Of a stretch of DNA of 64,000 nt, positions 1 through 64,000 are shown in pieces. The stretch comes from an uncultured Crocinitomix sp. (GTDB lineage: Bacteria > Bacteroidota > Bacteroidia > Flavobacteriales_D > Crocinitomicaceae). Position 1 is the first letter of the stretch. Every line of letters starts with the position of its first letter. The stretch spans positions 1 to 64,000 of the forward strand of contig CAJQHR010000014.1 of the NCBI GenBank assembly GCA_905478225.1, in the 5' to 3' direction. Under the pieces are notes generated by a model, which was not told the origin of the DNA, did no database searches, and saw only the letters and a program-made list of their open reading frames with translations. The translations under genes and the position numbers were made by a program.

Positions 1-2
1 AT

Positions 3-107
3 TTGCAGAATTATTTGAATGAATTTTGCTACAAACTTAACCGCAGATACTTTGGAGAAAGGCTCTTCGATAGATTAACATTAGCCGTGGCTAAATCATA
101 CTGGTAA
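3..107 (+). mobile_element. C-terminal fragment of an IS1595-family-like transposase (gene continues left of the window)
   Basis: Frame 3 reads LQNYLNEFCYKLNRRYFGERLFDRLTLAVAKSYW*; the YLNEFCYxxNRR...LFxRL segment is typical of ISXO2/IS1595 transposase C-termini. Confidence 0.75.
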
Positions 108-203
108 GAAAGCGACGAATCAAATTAAAATATATCATTTATAATAAATCTTAATAAAGAAGTTCGAAATTAGGACCGAAAGGTCCACAACCATAAAGTT
201 AAA

Positions 204-242
204 ACCCTTGTATATCAATGATTTACAAGGGCTTTCTTTTTT
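204..242. terminator. Hairpin cccttgta...tacaaggg followed by T-rich tract
   Basis: aaaacccttgtatatcaatgatttacaagggctttctttttt. Confidence 0.5.
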
Positions 243-284
243 ATGTTGTCAGATTTGTTGTCGTTTTAGAGCTAAAACATAGCT

Positions 285-575
285 TTATTCCTCTTCCTTA
301 GTATCTGCAAAGTTAATATTGATACTAATAGGCTCTCTTTCCTCAATCTCTTCATAAGCCTTTACCTTTCCAATTGAATAAGGAAGGAGTTTAGTTATTG
401 CACTAATATACTCTGTAGGACTGTCTATCTTATCTAGCATCTCCATTATCTTGTTTCCGTCAATAGCTTGGCTTATATGCTCTCTTATGAGCTTAGAAGT
501 AGTGCTTATTGAACCTTTAGGGCTACCTATAGGGCTACCTATAGGGTTTCCGCTTGTTCCTTTCTTAAATGGCAT
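285..575 (-). CDS. DUF5681 domain protein (phage/terminase-small-subunit-associated type)
   Basis: N-terminal MPFKKGTSGNPIGSPIGSPKG matches the FKKGQSGNPxGRPKG signature of DUF5681. Confidence 0.6.
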   Translation of the reverse strand: MPFKKGTSGNPIGSPIGSPKGSISTTSKLIREHISQAIDGNKIMEMLDKIDSPTEYISAITKLLPYSIGKVKAYEEIEEREPISININFADTKEEE

Positions 576-632
576 ATTATATCGTTTACTATAAAATAGA
601 AAAAAGGCTAATTAATTTTAAATTCAATATTG

Positions 633-758
633 TTAAAAAGCCCGAACAGGTCTAACATAGAAGTAGGAGCCTTTATTAGCGTAGTCCTGTCTTCCATCGC
701 TAGAATCCTGAAAGGTTACTGCAACACCCAGCATTAGTGAAGGGCAATCGAACCCAAT
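633..758 (-). pseudogene. Orphan C-terminus of a DUF1566/FISUMP-like protein
   Basis: Minus-strand reading ...IGFDCPSLMLGVAVTFQDSSDGRQDYANKGSYFYVRPVRAF*; YVRPVRAF is the usual end of DUF1566/Lcl_C-type domains. No upstream domain found. Confidence 0.5.
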
Positions 759-1001
759 CAAAAATATTGAACTTAAAATCGGATGCCGATCTTCACTTCG
801 AAATCATTTATGCAATCATGGAAGATACTTTAACTCTAGATTATAAAAGTGTTTGATTTTTAACAATTTCAATATTTAGCCCCAATTTAAAAGATTTAGG
901 CATCAAATTTGTATTTTAGTTCAAAAATATAAGCCAATTTATGTACCGCGCTTCATTAGTCTTACCTCAATCAAAATTAATGTTGTAACAAATCCAATAC
1001 T

Positions 1002-2048
1002 ATGAAAAAACATTACTATTTATTGATTGCACTGTCAGTACTCATTATTTCATCCTGCAACCAAAGGGTATACCTTACGCTTACGGTAAACGAACCACCA
1101 ATTGTACACCTTGATAAAATGTATGATCGGGCTGGAGTTGTAAACAGGAGTTTTGCGGAAGGCGGATCAAAGATTTTAGAAACAATTGACAACGGACTTT
1201 CACTCGAAGGAGATTTGGACATTAAAGGGTCCAACGCCGCAGTTCAAGGCGCATTTGATCAACTCACAACCAACCAACGATTTGAATTTGTAACCATCAT
1301 GGATAGCCTCACTGTTAAAAATGGAGGTATTGATATTTTTCCTGCGCCATTGCAGTGGTTCGAGGTAGAAAAATTGTGTTTAGCAAATGAAGTCGGCTTC
1401 TTGATTGCTTTAGAGGTTTACGATACAGATACTAAGGTTGCTTATTCAACAGGAAGTACGATAAGAAATACGCCACTAGGAAGCGTGACTGTTCCCACGC
1501 ATAAAGCGACAGTAACTACCATTATAAAAACAGGATGGCGCATATACGACCCTGTAAACAAGATCATTTTAGATGAGTTTTGGTTAACTGATCCCACATC
1601 ATCAACAGGAGGTGGGATTAATCCAGTGGCAGCGCTTTCAGCTGTCTTAAATCGCGGTCAAGCCGTAAAACAATTGAGTAACGATATAGGCCGTTTTTAT
1701 GCACGCCGAATAGAACCGCAAAGTTTTCTGGTATGGCGCAACTATTATAACAAAGGCAGTCGTAATTTAAAAATTGCTAAACGCCGCTCAGAAGTTGGAG
1801 ATTGGGACGGCGCTGCTGAAATGTGGGAAAAAGATTTGAACAGTCCAAAACGGAAAGTAGCTGGCAGGGCGACTTATAATATGGCTATTTATAAAGAAAT
1901 CAATGGAGATGTGGAAGGAGCATTAGAGATGGCTCAAAAAGCCTACTCAGACTATAACATTAGAGAAGCACAAACTTATTCAAGAATTCTGCGAGATCGT
2001 ATTGCACGGCGTGAATTTGAAAAGGCATTGAGCGGAGAAGAATTTTGA
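1002..2048 (+). CDS. DUF6340 family lipoprotein
   Basis: Lipobox LIISSC; overall pattern of Bacteroidetes DUF6340 proteins with TPR-like C-terminus. Confidence 0.7.
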   Translation: MKKHYYLLIALSVLIISSCNQRVYLTLTVNEPPIVHLDKMYDRAGVVNRSFAEGGSKILETIDNGLSLEGDLDIKGSNAAVQGAFDQLTTNQRFEFVTIMDSLTVKNGGIDIFPAPLQWFEVEKLCLANEVGFLIALEVYDTDTKVAYSTGSTIRNTPLGSVTVPTHKATVTTIIKTGWRIYDPVNKIILDEFWLTDPTSSTGGGINPVAALSAVLNRGQAVKQLSNDIGRFYARRIEPQSFLVWRNYYNKGSRNLKIAKRRSEVGDWDGAAEMWEKDLNSPKRKVAGRATYNMAIYKEINGDVEGALEMAQKAYSDYNIREAQTYSRILRDRIARREFEKALSGEEF

Positions 2049-2064
2049 TACGTTTAGTTTGTAA

Positions 2065-2102
2065 AGAGGGCGGTAATTTTCGGATTATTGCTCTTTTTTT
2101 TG
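2065..2102 (+). terminator. Putative intrinsic terminator downstream of the DUF6340 gene
   Basis: aaagagggcggtaat-tttcgg-attattgctctttttttt. Confidence 0.4.
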
Positions 2103-2152
2103 CCAAAATCAATCTTTACCGGATCCATTCTTATAAAAATAGCCCTAGTTAC

Positions 2153-2998
2153 TTATTTGGTAAAATAGAAGTCGTTAATCCCTTCATCATCTCCTTCTTC
2201 AACCAATGAACTTAATACTAAAGTATCTGGATATATTAAGTATAAATTTTGAACGGTGGATGAATCTATAAATATACCAGATGCCGATTCCTCTCGGACC
2301 AGCGAGCCAATAAATGAAACCATTTTTTGATTTGAAAAATCGATTGGTAACTCCAGTTCCAGCGGTAGCAAAGTATCAGCATCTGCTTCACAAACGTCAC
2401 TGCCCTCACTGTAAATAAATGAACCCCAATTATCTTCATTAAACGTTAAAGTATTGTCTAAGGCACAATCAGCTAAGGCGCCATCCAATCCCTCAACGGT
2501 CTTCCTTCTCAGGTACCAGGTGCTCCCTTTTATTATCCTAGCATAAGAGCGCGATAAGGTTATCTTGGCGGTAACATTGTCTGGAAAAGAAGATTTAAAA
2601 ATGTTGTCTACAAAAATATAGTCCATTTCATCTGCTCCATTTTCAAGAGAAAGACTATCGCCCATATAAACGTCATATACGTTTCCCCCTAAAATTCCTT
2701 TCTCCTTCTTGCGAATAAATAACCGATCTTCGACTGTAAATCGAATCGCTGAGTAAGAGTCATCAAAAAAGAAGGTTTCGTTTGTTGATCCTGTCAGATA
2801 CAAAAGCAACTCAGAATCCGTGTTATTTTCATCTTGGTAAGCATAAACATCTACTTGTGCACCCATTGTTGAATGAACTGCACTTAAATTATTTACAGCT
2901 ACTGTAAAGGCATCCTTTTTATCTTTTCTTCGGCAACCCACTATGATAAAAATGGCGATAAGTAATAAAGCACTTGCATTAATTTTCCAATGAGACAT
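2153..2998 (-). CDS. Hypothetical lipoprotein
   Basis: 281-aa ORF with lipobox-like IIVGC; no recognised domain. Confidence 0.6.
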   Translation of the reverse strand: MSHWKINASALLLIAIFIIVGCRRKDKKDAFTVAVNNLSAVHSTMGAQVDVYAYQDENNTDSELLLYLTGSTNETFFFDDSYSAIRFTVEDRLFIRKKEKGILGGNVYDVYMGDSLSLENGADEMDYIFVDNIFKSSFPDNVTAKITLSRSYARIIKGSTWYLRRKTVEGLDGALADCALDNTLTFNEDNWGSFIYSEGSDVCEADADTLLPLELELPIDFSNQKMVSFIGSLVREESASGIFIDSSTVQNLYLIYPDTLVLSSLVEEGDDEGINDFYFTK

Positions 2999-3323
2999 CC
3001 GTTTGTTTTTAATTACTGGCGATAAATGTAATTATATTGTTTGAATTTCAGAGCAACTGTACAATTTCCCTAAAACTATAATACAACTCCAAAAAAGCAT
3101 AATTACGTGAGATGATAAATAGCTTCGCGATTTATGAGCCTATTGAAGCTCAGGAGGCTAATTTAAAGGAATATAAGGTCTAGGAAAATTAAAAAATGAC
3201 ACTTATGTAATTCATTAAGAATTTGCGGCTATATGCTTAACGATTGCAAGAACTCAACGGTAATTAGCTCCTTCAACATACCCACTAATTATTGAAAATC
3301 AATTTATTAGAAGGCGATATATT

Positions 3324-4079
3324 TTAAAAAAAATCTAGTATTTTGATTGGAATCGTTTTCAATTTTAATAGCGGGTCTCCTGTAGTAATATCCCATGCCG
3401 ATACAACCGAAATGTCAGCGCCAGGTGTTCCATCATAATGGAGAGCGCTACCTTCATTTTTAAGTGCCCATTGGTTTTCAAAGTAGGGATCGTCTGTCGT
3501 GGCGAGAATTGTATGTAACGTATTTACAGAAACAAATTCAAATTTCCCACTTGCCAGCATTTCTTTTTGGTGAGTCCGGATATCTCCATTTTTTTTCGTG
3601 TATGTTGAAACATAAACCCCATCTAAAAAATAATGCTCCTGACGTTGGTCATAAGGATAATAAAAAAATGAATTTTGAGGATGACGTTCGCCATATTTAA
3701 CATTAAAATGACTCATGTGATTGAACGTTTCTCCTTTTTTCACTTTATAATACAACTGTGGCAAATCTCCTCCGAGTCCACCATCATTCGTTTTGTATAA
3801 AATTGATGTAAAAATAACGTGATCGCTTTTTTCTATTTCATCTTGAATCTCCTGATATTTCTCAATCGAAAAATCAAATTTCCCTTTCACCAAGGTGACA
3901 TCAAACCCTTTCAAAACATGACCTTTCTTCAAAGGACTCAATGATTCAATTTTTTCTATTTCTTCTGCTTGGATTGTAAAATCAGCAGCCGATTGAAATT
4001 CAATAATTAAACCTATGGGCGTTTTCTAGGCAAAAGTAATGCCCGAAACGAATAAAAGAAAACAGAGTAAAAATCGCAT
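3324..4079 (-). pseudogene. Disrupted subtilase (S8) family peptidase, N-terminal part only
   Basis: MRFLLCFLLFVSGITFA signal peptide, then in-frame TAG (codon 18, 4026-4028), then KTPIGLIIEFQSAADFTIQ...DPYFENQWALKNEG...GTPGADISVVSAWDITTGDP; lost before the catalytic Asp region. Confidence 0.75.
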
Positions 4080-4126
4080 AAGTATGTTTTATAACCTTTA
4101 AAGATAAGGAATTATAGGACAATAAA

Positions 4127-4157
4127 AATCCCGCAATGGACAAACCAAAGCGGGATT
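4127..4157 (-). terminator. Terminator of the T9SS gene at 4175-6781
   Basis: aatcccgc-aatggacaaaccaaa-gcgggatt; T-rich tract on the minus-strand exit side. Confidence 0.6.
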
Positions 4158-4174
4158 AGTTCCAATTAATAAGG

Positions 4175-6781
4175 CTATTTCGAAACAGTAATCTTTTTAG
4201 TAATCACTGCATCATCCGCAGTTACTTGAACGAAATAAATTCCGTTTTCTACACTACTCAAATCAATTTGATTGTTTTTCGTTGACGTTGATTTTTGCGA
4301 TAAAATACTTCCTTTCATGTCCATAACTTTAATAATTGCTTGACCATTCATATTACCCAATTTCACATTTACCAATCCATTTGTTGGATTTGGATATAAA
4401 GCAAGTGAAAGTTTCGGGTTTTCGTTGATGTTGTCCAAACCATATGAGAAACATGCCGTTGTATCAGAACAGCCTCCACCTATTGTAACAATGCAAGCAT
4501 AAGCACCTGCTTCCGTTGGTGCATATGTTTGATCAGTTGCACCGTCAATTACTCCAAAATCAGGACAAGTTATCCATTGATAAGTTGCGCCTGTTTCGTT
4601 TGATGTTAGATCCGTTCCGGTTTCAGTTACTGTTAAATCGATTGTCGTTACTAAGCCTATTGTAAACTCAACAGATATACTACATCCTTCACCATCATTT
4701 ACTGTAACAATATAATCACCTGCTAAAAGGTCCGTCAATTCTCCGTCAATTATATATGGTTCTGTTCCTCCTGTTACAGTAATAACCACGGAACCGTCAG
4801 CTGCTACAGGACATGACGCATCAGTTACTTCAACTGTCGCCACTAACTCATCAGGATCCGTTAATTCGAATGCAGCAGTGCCTTGACATCCATTTTCATC
4901 CATTACGACAACTTCATATACTCCACCACCAAGTGATGCCAAATCTTCCATATCATCAAAATCCCCAGTGCCATCAATATCCCAATCAAATGAATAATCT
5001 GGTGTTCCGCCTTCTACATTGATATTGACTTGGCCATCCGTAAAGCCAAAACAAGTTGGATCAATCAAGGCATCTTCAGTGATTGTAATCACCTCAGAAG
5101 CATCAATGGTCACCACAACAATGCATGAATCTGAATTTCCGTATATATCGGTTGCAAACAACCACACTTCATTTTCTCCTTCGTTCTCACAAGTAAATGT
5201 GTCCATAGAGATTGACAATTCGTCAATCCCACAACCGTCCTCAGTACCTGCATCTAAATCAGATGGTTCAATCACCATTTCTCCAGTTTCATCCAAAACG
5301 TAAGTCATTGCTGCCACGCAAGACATAACAGGAGGTAATGTATCTAATACGATAATGGAAGCAAGGCAAGTATCAGCATCTCCAACATCTCCAACAGCCA
5401 CAAACTCTACAAACAATCCAACAGTAGGATCAGTTGAATAGCTACTGGTAGGAACAGGAAATTCTGCAGAAGCGTTGTTACCTTCACCATCCAGAGCGTT
5501 TGGACCACTGAATGTCCAATGAGACAAATCAAAAGCATCTCCATCTAATCCTGTATCTGGAATTCGATAGGCCCATCCATCTAAATATTCCCATGGTTCA
5601 CCCGAACCATCAACATCCACATCTCCAAAATTATCGATCACAACATCTTCATAATATAATTCTATAGCATCATCCCCATTAATTGAGGCAAATGCAGTCC
5701 CATAATCAGGATTAAATCCAAACCACTCAGAGAAACCAGACTTTTCAGAAGCGATAAACAAATGTGTTCCAGCGGCAGCTGATTCTGCGGGAAAAGTAAA
5801 CTCTTCTCCATCTGTTCCATCACCATTTTGAGCAAAACCAATTCCGTAGTTACTTAAATCAGCAATGTCATTAATAACATACACCTCAACACCTTTTGGT
5901 AAACCTCCGGGTAATGGTCCATCATAAACAGCTGTAATAATCATGCTTGGCACAACTTCAAGCTCCATAATATCGTCACAATCAAATGTTGTTGGACTAG
6001 CCGTTAATGTTAATTCACCATCACAAGGTACCGCAGAACCCGCATCTAAATCATCAGCCGTTATTGTTGCTTCACCCGCATCATCTAAGTAAACAGTTAA
6101 TGAATGGCAACGAGCAACAGCAGGTCCATCTGCACAGGTGTAGGTTACTTCTAAGACTGGAGCCGTTCCATCATCCTTACTACCAAACCTTCTAGCAGAG
6201 CAAGTAATCTCTTCATCTCCAATCAATATCCATCCATGGTTTGAATTCGGGTAATCTAACCAGTTTTGAACGTTGGCTACCACTCGCGTAGAAGACCAAG
6301 TATAATCAGTTAAAACCTCACCAATAGGAGATGTTGCTGAAGCTACACTGTAAAAATCACCTCCGGCATCATCCCATTCAGAAGATTCGTACATAGCATC
6401 TAGCCATGTTGCATCAGGAGCAACGGGTGCTGCACCTTCCCCATCTCCTGAAGAAGTGCCTTCGCCCCACTCTGTAACGGCTCTATGCAAACTATAATCT
6501 TGCGTTCCTGCACCTGGACTTACGTTATCCATATTTAATGTCAGTGTTACATCTGTAATTGTTGCGCCAAATGGAACTATTGCTGCGATATCAAACTCTA
6601 ACAAAGCTCTTCTTGAATTATCGCTACAGGTTTGACCTGAAAACAATTTCCCTTCTCCATTTGAGTTTTCACTTTCCGAATAGATTGAGTTATCCTTATC
6701 AGGATTCAACTCAACAGTCGTTTGTGCATAAGAATTTGATCCTAAAACCAACATAGCTGCACACCAAAATATTTTTTTCAT
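4175..6781 (-). CDS. T9SS type A sorting domain protein with DNRLRE-like, lamin-tail-like and SprB-repeat segments
   Basis: Signal peptide MKKIFWCAAMLVLGSNSYAQ; SprB-like DPTCFGFTDGQVNINVEGGTPDYSFDW; C-terminal LALYPNPTNGLVNVKL...ITKKITVSK. Confidence 0.85.
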   Translation of the reverse strand: MKKIFWCAAMLVLGSNSYAQTTVELNPDKDNSIYSESENSNGEGKLFSGQTCSDNSRRALLEFDIAAIVPFGATITDVTLTLNMDNVSPGAGTQDYSLHRAVTEWGEGTSSGDGEGAAPVAPDATWLDAMYESSEWDDAGGDFYSVASATSPIGEVLTDYTWSSTRVVANVQNWLDYPNSNHGWILIGDEEITCSARRFGSKDDGTAPVLEVTYTCADGPAVARCHSLTVYLDDAGEATITADDLDAGSAVPCDGELTLTASPTTFDCDDIMELEVVPSMIITAVYDGPLPGGLPKGVEVYVINDIADLSNYGIGFAQNGDGTDGEEFTFPAESAAAGTHLFIASEKSGFSEWFGFNPDYGTAFASINGDDAIELYYEDVVIDNFGDVDVDGSGEPWEYLDGWAYRIPDTGLDGDAFDLSHWTFSGPNALDGEGNNASAEFPVPTSSYSTDPTVGLFVEFVAVGDVGDADTCLASIIVLDTLPPVMSCVAAMTYVLDETGEMVIEPSDLDAGTEDGCGIDELSISMDTFTCENEGENEVWLFATDIYGNSDSCIVVVTIDASEVITITEDALIDPTCFGFTDGQVNINVEGGTPDYSFDWDIDGTGDFDDMEDLASLGGGVYEVVVMDENGCQGTAAFELTDPDELVATVEVTDASCPVAADGSVVITVTGGTEPYIIDGELTDLLAGDYIVTVNDGEGCSISVEFTIGLVTTIDLTVTETGTDLTSNETGATYQWITCPDFGVIDGATDQTYAPTEAGAYACIVTIGGGCSDTTACFSYGLDNINENPKLSLALYPNPTNGLVNVKLGNMNGQAIIKVMDMKGSILSQKSTSTKNNQIDLSSVENGIYFVQVTADDAVITKKITVSK

Positions 6782-7087
6782 TCTTAAATAAGTATTTATT
6801 AGAATGCGTTTAACGAATCATTTAATTGGTGAAATTCATTCTAAAATTTGACGTAAAAGTACAAAATATAAATTGCCATATCCTAAAAATTGTATGAAGA
6901 AATATTTAATTTATGAACAATTTATGTGAAATAGTTTATCCAGCTTTAGTCGGCTAAACAACTCTTTATGAAGACTTAAATTAAAATAAAACAGTTGCAT
7001 TGGTCATTGATATAATCAAAAAGACAATACTCAGACCGCTCTAATATTAATAGGTGGAATTAAAAAAAGAAAAGTAAGATTTACTAT

Positions 7088-7507
7088 TTAAGCTTCTGAG
7101 GCTATCATATCTTGAAGCGATTTTTTTTCAAGAATTTTGAGTGTTTCGTCGCGCACTTCAATCATCATTTTATTCAGCCCACAAGAGACTTCGTCAACGC
7201 ATTCAGTGCAGGACTCATAATAATTTAAACTGGCACATGGTAAAAGTGCAATGGGACCGTTAAACATTCGAATCACATCTGCGAGCATGATATCCTCGGC
7301 ATCTTTCAGAAGGTAGTAGCCTCCACCTTTACCCATTTTACTATTCAATACTCCCGCTTTTCTTAACTCTAAAAGAATACTTTCCAAAAACTTTTTGGGA
7401 ACAGAAGTACGTTCAGCTACTTCACTTATTAGAATAGGCTTACGCAATTCTTGTTTACCCAAGAAGGTTAAAGCATGAAAGGCGTATTTTGTCTTTTTAG
7501 AAAGCAT
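7088..7507 (-). CDS. Rrf2 family transcriptional regulator
   Basis: MLSKKTKYAFHALTFLG N-terminal wHTH and Cys cluster CASLNYYESCTECVDEVSC. Confidence 0.85.
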   Translation of the reverse strand: MLSKKTKYAFHALTFLGKQELRKPILISEVAERTSVPKKFLESILLELRKAGVLNSKMGKGGGYYLLKDAEDIMLADVIRMFNGPIALLPCASLNYYESCTECVDEVSCGLNKMMIEVRDETLKILEKKSLQDMIASEA

Positions 7508-8082
7508 TAAATGAGTGGTCGAATAGGTTTACAATTAAACACAATAATACGTTAGTTTAATACTTCCACAAAATGCTAGTTATAGTTTTAACGCTGAATC
7601 TGTTACAAAACTCTAATGATCGTGTATTCCTAAATACGAATATTGTTCACTTTTAACTCATTTCAACAGTAGATAATAATTGAAATGATGTCTCCTTTTT
7701 AAATCTTATATGCTTAAAAAGCATTCTTAAAGATCCGTAAAACCGAATATTTACGCGTGAATCAGAAAAAACATTATTTATATGATAATCCTGAACTTAA
7801 ATAAATGAAAACTTAAAATTAAGTATAAATACGTATAAAAACATAGACCGTTCTGCTATTTCCAAGTGGCACTTCTAAATCAAAATAGATGGACAAGTTG
7901 ACAATAAGACACAAGTTAAAGTCTGATCAAATTCGAATTAAAATGATTGTGACTATTGACTTTTTGGTAAATTTTTCGTACATTAATCCATTGGTGTGGT
8001 TTTACCTTTTGAAGGTCACTCGCCCAACCTTAGCACATACACATACGTTTATAATAATAGACAGACCTTCAACGACAGCAAC

Positions 8083-8952
8083 ATGAGACAACTTAAAATT
8101 ACAAAACAGGTTACAAACAGAGAAACAGCATCACTTGACAAATATTTGCAAGAAATTGGTCGCTTAGACCTCATTACTGTTGAAGAAGAGGCAGAATTAG
8201 CTCAAAAAATTAGGAAGGGCGATAAAGTGGCTTTAGAAAGACTAACCACTGCAAATTTACGTTTTGTTGTTTCCGTTTCAAAACAATATCAAAATCAAGG
8301 GTTATCTTTACCGGATCTAATTAACGAAGGAAATTTAGGCTTAATTAAAGCCGCCCAACGATTTGACGAAACGCGTGGTTTTAAGTTTATTTCTTATGCT
8401 GTTTGGTGGATTCGTCAGTCTATTTTACAAGCATTAGCCGAACAAGCTAGAATTGTGCGTCTTCCTTTGAACAAAATTGGAATCATTAATAAAGTAAACA
8501 AAGCATTTTCTTCTTTAGAACAGCAATTGGGACGTGCGCCTACAATTGATGAGTTAGCAGATGCGCTTGAATTTACGCACACTGATATTCGAAATTCTTT
8601 AGAAAATAACGGTCGTCACGTATCTATGGACGCTCCATTAAAAGAAGGAGATGCCAATAGCTCGAGCATGTATGATGTGCTTAAAAACTCTGAGAATAAT
8701 AATCCGGAGAAAGATTTGATTTTAGAATCTTTACAAGGTGAGATACAACGCTCGTTAAGCACATTAAAACACCGTGAAGCGGATGTCATTCGTTTATACT
8801 TTGGATTGGAAGGACATCCACCAATGACTTTAGCTGAAATTGGATTAAGGTTCGACTTGACGCGTGAACGGGTTCGTCAAATTAAAGAAAAAGGGATTCG
8901 TAAATTAAAAAACACTTCTCGAAGTAAAATGTTGCGCGCCTACCTTGGCTAA
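8083..8952 (+). CDS. rpoD: Primary RNA polymerase sigma factor RpoD/SigA (short Bacteroidetes form)
   Basis: [36 protein letters not shown]; all sigma-70 regions 1.2-4. ATG at 8083 preferred over the ORF-track start at 7996. Confidence 0.95.
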
Positions 8953-8954
8953 AT

Positions 8955-10751
8955 TCAATTATTAAGCTGGATATTGTTCAATTTATTATACGTGCCGTGC
9001 GCATTTTTGATCAGTTCACTGTGCGCTCCTTGTTCTACAATCTTTCCAAGCTCCAATACCAAAATAGTGTCTGCATTTTTAATGGTTGATAAGCGGTGAG
9101 CAATAACGAATGATGTACGACCTACCATTAATTTATCCAAAGCATCCTGAACCAGTCGTTCAGACTCAGAATCAAGTGCGGAAGTAGCTTCATCTAAGAT
9201 TAATATTTTCGGGTTTTTTAATACGGCTCTCGCTATTGCAATGCGCTGTTTTTGTCCACCAGAAAGTTGAATTCCGCGATCTCCAACAAGTGTTTGCATC
9301 TCATCAGGGAAACTCATGATAAAATCATAAGCATTTGCCTTTTTAGCGGCCTCAATAATTTCCGCATCACTTGCCAGAATATTTCCGTAACGGATGTTCT
9401 CTAAGACTGTACCGCTAAATAGAATAACTTCTTGAGGAACGATTGCGATATGCGCCCTTAAACTTTCAAGACCTATTGCTTGCACGTCCCTATCATCAAA
9501 TTTTATGGTACCCGACTGTGGAGAATAAAATCGCAATAATAGAGAAGATATAGTTGATTTACCTGCTCCTGAACTTCCAACCAACGCCGTAGTTTGTCCG
9601 GCTTGACAACTGAAACTGATTTTATCCAACACTTGAACCTCAATCCGCTGTGGGTAGGCGAAAGAAACATTTGTAAAGCTCACCTCACCCTTAAAGTTTT
9701 CCAAAACATCTCCTTCCAACTCTTCTGCATCTTCTTCCAAAATATCCATAAGGTGCTCTGTTGAGCCAATTGCTTTTTGAATTTTCGCATATAAATCCGG
9801 AATCGCTCCAAATGAAGCACCGAGAAAAATAGTATAAAGGATGAAAATATTAAATTCGGCATTTGTAATAATCCCAGCACCATCCATGCCTTTTGCTTTC
9901 CATATCACAAAAGCAATTCCACCAAACATTCCAAAAATAATGAAGGAGACAAAGGCGCCACGCATTAAACCACTTTTAATGTTTAAACCCATAATGTTGA
10001 AAACACGTTTCGAATAACGATTCGCTTCATATTTCTCATTTGTAAATGCCTTTACATTGACAATTCCAGTTAACACCTCTTCTAATATTGAATTTGACTT
10101 AGCGGATTCATCTTGTGCAGATTTCGATAAACCACGAATGTAGCGCCCAAATACTATTGCAGCGATTGCCAATACAGGTACAACTGAAAGCATCCATAGG
10201 GCCAATTCCCATGAGGTATATAAGATATAACCAAGTGCAATAGTAATTGTCACAAACTGGCGAAAGAACTCGGCGATAGTGGTGTTTAATGTTTCTTGTA
10301 GGAGGTTAATATCGGTAGCAATTCGCGAAGTAAGTTCCCCTACGTTGTTTTTATTGAAAAAGTTAATTGGAAATGAAACGAGTTTATTAAACGACTTTAC
10401 TTTTAAATCGCGTAAGGCACGTTCTGTAACGGAGCTAAATATCCAGATACGGCAAAATGAAAATATGGCCTGGGCCCCGAAAACCAACAACATGACGATA
10501 ATTATGGTGTTTATGTCTGTAAGATCAATAGTTGGAATTTGAACGAAAGCGCGATCACTCTCATTCGCCCCCAAGAGCTGCCCCATTAATGCTGGAAACA
10601 ACATAGCAGTGACACTCGATAAAATTAAAAACACCCAACCTATTGCGTACGCTCCGCGGTAAGGTTTAATGAATTTAAAAAACCGACGTGCTTTTTTATA
10701 CGCATCTTTTGAAAGCTCTACCTTTTCTTTATTTTTACGATTTCCAAACAT
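8955..10751 (-). CDS. ABC transporter, fused permease and ATP-binding (MsbA/lipid exporter type)
   Basis: Six-TM region plus Walker A GSSGAGKST, signature LSGGQKQRIAIARA, Walker B ILILDEATSALD. Confidence 0.9.
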   Translation of the reverse strand: MFGNRKNKEKVELSKDAYKKARRFFKFIKPYRGAYAIGWVFLILSSVTAMLFPALMGQLLGANESDRAFVQIPTIDLTDINTIIIVMLLVFGAQAIFSFCRIWIFSSVTERALRDLKVKSFNKLVSFPINFFNKNNVGELTSRIATDINLLQETLNTTIAEFFRQFVTITIALGYILYTSWELALWMLSVVPVLAIAAIVFGRYIRGLSKSAQDESAKSNSILEEVLTGIVNVKAFTNEKYEANRYSKRVFNIMGLNIKSGLMRGAFVSFIIFGMFGGIAFVIWKAKGMDGAGIITNAEFNIFILYTIFLGASFGAIPDLYAKIQKAIGSTEHLMDILEEDAEELEGDVLENFKGEVSFTNVSFAYPQRIEVQVLDKISFSCQAGQTTALVGSSGAGKSTISSLLLRFYSPQSGTIKFDDRDVQAIGLESLRAHIAIVPQEVILFSGTVLENIRYGNILASDAEIIEAAKKANAYDFIMSFPDEMQTLVGDRGIQLSGGQKQRIAIARAVLKNPKILILDEATSALDSESERLVQDALDKLMVGRTSFVIAHRLSTIKNADTILVLELGKIVEQGAHSELIKNAHGTYNKLNNIQLNN

Positions 10752-10924
10752 GTTGCACTAAAACTTTGAGCAAAATTAATCTGATTATCAGGATTATTTG
10801 TCATAAAAGGCACATATTTTAGAAAATTATATGTCAAAACTTTGTTCTCTATTTAATTGTTGTATCTTTGCCCTCCCAATTGGGATAAAACAGAATTTAA
10901 TAAGACCTTATAATATTTTTAGAG

Positions 10925-11086
10925 ATGAGCAAAAGAACATTTCAACCATCACTTAGAAGAAGAAGAAACAAACACGGTTTCAGAAGCAGAATGGCTACCA
11001 AAAATGGTCAAGCGGTGATTAACAGAAGACGTAAAAAAGGAAGAAAGAAACTTAGCGTTTCTTCAGAGAGATTAGCTAAACGTTAA
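10925..11086 (+). CDS. rpmH: 50S ribosomal protein L34 (absent from the supplied ORF track)
   Basis: Translation [53 protein letters not shown]. Confidence 0.97.
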
Positions 11087-11110
11087 TACTCACCTTATTA
11101 TCATATTTAG

Positions 11111-11145
11111 AGCTTCTCGATACAAATCGAGAGGCTTTTTTTGTT
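11111..11145 (+). terminator. rpmH intrinsic terminator
   Basis: agcttctcgat-acaa-atcgagaggctttttttg. Confidence 0.75.
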
Positions 11146-11207
11146 TAATTCAACTTTAACCTGAATTGGACTTAACCTATTTTTAAAAGAATATTAATTT
11201 TGCGACT

Positions 11208-12353
11208 ATGAATAGTGATTATCATTCAGGGCTTAGAGTTGGAATTTTAGGAGGAGGACAACTCGGAAGAATGTTTATTCAAGAAGCGTTAAATTTTGAC
11301 GTTAAAACCTGTATCTTGGATCCTAACCCCAATGCACCATGCGCAGCTATTGCGCATGAGTTTACTGTTGGCGACATTCAAAACTTTGATGAGGTATACG
11401 CATTTGGCAAGGATAAAGATGTTATAACCATTGAAATTGAACATGTAAATGTAGACGCCTTAGACAAATTAGCAGCCGAGGGTAAAAAAGTATATCCTCA
11501 ACCGCATATCATCCGACTTATTCAGGATAAAGGTTTACAAAAAGAATTTTACAATTCACATAACATACCTACTGCACCTTATCGCTTAATCGCAGGGGCA
11601 AGTGAATTATCAGCGAACACTGATTTTTTACCATTTATGCAAAAAGCGTGCACTGGTGGCTATGACGGAAAAGGGGTACAAGCTATAAAAACAGAAGCCG
11701 ATTTTGAAAAATCGTTCCCGAACGGAAGCGTTTTGGAAGCCTTTATTGATTTCGAAAAAGAATTATCTGTAATTGTTGCTCGAAATGAAAATGGTGACGT
11801 GATCACCTATCCGATTGTAGAACTTGAGTTTAACCCTGAAGCAAATTTGGTTGAATACCTATTTGCTCCAGCCGCAGTTACTGAAGCTATTGAAAAGGCC
11901 GCTAGTGAAATTGCCAAAAATGTAATTGAAAAACTGGGAATGGTTGGAATTTTGGCTGTTGAATTATTTTTAACTAAAGAGGGAGAAATTCTGGTAAATG
12001 AGGTGGCACCAAGACCGCATAATAGCGGGCACCAAACCATTGAAGCCAACTATACTTCTCAATATGAACAACATTTACGTTCAATCATAAACTTACCTTT
12101 GGGAGCTACAGATGCGATTAAACCATCTGTAATGGTGAATTTATTGGGAGAAAAAGACTATTCAGGCACAGCTAAATATGAAGGCATTGAATTGGTGACA
12201 AGTTGGAAAGGTGTATATCCGCACATTTACGGAAAAGAGTTTACAAAACCATTCCGTAAAATGGGACATGTTACCATTATAGCCAACACATTAAATGATG
12301 CGAAAACCTTAGCGTTTGACGTTAAAAAAACACTCAAAGTCATTGCAGAATAG
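11208..12353 (+). CDS. purK: 5-(carboxyamino)imidazole ribonucleotide synthase
   Basis: RVGILGGGQLGRMFIQEA; ATP-grasp fold; NEVAPRPHNSGHQTIEA. Confidence 0.95.
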   Translation: MNSDYHSGLRVGILGGGQLGRMFIQEALNFDVKTCILDPNPNAPCAAIAHEFTVGDIQNFDEVYAFGKDKDVITIEIEHVNVDALDKLAAEGKKVYPQPHIIRLIQDKGLQKEFYNSHNIPTAPYRLIAGASELSANTDFLPFMQKACTGGYDGKGVQAIKTEADFEKSFPNGSVLEAFIDFEKELSVIVARNENGDVITYPIVELEFNPEANLVEYLFAPAAVTEAIEKAASEIAKNVIEKLGMVGILAVELFLTKEGEILVNEVAPRPHNSGHQTIEANYTSQYEQHLRSIINLPLGATDAIKPSVMVNLLGEKDYSGTAKYEGIELVTSWKGVYPHIYGKEFTKPFRKMGHVTIIANTLNDAKTLAFDVKKTLKVIAE

Positions 12354-13356
12354 AACCTACTTAAACCACGTTGAATCTACTAGGGCTATTGCAGCCATAG
12401 CTGTTGCTATTTATCATTTCACCAACCATAATGGTCCTTCAGGTTACTTGTTAGAAGAATCTCACCGCAACTTCTATACATTTGGTGCACAAGGCGTTGA
12501 AATTTTTTATATTGTTTCGGGTTTTATCATTCCTTATTCCTTATTTAAAGGACGTTATTTGATCAAGCACTATTTTCATTACGTCGCTAAAAGAAGTATT
12601 CGATTGCTTCCGCCATACCTCTTAACTATCGCGCTTATCGTTGGCGTAGGATATTTTTTAAACACTTATATTTGGTATAACGGATACAATATCCAATGGA
12701 GAAATATCGCCGCCAATGCCTTTTTTATGGTTGATTTAATCCAAAGCAGTCCGGATTTATTGGCGCATTTTCCTGACAATGGATGGATCAACCCCATCTT
12801 TATTACCTTAAAGGTTGAATTCCAATTCTACCTGATAATCGGACTTATTTTACCTTTAATGAAAAGACACTACGCCATTTTACTTGGTGTTTCATCCCTA
12901 CTATTATTAGTTGGCATTTACTCAATTCCAGATAGTAATGTTTTCGTAAACGCTCCCTATTTTCTTATTGGACTAGCGGCATATTATATATTTGAAAATG
13001 GATGGAACTGGATTTATGCTAGTATTTTAGTACTCTGCGTAATTAGTCTTGTTGGCTATTATGTTTGGGAAGATCTTATTGCAGCTGCAATTGGCTTTAG
13101 TCTGGTATTATGGCTTCCTCGAAAAATGAAATTCTTAAATTATACAGGAAAAATATCCTACTCGTTTTATTTAATTCATGGATTGATCGGTGGAAATTTC
13201 CTTTCCTTTACTTTTGATACCTACTTATTTTTGAACTATCCCTATCTAATGATTATCTTTGCCATACTATTGAGTTGGGTAGGAGCATTTATAATTTATT
13301 ATTGTATTGAAAAACCAAGTATTTTAATTTCGAAAAAAATTAAATACAAACCTTAA
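12343..13356 (+). CDS. Acyltransferase family 3 membrane protein
   Basis: NHVESTRAIAAIAVAIYHFTNH...GAQGVEIFYIVSGFIIPYS typical of Acyl_transf_3. No ATG start; TTG at 12343 (or 12316) is the likely start. Confidence 0.8.
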   Translation: MQNRTYLNHVESTRAIAAIAVAIYHFTNHNGPSGYLLEESHRNFYTFGAQGVEIFYIVSGFIIPYSLFKGRYLIKHYFHYVAKRSIRLLPPYLLTIALIVGVGYFLNTYIWYNGYNIQWRNIAANAFFMVDLIQSSPDLLAHFPDNGWINPIFITLKVEFQFYLIIGLILPLMKRHYAILLGVSSLLLLVGIYSIPDSNVFVNAPYFLIGLAAYYIFENGWNWIYASILVLCVISLVGYYVWEDLIAAAIGFSLVLWLPRKMKFLNYTGKISYSFYLIHGLIGGNFLSFTFDTYLFLNYPYLMIIFAILLSWVGAFIIYYCIEKPSILISKKIKYKP

Positions 13357-13366
13357 TAACGTGCAT

Positions 13367-13858
13367 ATGATAGAAGTTGGCATTATAATGGGAAGCAACT
13401 CTGATCTTCCAATCATGCAGGAATCTGCTGATATCTTAAAAGAATTAGGCATTTCATTTGAAATGACTGTAGTTTCGGCGCATAGAACGCCTGAACGTAT
13501 GTTCGAATATGGCAAGAAAGCCCATAAAAGGGGTTTAAAAGTAATTATAGCAGGAGCTGGTGGTGCTGCTCATCTTCCTGGAATGATGGCTTCTATTACG
13601 CCATTACCAGTTGTTGGAGTCCCTATTAAATCAAGTAATTCGATTGATGGATGGGATTCAATATTGTCCATTTTACAAATGCCTGGTGGCATTCCGGTTG
13701 CAACTGTAGCTTTAAATGGAGGCAAAAATGCTGGAATTTTGGCAGCAAGTATTATTGGCGGATCAAATAATACCGTACTTGACCGTATTATTGAATATAA
13801 GCGAACATTAAAGGAAAAAGTGCTACGTACAGCAGAAGAAATGGAAAAAAACGTCTAG
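13367..13858 (+). CDS. purE: 5-(carboxyamino)imidazole ribonucleotide mutase
   Basis: MIEVGIIMGSNSDLPIMQ...VVSAHRTPERM...IAGAGGAAHLPGM. Confidence 0.96.
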   Translation: MIEVGIIMGSNSDLPIMQESADILKELGISFEMTVVSAHRTPERMFEYGKKAHKRGLKVIIAGAGGAAHLPGMMASITPLPVVGVPIKSSNSIDGWDSILSILQMPGGIPVATVALNGGKNAGILAASIIGGSNNTVLDRIIEYKRTLKEKVLRTAEEMEKNV

Positions 13859-13936
13859 TACAATAAAGAGATTTGTATACGCGTTAATGCTATTCCATAG
13901 ATTTCGATTAAATTTGCACAATAAATCTATTTTGAC

Positions 13937-14392
13937 ATGAAAATTGAGGATGAAATCCAATCAAGTTTCAAAAGTGATTATCACAAGTTGGTGGTAAATC
14001 TTCACTTTACATACATGAGACTCACAGAGACCTTTCAAGCATCATTGAAAACACATGATTTAACATCTACACAATTCAATGTATTACGAATTTTGAGGGG
14101 GCAAAAACAAGTACCTGCAAGTATTGGTTTAATCAAGGAACGAATGATTGAGCGCAACTCTGACGTCAGTCGTGTGATTGATCGCTTACTAAAGAAAGAT
14201 GTGATTGAGCGTAAAGAGAATAAATACGACAGACGCCAACGCGATATCATCATCAATAAAAAAGGACTAGACTTACTTGAAATTATTGATAATGAGGAGA
14301 GCAACTTCATTAAATCTCTCGAACATGTTTCAGAAAGTGAAGTACAATTAATGAACGATTTATTAGACAAAATTCGTTCAACGCCCCTCTAG
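13937..14392 (+). CDS. MarR family winged-helix transcriptional regulator
   Basis: SDVSRVIDRLLKKDVIERKENKYDRRQRDIIINKKG. Confidence 0.85.
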   Translation: MKIEDEIQSSFKSDYHKLVVNLHFTYMRLTETFQASLKTHDLTSTQFNVLRILRGQKQVPASIGLIKERMIERNSDVSRVIDRLLKKDVIERKENKYDRRQRDIIINKKGLDLLEIIDNEESNFIKSLEHVSESEVQLMNDLLDKIRSTPL

Positions 14393-14447
14393 TAAATCAA
14401 TCTTATTATTTTTTCAACTATATTTTAAATAACAAGAACTTAACTGA

Positions 14448-14774
14448 ATGCTAAAAACAAATCTCGGTCTACTAAGAATTATTGGTCTATTAGAAGGTGT
14501 CTCGTTTCTAATTTTAATGGGAATTGCAATGCCATTGAAATACATCTGGGATATGCCTGAAATGATTTATTCAACGGGAATGGCGCATGGATTATTATTT
14601 GTACTCTATATCTTTTTTGTTTTACTTGTGGGATATCAATTAAAATGGTCGTTCACAAAAATATTCTGGGCCCTATTAGCATCATTACTTCCGTTTGGAA
14701 CTTTTGTTGCTGATAAAAAATTGTTTCGAACAGACGCGGAGAAACAGTATATAAATGACAATATCTTAGACTAA
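14448..14774 (+). CDS. DUF3817 domain-containing membrane protein
   Basis: LRIIGLLEGVSFLILMGIAMPLKY...GMAHGLLFVLYI...LPFGTFVADKK. Confidence 0.8.
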   Translation: MLKTNLGLLRIIGLLEGVSFLILMGIAMPLKYIWDMPEMIYSTGMAHGLLFVLYIFFVLLVGYQLKWSFTKIFWALLASLLPFGTFVADKKLFRTDAEKQYINDNILD

Positions 14775-14905
14775 TTATCTATTTACCTTAGTGGATCACT
14801 TTTTCTGAATTAAAGGCTACAAGAATTTGGCGATTCATTTCTATTTATTGAACAAAACTGTGGGTTACCTGTTTTTCCTAGAGACAACATGACAAAACAA
14901 TCGAT

Positions 14906-15268
14906 ATGAGTGATCGTCCTGCAATAAATGTTAAATTAAGTCATACGGATAAACCGCTAGCGGTTTTCACTCATACATGCTTAAGACCGATTCTCAAACA
15001 AAAGCATAACACACTTTGTGCAATAATTAGAGACGACAAAAATTTTGATGTGGAGGTAATATCAAAATTTTCAGAAGCAAAAAACACTGTTTTTTTAAAA
15101 GAATTTATGCAAAAAAACACAGCCCTGCGCAGCATCCTCACAGGTGTGATTGTTGGTCGTTTTAGTGAAGATGAACTCGCATTTTATCTAGAAAACCAGA
15201 AAGAAATTCGTCGTAGAATTGTTGAAATGACAATTACTCGTTTTTTATCAGAATTTGACTTAGTCTAA
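14906..15268 (+). CDS. Hypothetical protein
   Basis: 120-aa ORF without a recognised domain. Confidence 0.45.
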   Translation: MSDRPAINVKLSHTDKPLAVFTHTCLRPILKQKHNTLCAIIRDDKNFDVEVISKFSEAKNTVFLKEFMQKNTALRSILTGVIVGRFSEDELAFYLENQKEIRRRIVEMTITRFLSEFDLV

Positions 15269-15682
15269 ATAGTAATTCAACGCCAAAGCGTATGATTTTA
15301 ATCCAAACCCTGTAATACAACCCACTGCAACTGGCGATATTAAAGAATCATGTCGAAAAGACTCTCTAGCTGCAATATTCGAAATATGAACCTCAACTAC
15401 AGGCGTTTTAACCGCACTAACTACATCCCTCAGCGCAACTGAAGTGTGCGAATATCCCGCAGAATTTAAAACAATCCCATCCCAATTTGGTTCTTGAATT
15501 TTATCGACCAATTCACCTTCCAAATTACTCTGGAAATAAGAGAGTTCCAAGGCCGGAAACTCCGCTTTCAGTTCCACAAAATATTCTTCAAAACTTTTAG
15601 CACCGTAGGTTTCAGGTTCGCGTTTTCCAAGTAAATTTAAATTCGGACCATTTAATATTAAAATTTGTTTTGCACGCATCAT
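15260..15682 (-). CDS. aroQ: Type II 3-dehydroquinate dehydratase
   Basis: ILILNGPNLNLLGKREPETYG...GIVLNSAGYSHTSVALRD...EVHISNIAARESFRHDS. Confidence 0.95.
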   Translation of the reverse strand: MMRAKQILILNGPNLNLLGKREPETYGAKSFEEYFVELKAEFPALELSYFQSNLEGELVDKIQEPNWDGIVLNSAGYSHTSVALRDVVSAVKTPVVEVHISNIAARESFRHDSLISPVAVGCITGFGLKSYALALNYYLD

Positions 15683-16581
15683 GGATCAAATATAGGAAGG
15701 ATTATCAAAGTTATTTGAAAATTGAAAAATCTTTATCTGAGAATAGCATTGTTGCCTATTTGCGCGATTATGATAAGTTATTGCAGTATTTAGAAATGAC
15801 CCAATCTGAAAAATCACCCAAACAGATTGAATTGGCTGATTTACAAGAAATGATTCGGTGTGTCAGTGAAATGGGAATTTCTGCACGATCTCAAGCGAGA
15901 ATTATATCGGGGCTACGCAATTTTTTCTTTTTTTTAATTTTAGAGGATGAAATAGAAGTTGATCCAACCGAACTTTTGGACCTACCCAAAATTGGTAAAA
16001 AATTACCCGAAGTACTTGATAAGCACGAAATTGATGCATTACTCGGCGCCATTGACCTTTCAAAAAATGAAGGTCACCGCAATCGCGCAATCATAGAAAC
16101 ACTCTATAGTTGTGGACTGCGCGTGAGCGAATTAATTGGACTGAAAATTACGAATCTATATTTTGATGAAGGTTTTATTCGTGTAATTGGCAAAGGAAAT
16201 AAAGAACGCCTTGTACCGGTCAGCCCAACAGTTGAAAAGGAAGTTGATTTATATCGGAACTACGTGCGGGTACATCAAGATATTAAGCCGGGACATGAAG
16301 ACATTCTTTTCTTAAATAGACGTGGCAAACAACTCACACGGGTGATGATATTTACAATTGTCAAACAATTGGCGGAAGCCATTGGTCTTCATAAGAATAT
16401 TAGTCCACACACTTTTAGGCATTCCTTCGCCACGCATATGGTCGAAAATGGAGCAAACTTACGCGCCATTCAAGAAATGCTTGGACATGAATCAATAAGT
16501 ACAACTGAGATATACACGCATTTAAGTGACGATCTCTTAAAAGAAGCCATAACGTCCTATCATCCAAGAAATCAACATTAA
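15670..16581 (+). CDS. xerD: Site-specific tyrosine recombinase XerD
   Basis: XerD-type N-terminus; ETLYSCGLRVSELIGL, HTFRHSFATHMVENGANLRAIQEMLGHESISTTEIYTHLS. Confidence 0.93.
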   Translation: MHASWIKYRKDYQSYLKIEKSLSENSIVAYLRDYDKLLQYLEMTQSEKSPKQIELADLQEMIRCVSEMGISARSQARIISGLRNFFFFLILEDEIEVDPTELLDLPKIGKKLPEVLDKHEIDALLGAIDLSKNEGHRNRAIIETLYSCGLRVSELIGLKITNLYFDEGFIRVIGKGNKERLVPVSPTVEKEVDLYRNYVRVHQDIKPGHEDILFLNRRGKQLTRVMIFTIVKQLAEAIGLHKNISPHTFRHSFATHMVENGANLRAIQEMLGHESISTTEIYTHLSDDLLKEAITSYHPRNQH

Positions 16582-16611
16582 TTCCCATTTATATTGACTA
16601 ATTTTAGCGCC

Positions 16612-17649
16612 ATGTCCACGGATGAAAAATTCATGCAACGTTGTTTCCATTTGGCCCAGTTAGGTGCTGGTCATGTCGCACCAAACCCAATGGTGGGATC
16701 TGTTGTAGTTTGCAATGGAGAAATTATTGGTGAAGGATATCATCAAAAATATGGCCAGGCGCATGCTGAGGCAAATGCCATTTCTGCTGTAAAGGACAAA
16801 ACAATGCTTGAAAAATCAACCATTTACATAAATCTTGAACCTTGCGCCCATTTCGGAAAAACACCGCCCTGTTCTGATTTGATAATTGCATCAAAAATTC
16901 CGAATGTGGTTATTGGATGTATCGATTCTTATTCAGAAGTGGCAGGTAAAGGTGTGGCGAAAATGGAAGCTGCCGGAATTAAAGTGAAAATTGGTGTGCT
17001 AGAGGCTGAAAGTTTAGCGTTGAACAAACGTTTTTTCACCTATCACAATAAAAAACGACCTTACGTTGTGCTGAAATGGGCGCAAAGCAAGAATAATTGT
17101 ATGGATATTGACCGCACAAATAATGAAAAAGGTGTTTTTTGGATCACACAACCTGAAACCAAGGCCTTAGTGCATAAATGGCGCCATGAAGAAGCGGCAA
17201 TTTTGGTTGGAAAGAATACAATAAAAGTGGACAACCCCTCCTTAACTTGCCGAAATTATGATGGAGTCTCACCCATCCGTGTCATCATTGATCAAAAAAT
17301 GAGATTAGATTATGGCAGATTTAATGTAGGAGACCGTCAAGTTCAAACATATATCTTAACTGAAAAAGAAGTCATTTCAAAAGGGAAGTTGCAGTTTATT
17401 CAACCTAGAAATTTCACCATTACGGGAATTCTTGAAACCTTGGTGAAATTAAAAATTCAATCCGTAATTATAGAAGGAGGATTGACCACATTAACGCACT
17501 TTATTAAAGCAGGACTTTGGGACGAAGCGCGAATTCTAACTGGCGTAAACACTGTACCAAACGGGATTCCTGCCCCATCAATTAAAGGAACACCCCTAGA
17601 ATCATACTCATATGGAAAAGATCAAATTAAAACGATATTAAATGCTTGA
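16612..17649 (+). CDS. ribD: Bifunctional diaminohydroxyphosphoribosylaminopyrimidine deaminase / uracil reductase
   Basis: GHVAPNPMVGSVVVCNGEIIGEGYHQKYGQAHAEANAI and NLEPCAHFGKTPPCSDLII; ATG at 16612. Confidence 0.92.
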   Translation: MSTDEKFMQRCFHLAQLGAGHVAPNPMVGSVVVCNGEIIGEGYHQKYGQAHAEANAISAVKDKTMLEKSTIYINLEPCAHFGKTPPCSDLIIASKIPNVVIGCIDSYSEVAGKGVAKMEAAGIKVKIGVLEAESLALNKRFFTYHNKKRPYVVLKWAQSKNNCMDIDRTNNEKGVFWITQPETKALVHKWRHEEAAILVGKNTIKVDNPSLTCRNYDGVSPIRVIIDQKMRLDYGRFNVGDRQVQTYILTEKEVISKGKLQFIQPRNFTITGILETLVKLKIQSVIIEGGLTTLTHFIKAGLWDEARILTGVNTVPNGIPAPSIKGTPLESYSYGKDQIKTILNA

Positions 17650-18520
17650 TCTACTATTAGCCATTCTCTTCTTTAACATAATTCTGATTCTGTTTAAATT
17701 ATTTGATCGGTACAAAGTTGATAATTTGCAAGCCATTATTGTAAATTATATTGTGGCCGGTTCATGCGGAATTATTTTTGCAGAAACTAAAATTTCTGCC
17801 AGCCAATTATTCGAACTGCCATGGATTGGATATGCCCTAATTATTGGATTCATCTTTATTGTTGTATTTAACCTTTTAGCTAAAGGCGCCCAAGTTGTAG
17901 GTATGGCCATATCAACGGTTGCCAATAAAATGTCTGTAATTCTGCCAGTTATTGCAAGTTTTATTTTGTACGGCGACACGGTATCCGCGCTTAAAGTAAT
18001 TGGTATTTGTTTAGCCTTGTTAGGCGTTGTTTTGAGCTCTATTGAAAAGGGAAAACTCAGTTTTGACAAAAAATACCTTTGGTTGATCATCATCATTTTT
18101 GCAGGACAAGGTATTGCAGATATTTTATTCAATTATGCGCAACAAACACACGTCCAGTCCGATCACGCAACGCTTTTTATTTCGTTACTCTTTTTATCGT
18201 CATGCGCCTCAGGATTGGTATTGTTGATTATCGCGATTGCCCGGGGCAAAGAAGCGATTTTCCCTGTAAAAAAATTGGGTAGAAATATAATTTGGGGAAT
18301 TGCATTAGGCGTACCTAATTATTTAACTGTTTACTATTTTTTCAAAGCATTAGACAATGGTTTTATGGAAAGTTCACAAGTTTATCCAATATTGAATATG
18401 GGAATAATCGTCATATCTGCGTTGTCTGGTTACCTGATGTTTAAAGAAAAATTATCCGTAATTAACTGGTTAGGTATTGCGGTCTCGGTTTTGGCAATTG
18501 CCGCTATTAGCGCTGGATAA
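17642..18520 (+). CDS. EamA/DMT family transporter
   Basis: Ten-TM hydrophobic pattern with two EamA-type halves; start overlaps the ribD stop. Confidence 0.8.
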   Translation: MLDLLLAILFFNIILILFKLFDRYKVDNLQAIIVNYIVAGSCGIIFAETKISASQLFELPWIGYALIIGFIFIVVFNLLAKGAQVVGMAISTVANKMSVILPVIASFILYGDTVSALKVIGICLALLGVVLSSIEKGKLSFDKKYLWLIIIIFAGQGIADILFNYAQQTHVQSDHATLFISLLFLSSCASGLVLLIIAIARGKEAIFPVKKLGRNIIWGIALGVPNYLTVYYFFKALDNGFMESSQVYPILNMGIIVISALSGYLMFKEKLSVINWLGIAVSVLAIAAISAG

Positions 18521-18573
18521 ACCTTTTGAAAAATAAATGCTAATTTAGTCTCAAACATAATCACTACTGCCTT

Positions 18574-18975
18574 ATGAAAAACTTCTACGCAATCCTAATA
18601 TTATCAATATTCGTTATCAGTTGTGGCGGACCTGAACCGCTTGAAGATGATGTTGACCAAACTGTAGTACCTGACACTACTAAAAATGAAAATGAGGCAC
18701 AAGCATACGGCTCTACATTCGTTGAATTCCCTTCGGTAGATGGGTTGATTATATCAGGAACAATCTATCAAATAGACGATACATCACCTTCTATTTTATT
18801 GTGCCACCAAGCAGGATTCAATATGCATGAATATGATGAGATTGCACCTAAACTAAACGCATTGAGCTTTAATTGCATTGCGGTAGATCAACGTTCGGGC
18901 GGTATTTTATATGATTACGTGATATTTAATCCAGTACCATTTGAGATTATCTCAAAACATTTTCGAATCGTTTAA
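18574..18975 (+). pseudogene. Truncated alpha/beta hydrolase lipoprotein
   Basis: Lipobox VISCGG; ISGTIYQIDDTSPSILLCHQAGFNMHEYDEIAPKLNALSFNCIAVDQRSGG, then unrelated ILYDYVIFNPVPFEIISKHFRIV*; nucleophile and C-terminal parts missing. Confidence 0.65.
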
Positions 18976-19131
18976 TCCGTCTCAGGCTGATTGATTTTAC
19001 TTTTTTGTTTCGATTAGGTTAAAAAATCACCTAAACTGCTGAAAATTCTCTGTTCAAGTTTTAAAAAGTTAATAGGATTGACCAACTGCAAGAGAGAGGA
19101 TACTTTATCTTCTTGATATCCGAGATCCAAT

Positions 19132-19166
19132 AAAAAAAAGGTGACACAAACGAGTCACCTTTTTAA
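19132..19166. terminator. Bidirectional hairpin terminator
   Basis: taaaaaaaaggtgac-acaaac-gagtcacctttttaat. Confidence 0.7.
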
Positions 19167-19220
19167 TACAATTCTGCGTGAAACTATACGCCATCCATTT
19201 CTTAATGAATCCTGCTAGGA

Positions 19221-21767
19221 TTAATAGGACCAAGAATTTGTGAATGAATTAAAGAAATCAAATCCAAATTTAAAATTGAGATTAACGGAAGGTTCACCAT
19301 TAGATCGTACCACATAAAAGGCACTCATTTTAAACAACTGTGCTTTTATTTTGAAAATTCGTTCTAGTCCTGCATAAAACTCAATATGCGCATAATCTTC
19401 TTGTTCAATAAACAAGGCGGCAGTCCCTGCAACTAACTGAAGTTTTAATTTATTAATTAATGGGATTTTATTCATTATTGCACCATTGAAATGGTGAATT
19501 GCAAATGCTTGTAAGTAAGGACGCGTGGTGTTAAAAGTAGAATCCAACAACTGCATTGTCATGAGTGGTTGTGAGAAAAAGAAGAGGTCAGATCCTCGAA
19601 TAAACTTACGCTCTATATACTGCACTTCGCTTGCACTCTTGCCAAAGAATGTTCCAGCTTCTACTTCCCATTTCAAATCACCAAATGTTCCGAAATCAAC
19701 TTTATCGGAAGCTCCAATTTCTAAAAAGTTAAAATTCACGTCACTATTAAACAAATTTGGAATCCCCTTTTTAAAGGTCAATCGTAATTCAGGAAACTCT
19801 GTACCGATAACCAATTTTTTATTTCCTTTCAAAATATATTTTTGCTTAAATCGGTAAAGCAACTCCAACTCAAAAATTGATACCGTATAAGTCTCATATG
19901 GAACAATCTCAGACCAATTCAATGCCTCTCCCAATTTTTCGGCCCATGGCGCCTTCTCAATGTTTGAAATGTCTCTACGCGTAGAATAATCAAAAGTGAA
20001 ACGACCGTACAAACCGTTAATTAACTCATAACGCGTTGTTACGCCAAAAAATGTTTTGCGCACGTAGTTTCCACGGCTTAAAAAATTCGTGATTGATTGT
20101 TCCATTGTAACAAAATCGTAAGTATCACCACCTGCAACTCTTAAACTGCCAAAATGCTTTGGGAAAAAAGTATACTCAACGCCCAATTGGCCCTTAACAT
20201 CTTTGTTTCTATGTCCGTAATCGATATCTCCGTCCAATTTAATGGCTTGTGCATTTTCAAATTCTTTAGAATACGTGCCCCCCAACTTATGCCGGTAACC
20301 TCCAATGCCGAAAGGTTGAACTTGAGAAATTAACGGGTTAATATAAATTTCTCGCTTCTTTTCACGATTTCTAAATCCTACTCCGCTCAATACAAAATCC
20401 CAAAATCGTAGCTTATTATAGTCCGCATTTACACTATCAATATAGGTATCGCTTTCTAATAATTTCGTAATGCTGTCTTGCACATGAATAAAAGCTAATT
20501 CTTCTGGTTTGAGTTGTATGGGTCTAATCTCGGCCCAATATGCTGAATCCTTGTCAAAGGCCTCCTCATCATATTCCATGACCACATTTTTGAATGTTTT
20601 GTTATCAAATTCAACATCAAATTCATATTCCGTATGATTCACTCGAGTATTTCCCATTACGATAAACGGAAAGTCATTAATGGTATAAGTAAATTCTCTT
20701 CGCTCAACGACCCATCTTCCATCTACTTGCACAAAATCTTCAATAATTCGAAACGCTTTAAAATACTGCATGGCTGACGGATTAATGGATAAATCCATTG
20801 ATTTAACCACCCATAAACTGTCAATTATAAATAGCTTACCTGAAAACAACGGCGCTTCTTTAAAACGAGGCTCTACCTGAATGTCATATATTTTTTGTCC
20901 GTCCTCTTCAAAAATATTGTTCAATGAATATTTATAATTTAGAAAAGCATTCGCGGCAAATGGAGATACAATTGGAGTTCCAGATACTTTTGGCAATTCT
21001 ATCAAATTTTGATAAAGATCGAAATCTCCATCTTCTACCTTTTCAAAAAATATGTACGGATTATATTCAATTACCTGTGAGGGTAAAATGCTATTTGGAT
21101 TTGAAAAATCGGCACTTACAACAACAGTGCTATTGCTTTTTAAAACATAATCATTATGCGCTAAAATTGTCTCTTTATAGGTGTTTCGTCGTTTGAAACT
21201 TGTAATGGAATTAGATTCTATAAAATTCATTTTTTGCCGTGACGGCACACCTTCAGTTTCTGTTTTTAAATCTCCCCCGGCTTGAATATCACGTGCGGCT
21301 TTAATAAGTCCGTTTTTTTCTTCTTTCTCCAAACTTGTTTTGATATAGGTTTTACATTGATACGTCTCGTATTGATTACGCATATTTTTTTTATTGTCAA
21401 TCACATGACCAATCACTTCTTTTACAATATTTCGCTCATCTGCATAAATCTCAACAGTGCCAAGAGAAACAGCTTCGTATTCAAGCTTAACATTATTCTC
21501 CATAACGGCTGATAGAAAAATTAGCGTATCAATTCTTTCAGCGAAACCAATCATGTTGTACTTCACAATAACCGTGTCAGCAGCAGCAACTTCTAAAAAA
21601 TAACTTCCATTATTACTTGTCGGAACACCATAAGAAGTGTTTTCTACCGACACGCGCGCTCCTGGTATCGAATTCCCAGAAGGGTCTAAAACAATTCCTT
21701 TCACAACGTTTTGCCCAATACTTGTTAAACTAATAAAGAAGATAAAAGGCGTAGATATTTTTTTCAT
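19221..21767 (-). CDS. DUF5686 and carboxypeptidase-like regulatory domain outer membrane protein
   Basis: MKKISTPFIFFISLTSIGQNVVKGIVLDPSGNSIPGARVSVENTSYGVPTSNNGSYFLEV followed by DUF5686-type beta-barrel. Start at 21767 because the longer ORF runs through a terminator. Confidence 0.85.
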   Translation of the reverse strand: MKKISTPFIFFISLTSIGQNVVKGIVLDPSGNSIPGARVSVENTSYGVPTSNNGSYFLEVAAADTVIVKYNMIGFAERIDTLIFLSAVMENNVKLEYEAVSLGTVEIYADERNIVKEVIGHVIDNKKNMRNQYETYQCKTYIKTSLEKEEKNGLIKAARDIQAGGDLKTETEGVPSRQKMNFIESNSITSFKRRNTYKETILAHNDYVLKSNSTVVVSADFSNPNSILPSQVIEYNPYIFFEKVEDGDFDLYQNLIELPKVSGTPIVSPFAANAFLNYKYSLNNIFEEDGQKIYDIQVEPRFKEAPLFSGKLFIIDSLWVVKSMDLSINPSAMQYFKAFRIIEDFVQVDGRWVVERREFTYTINDFPFIVMGNTRVNHTEYEFDVEFDNKTFKNVVMEYDEEAFDKDSAYWAEIRPIQLKPEELAFIHVQDSITKLLESDTYIDSVNADYNKLRFWDFVLSGVGFRNREKKREIYINPLISQVQPFGIGGYRHKLGGTYSKEFENAQAIKLDGDIDYGHRNKDVKGQLGVEYTFFPKHFGSLRVAGGDTYDFVTMEQSITNFLSRGNYVRKTFFGVTTRYELINGLYGRFTFDYSTRRDISNIEKAPWAEKLGEALNWSEIVPYETYTVSIFELELLYRFKQKYILKGNKKLVIGTEFPELRLTFKKGIPNLFNSDVNFNFLEIGASDKVDFGTFGDLKWEVEAGTFFGKSASEVQYIERKFIRGSDLFFFSQPLMTMQLLDSTFNTTRPYLQAFAIHHFNGAIMNKIPLINKLKLQLVAGTAALFIEQEDYAHIEFYAGLERIFKIKAQLFKMSAFYVVRSNGEPSVNLNFKFGFDFFNSFTNSWSY

Positions 21768-21863
21768 GTTGCCAAGGTATTTTATGCAAGACGGGGGATT
21801 GGTCATAAAGTTACACCAATCGTTACAAACTTGGCTAAATTTTATACGAACAGACGCCATAAC

Positions 21864-21913
21864 AAAAAAAACTGCAACAATGACCAGGAAGTTCTTTGTT
21901 GCAGTTTTTCTTG
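21864..21913 (-). terminator. Terminator of the M1 peptidase gene
   Basis: aaaaactgcaacaa...ttgttgcagttttt inverted repeat. Confidence 0.7.
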
Positions 21914-21994
21914 AGCCGCCGCAGCAACTCACCAAATAAATGCTACTGCAAAATTACGAAATAAATTCGGTTCGTGTTTTATTATTATAATATC

Positions 21995-23896
21995 CTAACT
22001 TTCCCAACCCAATATTTCGTCAACTGTGTTGAAAGAAATGGCGTGGTAGTTACGTCTTGCTTTCTCATAAATTGCTCTTCCTAAATCCAAACCTTCGTCA
22101 GATTTTGCTAATTCGGTATAAATAGGTTCCAAGAATTTTCGGCGCCCTACATTAATTAAAAAGTTTTCCATATCCACATTAATTCCATCATAGCCGTGCT
22201 TTATCGAGGCAATATACCATTCCGCCATTATTTCAGAATTTCCGCAATTCTTAAATCCAAACTCTGTGTCTAAAAGCAAAAATTTATCGGCTGCAGTTTC
22301 AGCAGGTATTTGTCGAATAAAGTGCATCCATTCTTGCGTGGTCCATGCAGCTTCATCAATGCCTAAACTCTGTGCATTTGCCATTTCCGGAATCAGCAAA
22401 GAAACTTCAGTCACTAAATCAAATCGGTTGGATTCAATTTGAACTGCATTTTCAGGAATTCCTTGTCCATATATCCATTCATCTACATTGAAGTCGCTAG
22501 CATTTGGTTTTAATAAATTCTCATCTAAATAAACCACAAAATCCTCAGTGGTTAAGGTCTGAAATTCATGATCTCCAAAATAACTATTGATGAAAACATC
22601 AAATTTTTCTCTACCAACTTCTTCCTCTAAGGTCATCAAAAACAGCGCTCCTTTAACATAGGCAATGGCAGACATTCCGTCATCAGGATCCCGTCCAACT
22701 AGATCTAATTTCAATTTCGTATCATCCGGATATTCTCCTTCTAAAATGGCTTTATTTTCATTCAACATTTCTTCATACTCAATGGAAAATAGCATATCAG
22801 AATGTTCTTTCCCGTAAAGCGCTTCCATGATTCTGTTTTCAAAATAAACGGTGAATCCTTCATTCAGCCAAAAATCGTCCCAAGTGGCATTGGTCACCAA
22901 ATTCCCTGACCAAGAATGCGCTAATTCATGCGCAATTAATGACACTAAGGAGCGGTCACCAGCCAAAATTGTAGGCGTTGCAAAGGTTAATTTTGGATTT
23001 TCCATTCCACCAAAAGGAAAGGAAGGTGGTAAAACAATAATATCATATCTCCCCCATTTGTATTCCCCATAAAGTCCTTCTGCAACCTCAATCATTTTCT
23101 CAACATCCGCAAATTCATAAACGCTTTTTTCAATCATTGAAGGTTCAGCATAAACTCCTGTTCTAGATCCTAATGCTGCAAATTCTAGATCACCAACCGC
23201 CAAGGCAATTAAATAACACGGAATGGGCTTATCCATTTCGAAATGATATTTCCCTTCGGAATCTTTTTCTGTAGGATTATCGGCGCTCATTACTGCCATT
23301 AATTGATTCGGAACTGTAATATCAGCACTGTATGTAATTCTGTTTCCCGGTGTATCTTGACATGGAATCCATGTTCTAGTAAGCACGGCTTCACCTTGCG
23401 TAAACAAATAAGGTTCAGACTTTCCTGCTGTTTGCTGAGGCGCTAACCATTGCAAGGCTTTAGAATCAGGTGCCGTTGAATAATAAATAGTTACCGATTC
23501 AGTTTCAGGTAATACTGCAACTGATAATGATTTTCCTAAAAGTTCATCATAATTGCCTAATTCAAATGTTGTTTCAACTCCATTATCCAACTCAACCTTT
23601 TCAATCGTCAAACTGTGTGAATCAAAAATCATTGTTTCAACACCAGCAATATTGTCAATTGAATGCCTTACGCTTCCAACCAATAATTTCGATTCAAAAT
23701 CGACAGAAAGGTCTAAGTGCAAATGAGTTGTTTTAACCTCAGCAACATTAGCGTGTGAATGTTGGTCCAAAACTCCAATTTCAATAGAATCTGCAGGAGC
23801 ATCAGTTTCAATGTTGTCATCATTTTCACCACCACCGCAGCTTGAAAATGCAATTCCTAAAACCGCTGTTACCAATAAAGATTTGCTGTACTTCAT
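21995..23896 (-). CDS. M1 family metallopeptidase (lipoprotein)
   Basis: FGGMENPKLTF, HELAHSWSGNLVTNATWDDFWLNEGFTVYFE; lipobox AFSSCGGG. Confidence 0.9.
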   Translation of the reverse strand: MKYSKSLLVTAVLGIAFSSCGGGENDDNIETDAPADSIEIGVLDQHSHANVAEVKTTHLHLDLSVDFESKLLVGSVRHSIDNIAGVETMIFDSHSLTIEKVELDNGVETTFELGNYDELLGKSLSVAVLPETESVTIYYSTAPDSKALQWLAPQQTAGKSEPYLFTQGEAVLTRTWIPCQDTPGNRITYSADITVPNQLMAVMSADNPTEKDSEGKYHFEMDKPIPCYLIALAVGDLEFAALGSRTGVYAEPSMIEKSVYEFADVEKMIEVAEGLYGEYKWGRYDIIVLPPSFPFGGMENPKLTFATPTILAGDRSLVSLIAHELAHSWSGNLVTNATWDDFWLNEGFTVYFENRIMEALYGKEHSDMLFSIEYEEMLNENKAILEGEYPDDTKLKLDLVGRDPDDGMSAIAYVKGALFLMTLEEEVGREKFDVFINSYFGDHEFQTLTTEDFVVYLDENLLKPNASDFNVDEWIYGQGIPENAVQIESNRFDLVTEVSLLIPEMANAQSLGIDEAAWTTQEWMHFIRQIPAETAADKFLLLDTEFGFKNCGNSEIMAEWYIASIKHGYDGINVDMENFLINVGRRKFLEPIYTELAKSDEGLDLGRAIYEKARRNYHAISFNTVDEILGWES

Positions 23897-24092
23897 ATGT
23901 TCAAAATTTTCTTGCTGTGCAAAGATAACATGAAATATAGGTTGCATGAGATTTTTTATACCAAAGGCCAAATTTTCATGTTAAATATTAATTTTTAACT
24001 GTTTAAGCGATAACTCCCAATTAAAATGATGAACGGTTGCAATTTTTAAGTTTATTTAATTAATTTCACAGGCTTAATGTAATCACATATTT

Positions 24093-25898
24093 ATGAGCGC
24101 AGTTACATCCCCTTCAGAAGAAAAAACGCTATTTGGACATCCGGTAGGATTGTATGTTTTGTTCTTCACCGAAATGTGGGAGCGATTCTCGTATTATGGA
24201 ATGCGGGCTTTACTGGTTCTCTATATCTCATCCACAGTTGGTAACGGAGGCTTAGGTTGGACTAAAGCGAATGCAATTGAGTTGTACGGCTGGTATACCA
24301 TGCTTGTTTATGTGATGTCTATTCCTGGCGGCATCATTGCCGATAGAATCTTAGGTCAAAAAAAATCAGTGCTTTACGGTGCAATCATACTAGTAGCCGG
24401 GCATGGAATTTTGGCGATTGAGGCAACCTGGGCGTTTTATACTGGATTGGCGTTGATAATATTTGGAGTTGGAATGTTAAAACCGAATATCTCGACCATG
24501 GTTGGTGGTTTATACAAAACAGGAGACCTGCGCCGAGATAAAGGATTCACTATTTTCTATATTGGAATTAATATTGGGGCATTTTTATCAGCGCTAATTG
24601 TAGGATATATTGGCGAAACTTATGGATGGCATTATGGATTTGGATTAGCTGGTATCGGCATGCTATTTGGACTCTTGGTGTACATTTGGGGTCAAAAACA
24701 CCTAACAGCAGTAGGAAACTTCCTAGGCAATTCGGCAAACGAGACTGAAAAAGCGGTCATAAAAAAGCCCTTAAATGCTATTGAAAGAGACCGAATGAAG
24801 GTTTTATTGATTTCATTCTTAATCATTATCGTCTTCTGGGGAGCTTTTGAGCAAGCAGGAGGCCTTTTAAATATTTATGCTGATGAGAAGATAAATCGTG
24901 TCATTTTTGGCTGGGAAATGCCAGCAACATGGTTTCAATCATTTAACGCCGGATTCATAATCATATTCGGAACAGCAGTTGCAGGTTTCTGGGCAAATCG
25001 TAAACTCAAGGGTAAAGAAACATCCACCCTACTAAAAATGGGGATTGGTACCATCATAATGGGACTTGGCTTCTTAGTTATGGTAGGAGCTTCAAGGGAA
25101 GCAGGTGCTATCGAATTTGGTACAGCAAGCTTTTGGTGGTTAACAGCAGCATATTTATTACATACAATTGGTGAGCTTTGTGCGTCTCCTACTGCTTTAT
25201 CGTTCATTACGAAATTAGCTCCGTTAAAATACGCTTCTATCATGATGGGGGTTTATTTTGCAGCAACGGGATTTGGAAACATGCTCGCTAGCACCATTGG
25301 CAAAAATTCTCAATCTGATCCGACAAAAATTGAATTAATAGCGAGTGCTGATGCATTGATTGAATTTGATCGAACGGATACGCTTTTAGCGAATGACAAA
25401 TCCTTTGCCTTAAAGGCGAATATCTATATGGAAAATGGGGCTTTTGTAGCTACTGGTTATGATAACGGACTCCCTGTGGATGGCTTCTTCGACTTTGCAG
25501 CTAAAACAATGGATGAAGATGGAAAACCAATCCCAGCTGATAAAATTGCAGCAGAAAGAGCCGCTGGTTTGGCAGAAATTGAAACTACGTTGACCGAAAG
25601 AGAAGCCACAATAGAAAACCCGTTACACGCTCAATTTAAATTTGAAAAAGAATTTGAGGCGGCTAAGATTGGCGCCAATAAAGGAGATGGTCAAAACTAC
25701 GAAGGTCAATTCATTATTGAAGAAATTCAAACTGAAAAAGAGCACAATATTTTCTTATTTATATTCTTATTAACACTGGTATTTGGTATACTTGTAATTG
25801 CTCTGCTTAAACCATTAAAACGCCTAACACATGGTGCCGAGGATAATGAAGGAACAACTAATGAGGAGACTGAAGGATTTGAATTAGCCGACAACTAA
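24093..25898 (+). CDS. POT/PTR family peptide MFS transporter
   Basis: GHPVGLYVLFFTEMWERFSYYGMRALLVLYI signature; extra soluble insert before the last TM. Confidence 0.92.
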   Translation: MSAVTSPSEEKTLFGHPVGLYVLFFTEMWERFSYYGMRALLVLYISSTVGNGGLGWTKANAIELYGWYTMLVYVMSIPGGIIADRILGQKKSVLYGAIILVAGHGILAIEATWAFYTGLALIIFGVGMLKPNISTMVGGLYKTGDLRRDKGFTIFYIGINIGAFLSALIVGYIGETYGWHYGFGLAGIGMLFGLLVYIWGQKHLTAVGNFLGNSANETEKAVIKKPLNAIERDRMKVLLISFLIIIVFWGAFEQAGGLLNIYADEKINRVIFGWEMPATWFQSFNAGFIIIFGTAVAGFWANRKLKGKETSTLLKMGIGTIIMGLGFLVMVGASREAGAIEFGTASFWWLTAAYLLHTIGELCASPTALSFITKLAPLKYASIMMGVYFAATGFGNMLASTIGKNSQSDPTKIELIASADALIEFDRTDTLLANDKSFALKANIYMENGAFVATGYDNGLPVDGFFDFAAKTMDEDGKPIPADKIAAERAAGLAEIETTLTEREATIENPLHAQFKFEKEFEAAKIGANKGDGQNYEGQFIIEEIQTEKEHNIFLFIFLLTLVFGILVIALLKPLKRLTHGAEDNEGTTNEETEGFELADN

Positions 25899-25932
25899 GA
25901 TTTTTAACACGAAAAAATAGAAACATCTGAAT

Positions 25933-28272
25933 ATGCAAGGAACAGAAAATGAAACACAAGACTTTTTTAAATCAAAAGTTTTAGGACATCCATCTGGATT
26001 ATTTGTATTGTTTTTCACCGAAATGTGGGAACGATTCTCGTACTATGGTATGCGAGCTTTATTGGTATTATTCCTCATCAGTGCTTTTGGACTGGGTGGT
26101 TGGAATTGGCCCGCAGAGAATGCTCTGGCGCTTTATGGAACATATACCGCACTCGTTTATATTACGCCTATTCTTGGAGGCTATATAGCAGATAAGTATA
26201 TCGGTTATCGTTCTGCAGTAATAATTGGAGCGCTTATCATGACCTTGGGTCACGCTTCCATGGCGATTGAAACGCATAGCATTTTCTTATACATTGGTAT
26301 TGGGTTATTAATTGTAGGTAACGGTTTCTTTAAACCAAATATGACCTCCATCATTTCCCACATGTACAAGGACGTACCCGAGAAAAAGGATGGTGCCTAT
26401 ACCATCTTTTATATGGGTGTAAACGCAGGAGCTTTCTTAGGAATTCTACTTTGCGGTTATATTGGAGAAAAAATTGGATGGAGTTACGGTTTCGGTTTAG
26501 CGGGAATTTTCATGCTATTAGGAATGTTACAATTCTATTTCACTCAAAAAATATTCGGTACAATTGGTGTTAAACCAGACAGATCAGCTGAGTCTGACGA
26601 TACTACTAAATTAGAATTTGAAGGTGATAAATTAAATCCTTTTACAATGCTTGATAAGGCACTAATTGCTATTAGTGCATTTATTGGAATCACTTGGGTT
26701 CTCAATGATCCTATTTCAAAAATTGGAGGAACGAATTTATTAGAGTTTGGCGAGATTGATTATTCCAATCATTACATCCTAGGCGGTCTGTTGGTATTTG
26801 GAATCTTGTTGGTTTCTAGGATCCTTCGTTACCCAAAAATCACAAGAGACAGAATGCTTGCTATTATATTCTTTGCTATTATGACTGTTATTTTCTGGAT
26901 GTGCTTTGAGCAAGCCGGGGGATCAATGACCATTTTCGCAAACGACTTTACAAATCGTACAATGACCGGTAGCTACTACTACATCTATGTAATTGTAAAT
27001 ATTGTGATTACTGTAGTCCCTGTTGGAATTATTACTTGGGTACTTATTAAACTTTTCAAACAAACATTTGCAAAGTACAAAACGGGTAATATGATATTGA
27101 GCTTTAGTTTCGTTATTATTTGGGGAATTATTTTCTGGATGATCCAACGTGATTTAAAATCTACTTCTTATGTTGCTTCTTATAGCGCAATTGAAACTAG
27201 TGTAACACCTGATGAATACGGAATGCACCCAGATAGATTGGCAGCATTTGAAGGAATGATTAAAGGTGATGCTAGTTTTAAACATGAAGGTGATGCTGTA
27301 TCAATTGACAGTATTATGTACAATGGTACAGCAATCAAACATGCACATTCAAGCAAAGAAAAGAAATCAGAACGCGAAGCGGAACAAGATGCCTTTGATA
27401 AAACATACTTGGACGCCATCTTAGCGATAGAAAACACTTTTAAAGCAACAGTTTATCATCACGAGAAACTAGATGTCTTTACTGTCCCTCTTTCGGATTT
27501 AACTTTTGAAACAGTTGTAACTGAAGAAACAGTTTACACTGCTGGTGAATCTATTATATCAAAAGAAACAACGATTATTGAGCCCATTAAAATGGCTGTA
27601 AATGATCGAATGATGTTGATTGATGTCAATAAAAAAGGAAAGTTTAAGTATCTGACAGAAGTTACAGAGAAGAATGTAAGAGAAAAGGCGGTTGAAAAAT
27701 CTACTCCAACCGATATTATTCCTGCAACGATCACAAAAATTAAAGACAACGAGGTTGAGATTCCAGCTACATGGTTCTTAATTCTGAATTCATTGTTCAT
27801 TATTATGTTTGCACCAATGTTCTCTAAATGGTGGGAAAGCAAATACAACCCAAGTGCTAGTTCTAAATACGGTTTAGGATTAATCTTATTAGGAATTGGA
27901 TTTGGTGCCTTAGCATATGGTTCAACTGGAATTGAGCCAGGAGCTAAAACAGCCTCTGTAAGTATGATTTGGTTAGTATTGGCATATTTGTTCCATACCT
28001 TAGGAGAGCTTTGCTTATCGCCAGTTGCATTGTCTTATGTGAGTAAGCTAGTGCCAGGCCGTATGATTGCAATGATGTTCGGTATTTGGTATATCGCTGT
28101 TGCAATTGGTAATAAATTGGCTGGTGTACTCGGTGGTAAAATTGAAGGGATTACCGAAAACTATGACATGACAACTTTCTTCCTAATCTTCACAATTGTT
28201 CCTATTGCTTTAGGATTAGTTGGTGTGGCATTAACGAAAGTTATTAAGAAATTAATGCACGGTGTAACTTGA
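25933..28272 (+). CDS. POT/PTR family peptide MFS transporter with large central insert
   Basis: GHPSGLFVLFFTEMWERFSYYGMRALLVLF; paralog of the upstream gene. Confidence 0.9.
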   Translation: MQGTENETQDFFKSKVLGHPSGLFVLFFTEMWERFSYYGMRALLVLFLISAFGLGGWNWPAENALALYGTYTALVYITPILGGYIADKYIGYRSAVIIGALIMTLGHASMAIETHSIFLYIGIGLLIVGNGFFKPNMTSIISHMYKDVPEKKDGAYTIFYMGVNAGAFLGILLCGYIGEKIGWSYGFGLAGIFMLLGMLQFYFTQKIFGTIGVKPDRSAESDDTTKLEFEGDKLNPFTMLDKALIAISAFIGITWVLNDPISKIGGTNLLEFGEIDYSNHYILGGLLVFGILLVSRILRYPKITRDRMLAIIFFAIMTVIFWMCFEQAGGSMTIFANDFTNRTMTGSYYYIYVIVNIVITVVPVGIITWVLIKLFKQTFAKYKTGNMILSFSFVIIWGIIFWMIQRDLKSTSYVASYSAIETSVTPDEYGMHPDRLAAFEGMIKGDASFKHEGDAVSIDSIMYNGTAIKHAHSSKEKKSEREAEQDAFDKTYLDAILAIENTFKATVYHHEKLDVFTVPLSDLTFETVVTEETVYTAGESIISKETTIIEPIKMAVNDRMMLIDVNKKGKFKYLTEVTEKNVREKAVEKSTPTDIIPATITKIKDNEVEIPATWFLILNSLFIIMFAPMFSKWWESKYNPSASSKYGLGLILLGIGFGALAYGSTGIEPGAKTASVSMIWLVLAYLFHTLGELCLSPVALSYVSKLVPGRMIAMMFGIWYIAVAIGNKLAGVLGGKIEGITENYDMTTFFLIFTIVPIALGLVGVALTKVIKKLMHGVT

Positions 28273-28292
28273 TGCATTGATAATAAGATATT

Positions 28293-28328
28293 GAAACGCC
28301 CTGACATATATTGTCTGGGCGTTTTTTA
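28293..28328 (+). terminator. Intrinsic terminator after the POT pair
   Basis: aacgccctgaca-tatat-tgtctgggcgttttttatt. Confidence 0.8.
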
Positions 28329-28657
28329 TTGGCTGCGATTAAAATGCCCCCAATTTGCCCGTTTCTTCTCGGCAGCATGTTTTAGTTCTTGTAGACTTGG
28401 ATTTTTTACAAGACCTGCTTCCACCACTTCGTCAATACGGTCCATAATCTTAACGCCGGCGTATTCCAAACTAACATTAATCCAATTCTAAGTACTTCCT
28501 GGACGTCATTTCTTTGTGCGGCTTGATTAAACTCTCTAAAGTGTTTAGCTATATCTCGTCCTTCCTTCTTTTTCTTTCGCCATAATATGTAATAAACGAT
28601 TGGCATACCAATGAACAAGAAAGCAAATACTAAAACGAAGGTGACTTCTGTTGACAT
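28326..28657 (-). pseudogene. Small single-TM protein, apparently frameshifted
   Basis: MSTEVTFVLVFAFLFIGMPIVYYILWRKKKKEGRDIAKHFREFNQAAQRNDVQEVLRIGL continues in another frame as NVSLEYAGVKIMDRIDEVVEAGLVKNPSLQELKHAAEKKRANWGHFNRSQ*; total length is 3n+2. Confidence 0.55.
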
Positions 28658-28689
28658 GACACAATAATAAGAATTGCTGACGGTCTAAC

Positions 28690-28730
28690 ACCAAAAATCC
28701 CCTGCTGAAAATTTCAACAAGGGATTTTAT
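28690..28730 (-). terminator. Putative terminator of the T9SS M1 peptidase region
   Basis: aaaaatcccctgctgaaaatttcaacaagggatttt inverted repeat. Confidence 0.45.
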
Positions 28731-28757
28731 TCATTTATAAGAAAACGAGTAGGTTCT

Positions 28758-30704
28758 TTAATTTTTTGTGAAGGCAGTTTGTCCGCCGTTAATTTTTAAA
28801 ACGTATTGACCCGAACTAAGCGCCGTAACATCAATCATCTTTGTTGCTAACAATTCACCGCTTAATACAACTCTTCCGGCCGCATCATAAATAAAATATG
28901 TGCCCGCGTCTGCTCCATTCTTAATCACTATTTGATTCGTGGCAGGATTCGGATAAATTTCAATTTCGGCAGTGTTCTCAACTACATTAGCAAGGTTATT
29001 ATTTTCAGAAACACCGCCATATTCATTAATGATCCAGTTCGCAGGGTCAATCGCTATTGCGTCTACCTCTCCTTCAAACGGAAATGAATGGTAAGATATT
29101 TCGCCGTCAATATCAGCTAATCTGATGAACTCAACATCTCCGCCATCTTTCAAAATTCTCAGTTCTAAATCATTCGTAAAAAAAGGTGTTACGCCTCCCA
29201 TTGAAACATCTTGCTCAAGTAAAACAATTAACTCACCGTCAATCACGGAATACTCTACACGGTAGGTTGGAAAACCTTCTCCGTAATACCATTCGTCAAA
29301 ATACGCCGTTAAATCTAATCCTGATATAGATTCTGCAATGGCTTTAATATCTGCAGCGCGTGCCGTACTTCCACCATACATGGTTTGGTATTCCTGCAAT
29401 ATTTGGAAAAACTGATCGTCGTTATCTATCAAGAAACGAAGAGTATGCACAATTGCCGCTCCCTTATTATAGGTTAATCTTCCACTAAAAATACGACCAA
29501 CATTAAGCGAATCTTCTACCCAAACTGATCCTCCGTCAAATTCCATAATGTTATTGTGACGATCATTCATAGACTCTGCTTCACTACCTGGATAAAACTC
29601 AGCCAACATTAATTCCTCTGAATAAGAAGCAAATCCCTCATTTAACCAAATGTCTGACCAAGAAGCACAAGTTACATTATCACCAAACCACTGGTGTCCT
29701 AATTCGTGTGCTGTTAATCCTGGTGTGAAATATCCTTGCGTGGTCATAGTTTGATGTTCCATACCCCCGCTTAACGGTGCCATGCAATGCCCATATTTTT
29801 CATTGGCAAATGGATATAAACCATACAGTTCGGAATATAGTTCCATAAAATCAACCGTTTCGTTAATATCGTCCTCGAAATAAGGCAAAGTTGCTGGATT
29901 ATCGTAGATAAAATTTTGAATCATAATAGGTTCTGTGGCGCCATCAGGTTCAGCATAAACAGTGTAGTCAACGTATTTCGCTACAGCTATTGATATTAAA
30001 TAATAATCAATCGGATAATAAGTTTTCCACTCATATCTTTTTTTACTTGCCCCAACGTCTACAACAGCTGTTAACAAGCCGTTTGATCCGGCCATGTTTT
30101 CCGCGTTTGTTGTCACAAAGGTGTAAACAGAATCTATTTTATCGGTTAATGATTGTTTGCAAGGGAACCATTCGTAGGCTGCAAATGGTTCGCTCAAACT
30201 CCATGTTGCTTGGTTACCCCAAGATGGTGACGAATCATTATTCATACCACCGTTTCCAAGTGGTCCACCGCCTGATGGTGGTGTGCCTTCATAAATTACT
30301 TCAACGAAAAACTGGTCTCCTTCTACAAAATCAACTGGAACAATGACCGCCGATTCATCTCGACTGAAAGGAACAGCTGTTGTACCGTTCAATAAAATAT
30401 CGTCAATCCATAAATCATCCCACAATTCAAATATGAGACTATCTAAAACTGGTGCCAAAACCTCAACATGTATCTGAACGACCCCATCAACATAAGTTGA
30501 AGTGCGTTCAATTGCCAAGTCTAACTTATAAAAATGCACATCATACGCGTTTGTTAAATCAATGTGGTGATCGCTTAATCGGTCTGAACGCATATCTGCG
30601 TGACCTTGCGTTTTTACCCGAGAACAATTATGACCACTTTGAGAATGTGACACCATTGTAAAAAGCCCGATTGTAAAGACGGACAAGATTGTTTTCAATT
30701 TCAT
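28758..30704 (-). CDS. M1 family metallopeptidase with T9SS type A sorting domain
   Basis: HQTMTTQGYFTPGLTAHELGHQWFGDNVTCASWSDIWLNEGFASY; C-terminal IEIYPNPATNQIVIKN. Signal peptide from ATG at 30704. Confidence 0.92.
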   Translation of the reverse strand: MKLKTILSVFTIGLFTMVSHSQSGHNCSRVKTQGHADMRSDRLSDHHIDLTNAYDVHFYKLDLAIERTSTYVDGVVQIHVEVLAPVLDSLIFELWDDLWIDDILLNGTTAVPFSRDESAVIVPVDFVEGDQFFVEVIYEGTPPSGGGPLGNGGMNNDSSPSWGNQATWSLSEPFAAYEWFPCKQSLTDKIDSVYTFVTTNAENMAGSNGLLTAVVDVGASKKRYEWKTYYPIDYYLISIAVAKYVDYTVYAEPDGATEPIMIQNFIYDNPATLPYFEDDINETVDFMELYSELYGLYPFANEKYGHCMAPLSGGMEHQTMTTQGYFTPGLTAHELGHQWFGDNVTCASWSDIWLNEGFASYSEELMLAEFYPGSEAESMNDRHNNIMEFDGGSVWVEDSLNVGRIFSGRLTYNKGAAIVHTLRFLIDNDDQFFQILQEYQTMYGGSTARAADIKAIAESISGLDLTAYFDEWYYGEGFPTYRVEYSVIDGELIVLLEQDVSMGGVTPFFTNDLELRILKDGGDVEFIRLADIDGEISYHSFPFEGEVDAIAIDPANWIINEYGGVSENNNLANVVENTAEIEIYPNPATNQIVIKNGADAGTYFIYDAAGRVVLSGELLATKMIDVTALSSGQYVLKINGGQTAFTKN

Positions 30705-30801
30705 GGAAAGAATTTTCCACAAAGATATGGAAAACAAAATTAAATATATTGAATTTTAGCCATGCTTTATTTAAGCGGGGCATTTAGCGATTCAATGGGA
30801 A

Positions 30802-31812
30802 CTATAAAAATCGCTTCTTATCAATATCCAACCAACTAAGAATGGAATTACAAAAGATATTTTCAACATCTGCTTTTGAGATATCACTGTCTTCAATAAA
30901 TTTTCCAATTTCTAAATCTCCTAACGGAAACGGATAATCTGTACCTAAACAAACCTTATTGGAACCTTGGATTTTAAGAATGTACTTCAATAAATCAATG
31001 TCATGTGTAATGCAATCTGTCCAAAACTTACCAAGATAATCTCTTGGATTTACCTTATTGTCAATCGCCACTAAATCGGGTCGGCAATTAAAGCCGTGCT
31101 CAATTCTACCGATAGTTGGAATAAATGAACCGCCTGCGTGAGAAGCCAAGACCCTTAAGTTTGGAAGGCGTTCCAATACTCCTCCAAAAATCAACGAGGC
31201 CATAGCTCTTGATGTTTCAGCTGGCATTCCAACCAACCAAGGCAACCAATATTTTTGCATGCTGTCAAACCCCATCATTTCCCATGGGTGAATCATAATT
31301 GCTATGCCTAATTCTTGACAGGCTTCGAATATTGGAAAGAATTGAAGGTCGCTCAAGTTTTTATCATTGATGTTAGAACCAATTTGAATGCCATCAATAT
31401 TTAGCTCATTTTTCAGGCGGTGTAGTTCTTGAATGGCCAGGTCAGAGTCCTGCATTGGAATGGTGCCTAATCCTACATAATTTTTCGGATAACGCACCTG
31501 CAAATCTGCAATATGATCATTTAAAAAGCGACTTAATTCTAAAGTGTCTTTTGCTTTTGCCCAATAGGAGAACATAACCGGTACCGTGCACACGACTTGA
31601 ACTTGCGTGTTAAATTTTTCGTAATCTACCATTCGAACTTCAGCGTCCCAGCAGTTTTCTTCAATTGTGCGGAAATAGTTATGACCTTTCATCATATCCG
31701 CCAAACCCGGTTTTTGAGGTTTTAGCCAAATAAAATCACCATATCCAAATTTTTCCGTCCAATTCGGCATTTCCGGCGGAAGGATATGTGTATGCATGTC
31801 AATTTTTAACAT
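30802..31812 (-). CDS. Amidohydrolase family protein, ACMSD-like (2-amino-3-carboxymuconate-6-semialdehyde decarboxylase)
   Basis: MLKIDMHTHILPPEMPNWTEKFGYGDF..., CLGTDYPFPLGD. Confidence 0.8.
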   Translation of the reverse strand: MLKIDMHTHILPPEMPNWTEKFGYGDFIWLKPQKPGLADMMKGHNYFRTIEENCWDAEVRMVDYEKFNTQVQVVCTVPVMFSYWAKAKDTLELSRFLNDHIADLQVRYPKNYVGLGTIPMQDSDLAIQELHRLKNELNIDGIQIGSNINDKNLSDLQFFPIFEACQELGIAIMIHPWEMMGFDSMQKYWLPWLVGMPAETSRAMASLIFGGVLERLPNLRVLASHAGGSFIPTIGRIEHGFNCRPDLVAIDNKVNPRDYLGKFWTDCITHDIDLLKYILKIQGSNKVCLGTDYPFPLGDLEIGKFIEDSDISKADVENIFCNSILSWLDIDKKRFL

Positions 31813-31885
31813 AGACTTGTGTCAAGAAAATTAAGTGTCCGCCAAAGATAGAATTAAGTTTTAATCTGAGAAGAAAAAATAGATT

Positions 31886-32728
31886 TTATGCGCGTGATTT
31901 TTTTCGCCTTAATTTGATGAATTTTTTCATTTTCGAATTCTCAATTACAACCGCCAAGTTATAATGAGCAATTTTCCATGCTCCATTCACTTTCTTCAAA
32001 ACCCCACTCCCCCTGCACTCCTCCATTTGCGTTTCCAATGATTCCTCAAACCATGCGATCGATTGATCATCTGAGAAATACCAATTTCTCCAATTTGTTT
32101 TAAAATCCCAGGTTGACTCGCGTTCAAAATATGGTTTGCAAAATTCAGAGAAGGTCGTTTTAGTCCAACGTTCAGTTGGATCGGTGCCCAAATAAATAAA
32201 TCCATCAGACATAAAATCAAAATAGGATTTGTAGTCAAAAATAGCCACATCATGATGCCATTTATTCAGGTAAACATTCATAGAGGTTTTATTGTCCTTT
32301 TTAGGGAACCCATCACTAAAATCAGAACTGTAAACACTTTCAATTTTTAGTTCACCAGCCCTTCTGGTTAAACAAAAATGATCAATACCGCTATGCGAAT
32401 AGGTCCCTTCTATGTAAAAATCGAAGAAAACATCTGCATACGCCAAACCACTTTCAAATTCAGAAACATTTAACTGATTAATTTCTTCTGAAAAATAATC
32501 GCTCTTAAACTTTGGACAAACCCCAAAAAATTCAGACAAGGGCAAATCCCAAACATCCTTATCGCCAACATGTTTTACACGACAGTTTGGATGAAAATAA
32601 GCAATCATATCAGTTGAATCACCCTTATTTAAAGCCCCATAAAATGAGCGCATCATTTCCGTAATATTCTCAGCAGAAAAAGCACCGAAACTTCCAAACA
32701 ATCCTATTACTAACACTAATTTCCGCAT
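31886..32728 (-). CDS. Secreted protein with NTF2/SnoaL-like repeats (hypothetical)
   Basis: Signal peptide MRKLVLVIGLFGSFGAFSAE; two segments resembling nuclear-transport-factor-2-like domains. Confidence 0.5.
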   Translation of the reverse strand: MRKLVLVIGLFGSFGAFSAENITEMMRSFYGALNKGDSTDMIAYFHPNCRVKHVGDKDVWDLPLSEFFGVCPKFKSDYFSEEINQLNVSEFESGLAYADVFFDFYIEGTYSHSGIDHFCLTRRAGELKIESVYSSDFSDGFPKKDNKTSMNVYLNKWHHDVAIFDYKSYFDFMSDGFIYLGTDPTERWTKTTFSEFCKPYFERESTWDFKTNWRNWYFSDDQSIAWFEESLETQMEECRGSGVLKKVNGAWKIAHYNLAVVIENSKMKKFIKLRRKKSRA

Positions 32729-32818
32729 ACCATTTAACATTTTTAACAACCTATTATCAAACAAATCTAAAATTATAATAAAACATCCCTATTTTTGTGT
32801 TCGATTAAATATAAAATT

Positions 32819-34324
32819 ATGAAAATAAAATCATGGTTGTTTGGAATTGCTAGTTTAATGGCAATTACCATTTCCGCCCAGGAACGACAAAAAGTAGAAT
32901 ATGTTGAATATGATTTAGACAATGGTATTCACGTCATTCTTCATGAGGATCACGCAACACCTATAGTAGCAGTTACAATGCTATATAAAGTTGGTTCAAA
33001 AAACGAAAAAGTTGGAAGAACAGGTTTTGCTCATTTCTTTGAGCATTTAATGTTTGAAGGGACAACCAATATTGAGCGCCATAAATACGACAAAATTGTT
33101 GAAGGCGCTGGTGGAACTTTAAATGCAAACACTTCGCAGGATAGAACATTTTATTATGAGCTATTACCATCAAACCAACTTGAGCTTGGCTTGTGGTTAG
33201 AGTCTGAAAGGTTGTTACATGCTAAAGTTGAGGACATTGGAATTGAAACGCAGCGTGAAGTTGTGAAAGAAGAAAAAAGACAACGTGTGGATAATCAACC
33301 CTATGGTTCGTTCATGTATGAGATTTTTAGAAGAGCATATAAGGAGCATCCTTACCAGTGGACTCCAATTGGCAGCATGGAAGACTTAGATGCCGCCGAG
33401 GAAGCTGATTACGTTAATTTTTATAGAACTTTTTATGTCCCACATAACGTCACACTTTCAATTGCAGGTGACATTGACGTCGCTCAAACTAAAAAATGGA
33501 TCGACATTTATTTTGCCTCAATCCCGAATGGTGATAAATTAGACATTTACCGCGATAGAGAATTTCTTTCAACTGCTGCGTTTAGCACAAAATATGGAAC
33601 TCAAATCTCTACGACAACAGCATCATCTGCTAGCTTTGACGCGGATTATAACGGAGACATGTCTACAGAAGCTTTTATTAAGAAGTACTTTCCGAAAGCA
33701 AGCGCTAAGCCACATCCAATTCCTAGACCTTCTATTAAGGAAGGATTGCTTACAAAAGAAATAAGGGATACGATTTATGATAATATTCAATTGCCTGCAG
33801 TTGCTGTTGCTTATAGAACGCCTGAATTGAGACATAAAGATAAATACGCGGTTGAAATGCTCACTATGATTTTAGCGCAGGGAAATAGTTCTCGTTTGGT
33901 TAAAAATGTCGTTGAGAATCAAGAATTAGCTGTTATGGCAGTTTCATTTCCATTCCCGCTTGAAGATCCAGGAATCGCTATTAATTTGGCTATTGCAAAC
34001 ATGGGGGTTGATCCAGCTGAATTGGAAGAAGCAATCGAAGAGCAAGTAAAATTGATTCAAACTGAATTGATTTCTGATAAAGAGCTTGAAAAACTTAGAA
34101 ATATGATTGAAAGCGATTTCGTTTCTTCAAACTCAACAATGGCTGGAATCGCAGAATCACTTGCTGATTACCATGTTTACCAAGGAGACACGGAATTAAT
34201 TAATACAGAATTAGACAAATATATGGCAGTAACAAAAGAGGATATTCAACGTGTCGCCAAAACCTACTTTAATTCCAATAACCGAGTAGTACTTTATTAT
34301 TTACCTAAAACAACTGGAGAATAA
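32819..34324 (+). CDS. M16 family zinc peptidase (HxxEH-containing)
   Basis: GRTGFAHFFEHLMFEGTTNIERHKYDKIVEGAGGTLNANTSQDRTFYYE. Confidence 0.92.
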   Translation: MKIKSWLFGIASLMAITISAQERQKVEYVEYDLDNGIHVILHEDHATPIVAVTMLYKVGSKNEKVGRTGFAHFFEHLMFEGTTNIERHKYDKIVEGAGGTLNANTSQDRTFYYELLPSNQLELGLWLESERLLHAKVEDIGIETQREVVKEEKRQRVDNQPYGSFMYEIFRRAYKEHPYQWTPIGSMEDLDAAEEADYVNFYRTFYVPHNVTLSIAGDIDVAQTKKWIDIYFASIPNGDKLDIYRDREFLSTAAFSTKYGTQISTTTASSASFDADYNGDMSTEAFIKKYFPKASAKPHPIPRPSIKEGLLTKEIRDTIYDNIQLPAVAVAYRTPELRHKDKYAVEMLTMILAQGNSSRLVKNVVENQELAVMAVSFPFPLEDPGIAINLAIANMGVDPAELEEAIEEQVKLIQTELISDKELEKLRNMIESDFVSSNSTMAGIAESLADYHVYQGDTELINTELDKYMAVTKEDIQRVAKTYFNSNNRVVLYYLPKTTGE

Positions 34325-34369
34325 TAAGATACTTTAAAAAAATCGGTTTAAATAATTAAAATAAGACAA

Positions 34370-36520
34370 ATGAAAAAATTAATATTAATTCTTGCCCTTT
34401 TCAGTGTAAGTATCACTGTAAATGCGCAACTAGACCGTTCAGTAGTTCCTGCTGCGCAGCCTAACCCTGAAATTAAAATTGAAATACCAGAACCATTAAT
34501 CTTTGCGAATGGATTACAGGTAATCATGGTAGAAAACCATAAATTACCTAAAATCTCATTTCAATTATATGTAGACTATCCTTCTGAAATGGAGAGCGAC
34601 AAATCAGGCGTGAGTAGTATTTTTGGTGAAATGCTCTCAGCGGGCACTAATGACTCGCCTAAAGATGATTTTGATGAGAAAATCGATTATATGGGGGCTA
34701 CCTTCTCTTCAAGTGCGAGAGGATTTTATGCTTCGTCATTGAAAAAACATACGCCTAAACTTTTAAGTTTAATAAATGAGGTATTACTTCAACCGGCCTT
34801 CCCTCAAGATGAATTTGATAGAATTGTTGGACAATATGAATCTAATTTAGCGGCAATTGCTTCAGATGCTTCGACAATGTCGCGAAATGTTTCTGGTGTT
34901 GTTAATTACGGTTTGAGTCACCCCTATGGTGAGGTCATGACGGATGAATCTTTAGCAAGCATTACTTTGGAGGATGTTAAGGCTTTTCATAAAAAATACT
35001 TCATTCCAAATCACGCTTATCTAGTAATTGTTGGAGACATCTCTAAAGATGAAGTGAAGGATTATGCGGAGACTTATTTTGCGGGATGGAATAAAGGAGA
35101 GTCGCTTGAAACGACAGATTTTGCTGTGCCTCAATCTAAAGGAAACAATGTTTATTTTGTGAATAAGCCGGGAGCTGTTCAAAGTGTTATAAACATTACA
35201 CACCCCTTAGAATTAATGCCAGGACATGAGGATGAAATCAAACTAAAATTATTAAATCAAATCCTTGGTGGTGGAAGTTTCTCTGCACGTTTAATGTCAA
35301 ACTTAAGAGAAGATAAAGCCTACACTTATGGATGTTATTCTTCGATTAGCAGCGATCAATTAATTGGATCTTTTAAGGCAGGCGGAAGTTTCAGAAATGA
35401 AGTAACCGATAGTGCTATTGTGCAAATTTTAGCAGAAATAGAGCGCATTGCCGATACTGAGATTTTAGACACTGAACTGGATTTGGTCAAAAAATCAATG
35501 ACGGGTGCTTTTGCAAGATCATTAGAGAACTCGCAAACTATCGCTCGTTTTGCGCTGAACACAATTCGTTACGATTTACCAGCTGATTATTATGCAACCT
35601 ACTTACAAAAACTTGAAAGAATTACGAAACAAGATTTAATGCTTGTTGCAGCTGATTATTTATCACCTAAGAATTTAAACATTGTTGTAGTAGGAAATGA
35701 AGAAATTGCGGACAAATTGGCCGTTTTTGATGGTGATGGTAAAGTGGACTTTAAAAACTTTTATGGCGAAGATGTTGAAAAGTTAAAAGAGGTGGCGAGT
35801 GACGTTTCTGCAGAGTCCATCTTTAAGAACTATTATATGAAAACTATGATGGCGTCTAACGACGAGGAATTAGCAGATAAACTTGCTGCGTCACAACAAA
35901 TTGAAACCATTTCTAAAGCCGAAATAAAAGAATATAATGCCTTTCTTTATATGTATAACGCGGAAGCAATGCTGAATAAAACGGCTGCATATGTACTGGT
36001 TAAAACACCAATGGGCAATCAAGTGGCACAAAAAGAATGGTTTAATGGCGAAAAAGGTGGAAACGTTCAAGGACCTACAATCACAATATATGAAGGAGAA
36101 GAGTTAGAGGATAAAAAGAAACCTAATTTCCCTATCAGTCAAATTTATTATAAAGATGATGCCAGTTTAAACGTTGAATTATTAGGTATTGCTACCGTTG
36201 AAGACGTCGAGTATTATAAGATCAAAATTACGGGTAAAGAATCGACTATTTTTGAATTTTACAACGTAAAAACAGGCATGCTAATGATGCGTGAAACCTA
36301 CGGAAAAAATGAAAAAGATGAGCTAACAACTGTGATTGTTAATTTTGATAATTATGAAGCAAGTTCAGGTTTTTACCTTCCGAAAAGCACCACAATAAAT
36401 AACGAAGGACAAATTTTAACATTTGAACTTGTAAGCCGAAAAATAAGTGAAAAAATAAAGTCCAAAGCTTTTGCAGGGGATTTCAAAAAGATTGAAAAGG
36501 TTTTAGGAAAGCTAGAGTAA
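34370..36520 (+). CDS. M16 family peptidase, second subunit (inactive-type, lacks HxxEH)
   Basis: Same fold; motif degenerate (SGVSSIFGEMLSAGT). Confidence 0.88.
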   Translation: MKKLILILALFSVSITVNAQLDRSVVPAAQPNPEIKIEIPEPLIFANGLQVIMVENHKLPKISFQLYVDYPSEMESDKSGVSSIFGEMLSAGTNDSPKDDFDEKIDYMGATFSSSARGFYASSLKKHTPKLLSLINEVLLQPAFPQDEFDRIVGQYESNLAAIASDASTMSRNVSGVVNYGLSHPYGEVMTDESLASITLEDVKAFHKKYFIPNHAYLVIVGDISKDEVKDYAETYFAGWNKGESLETTDFAVPQSKGNNVYFVNKPGAVQSVINITHPLELMPGHEDEIKLKLLNQILGGGSFSARLMSNLREDKAYTYGCYSSISSDQLIGSFKAGGSFRNEVTDSAIVQILAEIERIADTEILDTELDLVKKSMTGAFARSLENSQTIARFALNTIRYDLPADYYATYLQKLERITKQDLMLVAADYLSPKNLNIVVVGNEEIADKLAVFDGDGKVDFKNFYGEDVEKLKEVASDVSAESIFKNYYMKTMMASNDEELADKLAASQQIETISKAEIKEYNAFLYMYNAEAMLNKTAAYVLVKTPMGNQVAQKEWFNGEKGGNVQGPTITIYEGEELEDKKKPNFPISQIYYKDDASLNVELLGIATVEDVEYYKIKITGKESTIFEFYNVKTGMLMMRETYGKNEKDELTTVIVNFDNYEASSGFYLPKSTTINNEGQILTFELVSRKISEKIKSKAFAGDFKKIEKVLGKLE

Positions 36521-36533
36521 AGAAAAAAATCAC

Positions 36534-36570
36534 CGCTCAATAATTTAAGAATATGTTAAATTATTGAGCG
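36534..36570. terminator. 14-bp-stem hairpin downstream of the M16 pair
   Basis: cgctcaataattta-agaatatgt-taaattattgagcg. Confidence 0.6.
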
Positions 36571-36623
36571 AGTGTTGCCTTGCGACTAAATATTGGCTAA
36601 ATTCGTTTACGAATTCTGCATAC

Positions 36624-37729
36624 ATGAAAACCACACTATTACTCTTCTTGTCAATTTTCACGTTGTTTGGCTATAACCAGACGGTGTTTTCTGAATCTTT
36701 TGATGAGGCTGAAGATGCGATAACTGGTTCAGATGCAATTGGACCGGTTACTTGGACAACTACATGTCCTGGTTCCATTGCCGTTACAGATTATTTCAAA
36801 GTAGTTTCGGGCGTATTAGAAGCACGAGACACCAATGGACCGGCTGCAACATGGACCACGGGAGATATTGACGTTTCCAGTTGCGACGGATTTAATATTG
36901 CTTTAGTCTTGTCAGAAATCAGCAATATGGAGGAATGCGCTTCTTGTCCTGGTTTAACTGGGACGGGCTGCATTGATTGGGTGAAATTAGAATATAATTT
37001 AGACGCTGGTGGCTGGACGGAAGTAGCAGGCGAGACGTGCGCGCTTACAGAATCTCCGGGTGAACTAATACCGGTCGGTGACATTGCAGGTGGCGGACCA
37101 ATAACAATTACCTCTCCCTGCATTGACATGGGAACAGATTTACAATTACGAATTTCTTACATGTGCTGGGCAGCAGCTGAAAATTGGCGTTTTGATGACA
37201 TCACGGTTGTATGTAATGATTGTGTGTTACCAGTGGATCTTGTCAACTATCGTGCGCAACAAACTTCAGCTGGAATGAAAATCAACTGGAGCACGTTAAC
37301 TGAACGCTCCACAACTACTTTTTACTCGAGCGATCTTATGACGGGCTAAATTACGAAACCGTTAAAACTGTTGAAGGCGCTGGAAATTCAACAAAAAAAA
37401 TTGATTATGAAGTCGCGGATCCGAACGTTAAATTTGGAAAGACAATTTATTATAAAATTTCCCAATATGACTTCGATAATAAATCCAATTTTACAGAAAT
37501 AATCTCAGTTGAATCAGAACCAATTCTTAATGTTTTTTACGGAAATAGCCTCATTAATTACACCCTTAACAAAAAAGGGAAGCAGCAATTGAATATTTAT
37601 AATTTAAATGGCCAATTACTTTATAAAGAAACCGTCGAAGGTTCAGGGTCAATTCCATGGGATAAACCAGGTTTTTACATCATAGAAATTCCACAATTAG
37701 GTTTACATCAAAAATTGATTATCCAATAG
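36624..37729 (+). pseudogene. Frameshifted secreted protein with degenerate T9SS-type C-terminus
   Basis: Signal peptide MKTTLLLFLSIFTLFGYNQ; ORF ends TTFYSSDLMTG*, but the alternate frame continues LERSYDGLNYETVKTVEGAGNS...QLNIYNLNGQLLYKETVEGSGSIPWDKPGFYIIEI...KLIIQ*. Confidence 0.75.
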
Positions 37730-37834
37730 TTTTCATGGATTTGATTAAATCGAAATGCACCTCCTTTTAACGTTGAAAAATAAATTCAATAATTTCGATT
37801 ACTCACGCCGTGCATTTCGTATCTTTGTGTAAGG

Positions 37835-39403
37835 ATGGATGAAAAGAAACAAATAAAACCCAGTACTAAGCGCGGACTCGTGCAAACTTCTGTAAACGCA
37901 GTAAGTGAAGCCGGAAAATTGCCTCCACAAGCTCCTGAAATTGAAGAAGCCGTAATTGGCGCCATGTTATTGGAGAAAAATGCCGTGAATGACGCCATTG
38001 ATATTCTTCAACCAGAAAGTTTTTACAAACCGGCTCATCAAAAAATATTTGCAACTATTCTTGAACTCTTCGCTAACTCTGAAAGTATTGATATTCTTAG
38101 TGTTACAGAACGTTTGCGAAAAAAAGGAGAATTGCAATTGGTTGGTGGCCCTGGTTATATCGCACAATTAACTAGCCGTATTGCTTCTGCAGCGCATATC
38201 GAATATCACGCTAGAATCATTTCTGAAAAACACATTCTTCGCTCGTTGATTGAAGTTTCTTCAGATGTGATTAAAAATGCCTATGACGAAACAAAGGATG
38301 TATTCAACGTTCTAAATGATGCGGAAGAAGGTCTTTTTAAAATTGCAGAAGGTAACTTGAAAAAGAGTTACGGTAAAGTAGGTGATTTGGTGCAAGAAGC
38401 AATTGAAGAAATTCAAAAGGCAGGTGAAAATACTGACGGTGTAAGTGGTGTCCCTTCTGGATTCACTGATTTAGATCGACTGACCTCAGGATGGCAAAAA
38501 TCAGATATGATTGTATTGGCTGCGCGTCCTGGGATGGGTAAAACAGCCTTTGTACTTTCCATGGCTGCAAATTCTGCCGTGCAATTTGGACAAGGTGTTG
38601 CGGTATTTTCTTTGGAGATGTCAAGCGTTCAATTAACAAAACGTTTGATGGCCATGACCACCGGAATTAATTCTGAAAAATTACGGAAAGGATTCAAAGA
38701 TCAAGCCGTTTGGGATCAACTTCACGCAAAAATAAATGATTTAGCAACCGCACCATTATTCATTGACGACACTCCAGCTCTCTCTATTTTTGAATTACGA
38801 GCAAAATGTCGTCGCTTGAAAATGCAACACGATATTAAATTAGTTATTATTGATTATTTGCAGTTAATGACCGCAGGAACTTCTGGTGGGAATCGTGAAC
38901 AAGAAATTAGTACGATTTCCCGTTCAATTAAGGAAATTGCAAAGGAAATTAGCGTTCCAATAATTGCCCTGTCTCAGTTAAGTCGTTCTGTTGAAACACG
39001 CGGTGGTGACAAACGCCCAATGTTATCGGATTTACGTGAATCTGGAGCGATTGAGCAAGATGCAGATATGGTTTTATTCATCTATCGACCAGAATATTAC
39101 GGACTCATTGAAGATGAAAATGGAATGCCCACTGACGGAATTGGCGAGATTATTGTAGCTAAGCATAGAAATGGTTCATTGGATACGATACGTTTAAGAT
39201 TTATCAAACAATTGACAAAGTTTGATAATTTAGTTGCCTTTGATGAATTTCAGTTACCAGGCGCGCAAACAAATGATTCTGGAATGAGCTCAAACCGCAA
39301 TTTTGATTCAAATCCGGAGACAATGACCATGCAAAGTAGAATGAATGATGATGATGATGACGTGGCTTTCAGCACAAAAATGGACGACAACGTTCCTTTT
39401 TAA
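37835..39403 (+). CDS. dnaB: Replicative DNA helicase
   Basis: PPQAPEIEEAVIGAMLLE...VLAARPGMGKTAFVLSMA...VIIDYLQLM...LSQLSRSVETR. Confidence 0.96.
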   Translation: MDEKKQIKPSTKRGLVQTSVNAVSEAGKLPPQAPEIEEAVIGAMLLEKNAVNDAIDILQPESFYKPAHQKIFATILELFANSESIDILSVTERLRKKGELQLVGGPGYIAQLTSRIASAAHIEYHARIISEKHILRSLIEVSSDVIKNAYDETKDVFNVLNDAEEGLFKIAEGNLKKSYGKVGDLVQEAIEEIQKAGENTDGVSGVPSGFTDLDRLTSGWQKSDMIVLAARPGMGKTAFVLSMAANSAVQFGQGVAVFSLEMSSVQLTKRLMAMTTGINSEKLRKGFKDQAVWDQLHAKINDLATAPLFIDDTPALSIFELRAKCRRLKMQHDIKLVIIDYLQLMTAGTSGGNREQEISTISRSIKEIAKEISVPIIALSQLSRSVETRGGDKRPMLSDLRESGAIEQDADMVLFIYRPEYYGLIEDENGMPTDGIGEIIVAKHRNGSLDTIRLRFIKQLTKFDNLVAFDEFQLPGAQTNDSGMSSNRNFDSNPETMTMQSRMNDDDDDVAFSTKMDDNVPF

Positions 39404-39450
39404 AAAGCTTAACCACCATCCTGTTCATCCGTTAACGATAATATAATTAC

Positions 39451-40716
39451 GTGAAAAAATTAATTTATATCTGTCTGTTTCTTTTAAGTTGGGGGATCCC
39501 GCTTCAATCAAACGCGAATGCGATTTTGGTTCCAATGGACGAAACGCAAAAAGATCATTTAAAAGCTTATGGTGCTGCCTATTGGGTTTTAGAAAATGAA
39601 ATTGTAATGGAATGGTTGCTCAATTATCGCGGCGGAAGTTTCCTTTTCCCACAAAATCCCTACATAGAGGAGCAATTAGTTGTAAAAGGCATTTCATTTA
39701 AAGTCATTCCAGACATTAAAGTCAAGCAAATTAAATCTGAAATAGCAAATCCTGAAGTGAATATGGAAGTTGTTCAGTTAGAAACAGCTCCAAAAATTGC
39801 AGTTTATACGCCAACGGGAAAACAACCTTGGGATGATGCTGTTACTTTAGTGCTAACCTATGCTGAAATTCCTTATGAGGAGATTTACGATTCTTTAGTA
39901 GTGACTGGTGGTTTGCCTGATTTTGATTGGTTGCATTTGCATCATGAGGACTTTACAGGGCAATACGGGAAATTCTATCGGAGTTATCACAATCAATCTT
40001 GGTATCAAAAACAAGTGCGTGACAATGAAGCTATGGCGGCAAAATTAGGTTTTGACAAAGTCTCTGAATTGAAACGTGATGTCGCTGTGAGAATACGCGA
40101 ATTCGTTTCTGGTGGCGGTTTCTTGTTTACTATGTGCTCAGGAACAGACAGCTATGACATTGCGCTTAGTGCTCAAGAAACGGATATCTGTGAACACATG
40201 TATGATCATGATCCTGCTGCACCTGATTTCCAAAGTAAAATTGACTACACGCAAACTTTGGCTTTTAAAGATTATACCTTATCAACAGATCCAATGGAAT
40301 ATGAGTATTCGGATATCGACGGAACCAGAGATCATAAGGTGGTAGAAAATTTAGACAAGTTTTATTTATTTGACTTTTCTGCAAAATGGGATATTGTACC
40401 CACTATGCTTTGTCAAAATCATGCCAACGAAATTGACGGGTTCATGGGGCAAACAACTGACTTTAGAAAGGAATTTATTAAACCAGATGTACTTGTAATG
40501 GGAGAGAATAAAGCACTGGGGACGACGCGATATATACACGGAGAATTTGGTCAAGGCACTTGGACATTTTACGGCGGTCACGATCCTGAAGATTATCGGC
40601 ATATGGTTGGAGATCCACCAACAGACTTAAGTCTGCACCCCAATTCACCAGGTTATAGATTAATATTAAATAACATACTTTTTCCTGCTGCAAAAAAGAA
40701 AAAGCGGAAAACCTAA
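39451..40716 (+). CDS. Conserved Bacteroidetes secreted protein commonly annotated as asparagine synthetase B; glutamine-amidotransferase-like fold
   Basis: MKKLIYICLFLLSWGIPLQSNANAILVPMDETQKDHLKAYGAAYW...GGGFLFTMCSGTDSYD. Confidence 0.65.
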   Translation: MKKLIYICLFLLSWGIPLQSNANAILVPMDETQKDHLKAYGAAYWVLENEIVMEWLLNYRGGSFLFPQNPYIEEQLVVKGISFKVIPDIKVKQIKSEIANPEVNMEVVQLETAPKIAVYTPTGKQPWDDAVTLVLTYAEIPYEEIYDSLVVTGGLPDFDWLHLHHEDFTGQYGKFYRSYHNQSWYQKQVRDNEAMAAKLGFDKVSELKRDVAVRIREFVSGGGFLFTMCSGTDSYDIALSAQETDICEHMYDHDPAAPDFQSKIDYTQTLAFKDYTLSTDPMEYEYSDIDGTRDHKVVENLDKFYLFDFSAKWDIVPTMLCQNHANEIDGFMGQTTDFRKEFIKPDVLVMGENKALGTTRYIHGEFGQGTWTFYGGHDPEDYRHMVGDPPTDLSLHPNSPGYRLILNNILFPAAKKKKRKT

Positions 40717-40918
40717 TTTACATTTGGTATGTTTTTTGCCTAATGACTGCTATAATGTATTCATAAACAGCAAATCACATTTACAAAGTATTCCCCATTC
40801 CTACGTTGATTTTGTTTGATTCTTAATTATTTTATTCTATTTTTGGATGTGCTAATTGAAACTTTAAATGCATGAACTGCATGGCAAGCCAAAGATTACA
40901 AATTTAAACTACTGAATC

Positions 40919-43141
40919 TTGACTAAATTACATTCTATAAATCACCTTGCTATTCTAGTTCTATTATTAGTTATGGGCATAAATGGTGGTTCTCAATTAT
41001 ACGCACAAAAGTCAATTAACAATGTCTTAAATGATGCCAAAAAGAAACGTTCTAGACTTGATTATCCTCAAGCCATAAAATTGTTTCAAGAGGCGCTTGA
41101 AATTGAACTCGAAAATGCTAAAGCGCTAGAAGGCTTAGTTGAAATCTATTTATACCAATATGAACTTTACGATTCTGCTGAAGTTTATATCAAGAAAAGA
41201 ATTGCGAGTACCGCGGCCGAAACGAATGAATTAATCTATTACGACTATGGAAATTGCTTGCGTTTACAAGAACATCCAATTAAGGCAATTGAGCAATACC
41301 AGTACTTTAAGAAAAACGGATTGAATAAAAATAAGCATGCTTATTTATATGAGGACGTCAACTTCTATATAGAAAGCTGTCGTTATGCCTTTAAGAATAA
41401 AGCCATTGTAAACGACAATAATACATTTTCAGTTGAAAACATGGAATTCTTTATTAACTCAGTTGATTCAGAATATACGCCGGTTTTTATTGAGGAAGAT
41501 AGCCTGTTGCTCTACAATGCTCGTTATAAAGATTTTGAGTCTGAAGAGATTACTACAGACAATAAGTACTATGAAAACATTTATTATTTTGACTTGGTAG
41601 AATCAGTTGCTTCAAGTTATAATCCAGGAATAAAGCAGGACAATCATCATGCGGTTATTGGCAGGCGCCGTGACAATAATGATATATTGATCTTTTATAA
41701 AAACAAAATTTGGAAATCATCCATTGATCAAGATCGTTTGAATGAAATTGATCCTCTTCCAGAGATTTTAGGTGATTTTTACTTTCAACCACATGGCGTT
41801 TATTCCGCTGATGGGAAAACATTCATATTTAGCGCAATGGAACGTCCAAAAGTGGAAGGTGGAGATTTGAATATTTATGTGAGCCGTTTAAACGACACAA
41901 CTTGGTCCGAACCTGAATTTTTAAGTCCAATTATTAATTCTGAAAAGGATGATGATAGTCCCTTTCTTTCAGCTGACGGAAATACGCTCTATTTTTCCTC
42001 TAAAGGTCACAATAGTTCAGGCGGATATGATTTTTATAAGTCAGAATTGGTAAACGGTGAATGGACATACCCTGAGAACTTGGGCTACCCAATGAACTCG
42101 GCTGGTGATGATATCTATTTAAGTTTTACTGAAGATGGCAAAAAAGGTTTCTTTTCATCAAATAGAACTGGTGGATATGGCGGAATGGATATTTACACAT
42201 TTGCAGTTGATCAAAAAACAGTTGCTGGTGTGACTTACGATAAAAAGGGAGATCCGCTACCAGATGTTATTGTGACATTAATTAATTTGACAAGCGGCGG
42301 CGAAGTATATGAAAGCAGTGATGAAAATGGAAAGTTTGAATTTCAAGTGGACGCCGATCAAGAATTTAGCTTATTGGGAGAAAAAACAGATTATTTTGAC
42401 GGGACAAACACAGTTAACACATTACAAATTGACAAGTTAGTTACGGCAGATTTAATGTTGGAAAAAGATCCGGGTATTTCTTTATTAGCATTGGTGACCG
42501 ATAAAAAATCGGGAGAAGCATTGGACAGTGTTAAAATGTCAATTACCGATAACATGACTGGTGTTACAGAAACTTATATGACAAAAGCAACTGGAGACTA
42601 TCGACGTGCAGTTGCGGACAAAAAATTGAGCGACCGCGGTAGTTATAATTTCACTTTTGAAAAGGACGGTTATCTTTCTAAAACTATTACCTACAATACC
42701 GTCTTTGACAAAGAAGGTATTTACAATGTGCATTCAGACATGGACATTAGCTTAGAGCAAATTGAAGTGGGAACTGACCTTTCTGAAGTAATCGATATTA
42801 ATCCAATTTATTTTGATGTGAACAAATCAATCATTCGACCAGATGCGGCTTTAGAACTTGAAAAAATCGTTCTTGTCATGAACGAAAACCCCAATATGTT
42901 CGTAGAACTAGGTTCGCATACAGATTCCCGCGGAAGTGCATCATCAAATGAAGCTCTTTCATATCGTCGTGCAAAAGCATCAGCCGACTATATTAAATTA
43001 CGCATAACAAATCCTGAACGAATTTATGGCAAGGGTTTTGGCGAAACGAGATTGGTAAACGGATGTGGTGACGGTGTCAAATGTAGTAAAGAAGAACATC
43101 AAGTAAATCGAAGGACTGAGTTTATAATTGTTAGACTATAA
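40919..43141 (+). CDS. OmpA family protein with TPR, PD40/WD40 and carboxypeptidase-regulatory domains (PorE-like)
   Basis: DDDSPFLSADGNTLYFSSKGHNSSGGYDFY repeats; C-terminal OmpA domain IYFDVNKSIIRPDAALELEKIV...ELGSHTDSRGS. TTG start. Confidence 0.85.
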   Translation: MTKLHSINHLAILVLLLVMGINGGSQLYAQKSINNVLNDAKKKRSRLDYPQAIKLFQEALEIELENAKALEGLVEIYLYQYELYDSAEVYIKKRIASTAAETNELIYYDYGNCLRLQEHPIKAIEQYQYFKKNGLNKNKHAYLYEDVNFYIESCRYAFKNKAIVNDNNTFSVENMEFFINSVDSEYTPVFIEEDSLLLYNARYKDFESEEITTDNKYYENIYYFDLVESVASSYNPGIKQDNHHAVIGRRRDNNDILIFYKNKIWKSSIDQDRLNEIDPLPEILGDFYFQPHGVYSADGKTFIFSAMERPKVEGGDLNIYVSRLNDTTWSEPEFLSPIINSEKDDDSPFLSADGNTLYFSSKGHNSSGGYDFYKSELVNGEWTYPENLGYPMNSAGDDIYLSFTEDGKKGFFSSNRTGGYGGMDIYTFAVDQKTVAGVTYDKKGDPLPDVIVTLINLTSGGEVYESSDENGKFEFQVDADQEFSLLGEKTDYFDGTNTVNTLQIDKLVTADLMLEKDPGISLLALVTDKKSGEALDSVKMSITDNMTGVTETYMTKATGDYRRAVADKKLSDRGSYNFTFEKDGYLSKTITYNTVFDKEGIYNVHSDMDISLEQIEVGTDLSEVIDINPIYFDVNKSIIRPDAALELEKIVLVMNENPNMFVELGSHTDSRGSASSNEALSYRRAKASADYIKLRITNPERIYGKGFGETRLVNGCGDGVKCSKEEHQVNRRTEFIIVRL

Positions 43142-43319
43142 TCGCTTTTTCGGACGAGTACTTTGAACCTTAATTAACTGCTCTTATAAATTAATTTATT
43201 TGTTGTTGCCACAAAGCTTGAGGAGCAAGGTTAGCCATGACTGTAGGCGCAACGAAAATGAAGTAGAAGCAAAAAAGTGGTGATTCTTTCAGATGGAAAC
43301 TTATAGTTTAAAGCACCAA

Positions 43320-43694
43320 CTACTCTTCTTCCTCTGCACCTGCTGTCATTGGCTTAACGTATTCATTCTCTTCAAAATAATTAATCACCGCCTCTTTCAA
43401 TAAATGCTCTTGGTCCTTATTGCTAATGGCTGGAATATTTTTTACCTTTTCAAAATGTGGCCATCCATCATCATCATTTGCCAAATATTTATAAATTCCA
43501 TAGGGTTCAAGAATAGTGCATATTGCAATGTGCATTAAATTCACTTTTTCATCTTTAGAAAACTCTTTATATCCTTTCCCTAATTCCTGCACACCAATAA
43601 GTAGTAAAATAGTATCCAATTCAAGACCTCCTCCAAAATCTTTCTCTAACTCTTTCACCAATTCTTGAAATCTCAATTCTAGCTTGTAATCCAC
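43320..43694 (-). CDS. Conserved hypothetical protein
   Basis: 124-aa acidic ORF of coding-like composition. Confidence 0.6.
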   Translation of the reverse strand: MDYKLELRFQELVKELEKDFGGGLELDTILLLIGVQELGKGYKEFSKDEKVNLMHIAICTILEPYGIYKYLANDDDGWPHFEKVKNIPAISNKDQEHLLKEAVINYFEENEYVKPMTAGAEEEE

Positions 43695-43774
43695 CTCTAT
43701 AAACAGTTTTTTGTTTGAAACAAATTGTCACTTGACAACCAAGGCGCAAACTTCCGAATTATTTTTGTTTCACC

Positions 43775-44326
43775 ATGAACTATTTGGACATATTATTATT
43801 AATACCAATTATAATCGGAGGTTGGCGTGGATTTAAAAAAGGATTTGTTATTGAAATATTTACCTTATTAGCTCTGCTTGTGGGCATCTATGCGGGCATA
43901 CACTTTTCAGATTTTATGGCAACCATATTGCGCGAAAATGTGGGCATTGAAAGCGAATACCTACCAGCAATTGCTTTTACCATTACCTTCTTATTAGTTG
44001 GTGCTATGGTTTATTTTGCTGGAAAATTAGTCGAAAAAGGACTTAAGATTGTTGCTTTAGGAATGGTAAACAAAATAGCAGGACTCTTTTTTGGTGTTGT
44101 AAAAATGGTTTTTATCTTGAGTGCTGTTCTGGTAATCTTTGAATCGTATGACGAAAAAGGAAAATTTATTCCCGCGGATTTAAAAACAACCTCGTTATTG
44201 TATGGACCAATAAAACAAACCTCCTTAACAGCCATTCCCGCTTTAAAATACAGCAATTTATTTATTGATATGATTGAGAGCGACGAAGATGCAGCCCCCA
44301 ATTCTGATTCAGAACCTGAAGATTAG
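43775..44326 (+). CDS. CvpA family protein
   Basis: MNYLDILLLIPIIIGGWRGFKKGFVIEIFTLLALLVGIYAG. Confidence 0.88.
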   Translation: MNYLDILLLIPIIIGGWRGFKKGFVIEIFTLLALLVGIYAGIHFSDFMATILRENVGIESEYLPAIAFTITFLLVGAMVYFAGKLVEKGLKIVALGMVNKIAGLFFGVVKMVFILSAVLVIFESYDEKGKFIPADLKTTSLLYGPIKQTSLTAIPALKYSNLFIDMIESDEDAAPNSDSEPED

Positions 44327-44727
44327 AGATTCGTTTTAAGTATAATTTCAGAGTTTATACTCAATGTTACCGGGCAAGTGGCAGTTATTCGTTTAAAAAT
44401 TTCTTTATCTTTTTCACCAAAATCATTTTCACCAAAGTCAAAATCAATTGCGACCTCCCCTATTCTTCTTGGAGCTGGATACATGACCTTTTTAACGTCG
44501 CAATTAATTGGCTTCAAGACAATTCCTTTTTTTTCGTAATGTATGCCTGCAATTGTTAAAATACATGATACAAGAGATGACACAAGCAGGTCAGTAGGTG
44601 AAAACGACTCCCCTTTTCCATTATTATCAACGGGCGCGTCAGAGTAAATCTCCGTTCCAGATTTTTCATGAATCATTTTAACGCGAAGTGCGCCTTTATA
44701 TGTTATTGTATAATTCTTGTTTTCCAT
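44323..44727 (-). CDS. OsmC family protein
   Basis: FSPTDLLVSSLVSCILTIAGIHYEKKGI...ITATCPVTLSINSEI. Confidence 0.88.
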   Translation of the reverse strand: MENKNYTITYKGALRVKMIHEKSGTEIYSDAPVDNNGKGESFSPTDLLVSSLVSCILTIAGIHYEKKGIVLKPINCDVKKVMYPAPRRIGEVAIDFDFGENDFGEKDKEIFKRITATCPVTLSINSEIILKTNL

Positions 44728-44801
44728 TCTTTTTATGAATTGAGACGATTGTTTTATCCTTTTTAAGGATACTCCTTTACTTTTCACTAACTTTGTAAAC
44801 A

Positions 44802-45539
44802 GTGATCCAAAGATATATATATATATTGGCTTTTATGGTCTCCTTTTCGGGCTACAGTCAAACACCTGACAAAGATGACGGCAGCACCCTAATGAAACGT
44901 GACTTCTCATTTGGCCTTAATTTTAATGCCAACGCAGGCTCTACTGGATGGGGATTAGCATTTGAATATTCAGTTCAAAAAAACTATAAGTATAAAAATA
45001 CCTTCGGATTCACATGCACCAACTTAAGGCATCCAAAAGAATTTAAGATTTACAATAGTATAAGCAATTCCAGAGGATATTATTTTGGAAAAATCAATTC
45101 ACTGGTAAGTTTTCGGCCTACTTATGGCGGTAAACTAGTGATTTTCAAAGCGAAGCGAGAAAACGGAATAGAAATATCCTTTAAGTGGAGTGCTGGCCCA
45201 TCTATCGCCCTTTTAAAGCCAGTTTACTTAAGAATTGAGCGATTTGGTACCGCATCTAACGAAAAGTATGATCCCACTATTCATAATATTGAAAACATTA
45301 CCTCACGTGCTTCGTGGGGCAAAGGCCTTGGTGAAGCAAGATTCCAGTTTGGTGCTTTTACAAAAATTGGTTTTGATTTTAACTTCTCAACCGCCAAGAA
45401 CAAAATTAGCGGTGGCGAAGTAGGTGTAATGGTGGATTACTTCATTGGAAAACCAGTTATTATTCTTTATAATAATATAGGTGATAAACTATTTCCTTCC
45501 CTTTATCTTCAGTTTAATCTTGGGCAAAAGCTCTATTGA
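44802..45539 (+). CDS. Hypothetical outer-membrane/periplasmic protein
   Basis: Signal peptide [20 protein letters not shown]; beta-rich. GTG start. Confidence 0.65.
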
Positions 45540-45547
45540 TTTCAAAC

Positions 45548-46414
45548 ATGGAAAAGACAAATCAAGAAAAAATACGCATTAAAAAACCAAAGTGGCTTCG
45601 AGTTAAGCTTCCTACTGGCGAGAATTATAAAAAAGTACGTTCACTAGTGGATGAGCATAAACTGCACACCATTTGCGAAAGCGGAAATTGCCCCAATATG
45701 GGCGAGTGTTGGGGAGAAGGCACAGCTACTTTTATGATTCTGGGTAATATCTGTACCCGTTCATGCGGGTTCTGCGCTGTTTCTACGGGTAAGCCACTTG
45801 AGACTGACATTTTTGAACCAGCCAAAGTTGCTCAATCCGTAAAGTTGATGGGCGTTAAGCATGCCGTTATCACCTCTGTAGATAGAGATGATTTGGCAGA
45901 TGGAGGTTCTGAAATTTGGGTTGCAACTGTGAAGTCTATTCGGCGAAAAAGCCCAGGAACCACTATGGAAACATTGATTCCTGATTTCGGTGGTAAATGG
46001 GATAATTTACAGCGGATAATTGATGTCGCTCCCGAAGTTGTCTCTCATAATTTAGAAACTGTAAGACGATTAACCAAACAAGTTAGAATTCAGGCAAAAT
46101 ACGATCGCAGTTTAGAAGTATTAATGCGACTTAAACGTGGCGGTATGAAAACCAAATCAGGTATCATGCTAGGTTTGGGCGAATCTGAAACTGAAGTTTA
46201 TGAAGCGATTGACGATTTGAGCAGTGTTGGATGCGATATTTTAACGCTAGGACAGTATTTACAGCCCACACCGAATCACCTTCCAATTGCTGAGTTTGTT
46301 ACACCGCAAAAGTTTGATGAATACAGGGAATACGCCTTAACAAAAGGATTCAGATACGTTGAAAGTGGGCCATTGGTGCGTTCGTCATATCACGCCGAAA
46401 AACACCTTTTTTAA
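45548..46414 (+). CDS. lipA: Lipoyl synthase
   Basis: [41 protein letters not shown]. Confidence 0.97.
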
Positions 46415-46734
46415 CCTTTTTAGCAGTTTAGATTTGTATAAATAAGGAAATTTTTGAGCGAAAACTCATTTCATGTTTACTTATTTCTCCTGAAATTTGT
46501 TGCGAAATAGCATCTTCAACAATCATTCATTGCCACGCTAAATTAATTCTCATTGTAACTCTCCGAACATTTATAATGGCATAATGTTCCAACGACTTAC
46601 CCATAGCATACGAGATGAATTTTGAATTACAAAGCGGCTTAGTTTTAAGCCACATATTGTGAATTAAAACTCGACTTAATAATGAAATTATATGAGAATT
46701 TAGTTGTATATTGTGCAGATGAAATTGCGCTTAG

Positions 46735-49700
46735 ATGAAAAATTTTAATATGATGAAAAAAGCACTACTATTAGGTTCATTACCGGCACTTGCGATCGCA
46801 GCCGGGCTATTCTTTTATGCCTCAGACAGTTCTGAAGGTGTTTACGAGCAGCGACTCTCTTCTCATTTTGATGCAGATGAAGCATTAATTGATGGAGCTT
46901 TTGAATATTACCAATTACTAAAAGGAGATTACACGCAAGAACAATGGCAACGTGCACGAACTGCTGCCGAGTCTGTTCCGCAAAATCGTGCAACTTTCAA
47001 TTGGATAGATCAAGGTCCTGATAATGTAGGTGGCCGTACAAGAGGTATCGTTATTGATCGCAATAATGTGAATCACATATTTGCTGGTTCAGTATCAGGT
47101 GGTTTATATGAGTCGATCAATCGCTCAAGTACTTGGAGTCGTGTTGACGGTTTTGAGGATAACTTATCTGTTTCATCTCTTTGTCAAACGGCAGACGGAA
47201 ACTTCTACATGGGGACAGGACATAGTTCTGACCAAATTGGTGGATTTGAAGATAGTGGTGGAAATGGATACGGATTCTATAAAAGAGAATCAGATGGTAC
47301 ATGGACGCTAGTTGATGGTACACAATCTTGGCAATACATAAATGAAGTTGTTGCAGATGACGTAAACAACGTAGTTTGGATTGCAAGTAGTAACGGTTTA
47401 GATAAATATGACCCATCTGCAGGAACTATTGTTGATGTTGATGCGTTCCCTTCTGGAGCGTGCAGAGCTTTATCAGTTTCTAAAGACGGTACTGTACTTA
47501 TCGGACATTCAATCGGTGGCGGGCAAAAAGTATTTGTTTCTACGAATTCTGGTGGAAGTTTCTCAGAAGTTTCAGGACTTGGTGATGACGCTGAAGAAGC
47601 TGGTCTTATTAATATGGTCGGTGTTGGACGTGCTGAATTTGCAATTAGTCATGAAAAAGTAGACGGTAATTACCGTGTCTATGCTTCATGTTCTTCAGGT
47701 ATCTTACAGGGAGTTTGGCGTTCAGCTAACAATGGTCTAGCTTGGGCTAGAATTGCACCTGCTTATGACAATATACCTGGCGGATTTTCACCTTTTACTT
47801 CTGGTGGATCGAATGGTCAAGGAATTTATAATAACATTATTACTGTAGTGCCTGGTGCTCCAGATCGTATTATATTAGGTGGTGTTGATTGTTACTCATG
47901 GGTAGCTGGTGGAAACTGGGAACAAATTTCTCAGTGGTTCTTGCCACCTACTTTTGACAGATACGTGCACGCTGATAATCACGAAATGGTTTGGGATAGA
48001 TTAGGTAGGCTATACATTGGAAATGATGGTGGTGTTGCTTTCTCTGACAATGCAAATACTATCGATCCTGAATTCCACCCTGCAAATAGAGGATACAACG
48101 TCACTCAATTTTATGCAATGGGTGTATCTGCTCATGGTGATGTAATCGGCGGAAGTCAAGATAACGGAACTCAAGCAAACTATCACACAGGTACAACATA
48201 CCAAGAGCACAAAGAAGTTGGTGGCGGTGATGGATTCTCTGCTGATATCTCTTTCATTAATAGAAACTTAACGTTTGGTTCAGTATATTATTCAGCTGTT
48301 TATCGTTCATCTGATAGAGGTGAAAATATTGATGCATTTGGACCGGATGAATTTATTGATGGAAACGGAATTCCTTGTAATGCCGGAGCAACTGATGGTA
48401 CTGGATGTGGTGAGTTTAATACAACGTTTGAATTATGGGAAAATCCTAATGATTTAGCTTCTACAGATACATTAACCTATATTGCTTCTCAAAGTTATGA
48501 AGCTGGAGAAACTGTTGAAGTTCCTTCTGCAACATCACAAACAACAATTCCTTATGTAACGCCAATTGATATTGTTTATGACGATACACTATTTGCCGAT
48601 ACGGATTTAACTGAGGAAGATATCGTTATAATTGATGAGATTTCTGGTTCTAGCTTTAACTTAGGTGTTTTAGACTGGATCTTTATTGACGGCGCTCCGG
48701 ATGTAACAGTTGGAGATAGCTTATTAATCATTGGTGTTGAAGAAGATGACACAGTAATTGTTGCAAGTTTAACTACAATCGATCACTTCTATGGGACAAA
48801 TGTTTTAAAACCAGGTGAAGTAATTGACATGGGATCTGACGATCAAATCTACAACGTTGCATGGGATACTTTGCAAGTGCAAGATTATTACCAATCTTGG
48901 TTTGCTCTTGATATGGGTGGAGCAAATGGATTATGGATGACACGTAATGCGCTGCGATTCTCAGCTACGACACAAGGATGGTTTAAGGTTGCTGACGGTC
49001 TTGGAGGTATTTCCATTATGGAATTCTCTAAAGATGGTAATCACTTATTCATTGGAACCTCAAGTGGAGCTTTATGGAGATTAAGCGGATTTAATGACGC
49101 TTATTCACCGACTGAATTACTTGACGGTGGACCTGCTGATGTTGGTGTAACACGTGATACAATTGTAGATTGGCAAGGTGTTAAACATGTAATGGAATTA
49201 AAACAATTAACTACGTTTGGAAGTATTGTAACTGGACTCGCAACTGGACCAGAGGACAATCCTGATTTATTAATTGCAACATTGGGTACATTTAGCGCTA
49301 ACCGCGTAAGAAAAACAACAAACGCAACTGGAGCCTCTCCAACATTCACAATTATGTCTAGCTTCCCTTCTACTGGTGAAGGTGAATTAGCTGGTGGAAT
49401 TCCTTGTTATTCTGTAATTATTGACCGTGATGATGAAAACATTATCGTGGTTGGAACAGAGTTCGGATTATTCGCGTCTGAAAATGGCGGAACAACTTGG
49501 GAAAACGTATCAGGGGCTCTTGGTCCTGTACCAGTTCATGATTTAGAGCAAAACTGGAGACAATGGGATGAAGGTTGCTTCCGTCCAGGTGAAATCTATG
49601 CTGGAACTCACGCTAGAGGTATTTGGAGTTCAGATGCTCTATTGAACATACCTTCAAGTGATAACCTAGATAAGGATAAGTTTGTTCCAAACATCAACCT

Positions 49701-49938
49701 ATACCCTAACCCTGTTCAGGATGGTGGTACAGTTGAATTTGATCTAGCATCTAACGGAGACGTAAAGATTCAGATATTTAACCTTAGCGGTCAAGTTGTA
49801 AATCAAATCAATGCTAATAATTTAGCTGCTGGTAAAAATCAAATTGCCTTTGATGCAAACGACCTACCTAGAGGAACATATATCCTGAGACTGACTTCAG
49901 GAACTATGTCTGAGACAACGAAATTCATTAAGCACTAA
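46735..49938 (+). CDS. Large beta-propeller (sialidase/VPS10-like) T9SS type A sorting domain protein
   Basis: WIDQGPDNVGGRTRGIVIDRNNVNHIFAGSVSGGLYESINRSSTW...; C-terminal INLYPNPVQDGGTVEFDL. Confidence 0.9.
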   Translation: MKNFNMMKKALLLGSLPALAIAAGLFFYASDSSEGVYEQRLSSHFDADEALIDGAFEYYQLLKGDYTQEQWQRARTAAESVPQNRATFNWIDQGPDNVGGRTRGIVIDRNNVNHIFAGSVSGGLYESINRSSTWSRVDGFEDNLSVSSLCQTADGNFYMGTGHSSDQIGGFEDSGGNGYGFYKRESDGTWTLVDGTQSWQYINEVVADDVNNVVWIASSNGLDKYDPSAGTIVDVDAFPSGACRALSVSKDGTVLIGHSIGGGQKVFVSTNSGGSFSEVSGLGDDAEEAGLINMVGVGRAEFAISHEKVDGNYRVYASCSSGILQGVWRSANNGLAWARIAPAYDNIPGGFSPFTSGGSNGQGIYNNIITVVPGAPDRIILGGVDCYSWVAGGNWEQISQWFLPPTFDRYVHADNHEMVWDRLGRLYIGNDGGVAFSDNANTIDPEFHPANRGYNVTQFYAMGVSAHGDVIGGSQDNGTQANYHTGTTYQEHKEVGGGDGFSADISFINRNLTFGSVYYSAVYRSSDRGENIDAFGPDEFIDGNGIPCNAGATDGTGCGEFNTTFELWENPNDLASTDTLTYIASQSYEAGETVEVPSATSQTTIPYVTPIDIVYDDTLFADTDLTEEDIVIIDEISGSSFNLGVLDWIFIDGAPDVTVGDSLLIIGVEEDDTVIVASLTTIDHFYGTNVLKPGEVIDMGSDDQIYNVAWDTLQVQDYYQSWFALDMGGANGLWMTRNALRFSATTQGWFKVADGLGGISIMEFSKDGNHLFIGTSSGALWRLSGFNDAYSPTELLDGGPADVGVTRDTIVDWQGVKHVMELKQLTTFGSIVTGLATGPEDNPDLLIATLGTFSANRVRKTTNATGASPTFTIMSSFPSTGEGELAGGIPCYSVIIDRDDENIIVVGTEFGLFASENGGTTWENVSGALGPVPVHDLEQNWRQWDEGCFRPGEIYAGTHARGIWSSDALLNIPSSDNLDKDKFVPNINLYPNPVQDGGTVEFDLASNGDVKIQIFNLSGQVVNQINANNLAAGKNQIAFDANDLPRGTYILRLTSGTMSETTKFIKH

Positions 49939-49960
49939 GATTAATTTAGTCTAATCTGAA

Positions 49961-49995
49961 AATGGCGTCTCGATTAATCGAGACGCCATTTTTTA
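49961..49995 (+). terminator. 30-bp perfect palindrome plus T tract
   Basis: aatggcgtctcgattaatcgagacgccatttttt. Confidence 0.85.
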
Positions 49996-50009
49996 TGCGC
50001 CAAAATATC

Positions 50010-50568
50010 ATGAAAATAATAAGTACGGTTTATAAAAAAGATCCTAAAAATTTGGGCTGAATAATAAATGAAATGAATCCAGCGAATGCATGGGTTATAA
50101 ATGCGTTAGCCACTCGCAAGTTTGATGGCACCTCATTTGAAATAATTAAAGGAGAATTGTACAAACGATATGATGCATAAATATAAACCTGATGGGACAT
50201 ATAAACGAACCATTCCGGCAAACGCTTTTCCTTGCCAAGACGCCGATCTCCTCTCGGGTCATCATCCTCATTGGGTAAAATGTGATAGGTATAACAATGC
50301 GGACATGTATCATTTCCAAAGTTTTGATGCCTTGGAGGTAAAAAACGACGGAACTTATGAACTGTGTGGAGAAAAATTAGACGGTAACCCTGAGTACATA
50401 ATTGGACACAAACTAATTAAGCATGGTCAAGATGTCTCAACTATAGAAGAAAGAAGTTTTGAAGGATTACGCAAATTCCTTTTAGAGAAAGACATTGAAG
50501 GAATCGTATTTAGTTCGGGAGAAAAAATGTGCAAAATCCGCAAATCAGAATTTGGAATTAAGCGCTAA
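50010..50568 (+). pseudogene. Disrupted RNA ligase, RLIG1/DUF5565-like
   Basis: MKIISTVYKKDPKNLG*IINEMNPANAWVINALATRKFDGTSFEIIKGELYKRYDA, then a 1-nt shift into KYKPDGTYKRTIPANAFPCQDADLLSGHHPHWVKCD...TYELCGEKLDGNPEYIIGHKLIKHG...DIEGIVF...CKIRKSEFGIKR. Confidence 0.7.
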
Positions 50569-50571
50569 AAT

Positions 50572-50784
50572 CTAGCTCAATAAATCCTCGACAGATACGT
50601 TAAGCGCTACAGCGAGTTTTTTAAGTAAATTACTCGTCGGAGTTACTTCCGATTTTTCAATCCCCATAATTGTGATTTTATCAGCCTGGGTAGCTTGAGC
50701 TAGCGTATGCATGGTAAAACCACGTTGTTTTCTATAACGCCGTAAATTAGGACCTAATTGTTCATTCACCTCTGTATCTACCAT
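50572..50784 (-). CDS. XRE family helix-turn-helix regulator
   Basis: LGPNLRRYRKQRGFTMHTLAQATQADKITIMGIEKSEVTPTSNLLKKLAVALNVSVEDLL. Confidence 0.85.
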   Translation of the reverse strand: MVDTEVNEQLGPNLRRYRKQRGFTMHTLAQATQADKITIMGIEKSEVTPTSNLLKKLAVALNVSVEDLLS

Positions 50785-50917
50785 TTTTTCAGTAATTAGT
50801 TTGGGATTTGGTTGTACTAGTATATAAAAATCATTACTATTATCCTTACTTTTTAAGTCAAAAAACTCATTTCTAATCTGTCAATAACAAACGGACGACA
50901 GTCTGTTCAATTTCAAA

Positions 50918-52075
50918 CTAAAAATTAAACGATTCTCCGCTTTTCACCATCCGTCTTAACAAAACACTAGCACGATATTTATCATCACCATATTCAGCAT
51001 GCAACGTATCCAATTGTGCTAAAACATTGCTCAATCCTATTTCATTTCCCCATTGCAATAAACCTTTCGGATAGTTTACGCCCTTAGTCATGGCCAAGTC
51101 AACATCTTTTGGCGAAGCAATATTTAAAAACACGGCATCAATGGCTTCGTTTATCAATAAAACCAAGATTCTGTTCATAATTTGTGTTCCTACCTCGGTA
51201 TCTGTATTTGGAGCTGCTTTAGTCGCACCTTGGGAGTAATCATAATAACCTCTTCCCGATTTTCTTCCAAACCAACCAGCTTCTGAATGTCGTTTTTGCG
51301 TAAAAGACGGACGATATCTTGGATCGTAATAAAACGCTTTAAAAACGGTTTCAGTTACGGTATAATTAATGTCGTTACCAATGTAGTCCATCAACGTGAA
51401 AGGCCCCATTCTAAAACCGCCAAGTTCTGTCATAGCCCAGTCTATGGTTGCAAAATCTGCAACGCCTTCTTCGTAAATTTTTAAAGCTTCACCGTAAAAT
51501 GGACGTGCCACTCTATTCACTATAAATCCTGGTGTGTCTTTTGTTAAAACGGTTATTTTCTTCCACGAATCGATTAAATCGCGGGCTGCCGTTGTTGTGG
51601 CATCTGATGTTTGTATAGCAGGAATAATTTCAACCAATGGCATTAATGGCGCCGGGTTAAAGAAATGAATTCCAATAACACGGTCAGATTTTGTGCAAGC
51701 TGCAGCAATTGATGCGATTGAAAGCGAAGATGTGTTGGAGGCCAAAATGCAATTACCGCCTACTATGTTTTCTAAGTCCGCAAATACTTTTTTCTTAATG
51801 TCAATATTTTCAATGATCGCTTCAATAATTAACCCACTTCCGGCAAAGTCATTCATGCTTGTGATATAGGTAATCCGATTCTGAATTGCTTCCGAATCTT
51901 GACTAGTCACTCGGCCTTTTTCTATTAACCGCGCCATGATTTTCGCCAATTTACCCTTCGCTTTATCAAGCTGTTCCGCATTTGTATCAAAAAGCACCAC
52001 TTCGTGTCCCGATTGTGAGGCCACCTGTGCAATTCCTGATCCCATTGACCCTGATCCTAATATTCCAATTTTCAT
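50918..52075 (-). CDS. 3-hydroxyacyl-CoA dehydrogenase (PaaH-like)
   Basis: MKIGILGSGSMGSGIAQVASQSGHEVVLFD...GIHFFNPAPLMPLVEII. Confidence 0.92.
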   Translation of the reverse strand: MKIGILGSGSMGSGIAQVASQSGHEVVLFDTNAEQLDKAKGKLAKIMARLIEKGRVTSQDSEAIQNRITYITSMNDFAGSGLIIEAIIENIDIKKKVFADLENIVGGNCILASNTSSLSIASIAAACTKSDRVIGIHFFNPAPLMPLVEIIPAIQTSDATTTAARDLIDSWKKITVLTKDTPGFIVNRVARPFYGEALKIYEEGVADFATIDWAMTELGGFRMGPFTLMDYIGNDINYTVTETVFKAFYYDPRYRPSFTQKRHSEAGWFGRKSGRGYYDYSQGATKAAPNTDTEVGTQIMNRILVLLINEAIDAVFLNIASPKDVDLAMTKGVNYPKGLLQWGNEIGLSNVLAQLDTLHAEYGDDKYRASVLLRRMVKSGESFNF

Positions 52076-52141
52076 ATTATTTTTTTTAGTCCCGATAATT
52101 AACGGGAGCGTTTTGAATTATGGCTGCTGCTCTTCTTACAT

Positions 52142-52918
52142 TTACTCCCCTTTAAACTCAGGCTTTCTCTTCTCTAAAAAAGCTGCCACCCCTTCGTTAT
52201 AGTCGTGCGTTTTACCTGCCATAGTCTGCAATTCTTCCTCCGTTTTTAATTGAGTGGTTAAATCACTGATCATTGATAAATTCAATGCGCGTTTGGTTAA
52301 ACCCAATCCTTTTGTTGGCATATTGGCCAGTTTTGCAGCAATTTTGTACGAATCCGCTTCAAAACTATCTGCAGACAAGCATTTATAAATCATTCCTAGA
52401 CTTTCTGCTTCTGCTGCACCAACTTTGTCTCCAAGCATCATGAGTGCAGTTGCTTTTTGAAACCCAATTAATCGAGGTAAGAAAAATGTTCCTCCTGAAT
52501 CCGGAATTAATCCGATTTTACTAAAAGCTTGAATAAAACTAGCTGCTTCCATTGCAACACAAATATCGCAAGCCAATGCAATATTAGCACCTGCACCCGC
52601 TGCTACGCCATTCACCGCTGCAACTATTGGTTTTTCAATGTTTCTAATTCGCTCAATAATCGGATTGTAATGATCTTTAACAATTGATGTCAACTCAGGT
52701 CCGTTAGGATCTGTTACTTCTCCCAAATCTTGCCCAGCACAAAAGGCTTTGCCATTTCCTATTATATAAATTGCTCGCACTTCATCATTATTCTCACATT
52801 CGTCTAAACGCGCTTGGCATTCTAATGCCATTTCCCTGTTAAAACTATTGTATACCGTTGGTCGATTAAATTGTATAATTCCAACATTATCCTTGATTTC
52901 AAATAAAATGGTGCTCAT
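52142..52918 (-). CDS. Enoyl-CoA hydratase/isomerase (PaaG-like)
   Basis: GKAFCAGQDLGEVTDP...AAVNGVAAGAGANIALACDICVA...LIPDSGGTFFLPRLIG. Confidence 0.92.
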   Translation of the reverse strand: MSTILFEIKDNVGIIQFNRPTVYNSFNREMALECQARLDECENNDEVRAIYIIGNGKAFCAGQDLGEVTDPNGPELTSIVKDHYNPIIERIRNIEKPIVAAVNGVAAGAGANIALACDICVAMEAASFIQAFSKIGLIPDSGGTFFLPRLIGFQKATALMMLGDKVGAAEAESLGMIYKCLSADSFEADSYKIAAKLANMPTKGLGLTKRALNLSMISDLTTQLKTEEELQTMAGKTHDYNEGVAAFLEKRKPEFKGE

Positions 52919-52981
52919 AATTAAATTTTTCCTAAAATTAATTAATCCAAATTTTTAAATGGCATAAGTTTTAAACTATTT

Positions 52982-53145
52982 AGTGCCTGGTCGGAAATAC
53001 AGCAAAATCAAAATCGCATCTTTTAAGTTTATTTTCATTTTTTTCTTTTTGTCTGATGCTTAGGCATCTCCTATAGAAAGGAAATAAAACTAATTCTTAA
53101 AAGAGACTCGATTTATGAAAATTCGTCTATTTCCGACCACACACT
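52982..53145. mobile_element. Putative MITE / non-autonomous palindromic element
   Basis: Left end AGTGCCTGGTCGGAAATA (52982-52999); right end TATTTCCGACCACACACT (53128-53145), inverse AGTGTGTGGTCGGAAATA (16/18 identical). Inner arms also pair (AAATCG..TTTTAAG / CTTAAAAG..CGATTT). Flanked by ATTT on both sides. Confidence 0.6.
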
Positions 53146-53204
53146 ATTTAAGCATTCATTAAAATGGCTGTTTTTTACTAATTTTGAATCTAGAAATTTA
53201 CTTT

Positions 53205-53288
53205 ATGAAAAGAATCATTTTTATTACAGGAGCGACAGCAAGCATAGCGAAGAAAAGAAGAATATGTAAAGAATTTCGCATGACTTGA
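53205..53288 (+). pseudogene. N-terminal remnant of a short-chain dehydrogenase/reductase
   Basis: MKRIIFITGATASIAKKRRICKEFRMT*; MKRIxFITGAT is the SDR Rossmann beta1/glycine motif (TGxxxGIG, here decayed). Confidence 0.5.
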
Positions 53289-53374
53289 GTTCAGTTAGTG
53301 TCCAATCAAAAATAACGAATCACTTCAATTCTAACAGTCTAACACGCATCCATTTGATAATAAAATATACATGT

Positions 53375-54295
53375 CTATTGTTTTGAATCAAGTAAGAATT
53401 TAACTTGGCGCCCAATTATTCTTGAAAGTTTTTGGGCTGATTCAAAATGTAAATGACTTCCATCATAGGTATGAAATTCACTCGGGTCTAAATCAATCCA
53501 AGTGCAACCTCTTAATTCCATTTCTTTCCACATATATGATTCACTATAACCGCTTAATGAATTTTCAAGGTCCGTCATCATATCAAAAGTTGGGGGACGA
53601 AACGCCACAATTTCAATTCCTGAAGCCTCAATTTCAGCAACCTGAACTAAGAAGTTTGATATCAAGGTATCACTCACCTGATAATCTGTAAATAGTTTAC
53701 GATAAATATCAATAGCTGTTAATGAGTCCTCTGGAAGTCGATAAGAATGCACCCAACCGTCATCCTGAAAATCCTCAAAATAAACTTCTTGAGCCGAACC
53801 ATTAAAAAGATAATCTTTTAACTCGCTTGCCTTGTATGGCGCAAAATGTTTGAGATATTTAGATAAATAAAGTCCTTTAAAAAGGTCAAAGCTGCCTTTG
53901 TCTAAATGTTTGTGATAGAGTTCATTTTTAGCCCCTTCCAAGGTGAAACTGTGCGGCGAAACACCTAAAACCAAGATTTTATTGCCAGTCGGACTTAGTC
54001 TACCCACCAAAAAATCGAGATACTCTTGATTATATCCTGCACTAGAATAACCCAAATTTATTGCTTCTAACTGCGGCGACAATTCTTCGTTAATAGCATA
54101 AGTTGAAACCCCTCTGTATATTCTAGAATCACCTCCAACAACTAAATCATAAATGGGTTGAGCATACGTTTTTCGCAGCCAAAATTCATTCCGCAACTCT
54201 GTGTTTTTAATTGGTGCAGGCAATGACAGTTTCACCACAACTACCAAAACGGTCGTTAAGCAAGACATCATCCATATTTTTCGTTTGGCCTGCAT
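53375..54295 (-). CDS. SGNH/AlgX-like hydrolase-fold membrane-anchored protein
   Basis: DLVVGGDSRIYRGVST and late SEFHTYDGSHLHFESAQKLS; directly downstream of MBOAT. Confidence 0.65.
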   Translation of the reverse strand: MQAKRKIWMMSCLTTVLVVVVKLSLPAPIKNTELRNEFWLRKTYAQPIYDLVVGGDSRIYRGVSTYAINEELSPQLEAINLGYSSAGYNQEYLDFLVGRLSPTGNKILVLGVSPHSFTLEGAKNELYHKHLDKGSFDLFKGLYLSKYLKHFAPYKASELKDYLFNGSAQEVYFEDFQDDGWVHSYRLPEDSLTAIDIYRKLFTDYQVSDTLISNFLVQVAEIEASGIEIVAFRPPTFDMMTDLENSLSGYSESYMWKEMELRGCTWIDLDPSEFHTYDGSHLHFESAQKLSRIIGRQVKFLLDSKQ

Positions 54296-54297
54296 CT

Positions 54298-55707
54298 CTA
54301 GAACTGAAAATAAATAAATTGTTTGCCTTCTCCTCGGAGGAATAGAATGGAAATAATTGCCAATGACACTAAAACAATATCTAAATTACTGCGCCAATAC
54401 CAAATTTTAATTTGTGTATAGTTTTTACGGAAATACACCATGACTTCAATAAGTATAGCCAATCCTAAAAAGAAAATGCTATCAAAATAAACGCGGGAAA
54501 ACTCTAATTCAGACCCATTATAGGTGAAAAGTTTTTTAACGATACCGTGTCCTTGGTCCATATTCTCTGCGCGGAAATAAACCCAAGCAACCGTAGCTTG
54601 AATGAAAATAATGGGAATGAGCAAGGGTGATTTACGGAATAACCTAGTCCATTTTGTTAAGCGCTCAAAAATTAATAATACGACATGAATTGCAGCCCAC
54701 ATCAAGAACGTGTATTTTGCGCCGTGCCACAAACCAGAGAGCATCATGGTTATGGCTAATACGATAAGCCCCATAACAACACCCCGTTGCGAACCGCCAA
54801 GTGCAATATAAACGTAGTCTCTAAACCAAGTTGAAAGTGAAATATGCCAACGTGTCCAAAATTCACGTAAACTTTTTGATAAATACGGGTGATTAAAATT
54901 CATTCTAAAATGATAGCCCATGTATTTTGAAAGCCCGCGTGCAATTAAGCTATAGCCGCTAAAGTCAGCATAGATTTGAAATGAAAATGCCACCATTACT
55001 AACCACCAATAGCCCGTCCCATCAAAACCCGATTTTCCTTCAAAGGCACTATCAATAAATAACGAGAGATTATCAGCAATCACCATTTTTTGAAATAAAC
55101 CAAAAGCGATCATTTTAATGGCGTTCCATTTTTCAATAGCATTTGTAATACGATAACGGTTGAGCTGCGCCAAAAAGTCTTTTGCCCGAATAATAGGACC
55201 CGCAACCAATTGAGGAAACATGGACAAATAACTGAAAAAGTGAAGGATATTGCGTGTTGCTTTTAATCGGCCACGATAAACGTCAATTGTGTAACTAAGA
55301 GATTGAAAAGTGTAAAAACTTATCCCCACGGGCAATATAAGCGCGAATTCGGGGATTTTCTCCACTAAATCGATCTGGTAGTTGAATTGCGCAAAACCAT
55401 CCTCTAAAACAGTTGCAAAGAACTTGCTATACTTAAAAACAGATAAGGCCCCTAAATTCCCGACTAATGAGAGTACAAAAAATAATTTTCGTTTTTTGGG
55501 GCGGTTTTCAATTGCTAAGGCACAGAAATAATCAATTAAACCACTTGCGAGTATTAAAAATAAAAAGCGCCAATCCCACCAACCATAAAAGAAAAAACTA
55601 GCCCCAGTGATAAACGCCCACCGAGTCAACTGCCGTTTCCCTAAAAAGGGCCACAACAAGAAAAAGCTAATGGCAAATAATAAAAATTCAATCGAATTAA
55701 AGATCAT
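54298..55707 (-). CDS. MBOAT family O-acyltransferase (AlgI-like)
   Basis: PVGISFYTFQSLSYTIDVYRG...LREFWTRWHISLSTWFRDYVYIALGGS...LSGLWHGAKYTFLMWAAIH. Confidence 0.93.
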   Translation of the reverse strand: MIFNSIEFLLFAISFFLLWPFLGKRQLTRWAFITGASFFFYGWWDWRFLFLILASGLIDYFCALAIENRPKKRKLFFVLSLVGNLGALSVFKYSKFFATVLEDGFAQFNYQIDLVEKIPEFALILPVGISFYTFQSLSYTIDVYRGRLKATRNILHFFSYLSMFPQLVAGPIIRAKDFLAQLNRYRITNAIEKWNAIKMIAFGLFQKMVIADNLSLFIDSAFEGKSGFDGTGYWWLVMVAFSFQIYADFSGYSLIARGLSKYMGYHFRMNFNHPYLSKSLREFWTRWHISLSTWFRDYVYIALGGSQRGVVMGLIVLAITMMLSGLWHGAKYTFLMWAAIHVVLLIFERLTKWTRLFRKSPLLIPIIFIQATVAWVYFRAENMDQGHGIVKKLFTYNGSELEFSRVYFDSIFFLGLAILIEVMVYFRKNYTQIKIWYWRSNLDIVLVSLAIISILFLRGEGKQFIYFQF

Positions 55708-55799
55708 TGATTCTTACGGAAGTTTATTCTACAGCAAAAATATCATTTTTCAATTGGCAACCTCCAATTTTTGAATTTACAATGGATCTAATTCTATAA

Positions 55800-56168
55800 T
55801 TAGTTAAAAACGAGGACATGTCCGGATTTTTGAACTTTTACTTCAACTGCATTTTCAATCATTGTTCCTGTTACGTGCCATATATATGCACCATCTTTAA
55901 TCTCGTAAGGTATCCAATATTCGTTAATGTCGTTGGTAAAAAAAACTTGTTCACCCCAGCGGTTGTATATCGTAAATGTAAAATGTTCGATAGGGCACTC
56001 CATATACACTTTATACTTATGATCAACGCAGCCGACTGATTGATAAGGAGAATAGGTATTGTTTCGAGCAAAAATGCACGAATCAGGTATTTCTTTGACA
56101 TGCGCAGAATCTTGGGCAGACCTAGTAAAACTGTATAAGAAAAGGAGTATAAAAAATAAACGCATCAT
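55800..56168 (-). CDS. Small secreted protein consisting of a gliding-motility-associated C-terminal (CHU_C)-like domain
   Basis: FTIYNRWGEQVFFTNDINEYWIPYEIKDGAYIWHVTG. Confidence 0.65.
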   Translation of the reverse strand: MMRLFFILLFLYSFTRSAQDSAHVKEIPDSCIFARNNTYSPYQSVGCVDHKYKVYMECPIEHFTFTIYNRWGEQVFFTNDINEYWIPYEIKDGAYIWHVTGTMIENAVEVKVQKSGHVLVFN

Positions 56169-56238
56169 TTCATTTACATGGAAGACGCGTTAATATTTTC
56201 GGTGTTGCTTGAACACCATTATAAATAGAATTCTGTTT

Positions 56239-56598
56239 TTACTTCACAATAGTAACTGTACCGTTTTTCTTAACGTGATAATAGTCTATTGTAGTACCCA
56301 TTGTTCCTACAATCTTGTATGTATACGTTCCAGCCTCAGCATCCGTAGCTACCCACTGTTCAGCAACAGCAGTAGATTCAAAAACAATTTCATCTTCACT
56401 ATTATAAACAGTCATCTCATAATTAAAGATTTGACAACTAAAATTAAGTGCAAAAGTATAGGCTGTTGGACCATCTACAGTTAATTTAGTTGGTACAGTT
56501 AAGCAATCATCAGATATCTCGGTTCTTGGTTCATCTTGAGCGATTGATGCAAAAGCTGAAACAGTGATTAATACTGCTAAAAGTGGTTTTAAAATCAT
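56239..56598 (-). CDS. Small secreted CHU_C-like paralog of the neighbouring gene
   Basis: Signal peptide plus EMTVYNSEDEIVFESTAVAEQWVATDAEAGTYTYKIVGTM...VKKNGTVTIVK. Confidence 0.6.
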   Translation of the reverse strand: MILKPLLAVLITVSAFASIAQDEPRTEISDDCLTVPTKLTVDGPTAYTFALNFSCQIFNYEMTVYNSEDEIVFESTAVAEQWVATDAEAGTYTYKIVGTMGTTIDYYHVKKNGTVTIVK

Positions 56599-56681
56599 AT
56601 CAAATAAATTAGTTGCTTAATATACGAATTAAATTAGTAGAACGTTGCTTCACACTCGATATTCCTTATATTCGTTTTCAA

Positions 56682-57218
56682 ATGGCTAATCAATTAATTC
56701 ATGTAAAAATCACTACACCAATTGGTGAAATGGACGTTTTGGCCACCGAAAATGGAATTTGTTTGTTGGAATTCTTTAATCGCGAAGAATTAAATGACGA
56801 AATAACAGCGACTGAAGATCATTTTAAGATCACAAGAACCAATGGCACGATTCAATGGATTGAATTGATGACTTCTGAATTAAATGCCTACTTCAGAGGT
56901 TCATTACAAAAATTCACTGTCCCGCTGGATTTAATTGGAACTGATTTTCAAACTAATGTCTGGAACGCATTACTCGAAATTCCTTACGGCAGAGCGCGAA
57001 CCTATAAAGAACAAGCTTTAGCACTCGGAGATCTGAAAGCCATTCTTGCAGTAGCAGCGGCTAACGGCAAAAATAAACTTGCAATTATTGTTCCTTGTCA
57101 CCGCGTAATAGGCATAGATGGCAATTTAAAGGGTTACGCTGGCGGACTGGATCGGAAACGTTTTTTATTGAATTTAGAACGTGAAATTGCAGGCCCTAAA
57201 GATCTTTTTAATTCCTGA
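56682..57218 (+). CDS. ogt: Methylated-DNA--[protein]-cysteine S-methyltransferase
   Basis: IPYGRARTYKEQALALGDLKAILAVAAANGKNKLAIIVPCHRVIGIDGNLKGYAGGLDRKRFLL. Confidence 0.93.
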   Translation: MANQLIHVKITTPIGEMDVLATENGICLLEFFNREELNDEITATEDHFKITRTNGTIQWIELMTSELNAYFRGSLQKFTVPLDLIGTDFQTNVWNALLEIPYGRARTYKEQALALGDLKAILAVAAANGKNKLAIIVPCHRVIGIDGNLKGYAGGLDRKRFLLNLEREIAGPKDLFNS

Positions 57219-57302
57219 AAACCACTCCCATTCTTTATGTAGAATCAATGTTAATTTTGTATCTTTGTAAAAGATAATTAAACGCATTTAATCATTGAAA
57301 TT

Positions 57303-58331
57303 ATGAAGCAAAAAAATGCAACCCTACCCATCCTATTCATTTTTGGAATGCCCGTTTTACTGATATTATTTTCAATTTTATTAGCATTCAACTTAGATAA
57401 GTTTGAAAACAATTCAGAAATGATGAGTATTAGAATTACGCTAGACCTGGTTATAACCGTTCCATTAATATATCTGGCACTCATTCGAAAAAAGAAGATT
57501 TCAAACTTAACGATCATGCCCTTTTTTGTGGCCGGATTAATCATTGCCAGCTTAGTAATTCCAACTGCTAACCAACACACACTAGAGTTAATAAAAACGT
57601 GGCTTTTACCTGTAGTTGAAATCACAGTTATCTCCATAATCATAATAAAAGTTCGAAAAGTCAGAAAAGCTTTTCGTCTAAATAAAGAAGAAGGATTCGA
57701 TTTTCTATCGGCACTTAAAAAAAGTGTACAAACTATTATTCCAGAAAAAGCTGCTTTTGCACTTACGTCTGAAATTGGCTTATTCTACTACGGTTTCTTT
57801 AGATGGAAAAAACCAATTTATACTGAAAATCAATTTACCTACCATAAAGATAGTGGTATTCAGGGCATTTTAGGCGCAATACTTTTTGTAGCGCTTATTG
57901 AATTGTTTAGTGTTCACTTATTGATTCAAGAAAACTACCCGGTTCTTTCATGGGTACTCACAATTATAAGTGCATACGGAGTCATCCAAATCTTTGGACT
58001 AATAAAATCAATTCCGCGTACGCCTCACTTTTTGGATAATGAGTACTTAGTTCTTCGAATGGGGATTTTTCAAGAAGCTCGAATTCCTCCCCTTGCTATA
58101 TACGCTACAGAACTTACCACAGATGATTATCCTAAGAAGGATAAATCTTACCGAAAAATTACAATTTTCGACCATAATTGTATTATCCATTTAAAAGACG
58201 AAGGAACTTTAAATGGTATGTTCGGGACCAAAAAGAAATTCAAGCATCTCATATTATCTGTCGACGATAAAAGGGAATTTCAAATGAAAATTATGGATCA
58301 GATTCAAATAATTCCCACTAATGAAATATAG
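57303..58331 (+). CDS. Hypothetical multi-TM membrane protein
   Basis: 342-aa ORF with several predicted TM segments. Confidence 0.65.
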   Translation: MKQKNATLPILFIFGMPVLLILFSILLAFNLDKFENNSEMMSIRITLDLVITVPLIYLALIRKKKISNLTIMPFFVAGLIIASLVIPTANQHTLELIKTWLLPVVEITVISIIIIKVRKVRKAFRLNKEEGFDFLSALKKSVQTIIPEKAAFALTSEIGLFYYGFFRWKKPIYTENQFTYHKDSGIQGILGAILFVALIELFSVHLLIQENYPVLSWVLTIISAYGVIQIFGLIKSIPRTPHFLDNEYLVLRMGIFQEARIPPLAIYATELTTDDYPKKDKSYRKITIFDHNCIIHLKDEGTLNGMFGTKKKFKHLILSVDDKREFQMKIMDQIQIIPTNEI

Positions 58332-58719
58332 ACAAGCACGGCATACTAATTTATTGAAGCCTATTGTAGACTTTTATACGCAAATAATTGGCTTAAAACT
58401 GTTAGGTGAATTTGAAAGCCACGAGGGCTATGACGGTGTTTTTATTGGACAAGAAAACTCTTTCAATAAAAATGACGGTTGGCATTTAGAGTTTACGGTT
58501 TCGTGGGAGCAGCCGTTACACCGACCAGATGAGGATGACCTAATGGTTTTTTATCCCGAGACTACTGAAGAATACGAGGCCATTTTATTAAGAATGCAAA
58601 TCGCGAATATTAAAAAATATCGCCCAAAGAATGGTTATTGGCAAAGAAACGGAATAGCCGTTTTAGATCCTGACAACTTTGGAGTTATTATCGTGAATCC
58701 TGATCGCCCAAAGAAATAG
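58321..58719 (+). CDS. VOC family (glyoxalase-like) protein
   Basis: MKYRQARHTNLLKPIVDFYTQIIGLKLLGEFESHEGYDGVFIG...GIAVLDPDNFGVIIVNP. Confidence 0.8.
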   Translation: MKYRQARHTNLLKPIVDFYTQIIGLKLLGEFESHEGYDGVFIGQENSFNKNDGWHLEFTVSWEQPLHRPDEDDLMVFYPETTEEYEAILLRMQIANIKKYRPKNGYWQRNGIAVLDPDNFGVIIVNPDRPKK

Positions 58720-58787
58720 ATTGAGCGATAAAATCCTTTTGAATTAAAGATTGGGCCTTCAAGCAAATTAACTTCTAGCAAAAAAAG

Positions 58788-58822
58788 GGCCCTGAACCAC
58801 TTTGTGCGGACAAGACCCTTTA
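58788..58822 (-). terminator. Putative terminator of the truncated T9SS gene
   Basis: aaaaagggccctgaaccactttgtgcggacaagaccctttag. Confidence 0.4.
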
Positions 58823-58840
58823 GTATTCAATTATTTTAAT

Positions 58841-59626
58841 TTACTTTTTAACTACCTTGATGGTTTCAGTAACCTGATCATTAGTAACTTTTAAGAAGTA
58901 CACACCAACCGTTTCATCTTTCAAAGAGATTGCATGATTGTCAGTTGCAATTCCAGCAAAAACAATTTCTCCATTCAGTGTAGTAACTTCAAAATTATAT
59001 GTTCCTTCAAATACAATATTGATTTGATCTGATGTTGGATTCGGATAAACATTGAACATTGATTGCTCTAAATCTTCTACTCCAACGTTGCTGCCAACAG
59101 TCACCGCCATAGATTCTGTACAGCCTGCATCATCTTTAACAATAACTTCATAAACTCCACCAGTTAAACCAACTAAATCCTCCGTATCATCAAAGTCATC
59201 TGCTTCATCAGTATCCCAATCATAAAGAAAAGGCGAAGTACCGCCAGTTACGGTTAAATTTATCGCTCCATCACTTCCTAAAGACTCATCAACAACATCA
59301 GCATCTAACTCCATTACATAACACAATACGGAAATAATAACTTGACCGTTACCAGCTGTAGCGAGAACGATTTCCACAGGTAGATCTCCACCGTTGAACG
59401 ATCCTCCGCCACCGCCGCCATTATAGTCATTAATGATGATTTCACCTCCAGCTCCACCGCCACTGTAGCCGCCGCCGCCTACTGCTCCACAACGTGCGTT
59501 TCCACCGCCGCCGCCGCCAAATCCTCCGTCAGCTGCAGTCAAATCATCTCCGCCACCATTTCCGCCAGCTCCACCTGATAATGGTGTTTCTCCACCAGTA
59601 GAGTTATTATCACAGCTACTCGTCAT
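58841..59626 (-). pseudogene. 5'-truncated glycine-rich / SprB-repeat T9SS type A sorting domain protein
   Basis: GGFGGGGGGNARCGAVGGGGYSGGGAGG...; SprB-like GAINLTVTGGTSPFLYDWDTDE; CTD FNVYPNPTSDQINIVFEG; no signal peptide and abuts the htpG terminator. Confidence 0.7.
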
Positions 59627-59655
59627 ATGCTCAACACTTAATAAGTTTTATGGAA

Positions 59656-59684
59656 TAAAAAAAGACCGCTTACAAAGCGGCCCC
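59656..59684 (-). terminator. htpG terminator
   Basis: Minus strand: ggccgcttt-gta-agcggtcttttttta. Confidence 0.7.
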
Positions 59685-59711
59685 TTCATTGAATCTAAAT
59701 CGTTAAAAAGA

Positions 59712-61610
59712 CTATTTAATCAGCTCTACGCTCCGATTAATAAAAGTTGTTAAATCAGCCCCTGTTAGCATGCCTTGAGACAGCATTGCCAAATCAGTAA
59801 GTTGTTTAGCAACTTTTTGTTTGTTCCCTTTTTGTTTCTTCAAAATCGATCCCACAGTGGGATGATTAGTATTCACCGTCAAATTGTACATTTCAGGAAA
59901 AGATCCAAACATGTTCATTCCGCCACTACCCATGCGCTGCTGCTCCTGCATTCTTCGCATAAATTCTGGTTGTGTAATTACAATTGGAGCTTCGGTTTCA
60001 CTCATGTTTTCGAATTGAACCGTAAATTTTTCTTTATTTACAACTTCTTCAAAAATTGGTTTCAACTTTTCTTTTTCCTCTTCGGACAGTTTAGAAGGAA
60101 TCTCAATATCCTGCTTAATTAGGTTATCTAGGGTGTCAGCATCTACTCGAGCAAATGTCACATTTTCTAACTTACTCTCCAATTGAGAAATGTAGTGCGG
60201 GGTTAATGGGCTGTCCATCAATAAAACATCATATCCTCTTTCCTCGGCTGCAGTAATGAATTGGTGATGCGCATCTTTATTATTTGCATAAAGAACAACT
60301 AACTTACCATCTTTATCGGTTTGAATTGGACGAATTTTTTCTTGATACTCTTCTAAAGTGGCATATTCGTCTTTCGTATTCTTAACTAAAGTGAATTTTT
60401 CTGCTTTAGTGTAGAATTTATCATCCGTAAGCATACCATACTCAACAAATACCTTTAAGCTATCCCATTTCGATTCAAAATCTGCACGGTCATTTTTAAA
60501 CATTCCGTTCAGCTTGTCAGCTACTTTTTTGGTGATGTGTGAAGCAATCTTCTTCACATTGCCATCTGCCTGTAAATATGAGCGCGAAACGTTCAATGGA
60601 ATGTCAGGCGAATCAATTACACCATGCAACAGTGTCAAGAATTCAGGAACAATTTCTTCAACGGAATCTGTAATAAAAACTTGATTCGAATACAACTGAA
60701 TTTTATTCTTTTGAACCTCCATTGTTTCTTTTAAACGAGGGAAATAAAGAACCCCAGTTAAATTGAACGGATAATCAACATTTAAATGAATATGAAATAA
60801 TGGATCCTCGAATGTTGCTGGATAAAGTTCACGATAGAACTTTGTATATTCTTCGTCACTTAAATCAGCTGGCGCTTTTGTCCAAACTGGATTAGGATTG
60901 TTGATGATGTTGTCAATTTCAATATCAACCTTCTTAATTTCATCATTTTCATCTTTCTCACCAGATGGATCATCTTCTTTGGTCGTCTTTGTTCCAAATT
61001 TTATTTCAACGGGTAAGAATTTGCAATATTTATTCAAAATACCACTAATACGCTCTTTTTCTAAAAATTCAACCGAATCTTCAGCAATGTGCAATACTAT
61101 TTCAGTACCTCTATCCGCCTTTTCAATGTCTGTAATTTCATATTCAGGTGTTCCGTCGCTCTCCCATTGTGCCGCTTGTGCCCCTTCTTCGTGGGATAAA
61201 GTTCTAATTTGAACTTTACTCGACACCATAAATGATGAATAGAATCCTAATCCAAAATGACCAATAATTTGTTCAGCCCCTTCTTTACCTTCATATTTTT
61301 TTACAAATTCCTCTGCTCCTGAAAATGCAATTTGATTGATGTATTTTTCAATCTCTTCCTCCGTCATTCCTATTCCGCGATCCTTAATCGTAAGAGTACC
61401 AGCTTCTTTATCCAATATCACTTCAACCTTAAGGTCTCCTAAGTCTCCTTTTACTTCTCCTGAAGCACTTAATACTTTTAATTTGCTTGTAGCATCAATT
61501 GCATTTGAAACCAATTCACGCAAAAATATTTCGTGATCACTGTATAAGAACTTTTTGATGAGTGGGAATATATTTTCCGTCTGTACGTTTACCGTTCCTT
61601 TAGTTGCCAT
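59712..61610 (-). CDS. htpG: Molecular chaperone HtpG (Hsp90)
   Basis: FLRELVSNAIDATSKL...LTIKDRGIGMTEEEIEKYINQIAFSGAEEF...GHFGLGFYSSFMV. Confidence 0.96.
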   Translation of the reverse strand: MATKGTVNVQTENIFPLIKKFLYSDHEIFLRELVSNAIDATSKLKVLSASGEVKGDLGDLKVEVILDKEAGTLTIKDRGIGMTEEEIEKYINQIAFSGAEEFVKKYEGKEGAEQIIGHFGLGFYSSFMVSSKVQIRTLSHEEGAQAAQWESDGTPEYEITDIEKADRGTEIVLHIAEDSVEFLEKERISGILNKYCKFLPVEIKFGTKTTKEDDPSGEKDENDEIKKVDIEIDNIINNPNPVWTKAPADLSDEEYTKFYRELYPATFEDPLFHIHLNVDYPFNLTGVLYFPRLKETMEVQKNKIQLYSNQVFITDSVEEIVPEFLTLLHGVIDSPDIPLNVSRSYLQADGNVKKIASHITKKVADKLNGMFKNDRADFESKWDSLKVFVEYGMLTDDKFYTKAEKFTLVKNTKDEYATLEEYQEKIRPIQTDKDGKLVVLYANNKDAHHQFITAAEERGYDVLLMDSPLTPHYISQLESKLENVTFARVDADTLDNLIKQDIEIPSKLSEEEKEKLKPIFEEVVNKEKFTVQFENMSETEAPIVITQPEFMRRMQEQQRMGSGGMNMFGSFPEMYNLTVNTNHPTVGSILKKQKGNKQKVAKQLTDLAMLSQGMLTGADLTTFINRSVELIK

Positions 61611-62066
61611 TATATAATCTTTATTTAAGTTTCTTTTCTATTGTCAATCCTTATGCCAATGACATTTTACTGACAGAATGACGGTTTGGCAATGAATCCG
61701 AGTGCCAAGTTTGCGTTATCAAAGAAATTAACTTAGCAAAACACGCCATTATTACAGCCAAACTAAATGAATATATGGTTCAACTTTTCCTTAAATCTAA
61801 CTCCCCCATCAATATCTATAGTTCGGCACAACTTTTGAATATTTGCATACTCATCACAAATTGCGTAAGTTTAATATCCCTAAAAGCGAGGTATTTATAG
61901 AATTGGCTACATATTAATTATAGGATTTTGTCTGTTTGGACAGCGCACAATTGCTCAGGAAGGTAAGCAATCGCATCTTGCTATTGGACTATTTGCTAGT
62001 GCAAATTCACATGTAATCACCTATGCCTTTGTTTCTACTCGTGATGGAAAAATTGTAAGCTCTGAA

Positions 62067-62474
62067 ATGGTGCGTAAACAAAAATTCATGTACACTGCAA
62101 TGGGATATTGGCCTGGGGTTGTTAATATGAAACGTGAAAATCTATTCATGAAAAATGATGTAGACAGCTGTTTTCTAATTGAAGACGACTACGGCAAAAT
62201 TGTTAATTATTATTGCCCCATTTTTGATTCCCTTTGGAAAGTTAGATTTTTTGAACATCCCATAGTCTATGACATGCGTGGATGGAGCAACGGAAGATAT
62301 AAGCCTTCTACAAAGCAATTGGAGTATTTATACAAAGAATATGGAATACAAAACCTATTAACTGATTATATTTACGGTGAAAATCTATATAAATTGCTTC
62401 GAGATATTCGGCAAACCTCATGGATTGTCAACTATTCTGCCTTAGCTAAAGATACGCTTGTGCAGGGGCGGTAA
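62067..62474 (+). CDS. Hypothetical protein (5' end uncertain; reading frame open upstream into signal-peptide-like sequence)
   Basis: In-frame upstream sequence IGYILIIGFCLFGQRTIAQEGKQSHLAIGLFASANSHVITYAFVSTRDGKIVSSE joins the called M. Confidence 0.5.
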   Translation: MVRKQKFMYTAMGYWPGVVNMKRENLFMKNDVDSCFLIEDDYGKIVNYYCPIFDSLWKVRFFEHPIVYDMRGWSNGRYKPSTKQLEYLYKEYGIQNLLTDYIYGENLYKLLRDIRQTSWIVNYSALAKDTLVQGR

Positions 62475-62480
62475 ATTAAT

Positions 62481-63542
62481 ATGTCACCAAAAAAGTCACC
62501 CAATAAATCGCAAATTGATCGCTTAATCGCGAACAAGAAGAAGCATGCAAACCGTCAGACACCAGACGATTTAACAGGACGCGTTTTAAACGGCGAAAAA
62601 GCCGCCTTGGCTGAAACCATTACCTTGCTTGAAAGTAAAAATGTCGATCAAAATCAAATTGGTCAAGCTATTCTAAAATCTTGTTTGCCAAAAACTGGCC
62701 GATCTATTCGAATTGGAATTACGGGTGTACCAGGAGTTGGAAAAAGCACGTTTATTGAAAGTTTTGGATCTTATCTAGTTGAAAAAGGGAAAAAAGTGGC
62801 TGTAATGGCTATTGATCCAAGTAGTGAAGTTTCCAAAGGCAGTATTTTAGGTGACAAAACACGCATGAACAATTTAGCCACGCATCCAAATGCCTTTATA
62901 CGACCCACTGCCACGAGTGGTTCGCTCGGCGGTGTGGCTCGCAAGACGCGGGAAACCATCCTTTTATGCGAAGCTGCCGATTATGAAATTATTTTGGTGG
63001 AAACTGTTGGTGTGGGACAATCTGAAACCGAAGTTCATTCAATGACGGATTTTTTCTTGCTCTTAATGCTTGCTGGTGCTGGGGACGAATTGCAAGGAAT
63101 TAAACGCGGCATTATGGAAATGGCTGACACGATCTTAATTACCAAAACGGACGGTCAAAATATTAAAAAGGCAAATTTAGCACGCGCTGAATATAAAAAT
63201 GCCCTTCACCTTTTCCCTGCAAATCCCAATGAATGGATTCCCAAGGTAGAAACTGTAAGCTCAACAGAAAACAAAGGCGTTGATAAAGTCTGGGATATTG
63301 TACAGGCATTCGAACAATTAGTCGTGAGCAATGGATGGAAGAATAAAAGAAGAGAAACACAACAGGTATATTGGATGAATGAAACAGTGAAAGATCAACT
63401 GCTTGCTGACTTCAATCAAACGGAAGGTATTCAAGCTAAAATTGATGCTAAAACCAATGAATTAAAGGTAGGAAAGATAACCTCGTATCAAGCCGCTAAC
63501 GAAATATTAGCTTATTATAAAAATGGAAAAAGACACTTTTGA
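62481..63542 (+). CDS. meaB: Methylmalonyl-CoA mutase-associated GTPase MeaB
   Basis: GITGVPGVGKSTFIESFG...VMAIDPSSEVSKGSILGDKTRM...ILVETVGVGQSE. Confidence 0.94.
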   Translation: MSPKKSPNKSQIDRLIANKKKHANRQTPDDLTGRVLNGEKAALAETITLLESKNVDQNQIGQAILKSCLPKTGRSIRIGITGVPGVGKSTFIESFGSYLVEKGKKVAVMAIDPSSEVSKGSILGDKTRMNNLATHPNAFIRPTATSGSLGGVARKTRETILLCEAADYEIILVETVGVGQSETEVHSMTDFFLLLMLAGAGDELQGIKRGIMEMADTILITKTDGQNIKKANLARAEYKNALHLFPANPNEWIPKVETVSSTENKGVDKVWDIVQAFEQLVVSNGWKNKRRETQQVYWMNETVKDQLLADFNQTEGIQAKIDAKTNELKVGKITSYQAANEILAYYKNGKRHF

Positions 63543-63741
63543 ATTAAGAAATAATGAGGAATTTGTTGAACTCAATAAAATCCTAAAACTAAAACAAATT
63601 GCCCAAACAGGTGGTCATGCAAAATTGATCATTGGAGATGGTTTGGTGCAAGTAAATGGTGAAATTGAATACCGAATCAGAAAAAAAATGCGTAAAGGTG
63701 ATCTTATTCTGGTTGAAGGTATGGAAATAGAAATTGTTTAA
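63523..63741 (+). CDS. S4-domain RNA-binding protein (YbcJ-like)
   Basis: ELNKILKLKQIAQTGGHAKLIIGDGLVQVNGEIEYRIRKKMRKGDLI. Confidence 0.85.
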   Translation: MEKDTFELRNNEEFVELNKILKLKQIAQTGGHAKLIIGDGLVQVNGEIEYRIRKKMRKGDLILVEGMEIEIV

Positions 63742-63829
63742 TTATTTTAGAAGAAGCCTTCAATAGTAGAGCATAAATGGATTACTACCGCTTTTAAAAA
63801 CGAAATAGAATTGAAAAGCCCAACATACT

Positions 63830-64000
63830 ATGGCAGCAGCATATAACGAGGATAAATTTAAACAACATATAAGAACAGTGGTCTCCGAGGCTGAAGGTGA
63901 TTCTTTAACAGAACGTCCATTAACATTAGACGAGTTGAGAGAGTTAGCCATTAGCATGGGCATGTCTGAGGAAGAATGGGATGCTTTACAGAACAAAGCG
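63830..64000 (+). CDS. N-terminus of a conserved (TPR-type?) protein running off the window
   Basis: MAAAYNEDKFKQHIRTVVSEAEGDSLTERPLTLDELRELAISMGMSEEEWDALQNKA... Confidence 0.5.
   Translation, partial: MAAAYNEDKFKQHIRTVVSEAEGDSLTERPLTLDELRELAISMGMSEEEWDALQNKA

Follow-up and report, generated by a model that had tools for sequence, protein, structure and literature searches.

The window analysed here, a 64,000-nucleotide stretch of DNA from an uncultured Crocinitomix, raises a question just upstream of its paaG-like gene: What is the long palindrome that lies about 63 bp before the start codon (position 52918, minus strand), and how did it get there? A promoter scan gave nothing convincing and no terminator was found. 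The initial annotation had offered two answers, a structured RNA and a MITE or other non-autonomous insertion element, the latter of which is borne out by a related genome with the site empty, dispersed copies with their own target repeats at each site, identical copies in Aquimarina, and a patchy distribution. We consider it very probable that the palindrome is one old copy of a hairpin-type MITE, non-autonomous and mobilised in trans. Beside it, positions 53206–53270 hold a remnant of the start of an SDR gene, ATGAAAAGAATCATTTTTATTACAGGAGCGACAGC; the same SDR start lies divergent to paaG in another genome of the genus (G006), and from comparison of the two sequences the lineage of the window seems to have lost its SDR neighbour by deletion.

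Bounds and fold of the element

The 18-bp ends first described, AGTGCCTGGTCGGAAATA and (inverted) AGTGTGTGGTCGGAAATA, were found again in the window with a match at 16 of 18 positions, as were the inward pairing, in which inner arms AAATCG/TTTTAAG pair, and the apical hairpin GATGC-TTAG-GCATC (53055–53068), which is exact as noted and kept across genera. The palindrome of 164 bp (52982–53145) is present, while its bounds have to be moved outward: the better unit comprises 166 bp (52981–53146), has the family ends TAGTG...CACTA and lies on the minus strand in family orientation, that is with the AGACGA end first. Its left terminal inverted repeat, TAGTGCCTGGTCGGAAATA (52981–52999, plus strand), has the family consensus TAGTGYYTGGTCGGAAAYA and its right one, TAGTGTGTGGTCGGAAATA (53128–53146, minus strand), emerges from comparison of the ends; terminal inverted repeats of this kind, which characterise MITEs, are found in the window copy and in its relatives. 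Further inward lie the left arm AAATCG-catc-TTTTAAG (53011–53027, plus strand), belonging to covarying helix 2, and the right arm, the reverse complement of which reads AAATCG-agtctc-TTTTAAG (53096–53114, minus strand), as recognised by pairing and covariation. With RNA parameters, positions 52978–53149 fold at −52.3 kcal/mol, against −24.3 ± 3.65 kcal/mol in dinucleotide shuffles (z = −7.7; 0 of 200 shuffles as good), with pairing from end to end; the folding check proposed at the outset has returned a strong fold. Family model R1 recovers the window copy with E = 1.6e-30, this copy being among the model's own 37 training sequences. As to the 4-bp duplication ATTT claimed outside both ends, the flanking repeat is real and its size is different, since ATTT forms the core of a 6-bp TATTTA obeying the family rule TANNTA. 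The left TATTTA (52977–52982), present as a single copy at the empty site of G006, overlaps the conserved element end with its last TA, and the right one (53145–53150) does so with its first TA.

Empty sites, target repeats, and dispersed copies

The decisive evidence for mobility comes from G006, the paaG-like ortholog of which has 94% amino acid identity to that of the window. The region upstream of this ortholog lacks the element and has one target copy (TAAATA on the minus strand): the site GAATTGATAAATACTTTAAAACTTATGCC of G006 stands against GAATGCTTAAATA-element-TAAATAGTTTAAAACTTATGCC on the minus strand of the window, which reads TAAATA-element-TAAATA. The alignment of occupied and empty sites that had been recommended is hence positive, with an empty allele and a single target; the region upstream of the paaG-like ortholog in a second genome, G001, is also without the element. 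Throughout the family the flanks are TANNTA on both sides with the NN matching within each site, a target-site duplication specific to each insertion as MITEs have it. Forty of 62 flank pairs are identical at six of six positions, and matching TANNTA pairs also accompany copies found by similarity or by the model instead of the end pattern. The two ends of TANNTA are symmetric and the element itself also ends in TA, so that duplications of 2, 4, or 6 bp would all be compatible with the filled sites, from which the true register cannot be fixed. The TA adjacent to the element is nearly constant and the outer TA more variable, a pattern that would fit an element carrying its own TA in a set of flanks partly gathered with a TA-containing pattern. 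The family consists of a discrete unit of about 165 bp with TAGTGYYTGGTCGGAAAYA inverted ends, inserted at TANNTA with target duplication.

The search of the genome and its relatives suggested by the initial annotation uncovered many dispersed relatives at unrelated sites, in genomes of marine Flavobacteriales. At least 113 stretches with the end pattern were retrieved in a scan of 85,000 GTDB species genomes, and among the 80 matches listed all come from Flavobacteriales or broader Bacteroidetes MAGs or bins, with Crocinitomix, Brumimicrobium, Aquimarina, Maribacter, Flavivirga, and unclassified relatives as hosts; the host range may be wider than this. The distribution is patchy, 8 of 180 genomes of the order (completeness of at least 95%) bearing the family, with many copies where it is present (at least 16 each in the related genomes G001 and G101); multiple dispersed copies and empty alleles are again what is seen with MITEs. 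No copies occur in plasmid or phage records, and a single end match in a viral contig, located within coding sequence, looks like chance. Nearly all copies with enough flank (53 of 54) are intergenic, though about 79% of those loci is coding, and the median distance from a copy to the edge of an ORF is 34 bp. In one Aquimarina genome three copies are 100% identical at different sites with unrelated flanks, and hence the family has been recently mobile there. No other copy compared exceeds 88% identity to the window copy, which therefore looks old. In the genome of the window the family is probably inactive: besides this copy, intact though mutated, there are a degenerate one on contig C18 and single ends on contigs C4 and C10.

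The conserved fold and the presumed mobilising enzyme

For a plain MITE the inner sequence is dispensable. Against a reading as simple as this, the length of about 165 bp (the modal length being 165 bp), the inner motifs, and the pairing persist from genus to genus, suggesting that a further constraint acts on the element. In 37 diverse copies, 96.4% of cells are paired and 83 are changed on both sides, versus 24 in shuffles (0 of 500); 12 of 29 pairs have changes on both sides, every shuffle falls below the observed covariation score, and sliding the pairing partner out of register destroys the covariation. Moreover, the inner ends are unequal yet kept across genera, with AGACGA on one side and GCTGTATTTCC on the other, and the core is conserved (GATGCCTWAGCATC). 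From the constant length, the conserved core, and the covariation, we think that the inner part of the element matters. For ERIC and Correia repeats, effects on the processing or stability of mRNA from adjoining genes have been reported, and it is possible, if doubtful, that the folded form of this mobile repeat is itself selected, either as RNA with such effects or as single-stranded DNA or a cruciform in transposition. The covariation and the unequal inner ends argue for selection of the fold, and the 30 G-T against 16 A-C cells counted on one strand (cells that are not independent) give a weak hint at a preferred strand. Conversely, arm-to-arm repair within a palindrome could copy changes without selection, one control for covariation leaves the relatedness among copies in (either process can contribute to the covariation), and the window copy is found at this site in only one genome. 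Distinctly less probable is the broader proposal of order-wide small mobile elements that would need the whole folded hairpin, for transposition as folded DNA or as RNA beside genes, and would be moved by an enzyme of an IS family outside those tested.

That the palindrome is immobile and serves the paaG-like gene as a structured RNA or regulatory element seems to us very unlikely. The strong fold and the position 63 bp upstream of the start could be adduced for it, but the empty site of G006 contradicts it, as does the absence of the element upstream of the ortholog in G001, relatives lie at unrelated sites, and Rfam has no match above gathering score, just a sub-threshold one of MIR2670 to the long AT-rich hairpin. 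The initial annotation had tied this reading to a single copy, held at the same site in distant relatives with covarying stems; the stems do covary, while neither the single copy nor the same site is found, and so the structure is conserved, yet the element is mobile. Just as improbable is a REP/BIME-like palindrome (20–40 bp, with a linked Y1 transposase and no target duplication) moved by a RAYT/Y1 (HUH) transposase, since the unit measures 165 bp and its ends pair, each insertion is flanked by a matching repeat specific to that site whereas HUH/Y1 transposition is not known to generate target duplications, and the one copy of G001 that adjoins a Y1_Tnp-like gene splits this gene at a normal TANNTA-type site, the frame being restored through TIIGWTDVFTRKRNRD when the element and one target copy are removed, so that the gene is a target.

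For the trans-mobilised MITE that we favour, a transposase supplied in trans, most likely of DDE type, would recognise the ends of the element, symmetric cutting about the centre of TANNTA would leave the repeat, and copies would require the ends only, perhaps the folded inner part too. Against this reading, the search among end pairs and among PF01609, IS630, IS982, and IS1595 loci brought up no autonomous element with such ends. The early remark that no parent transposase is visible holds for the window and for the related genomes tested: no copy contains a transposase ORF, shortness without an own transposase being a further trait of MITEs; long end pairs (197–2600 bp apart) enclose no transposase; PF01609 and IS1595 loci of the bearing genomes have no matching ends; and both DDE_3/IS630 and DDE_Tnp_1_3/IS982 are absent from four bearing genomes. 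MITEs derived from IS630/mariner combine a TA-only duplication with a DDE_3 transposase, and such a derivation was rejected given that the NN between the TAs is also common to both flanks and that the same four genomes have no DDE_3. Candidate parent elements were likewise discarded: the 1210-bp end pair L190:4233–5442 holds a gene for a DNA/RNA non-specific endonuclease (PF01223) and is probably two separate ends, its flanks not matching; L315 (1111 bp) and the 374–517-bp forms of G101 are copies split by nested insertions; and single-end loci lead into ordinary genes.

Relation to known mobile repeats

Hairpin MITEs have been described well mainly in proteobacteria, cyanobacteria, and pneumococcus, and we found no description of the present Flavobacteriales family in the literature; by its design, it would be a previously unnamed MITE family among small mobile repeats of the ERIC, Correia, and YPAL type. 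ERIC/IRU (RU-1) of enterobacteria, a 127-bp repeat, is similarly a short, non-coding mobile hairpin with TA termini, target duplication, intergenic position, and copy number varying with lineage (PMC2229807, PMC10969869), but differs in host order, sequence, length, and target rule (here TANNTA). Correia/NEMIS (CREE) of Neisseria, with reported RNase III and promoter effects, is another hairpin MITE with TA ends and insertion near genes (PMC10969869); its ends do not match, and its host and length are different. YPAL/RU-2 of Yersinia resembles it as a palindromic repeat of about 168 bp with empty and filled sites and a conserved fold, but its termini bear no TA motifs, its sequence is not rich in AT, and it makes variable duplications of 3–26 bp (PMC2229807, PMC2267715). 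MITECca01 of Cardinium, from the same phylum of Bacteroidota, is also mostly intergenic and multi-copy, but has 240 bp and a resident parent, ISCca4 of the IS982 family (PMC9769881), whereas no IS982-type transposase is present in four genomes bearing our family. Flavobacteriales (Crocinitomix, Brumimicrobium, Aquimarina, Maribacter, and others) gain a hairpin MITE family of comparable design, in which the strict TANNTA rule, the empty site, and the recent copies open both the function of the fold and the identity of the missing transposase to testing. For annotation, it is useful to recognise copies in gene leaders that could otherwise pass for structured RNAs.

Variant forms were also noticed. 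Tiny derivatives consist of a 22-bp hairpin, GTGTCTGGTCGGAAATAGACAC, at L141:5222–5255 and also at L134, L157, and L182 (GGCAC for GACAC in L182), flanked by TAATTA or TAGTTA pairs (TAATCA on one side in L134); a deletion that spans the palindrome from one short AGAC/AGGC repeat to the other would explain them, yet several near-identical ones are present in one Aquimarina genome. Three loci of G101 (L078, L092, and L098) have versions of 374–517 bp with a nested second repeat, TTTAAATGCCTATCCG...GGTAAAGTT, itself bearing long palindromes. Copies of G035 (L015, L030, and L033) have the same core too, at about 90% identity to the G101 copies, with other ends, TAGTTTGAATTTGGAAACA, and inside a larger repeat that they share; they are possibly a subfamily with changed ends. 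Further G101 copies, such as L292–L294, form a subfamily in which the two ends are unequal, GTGTCTGGACGG and GTGGTTGGTCGG, and consistently paired.
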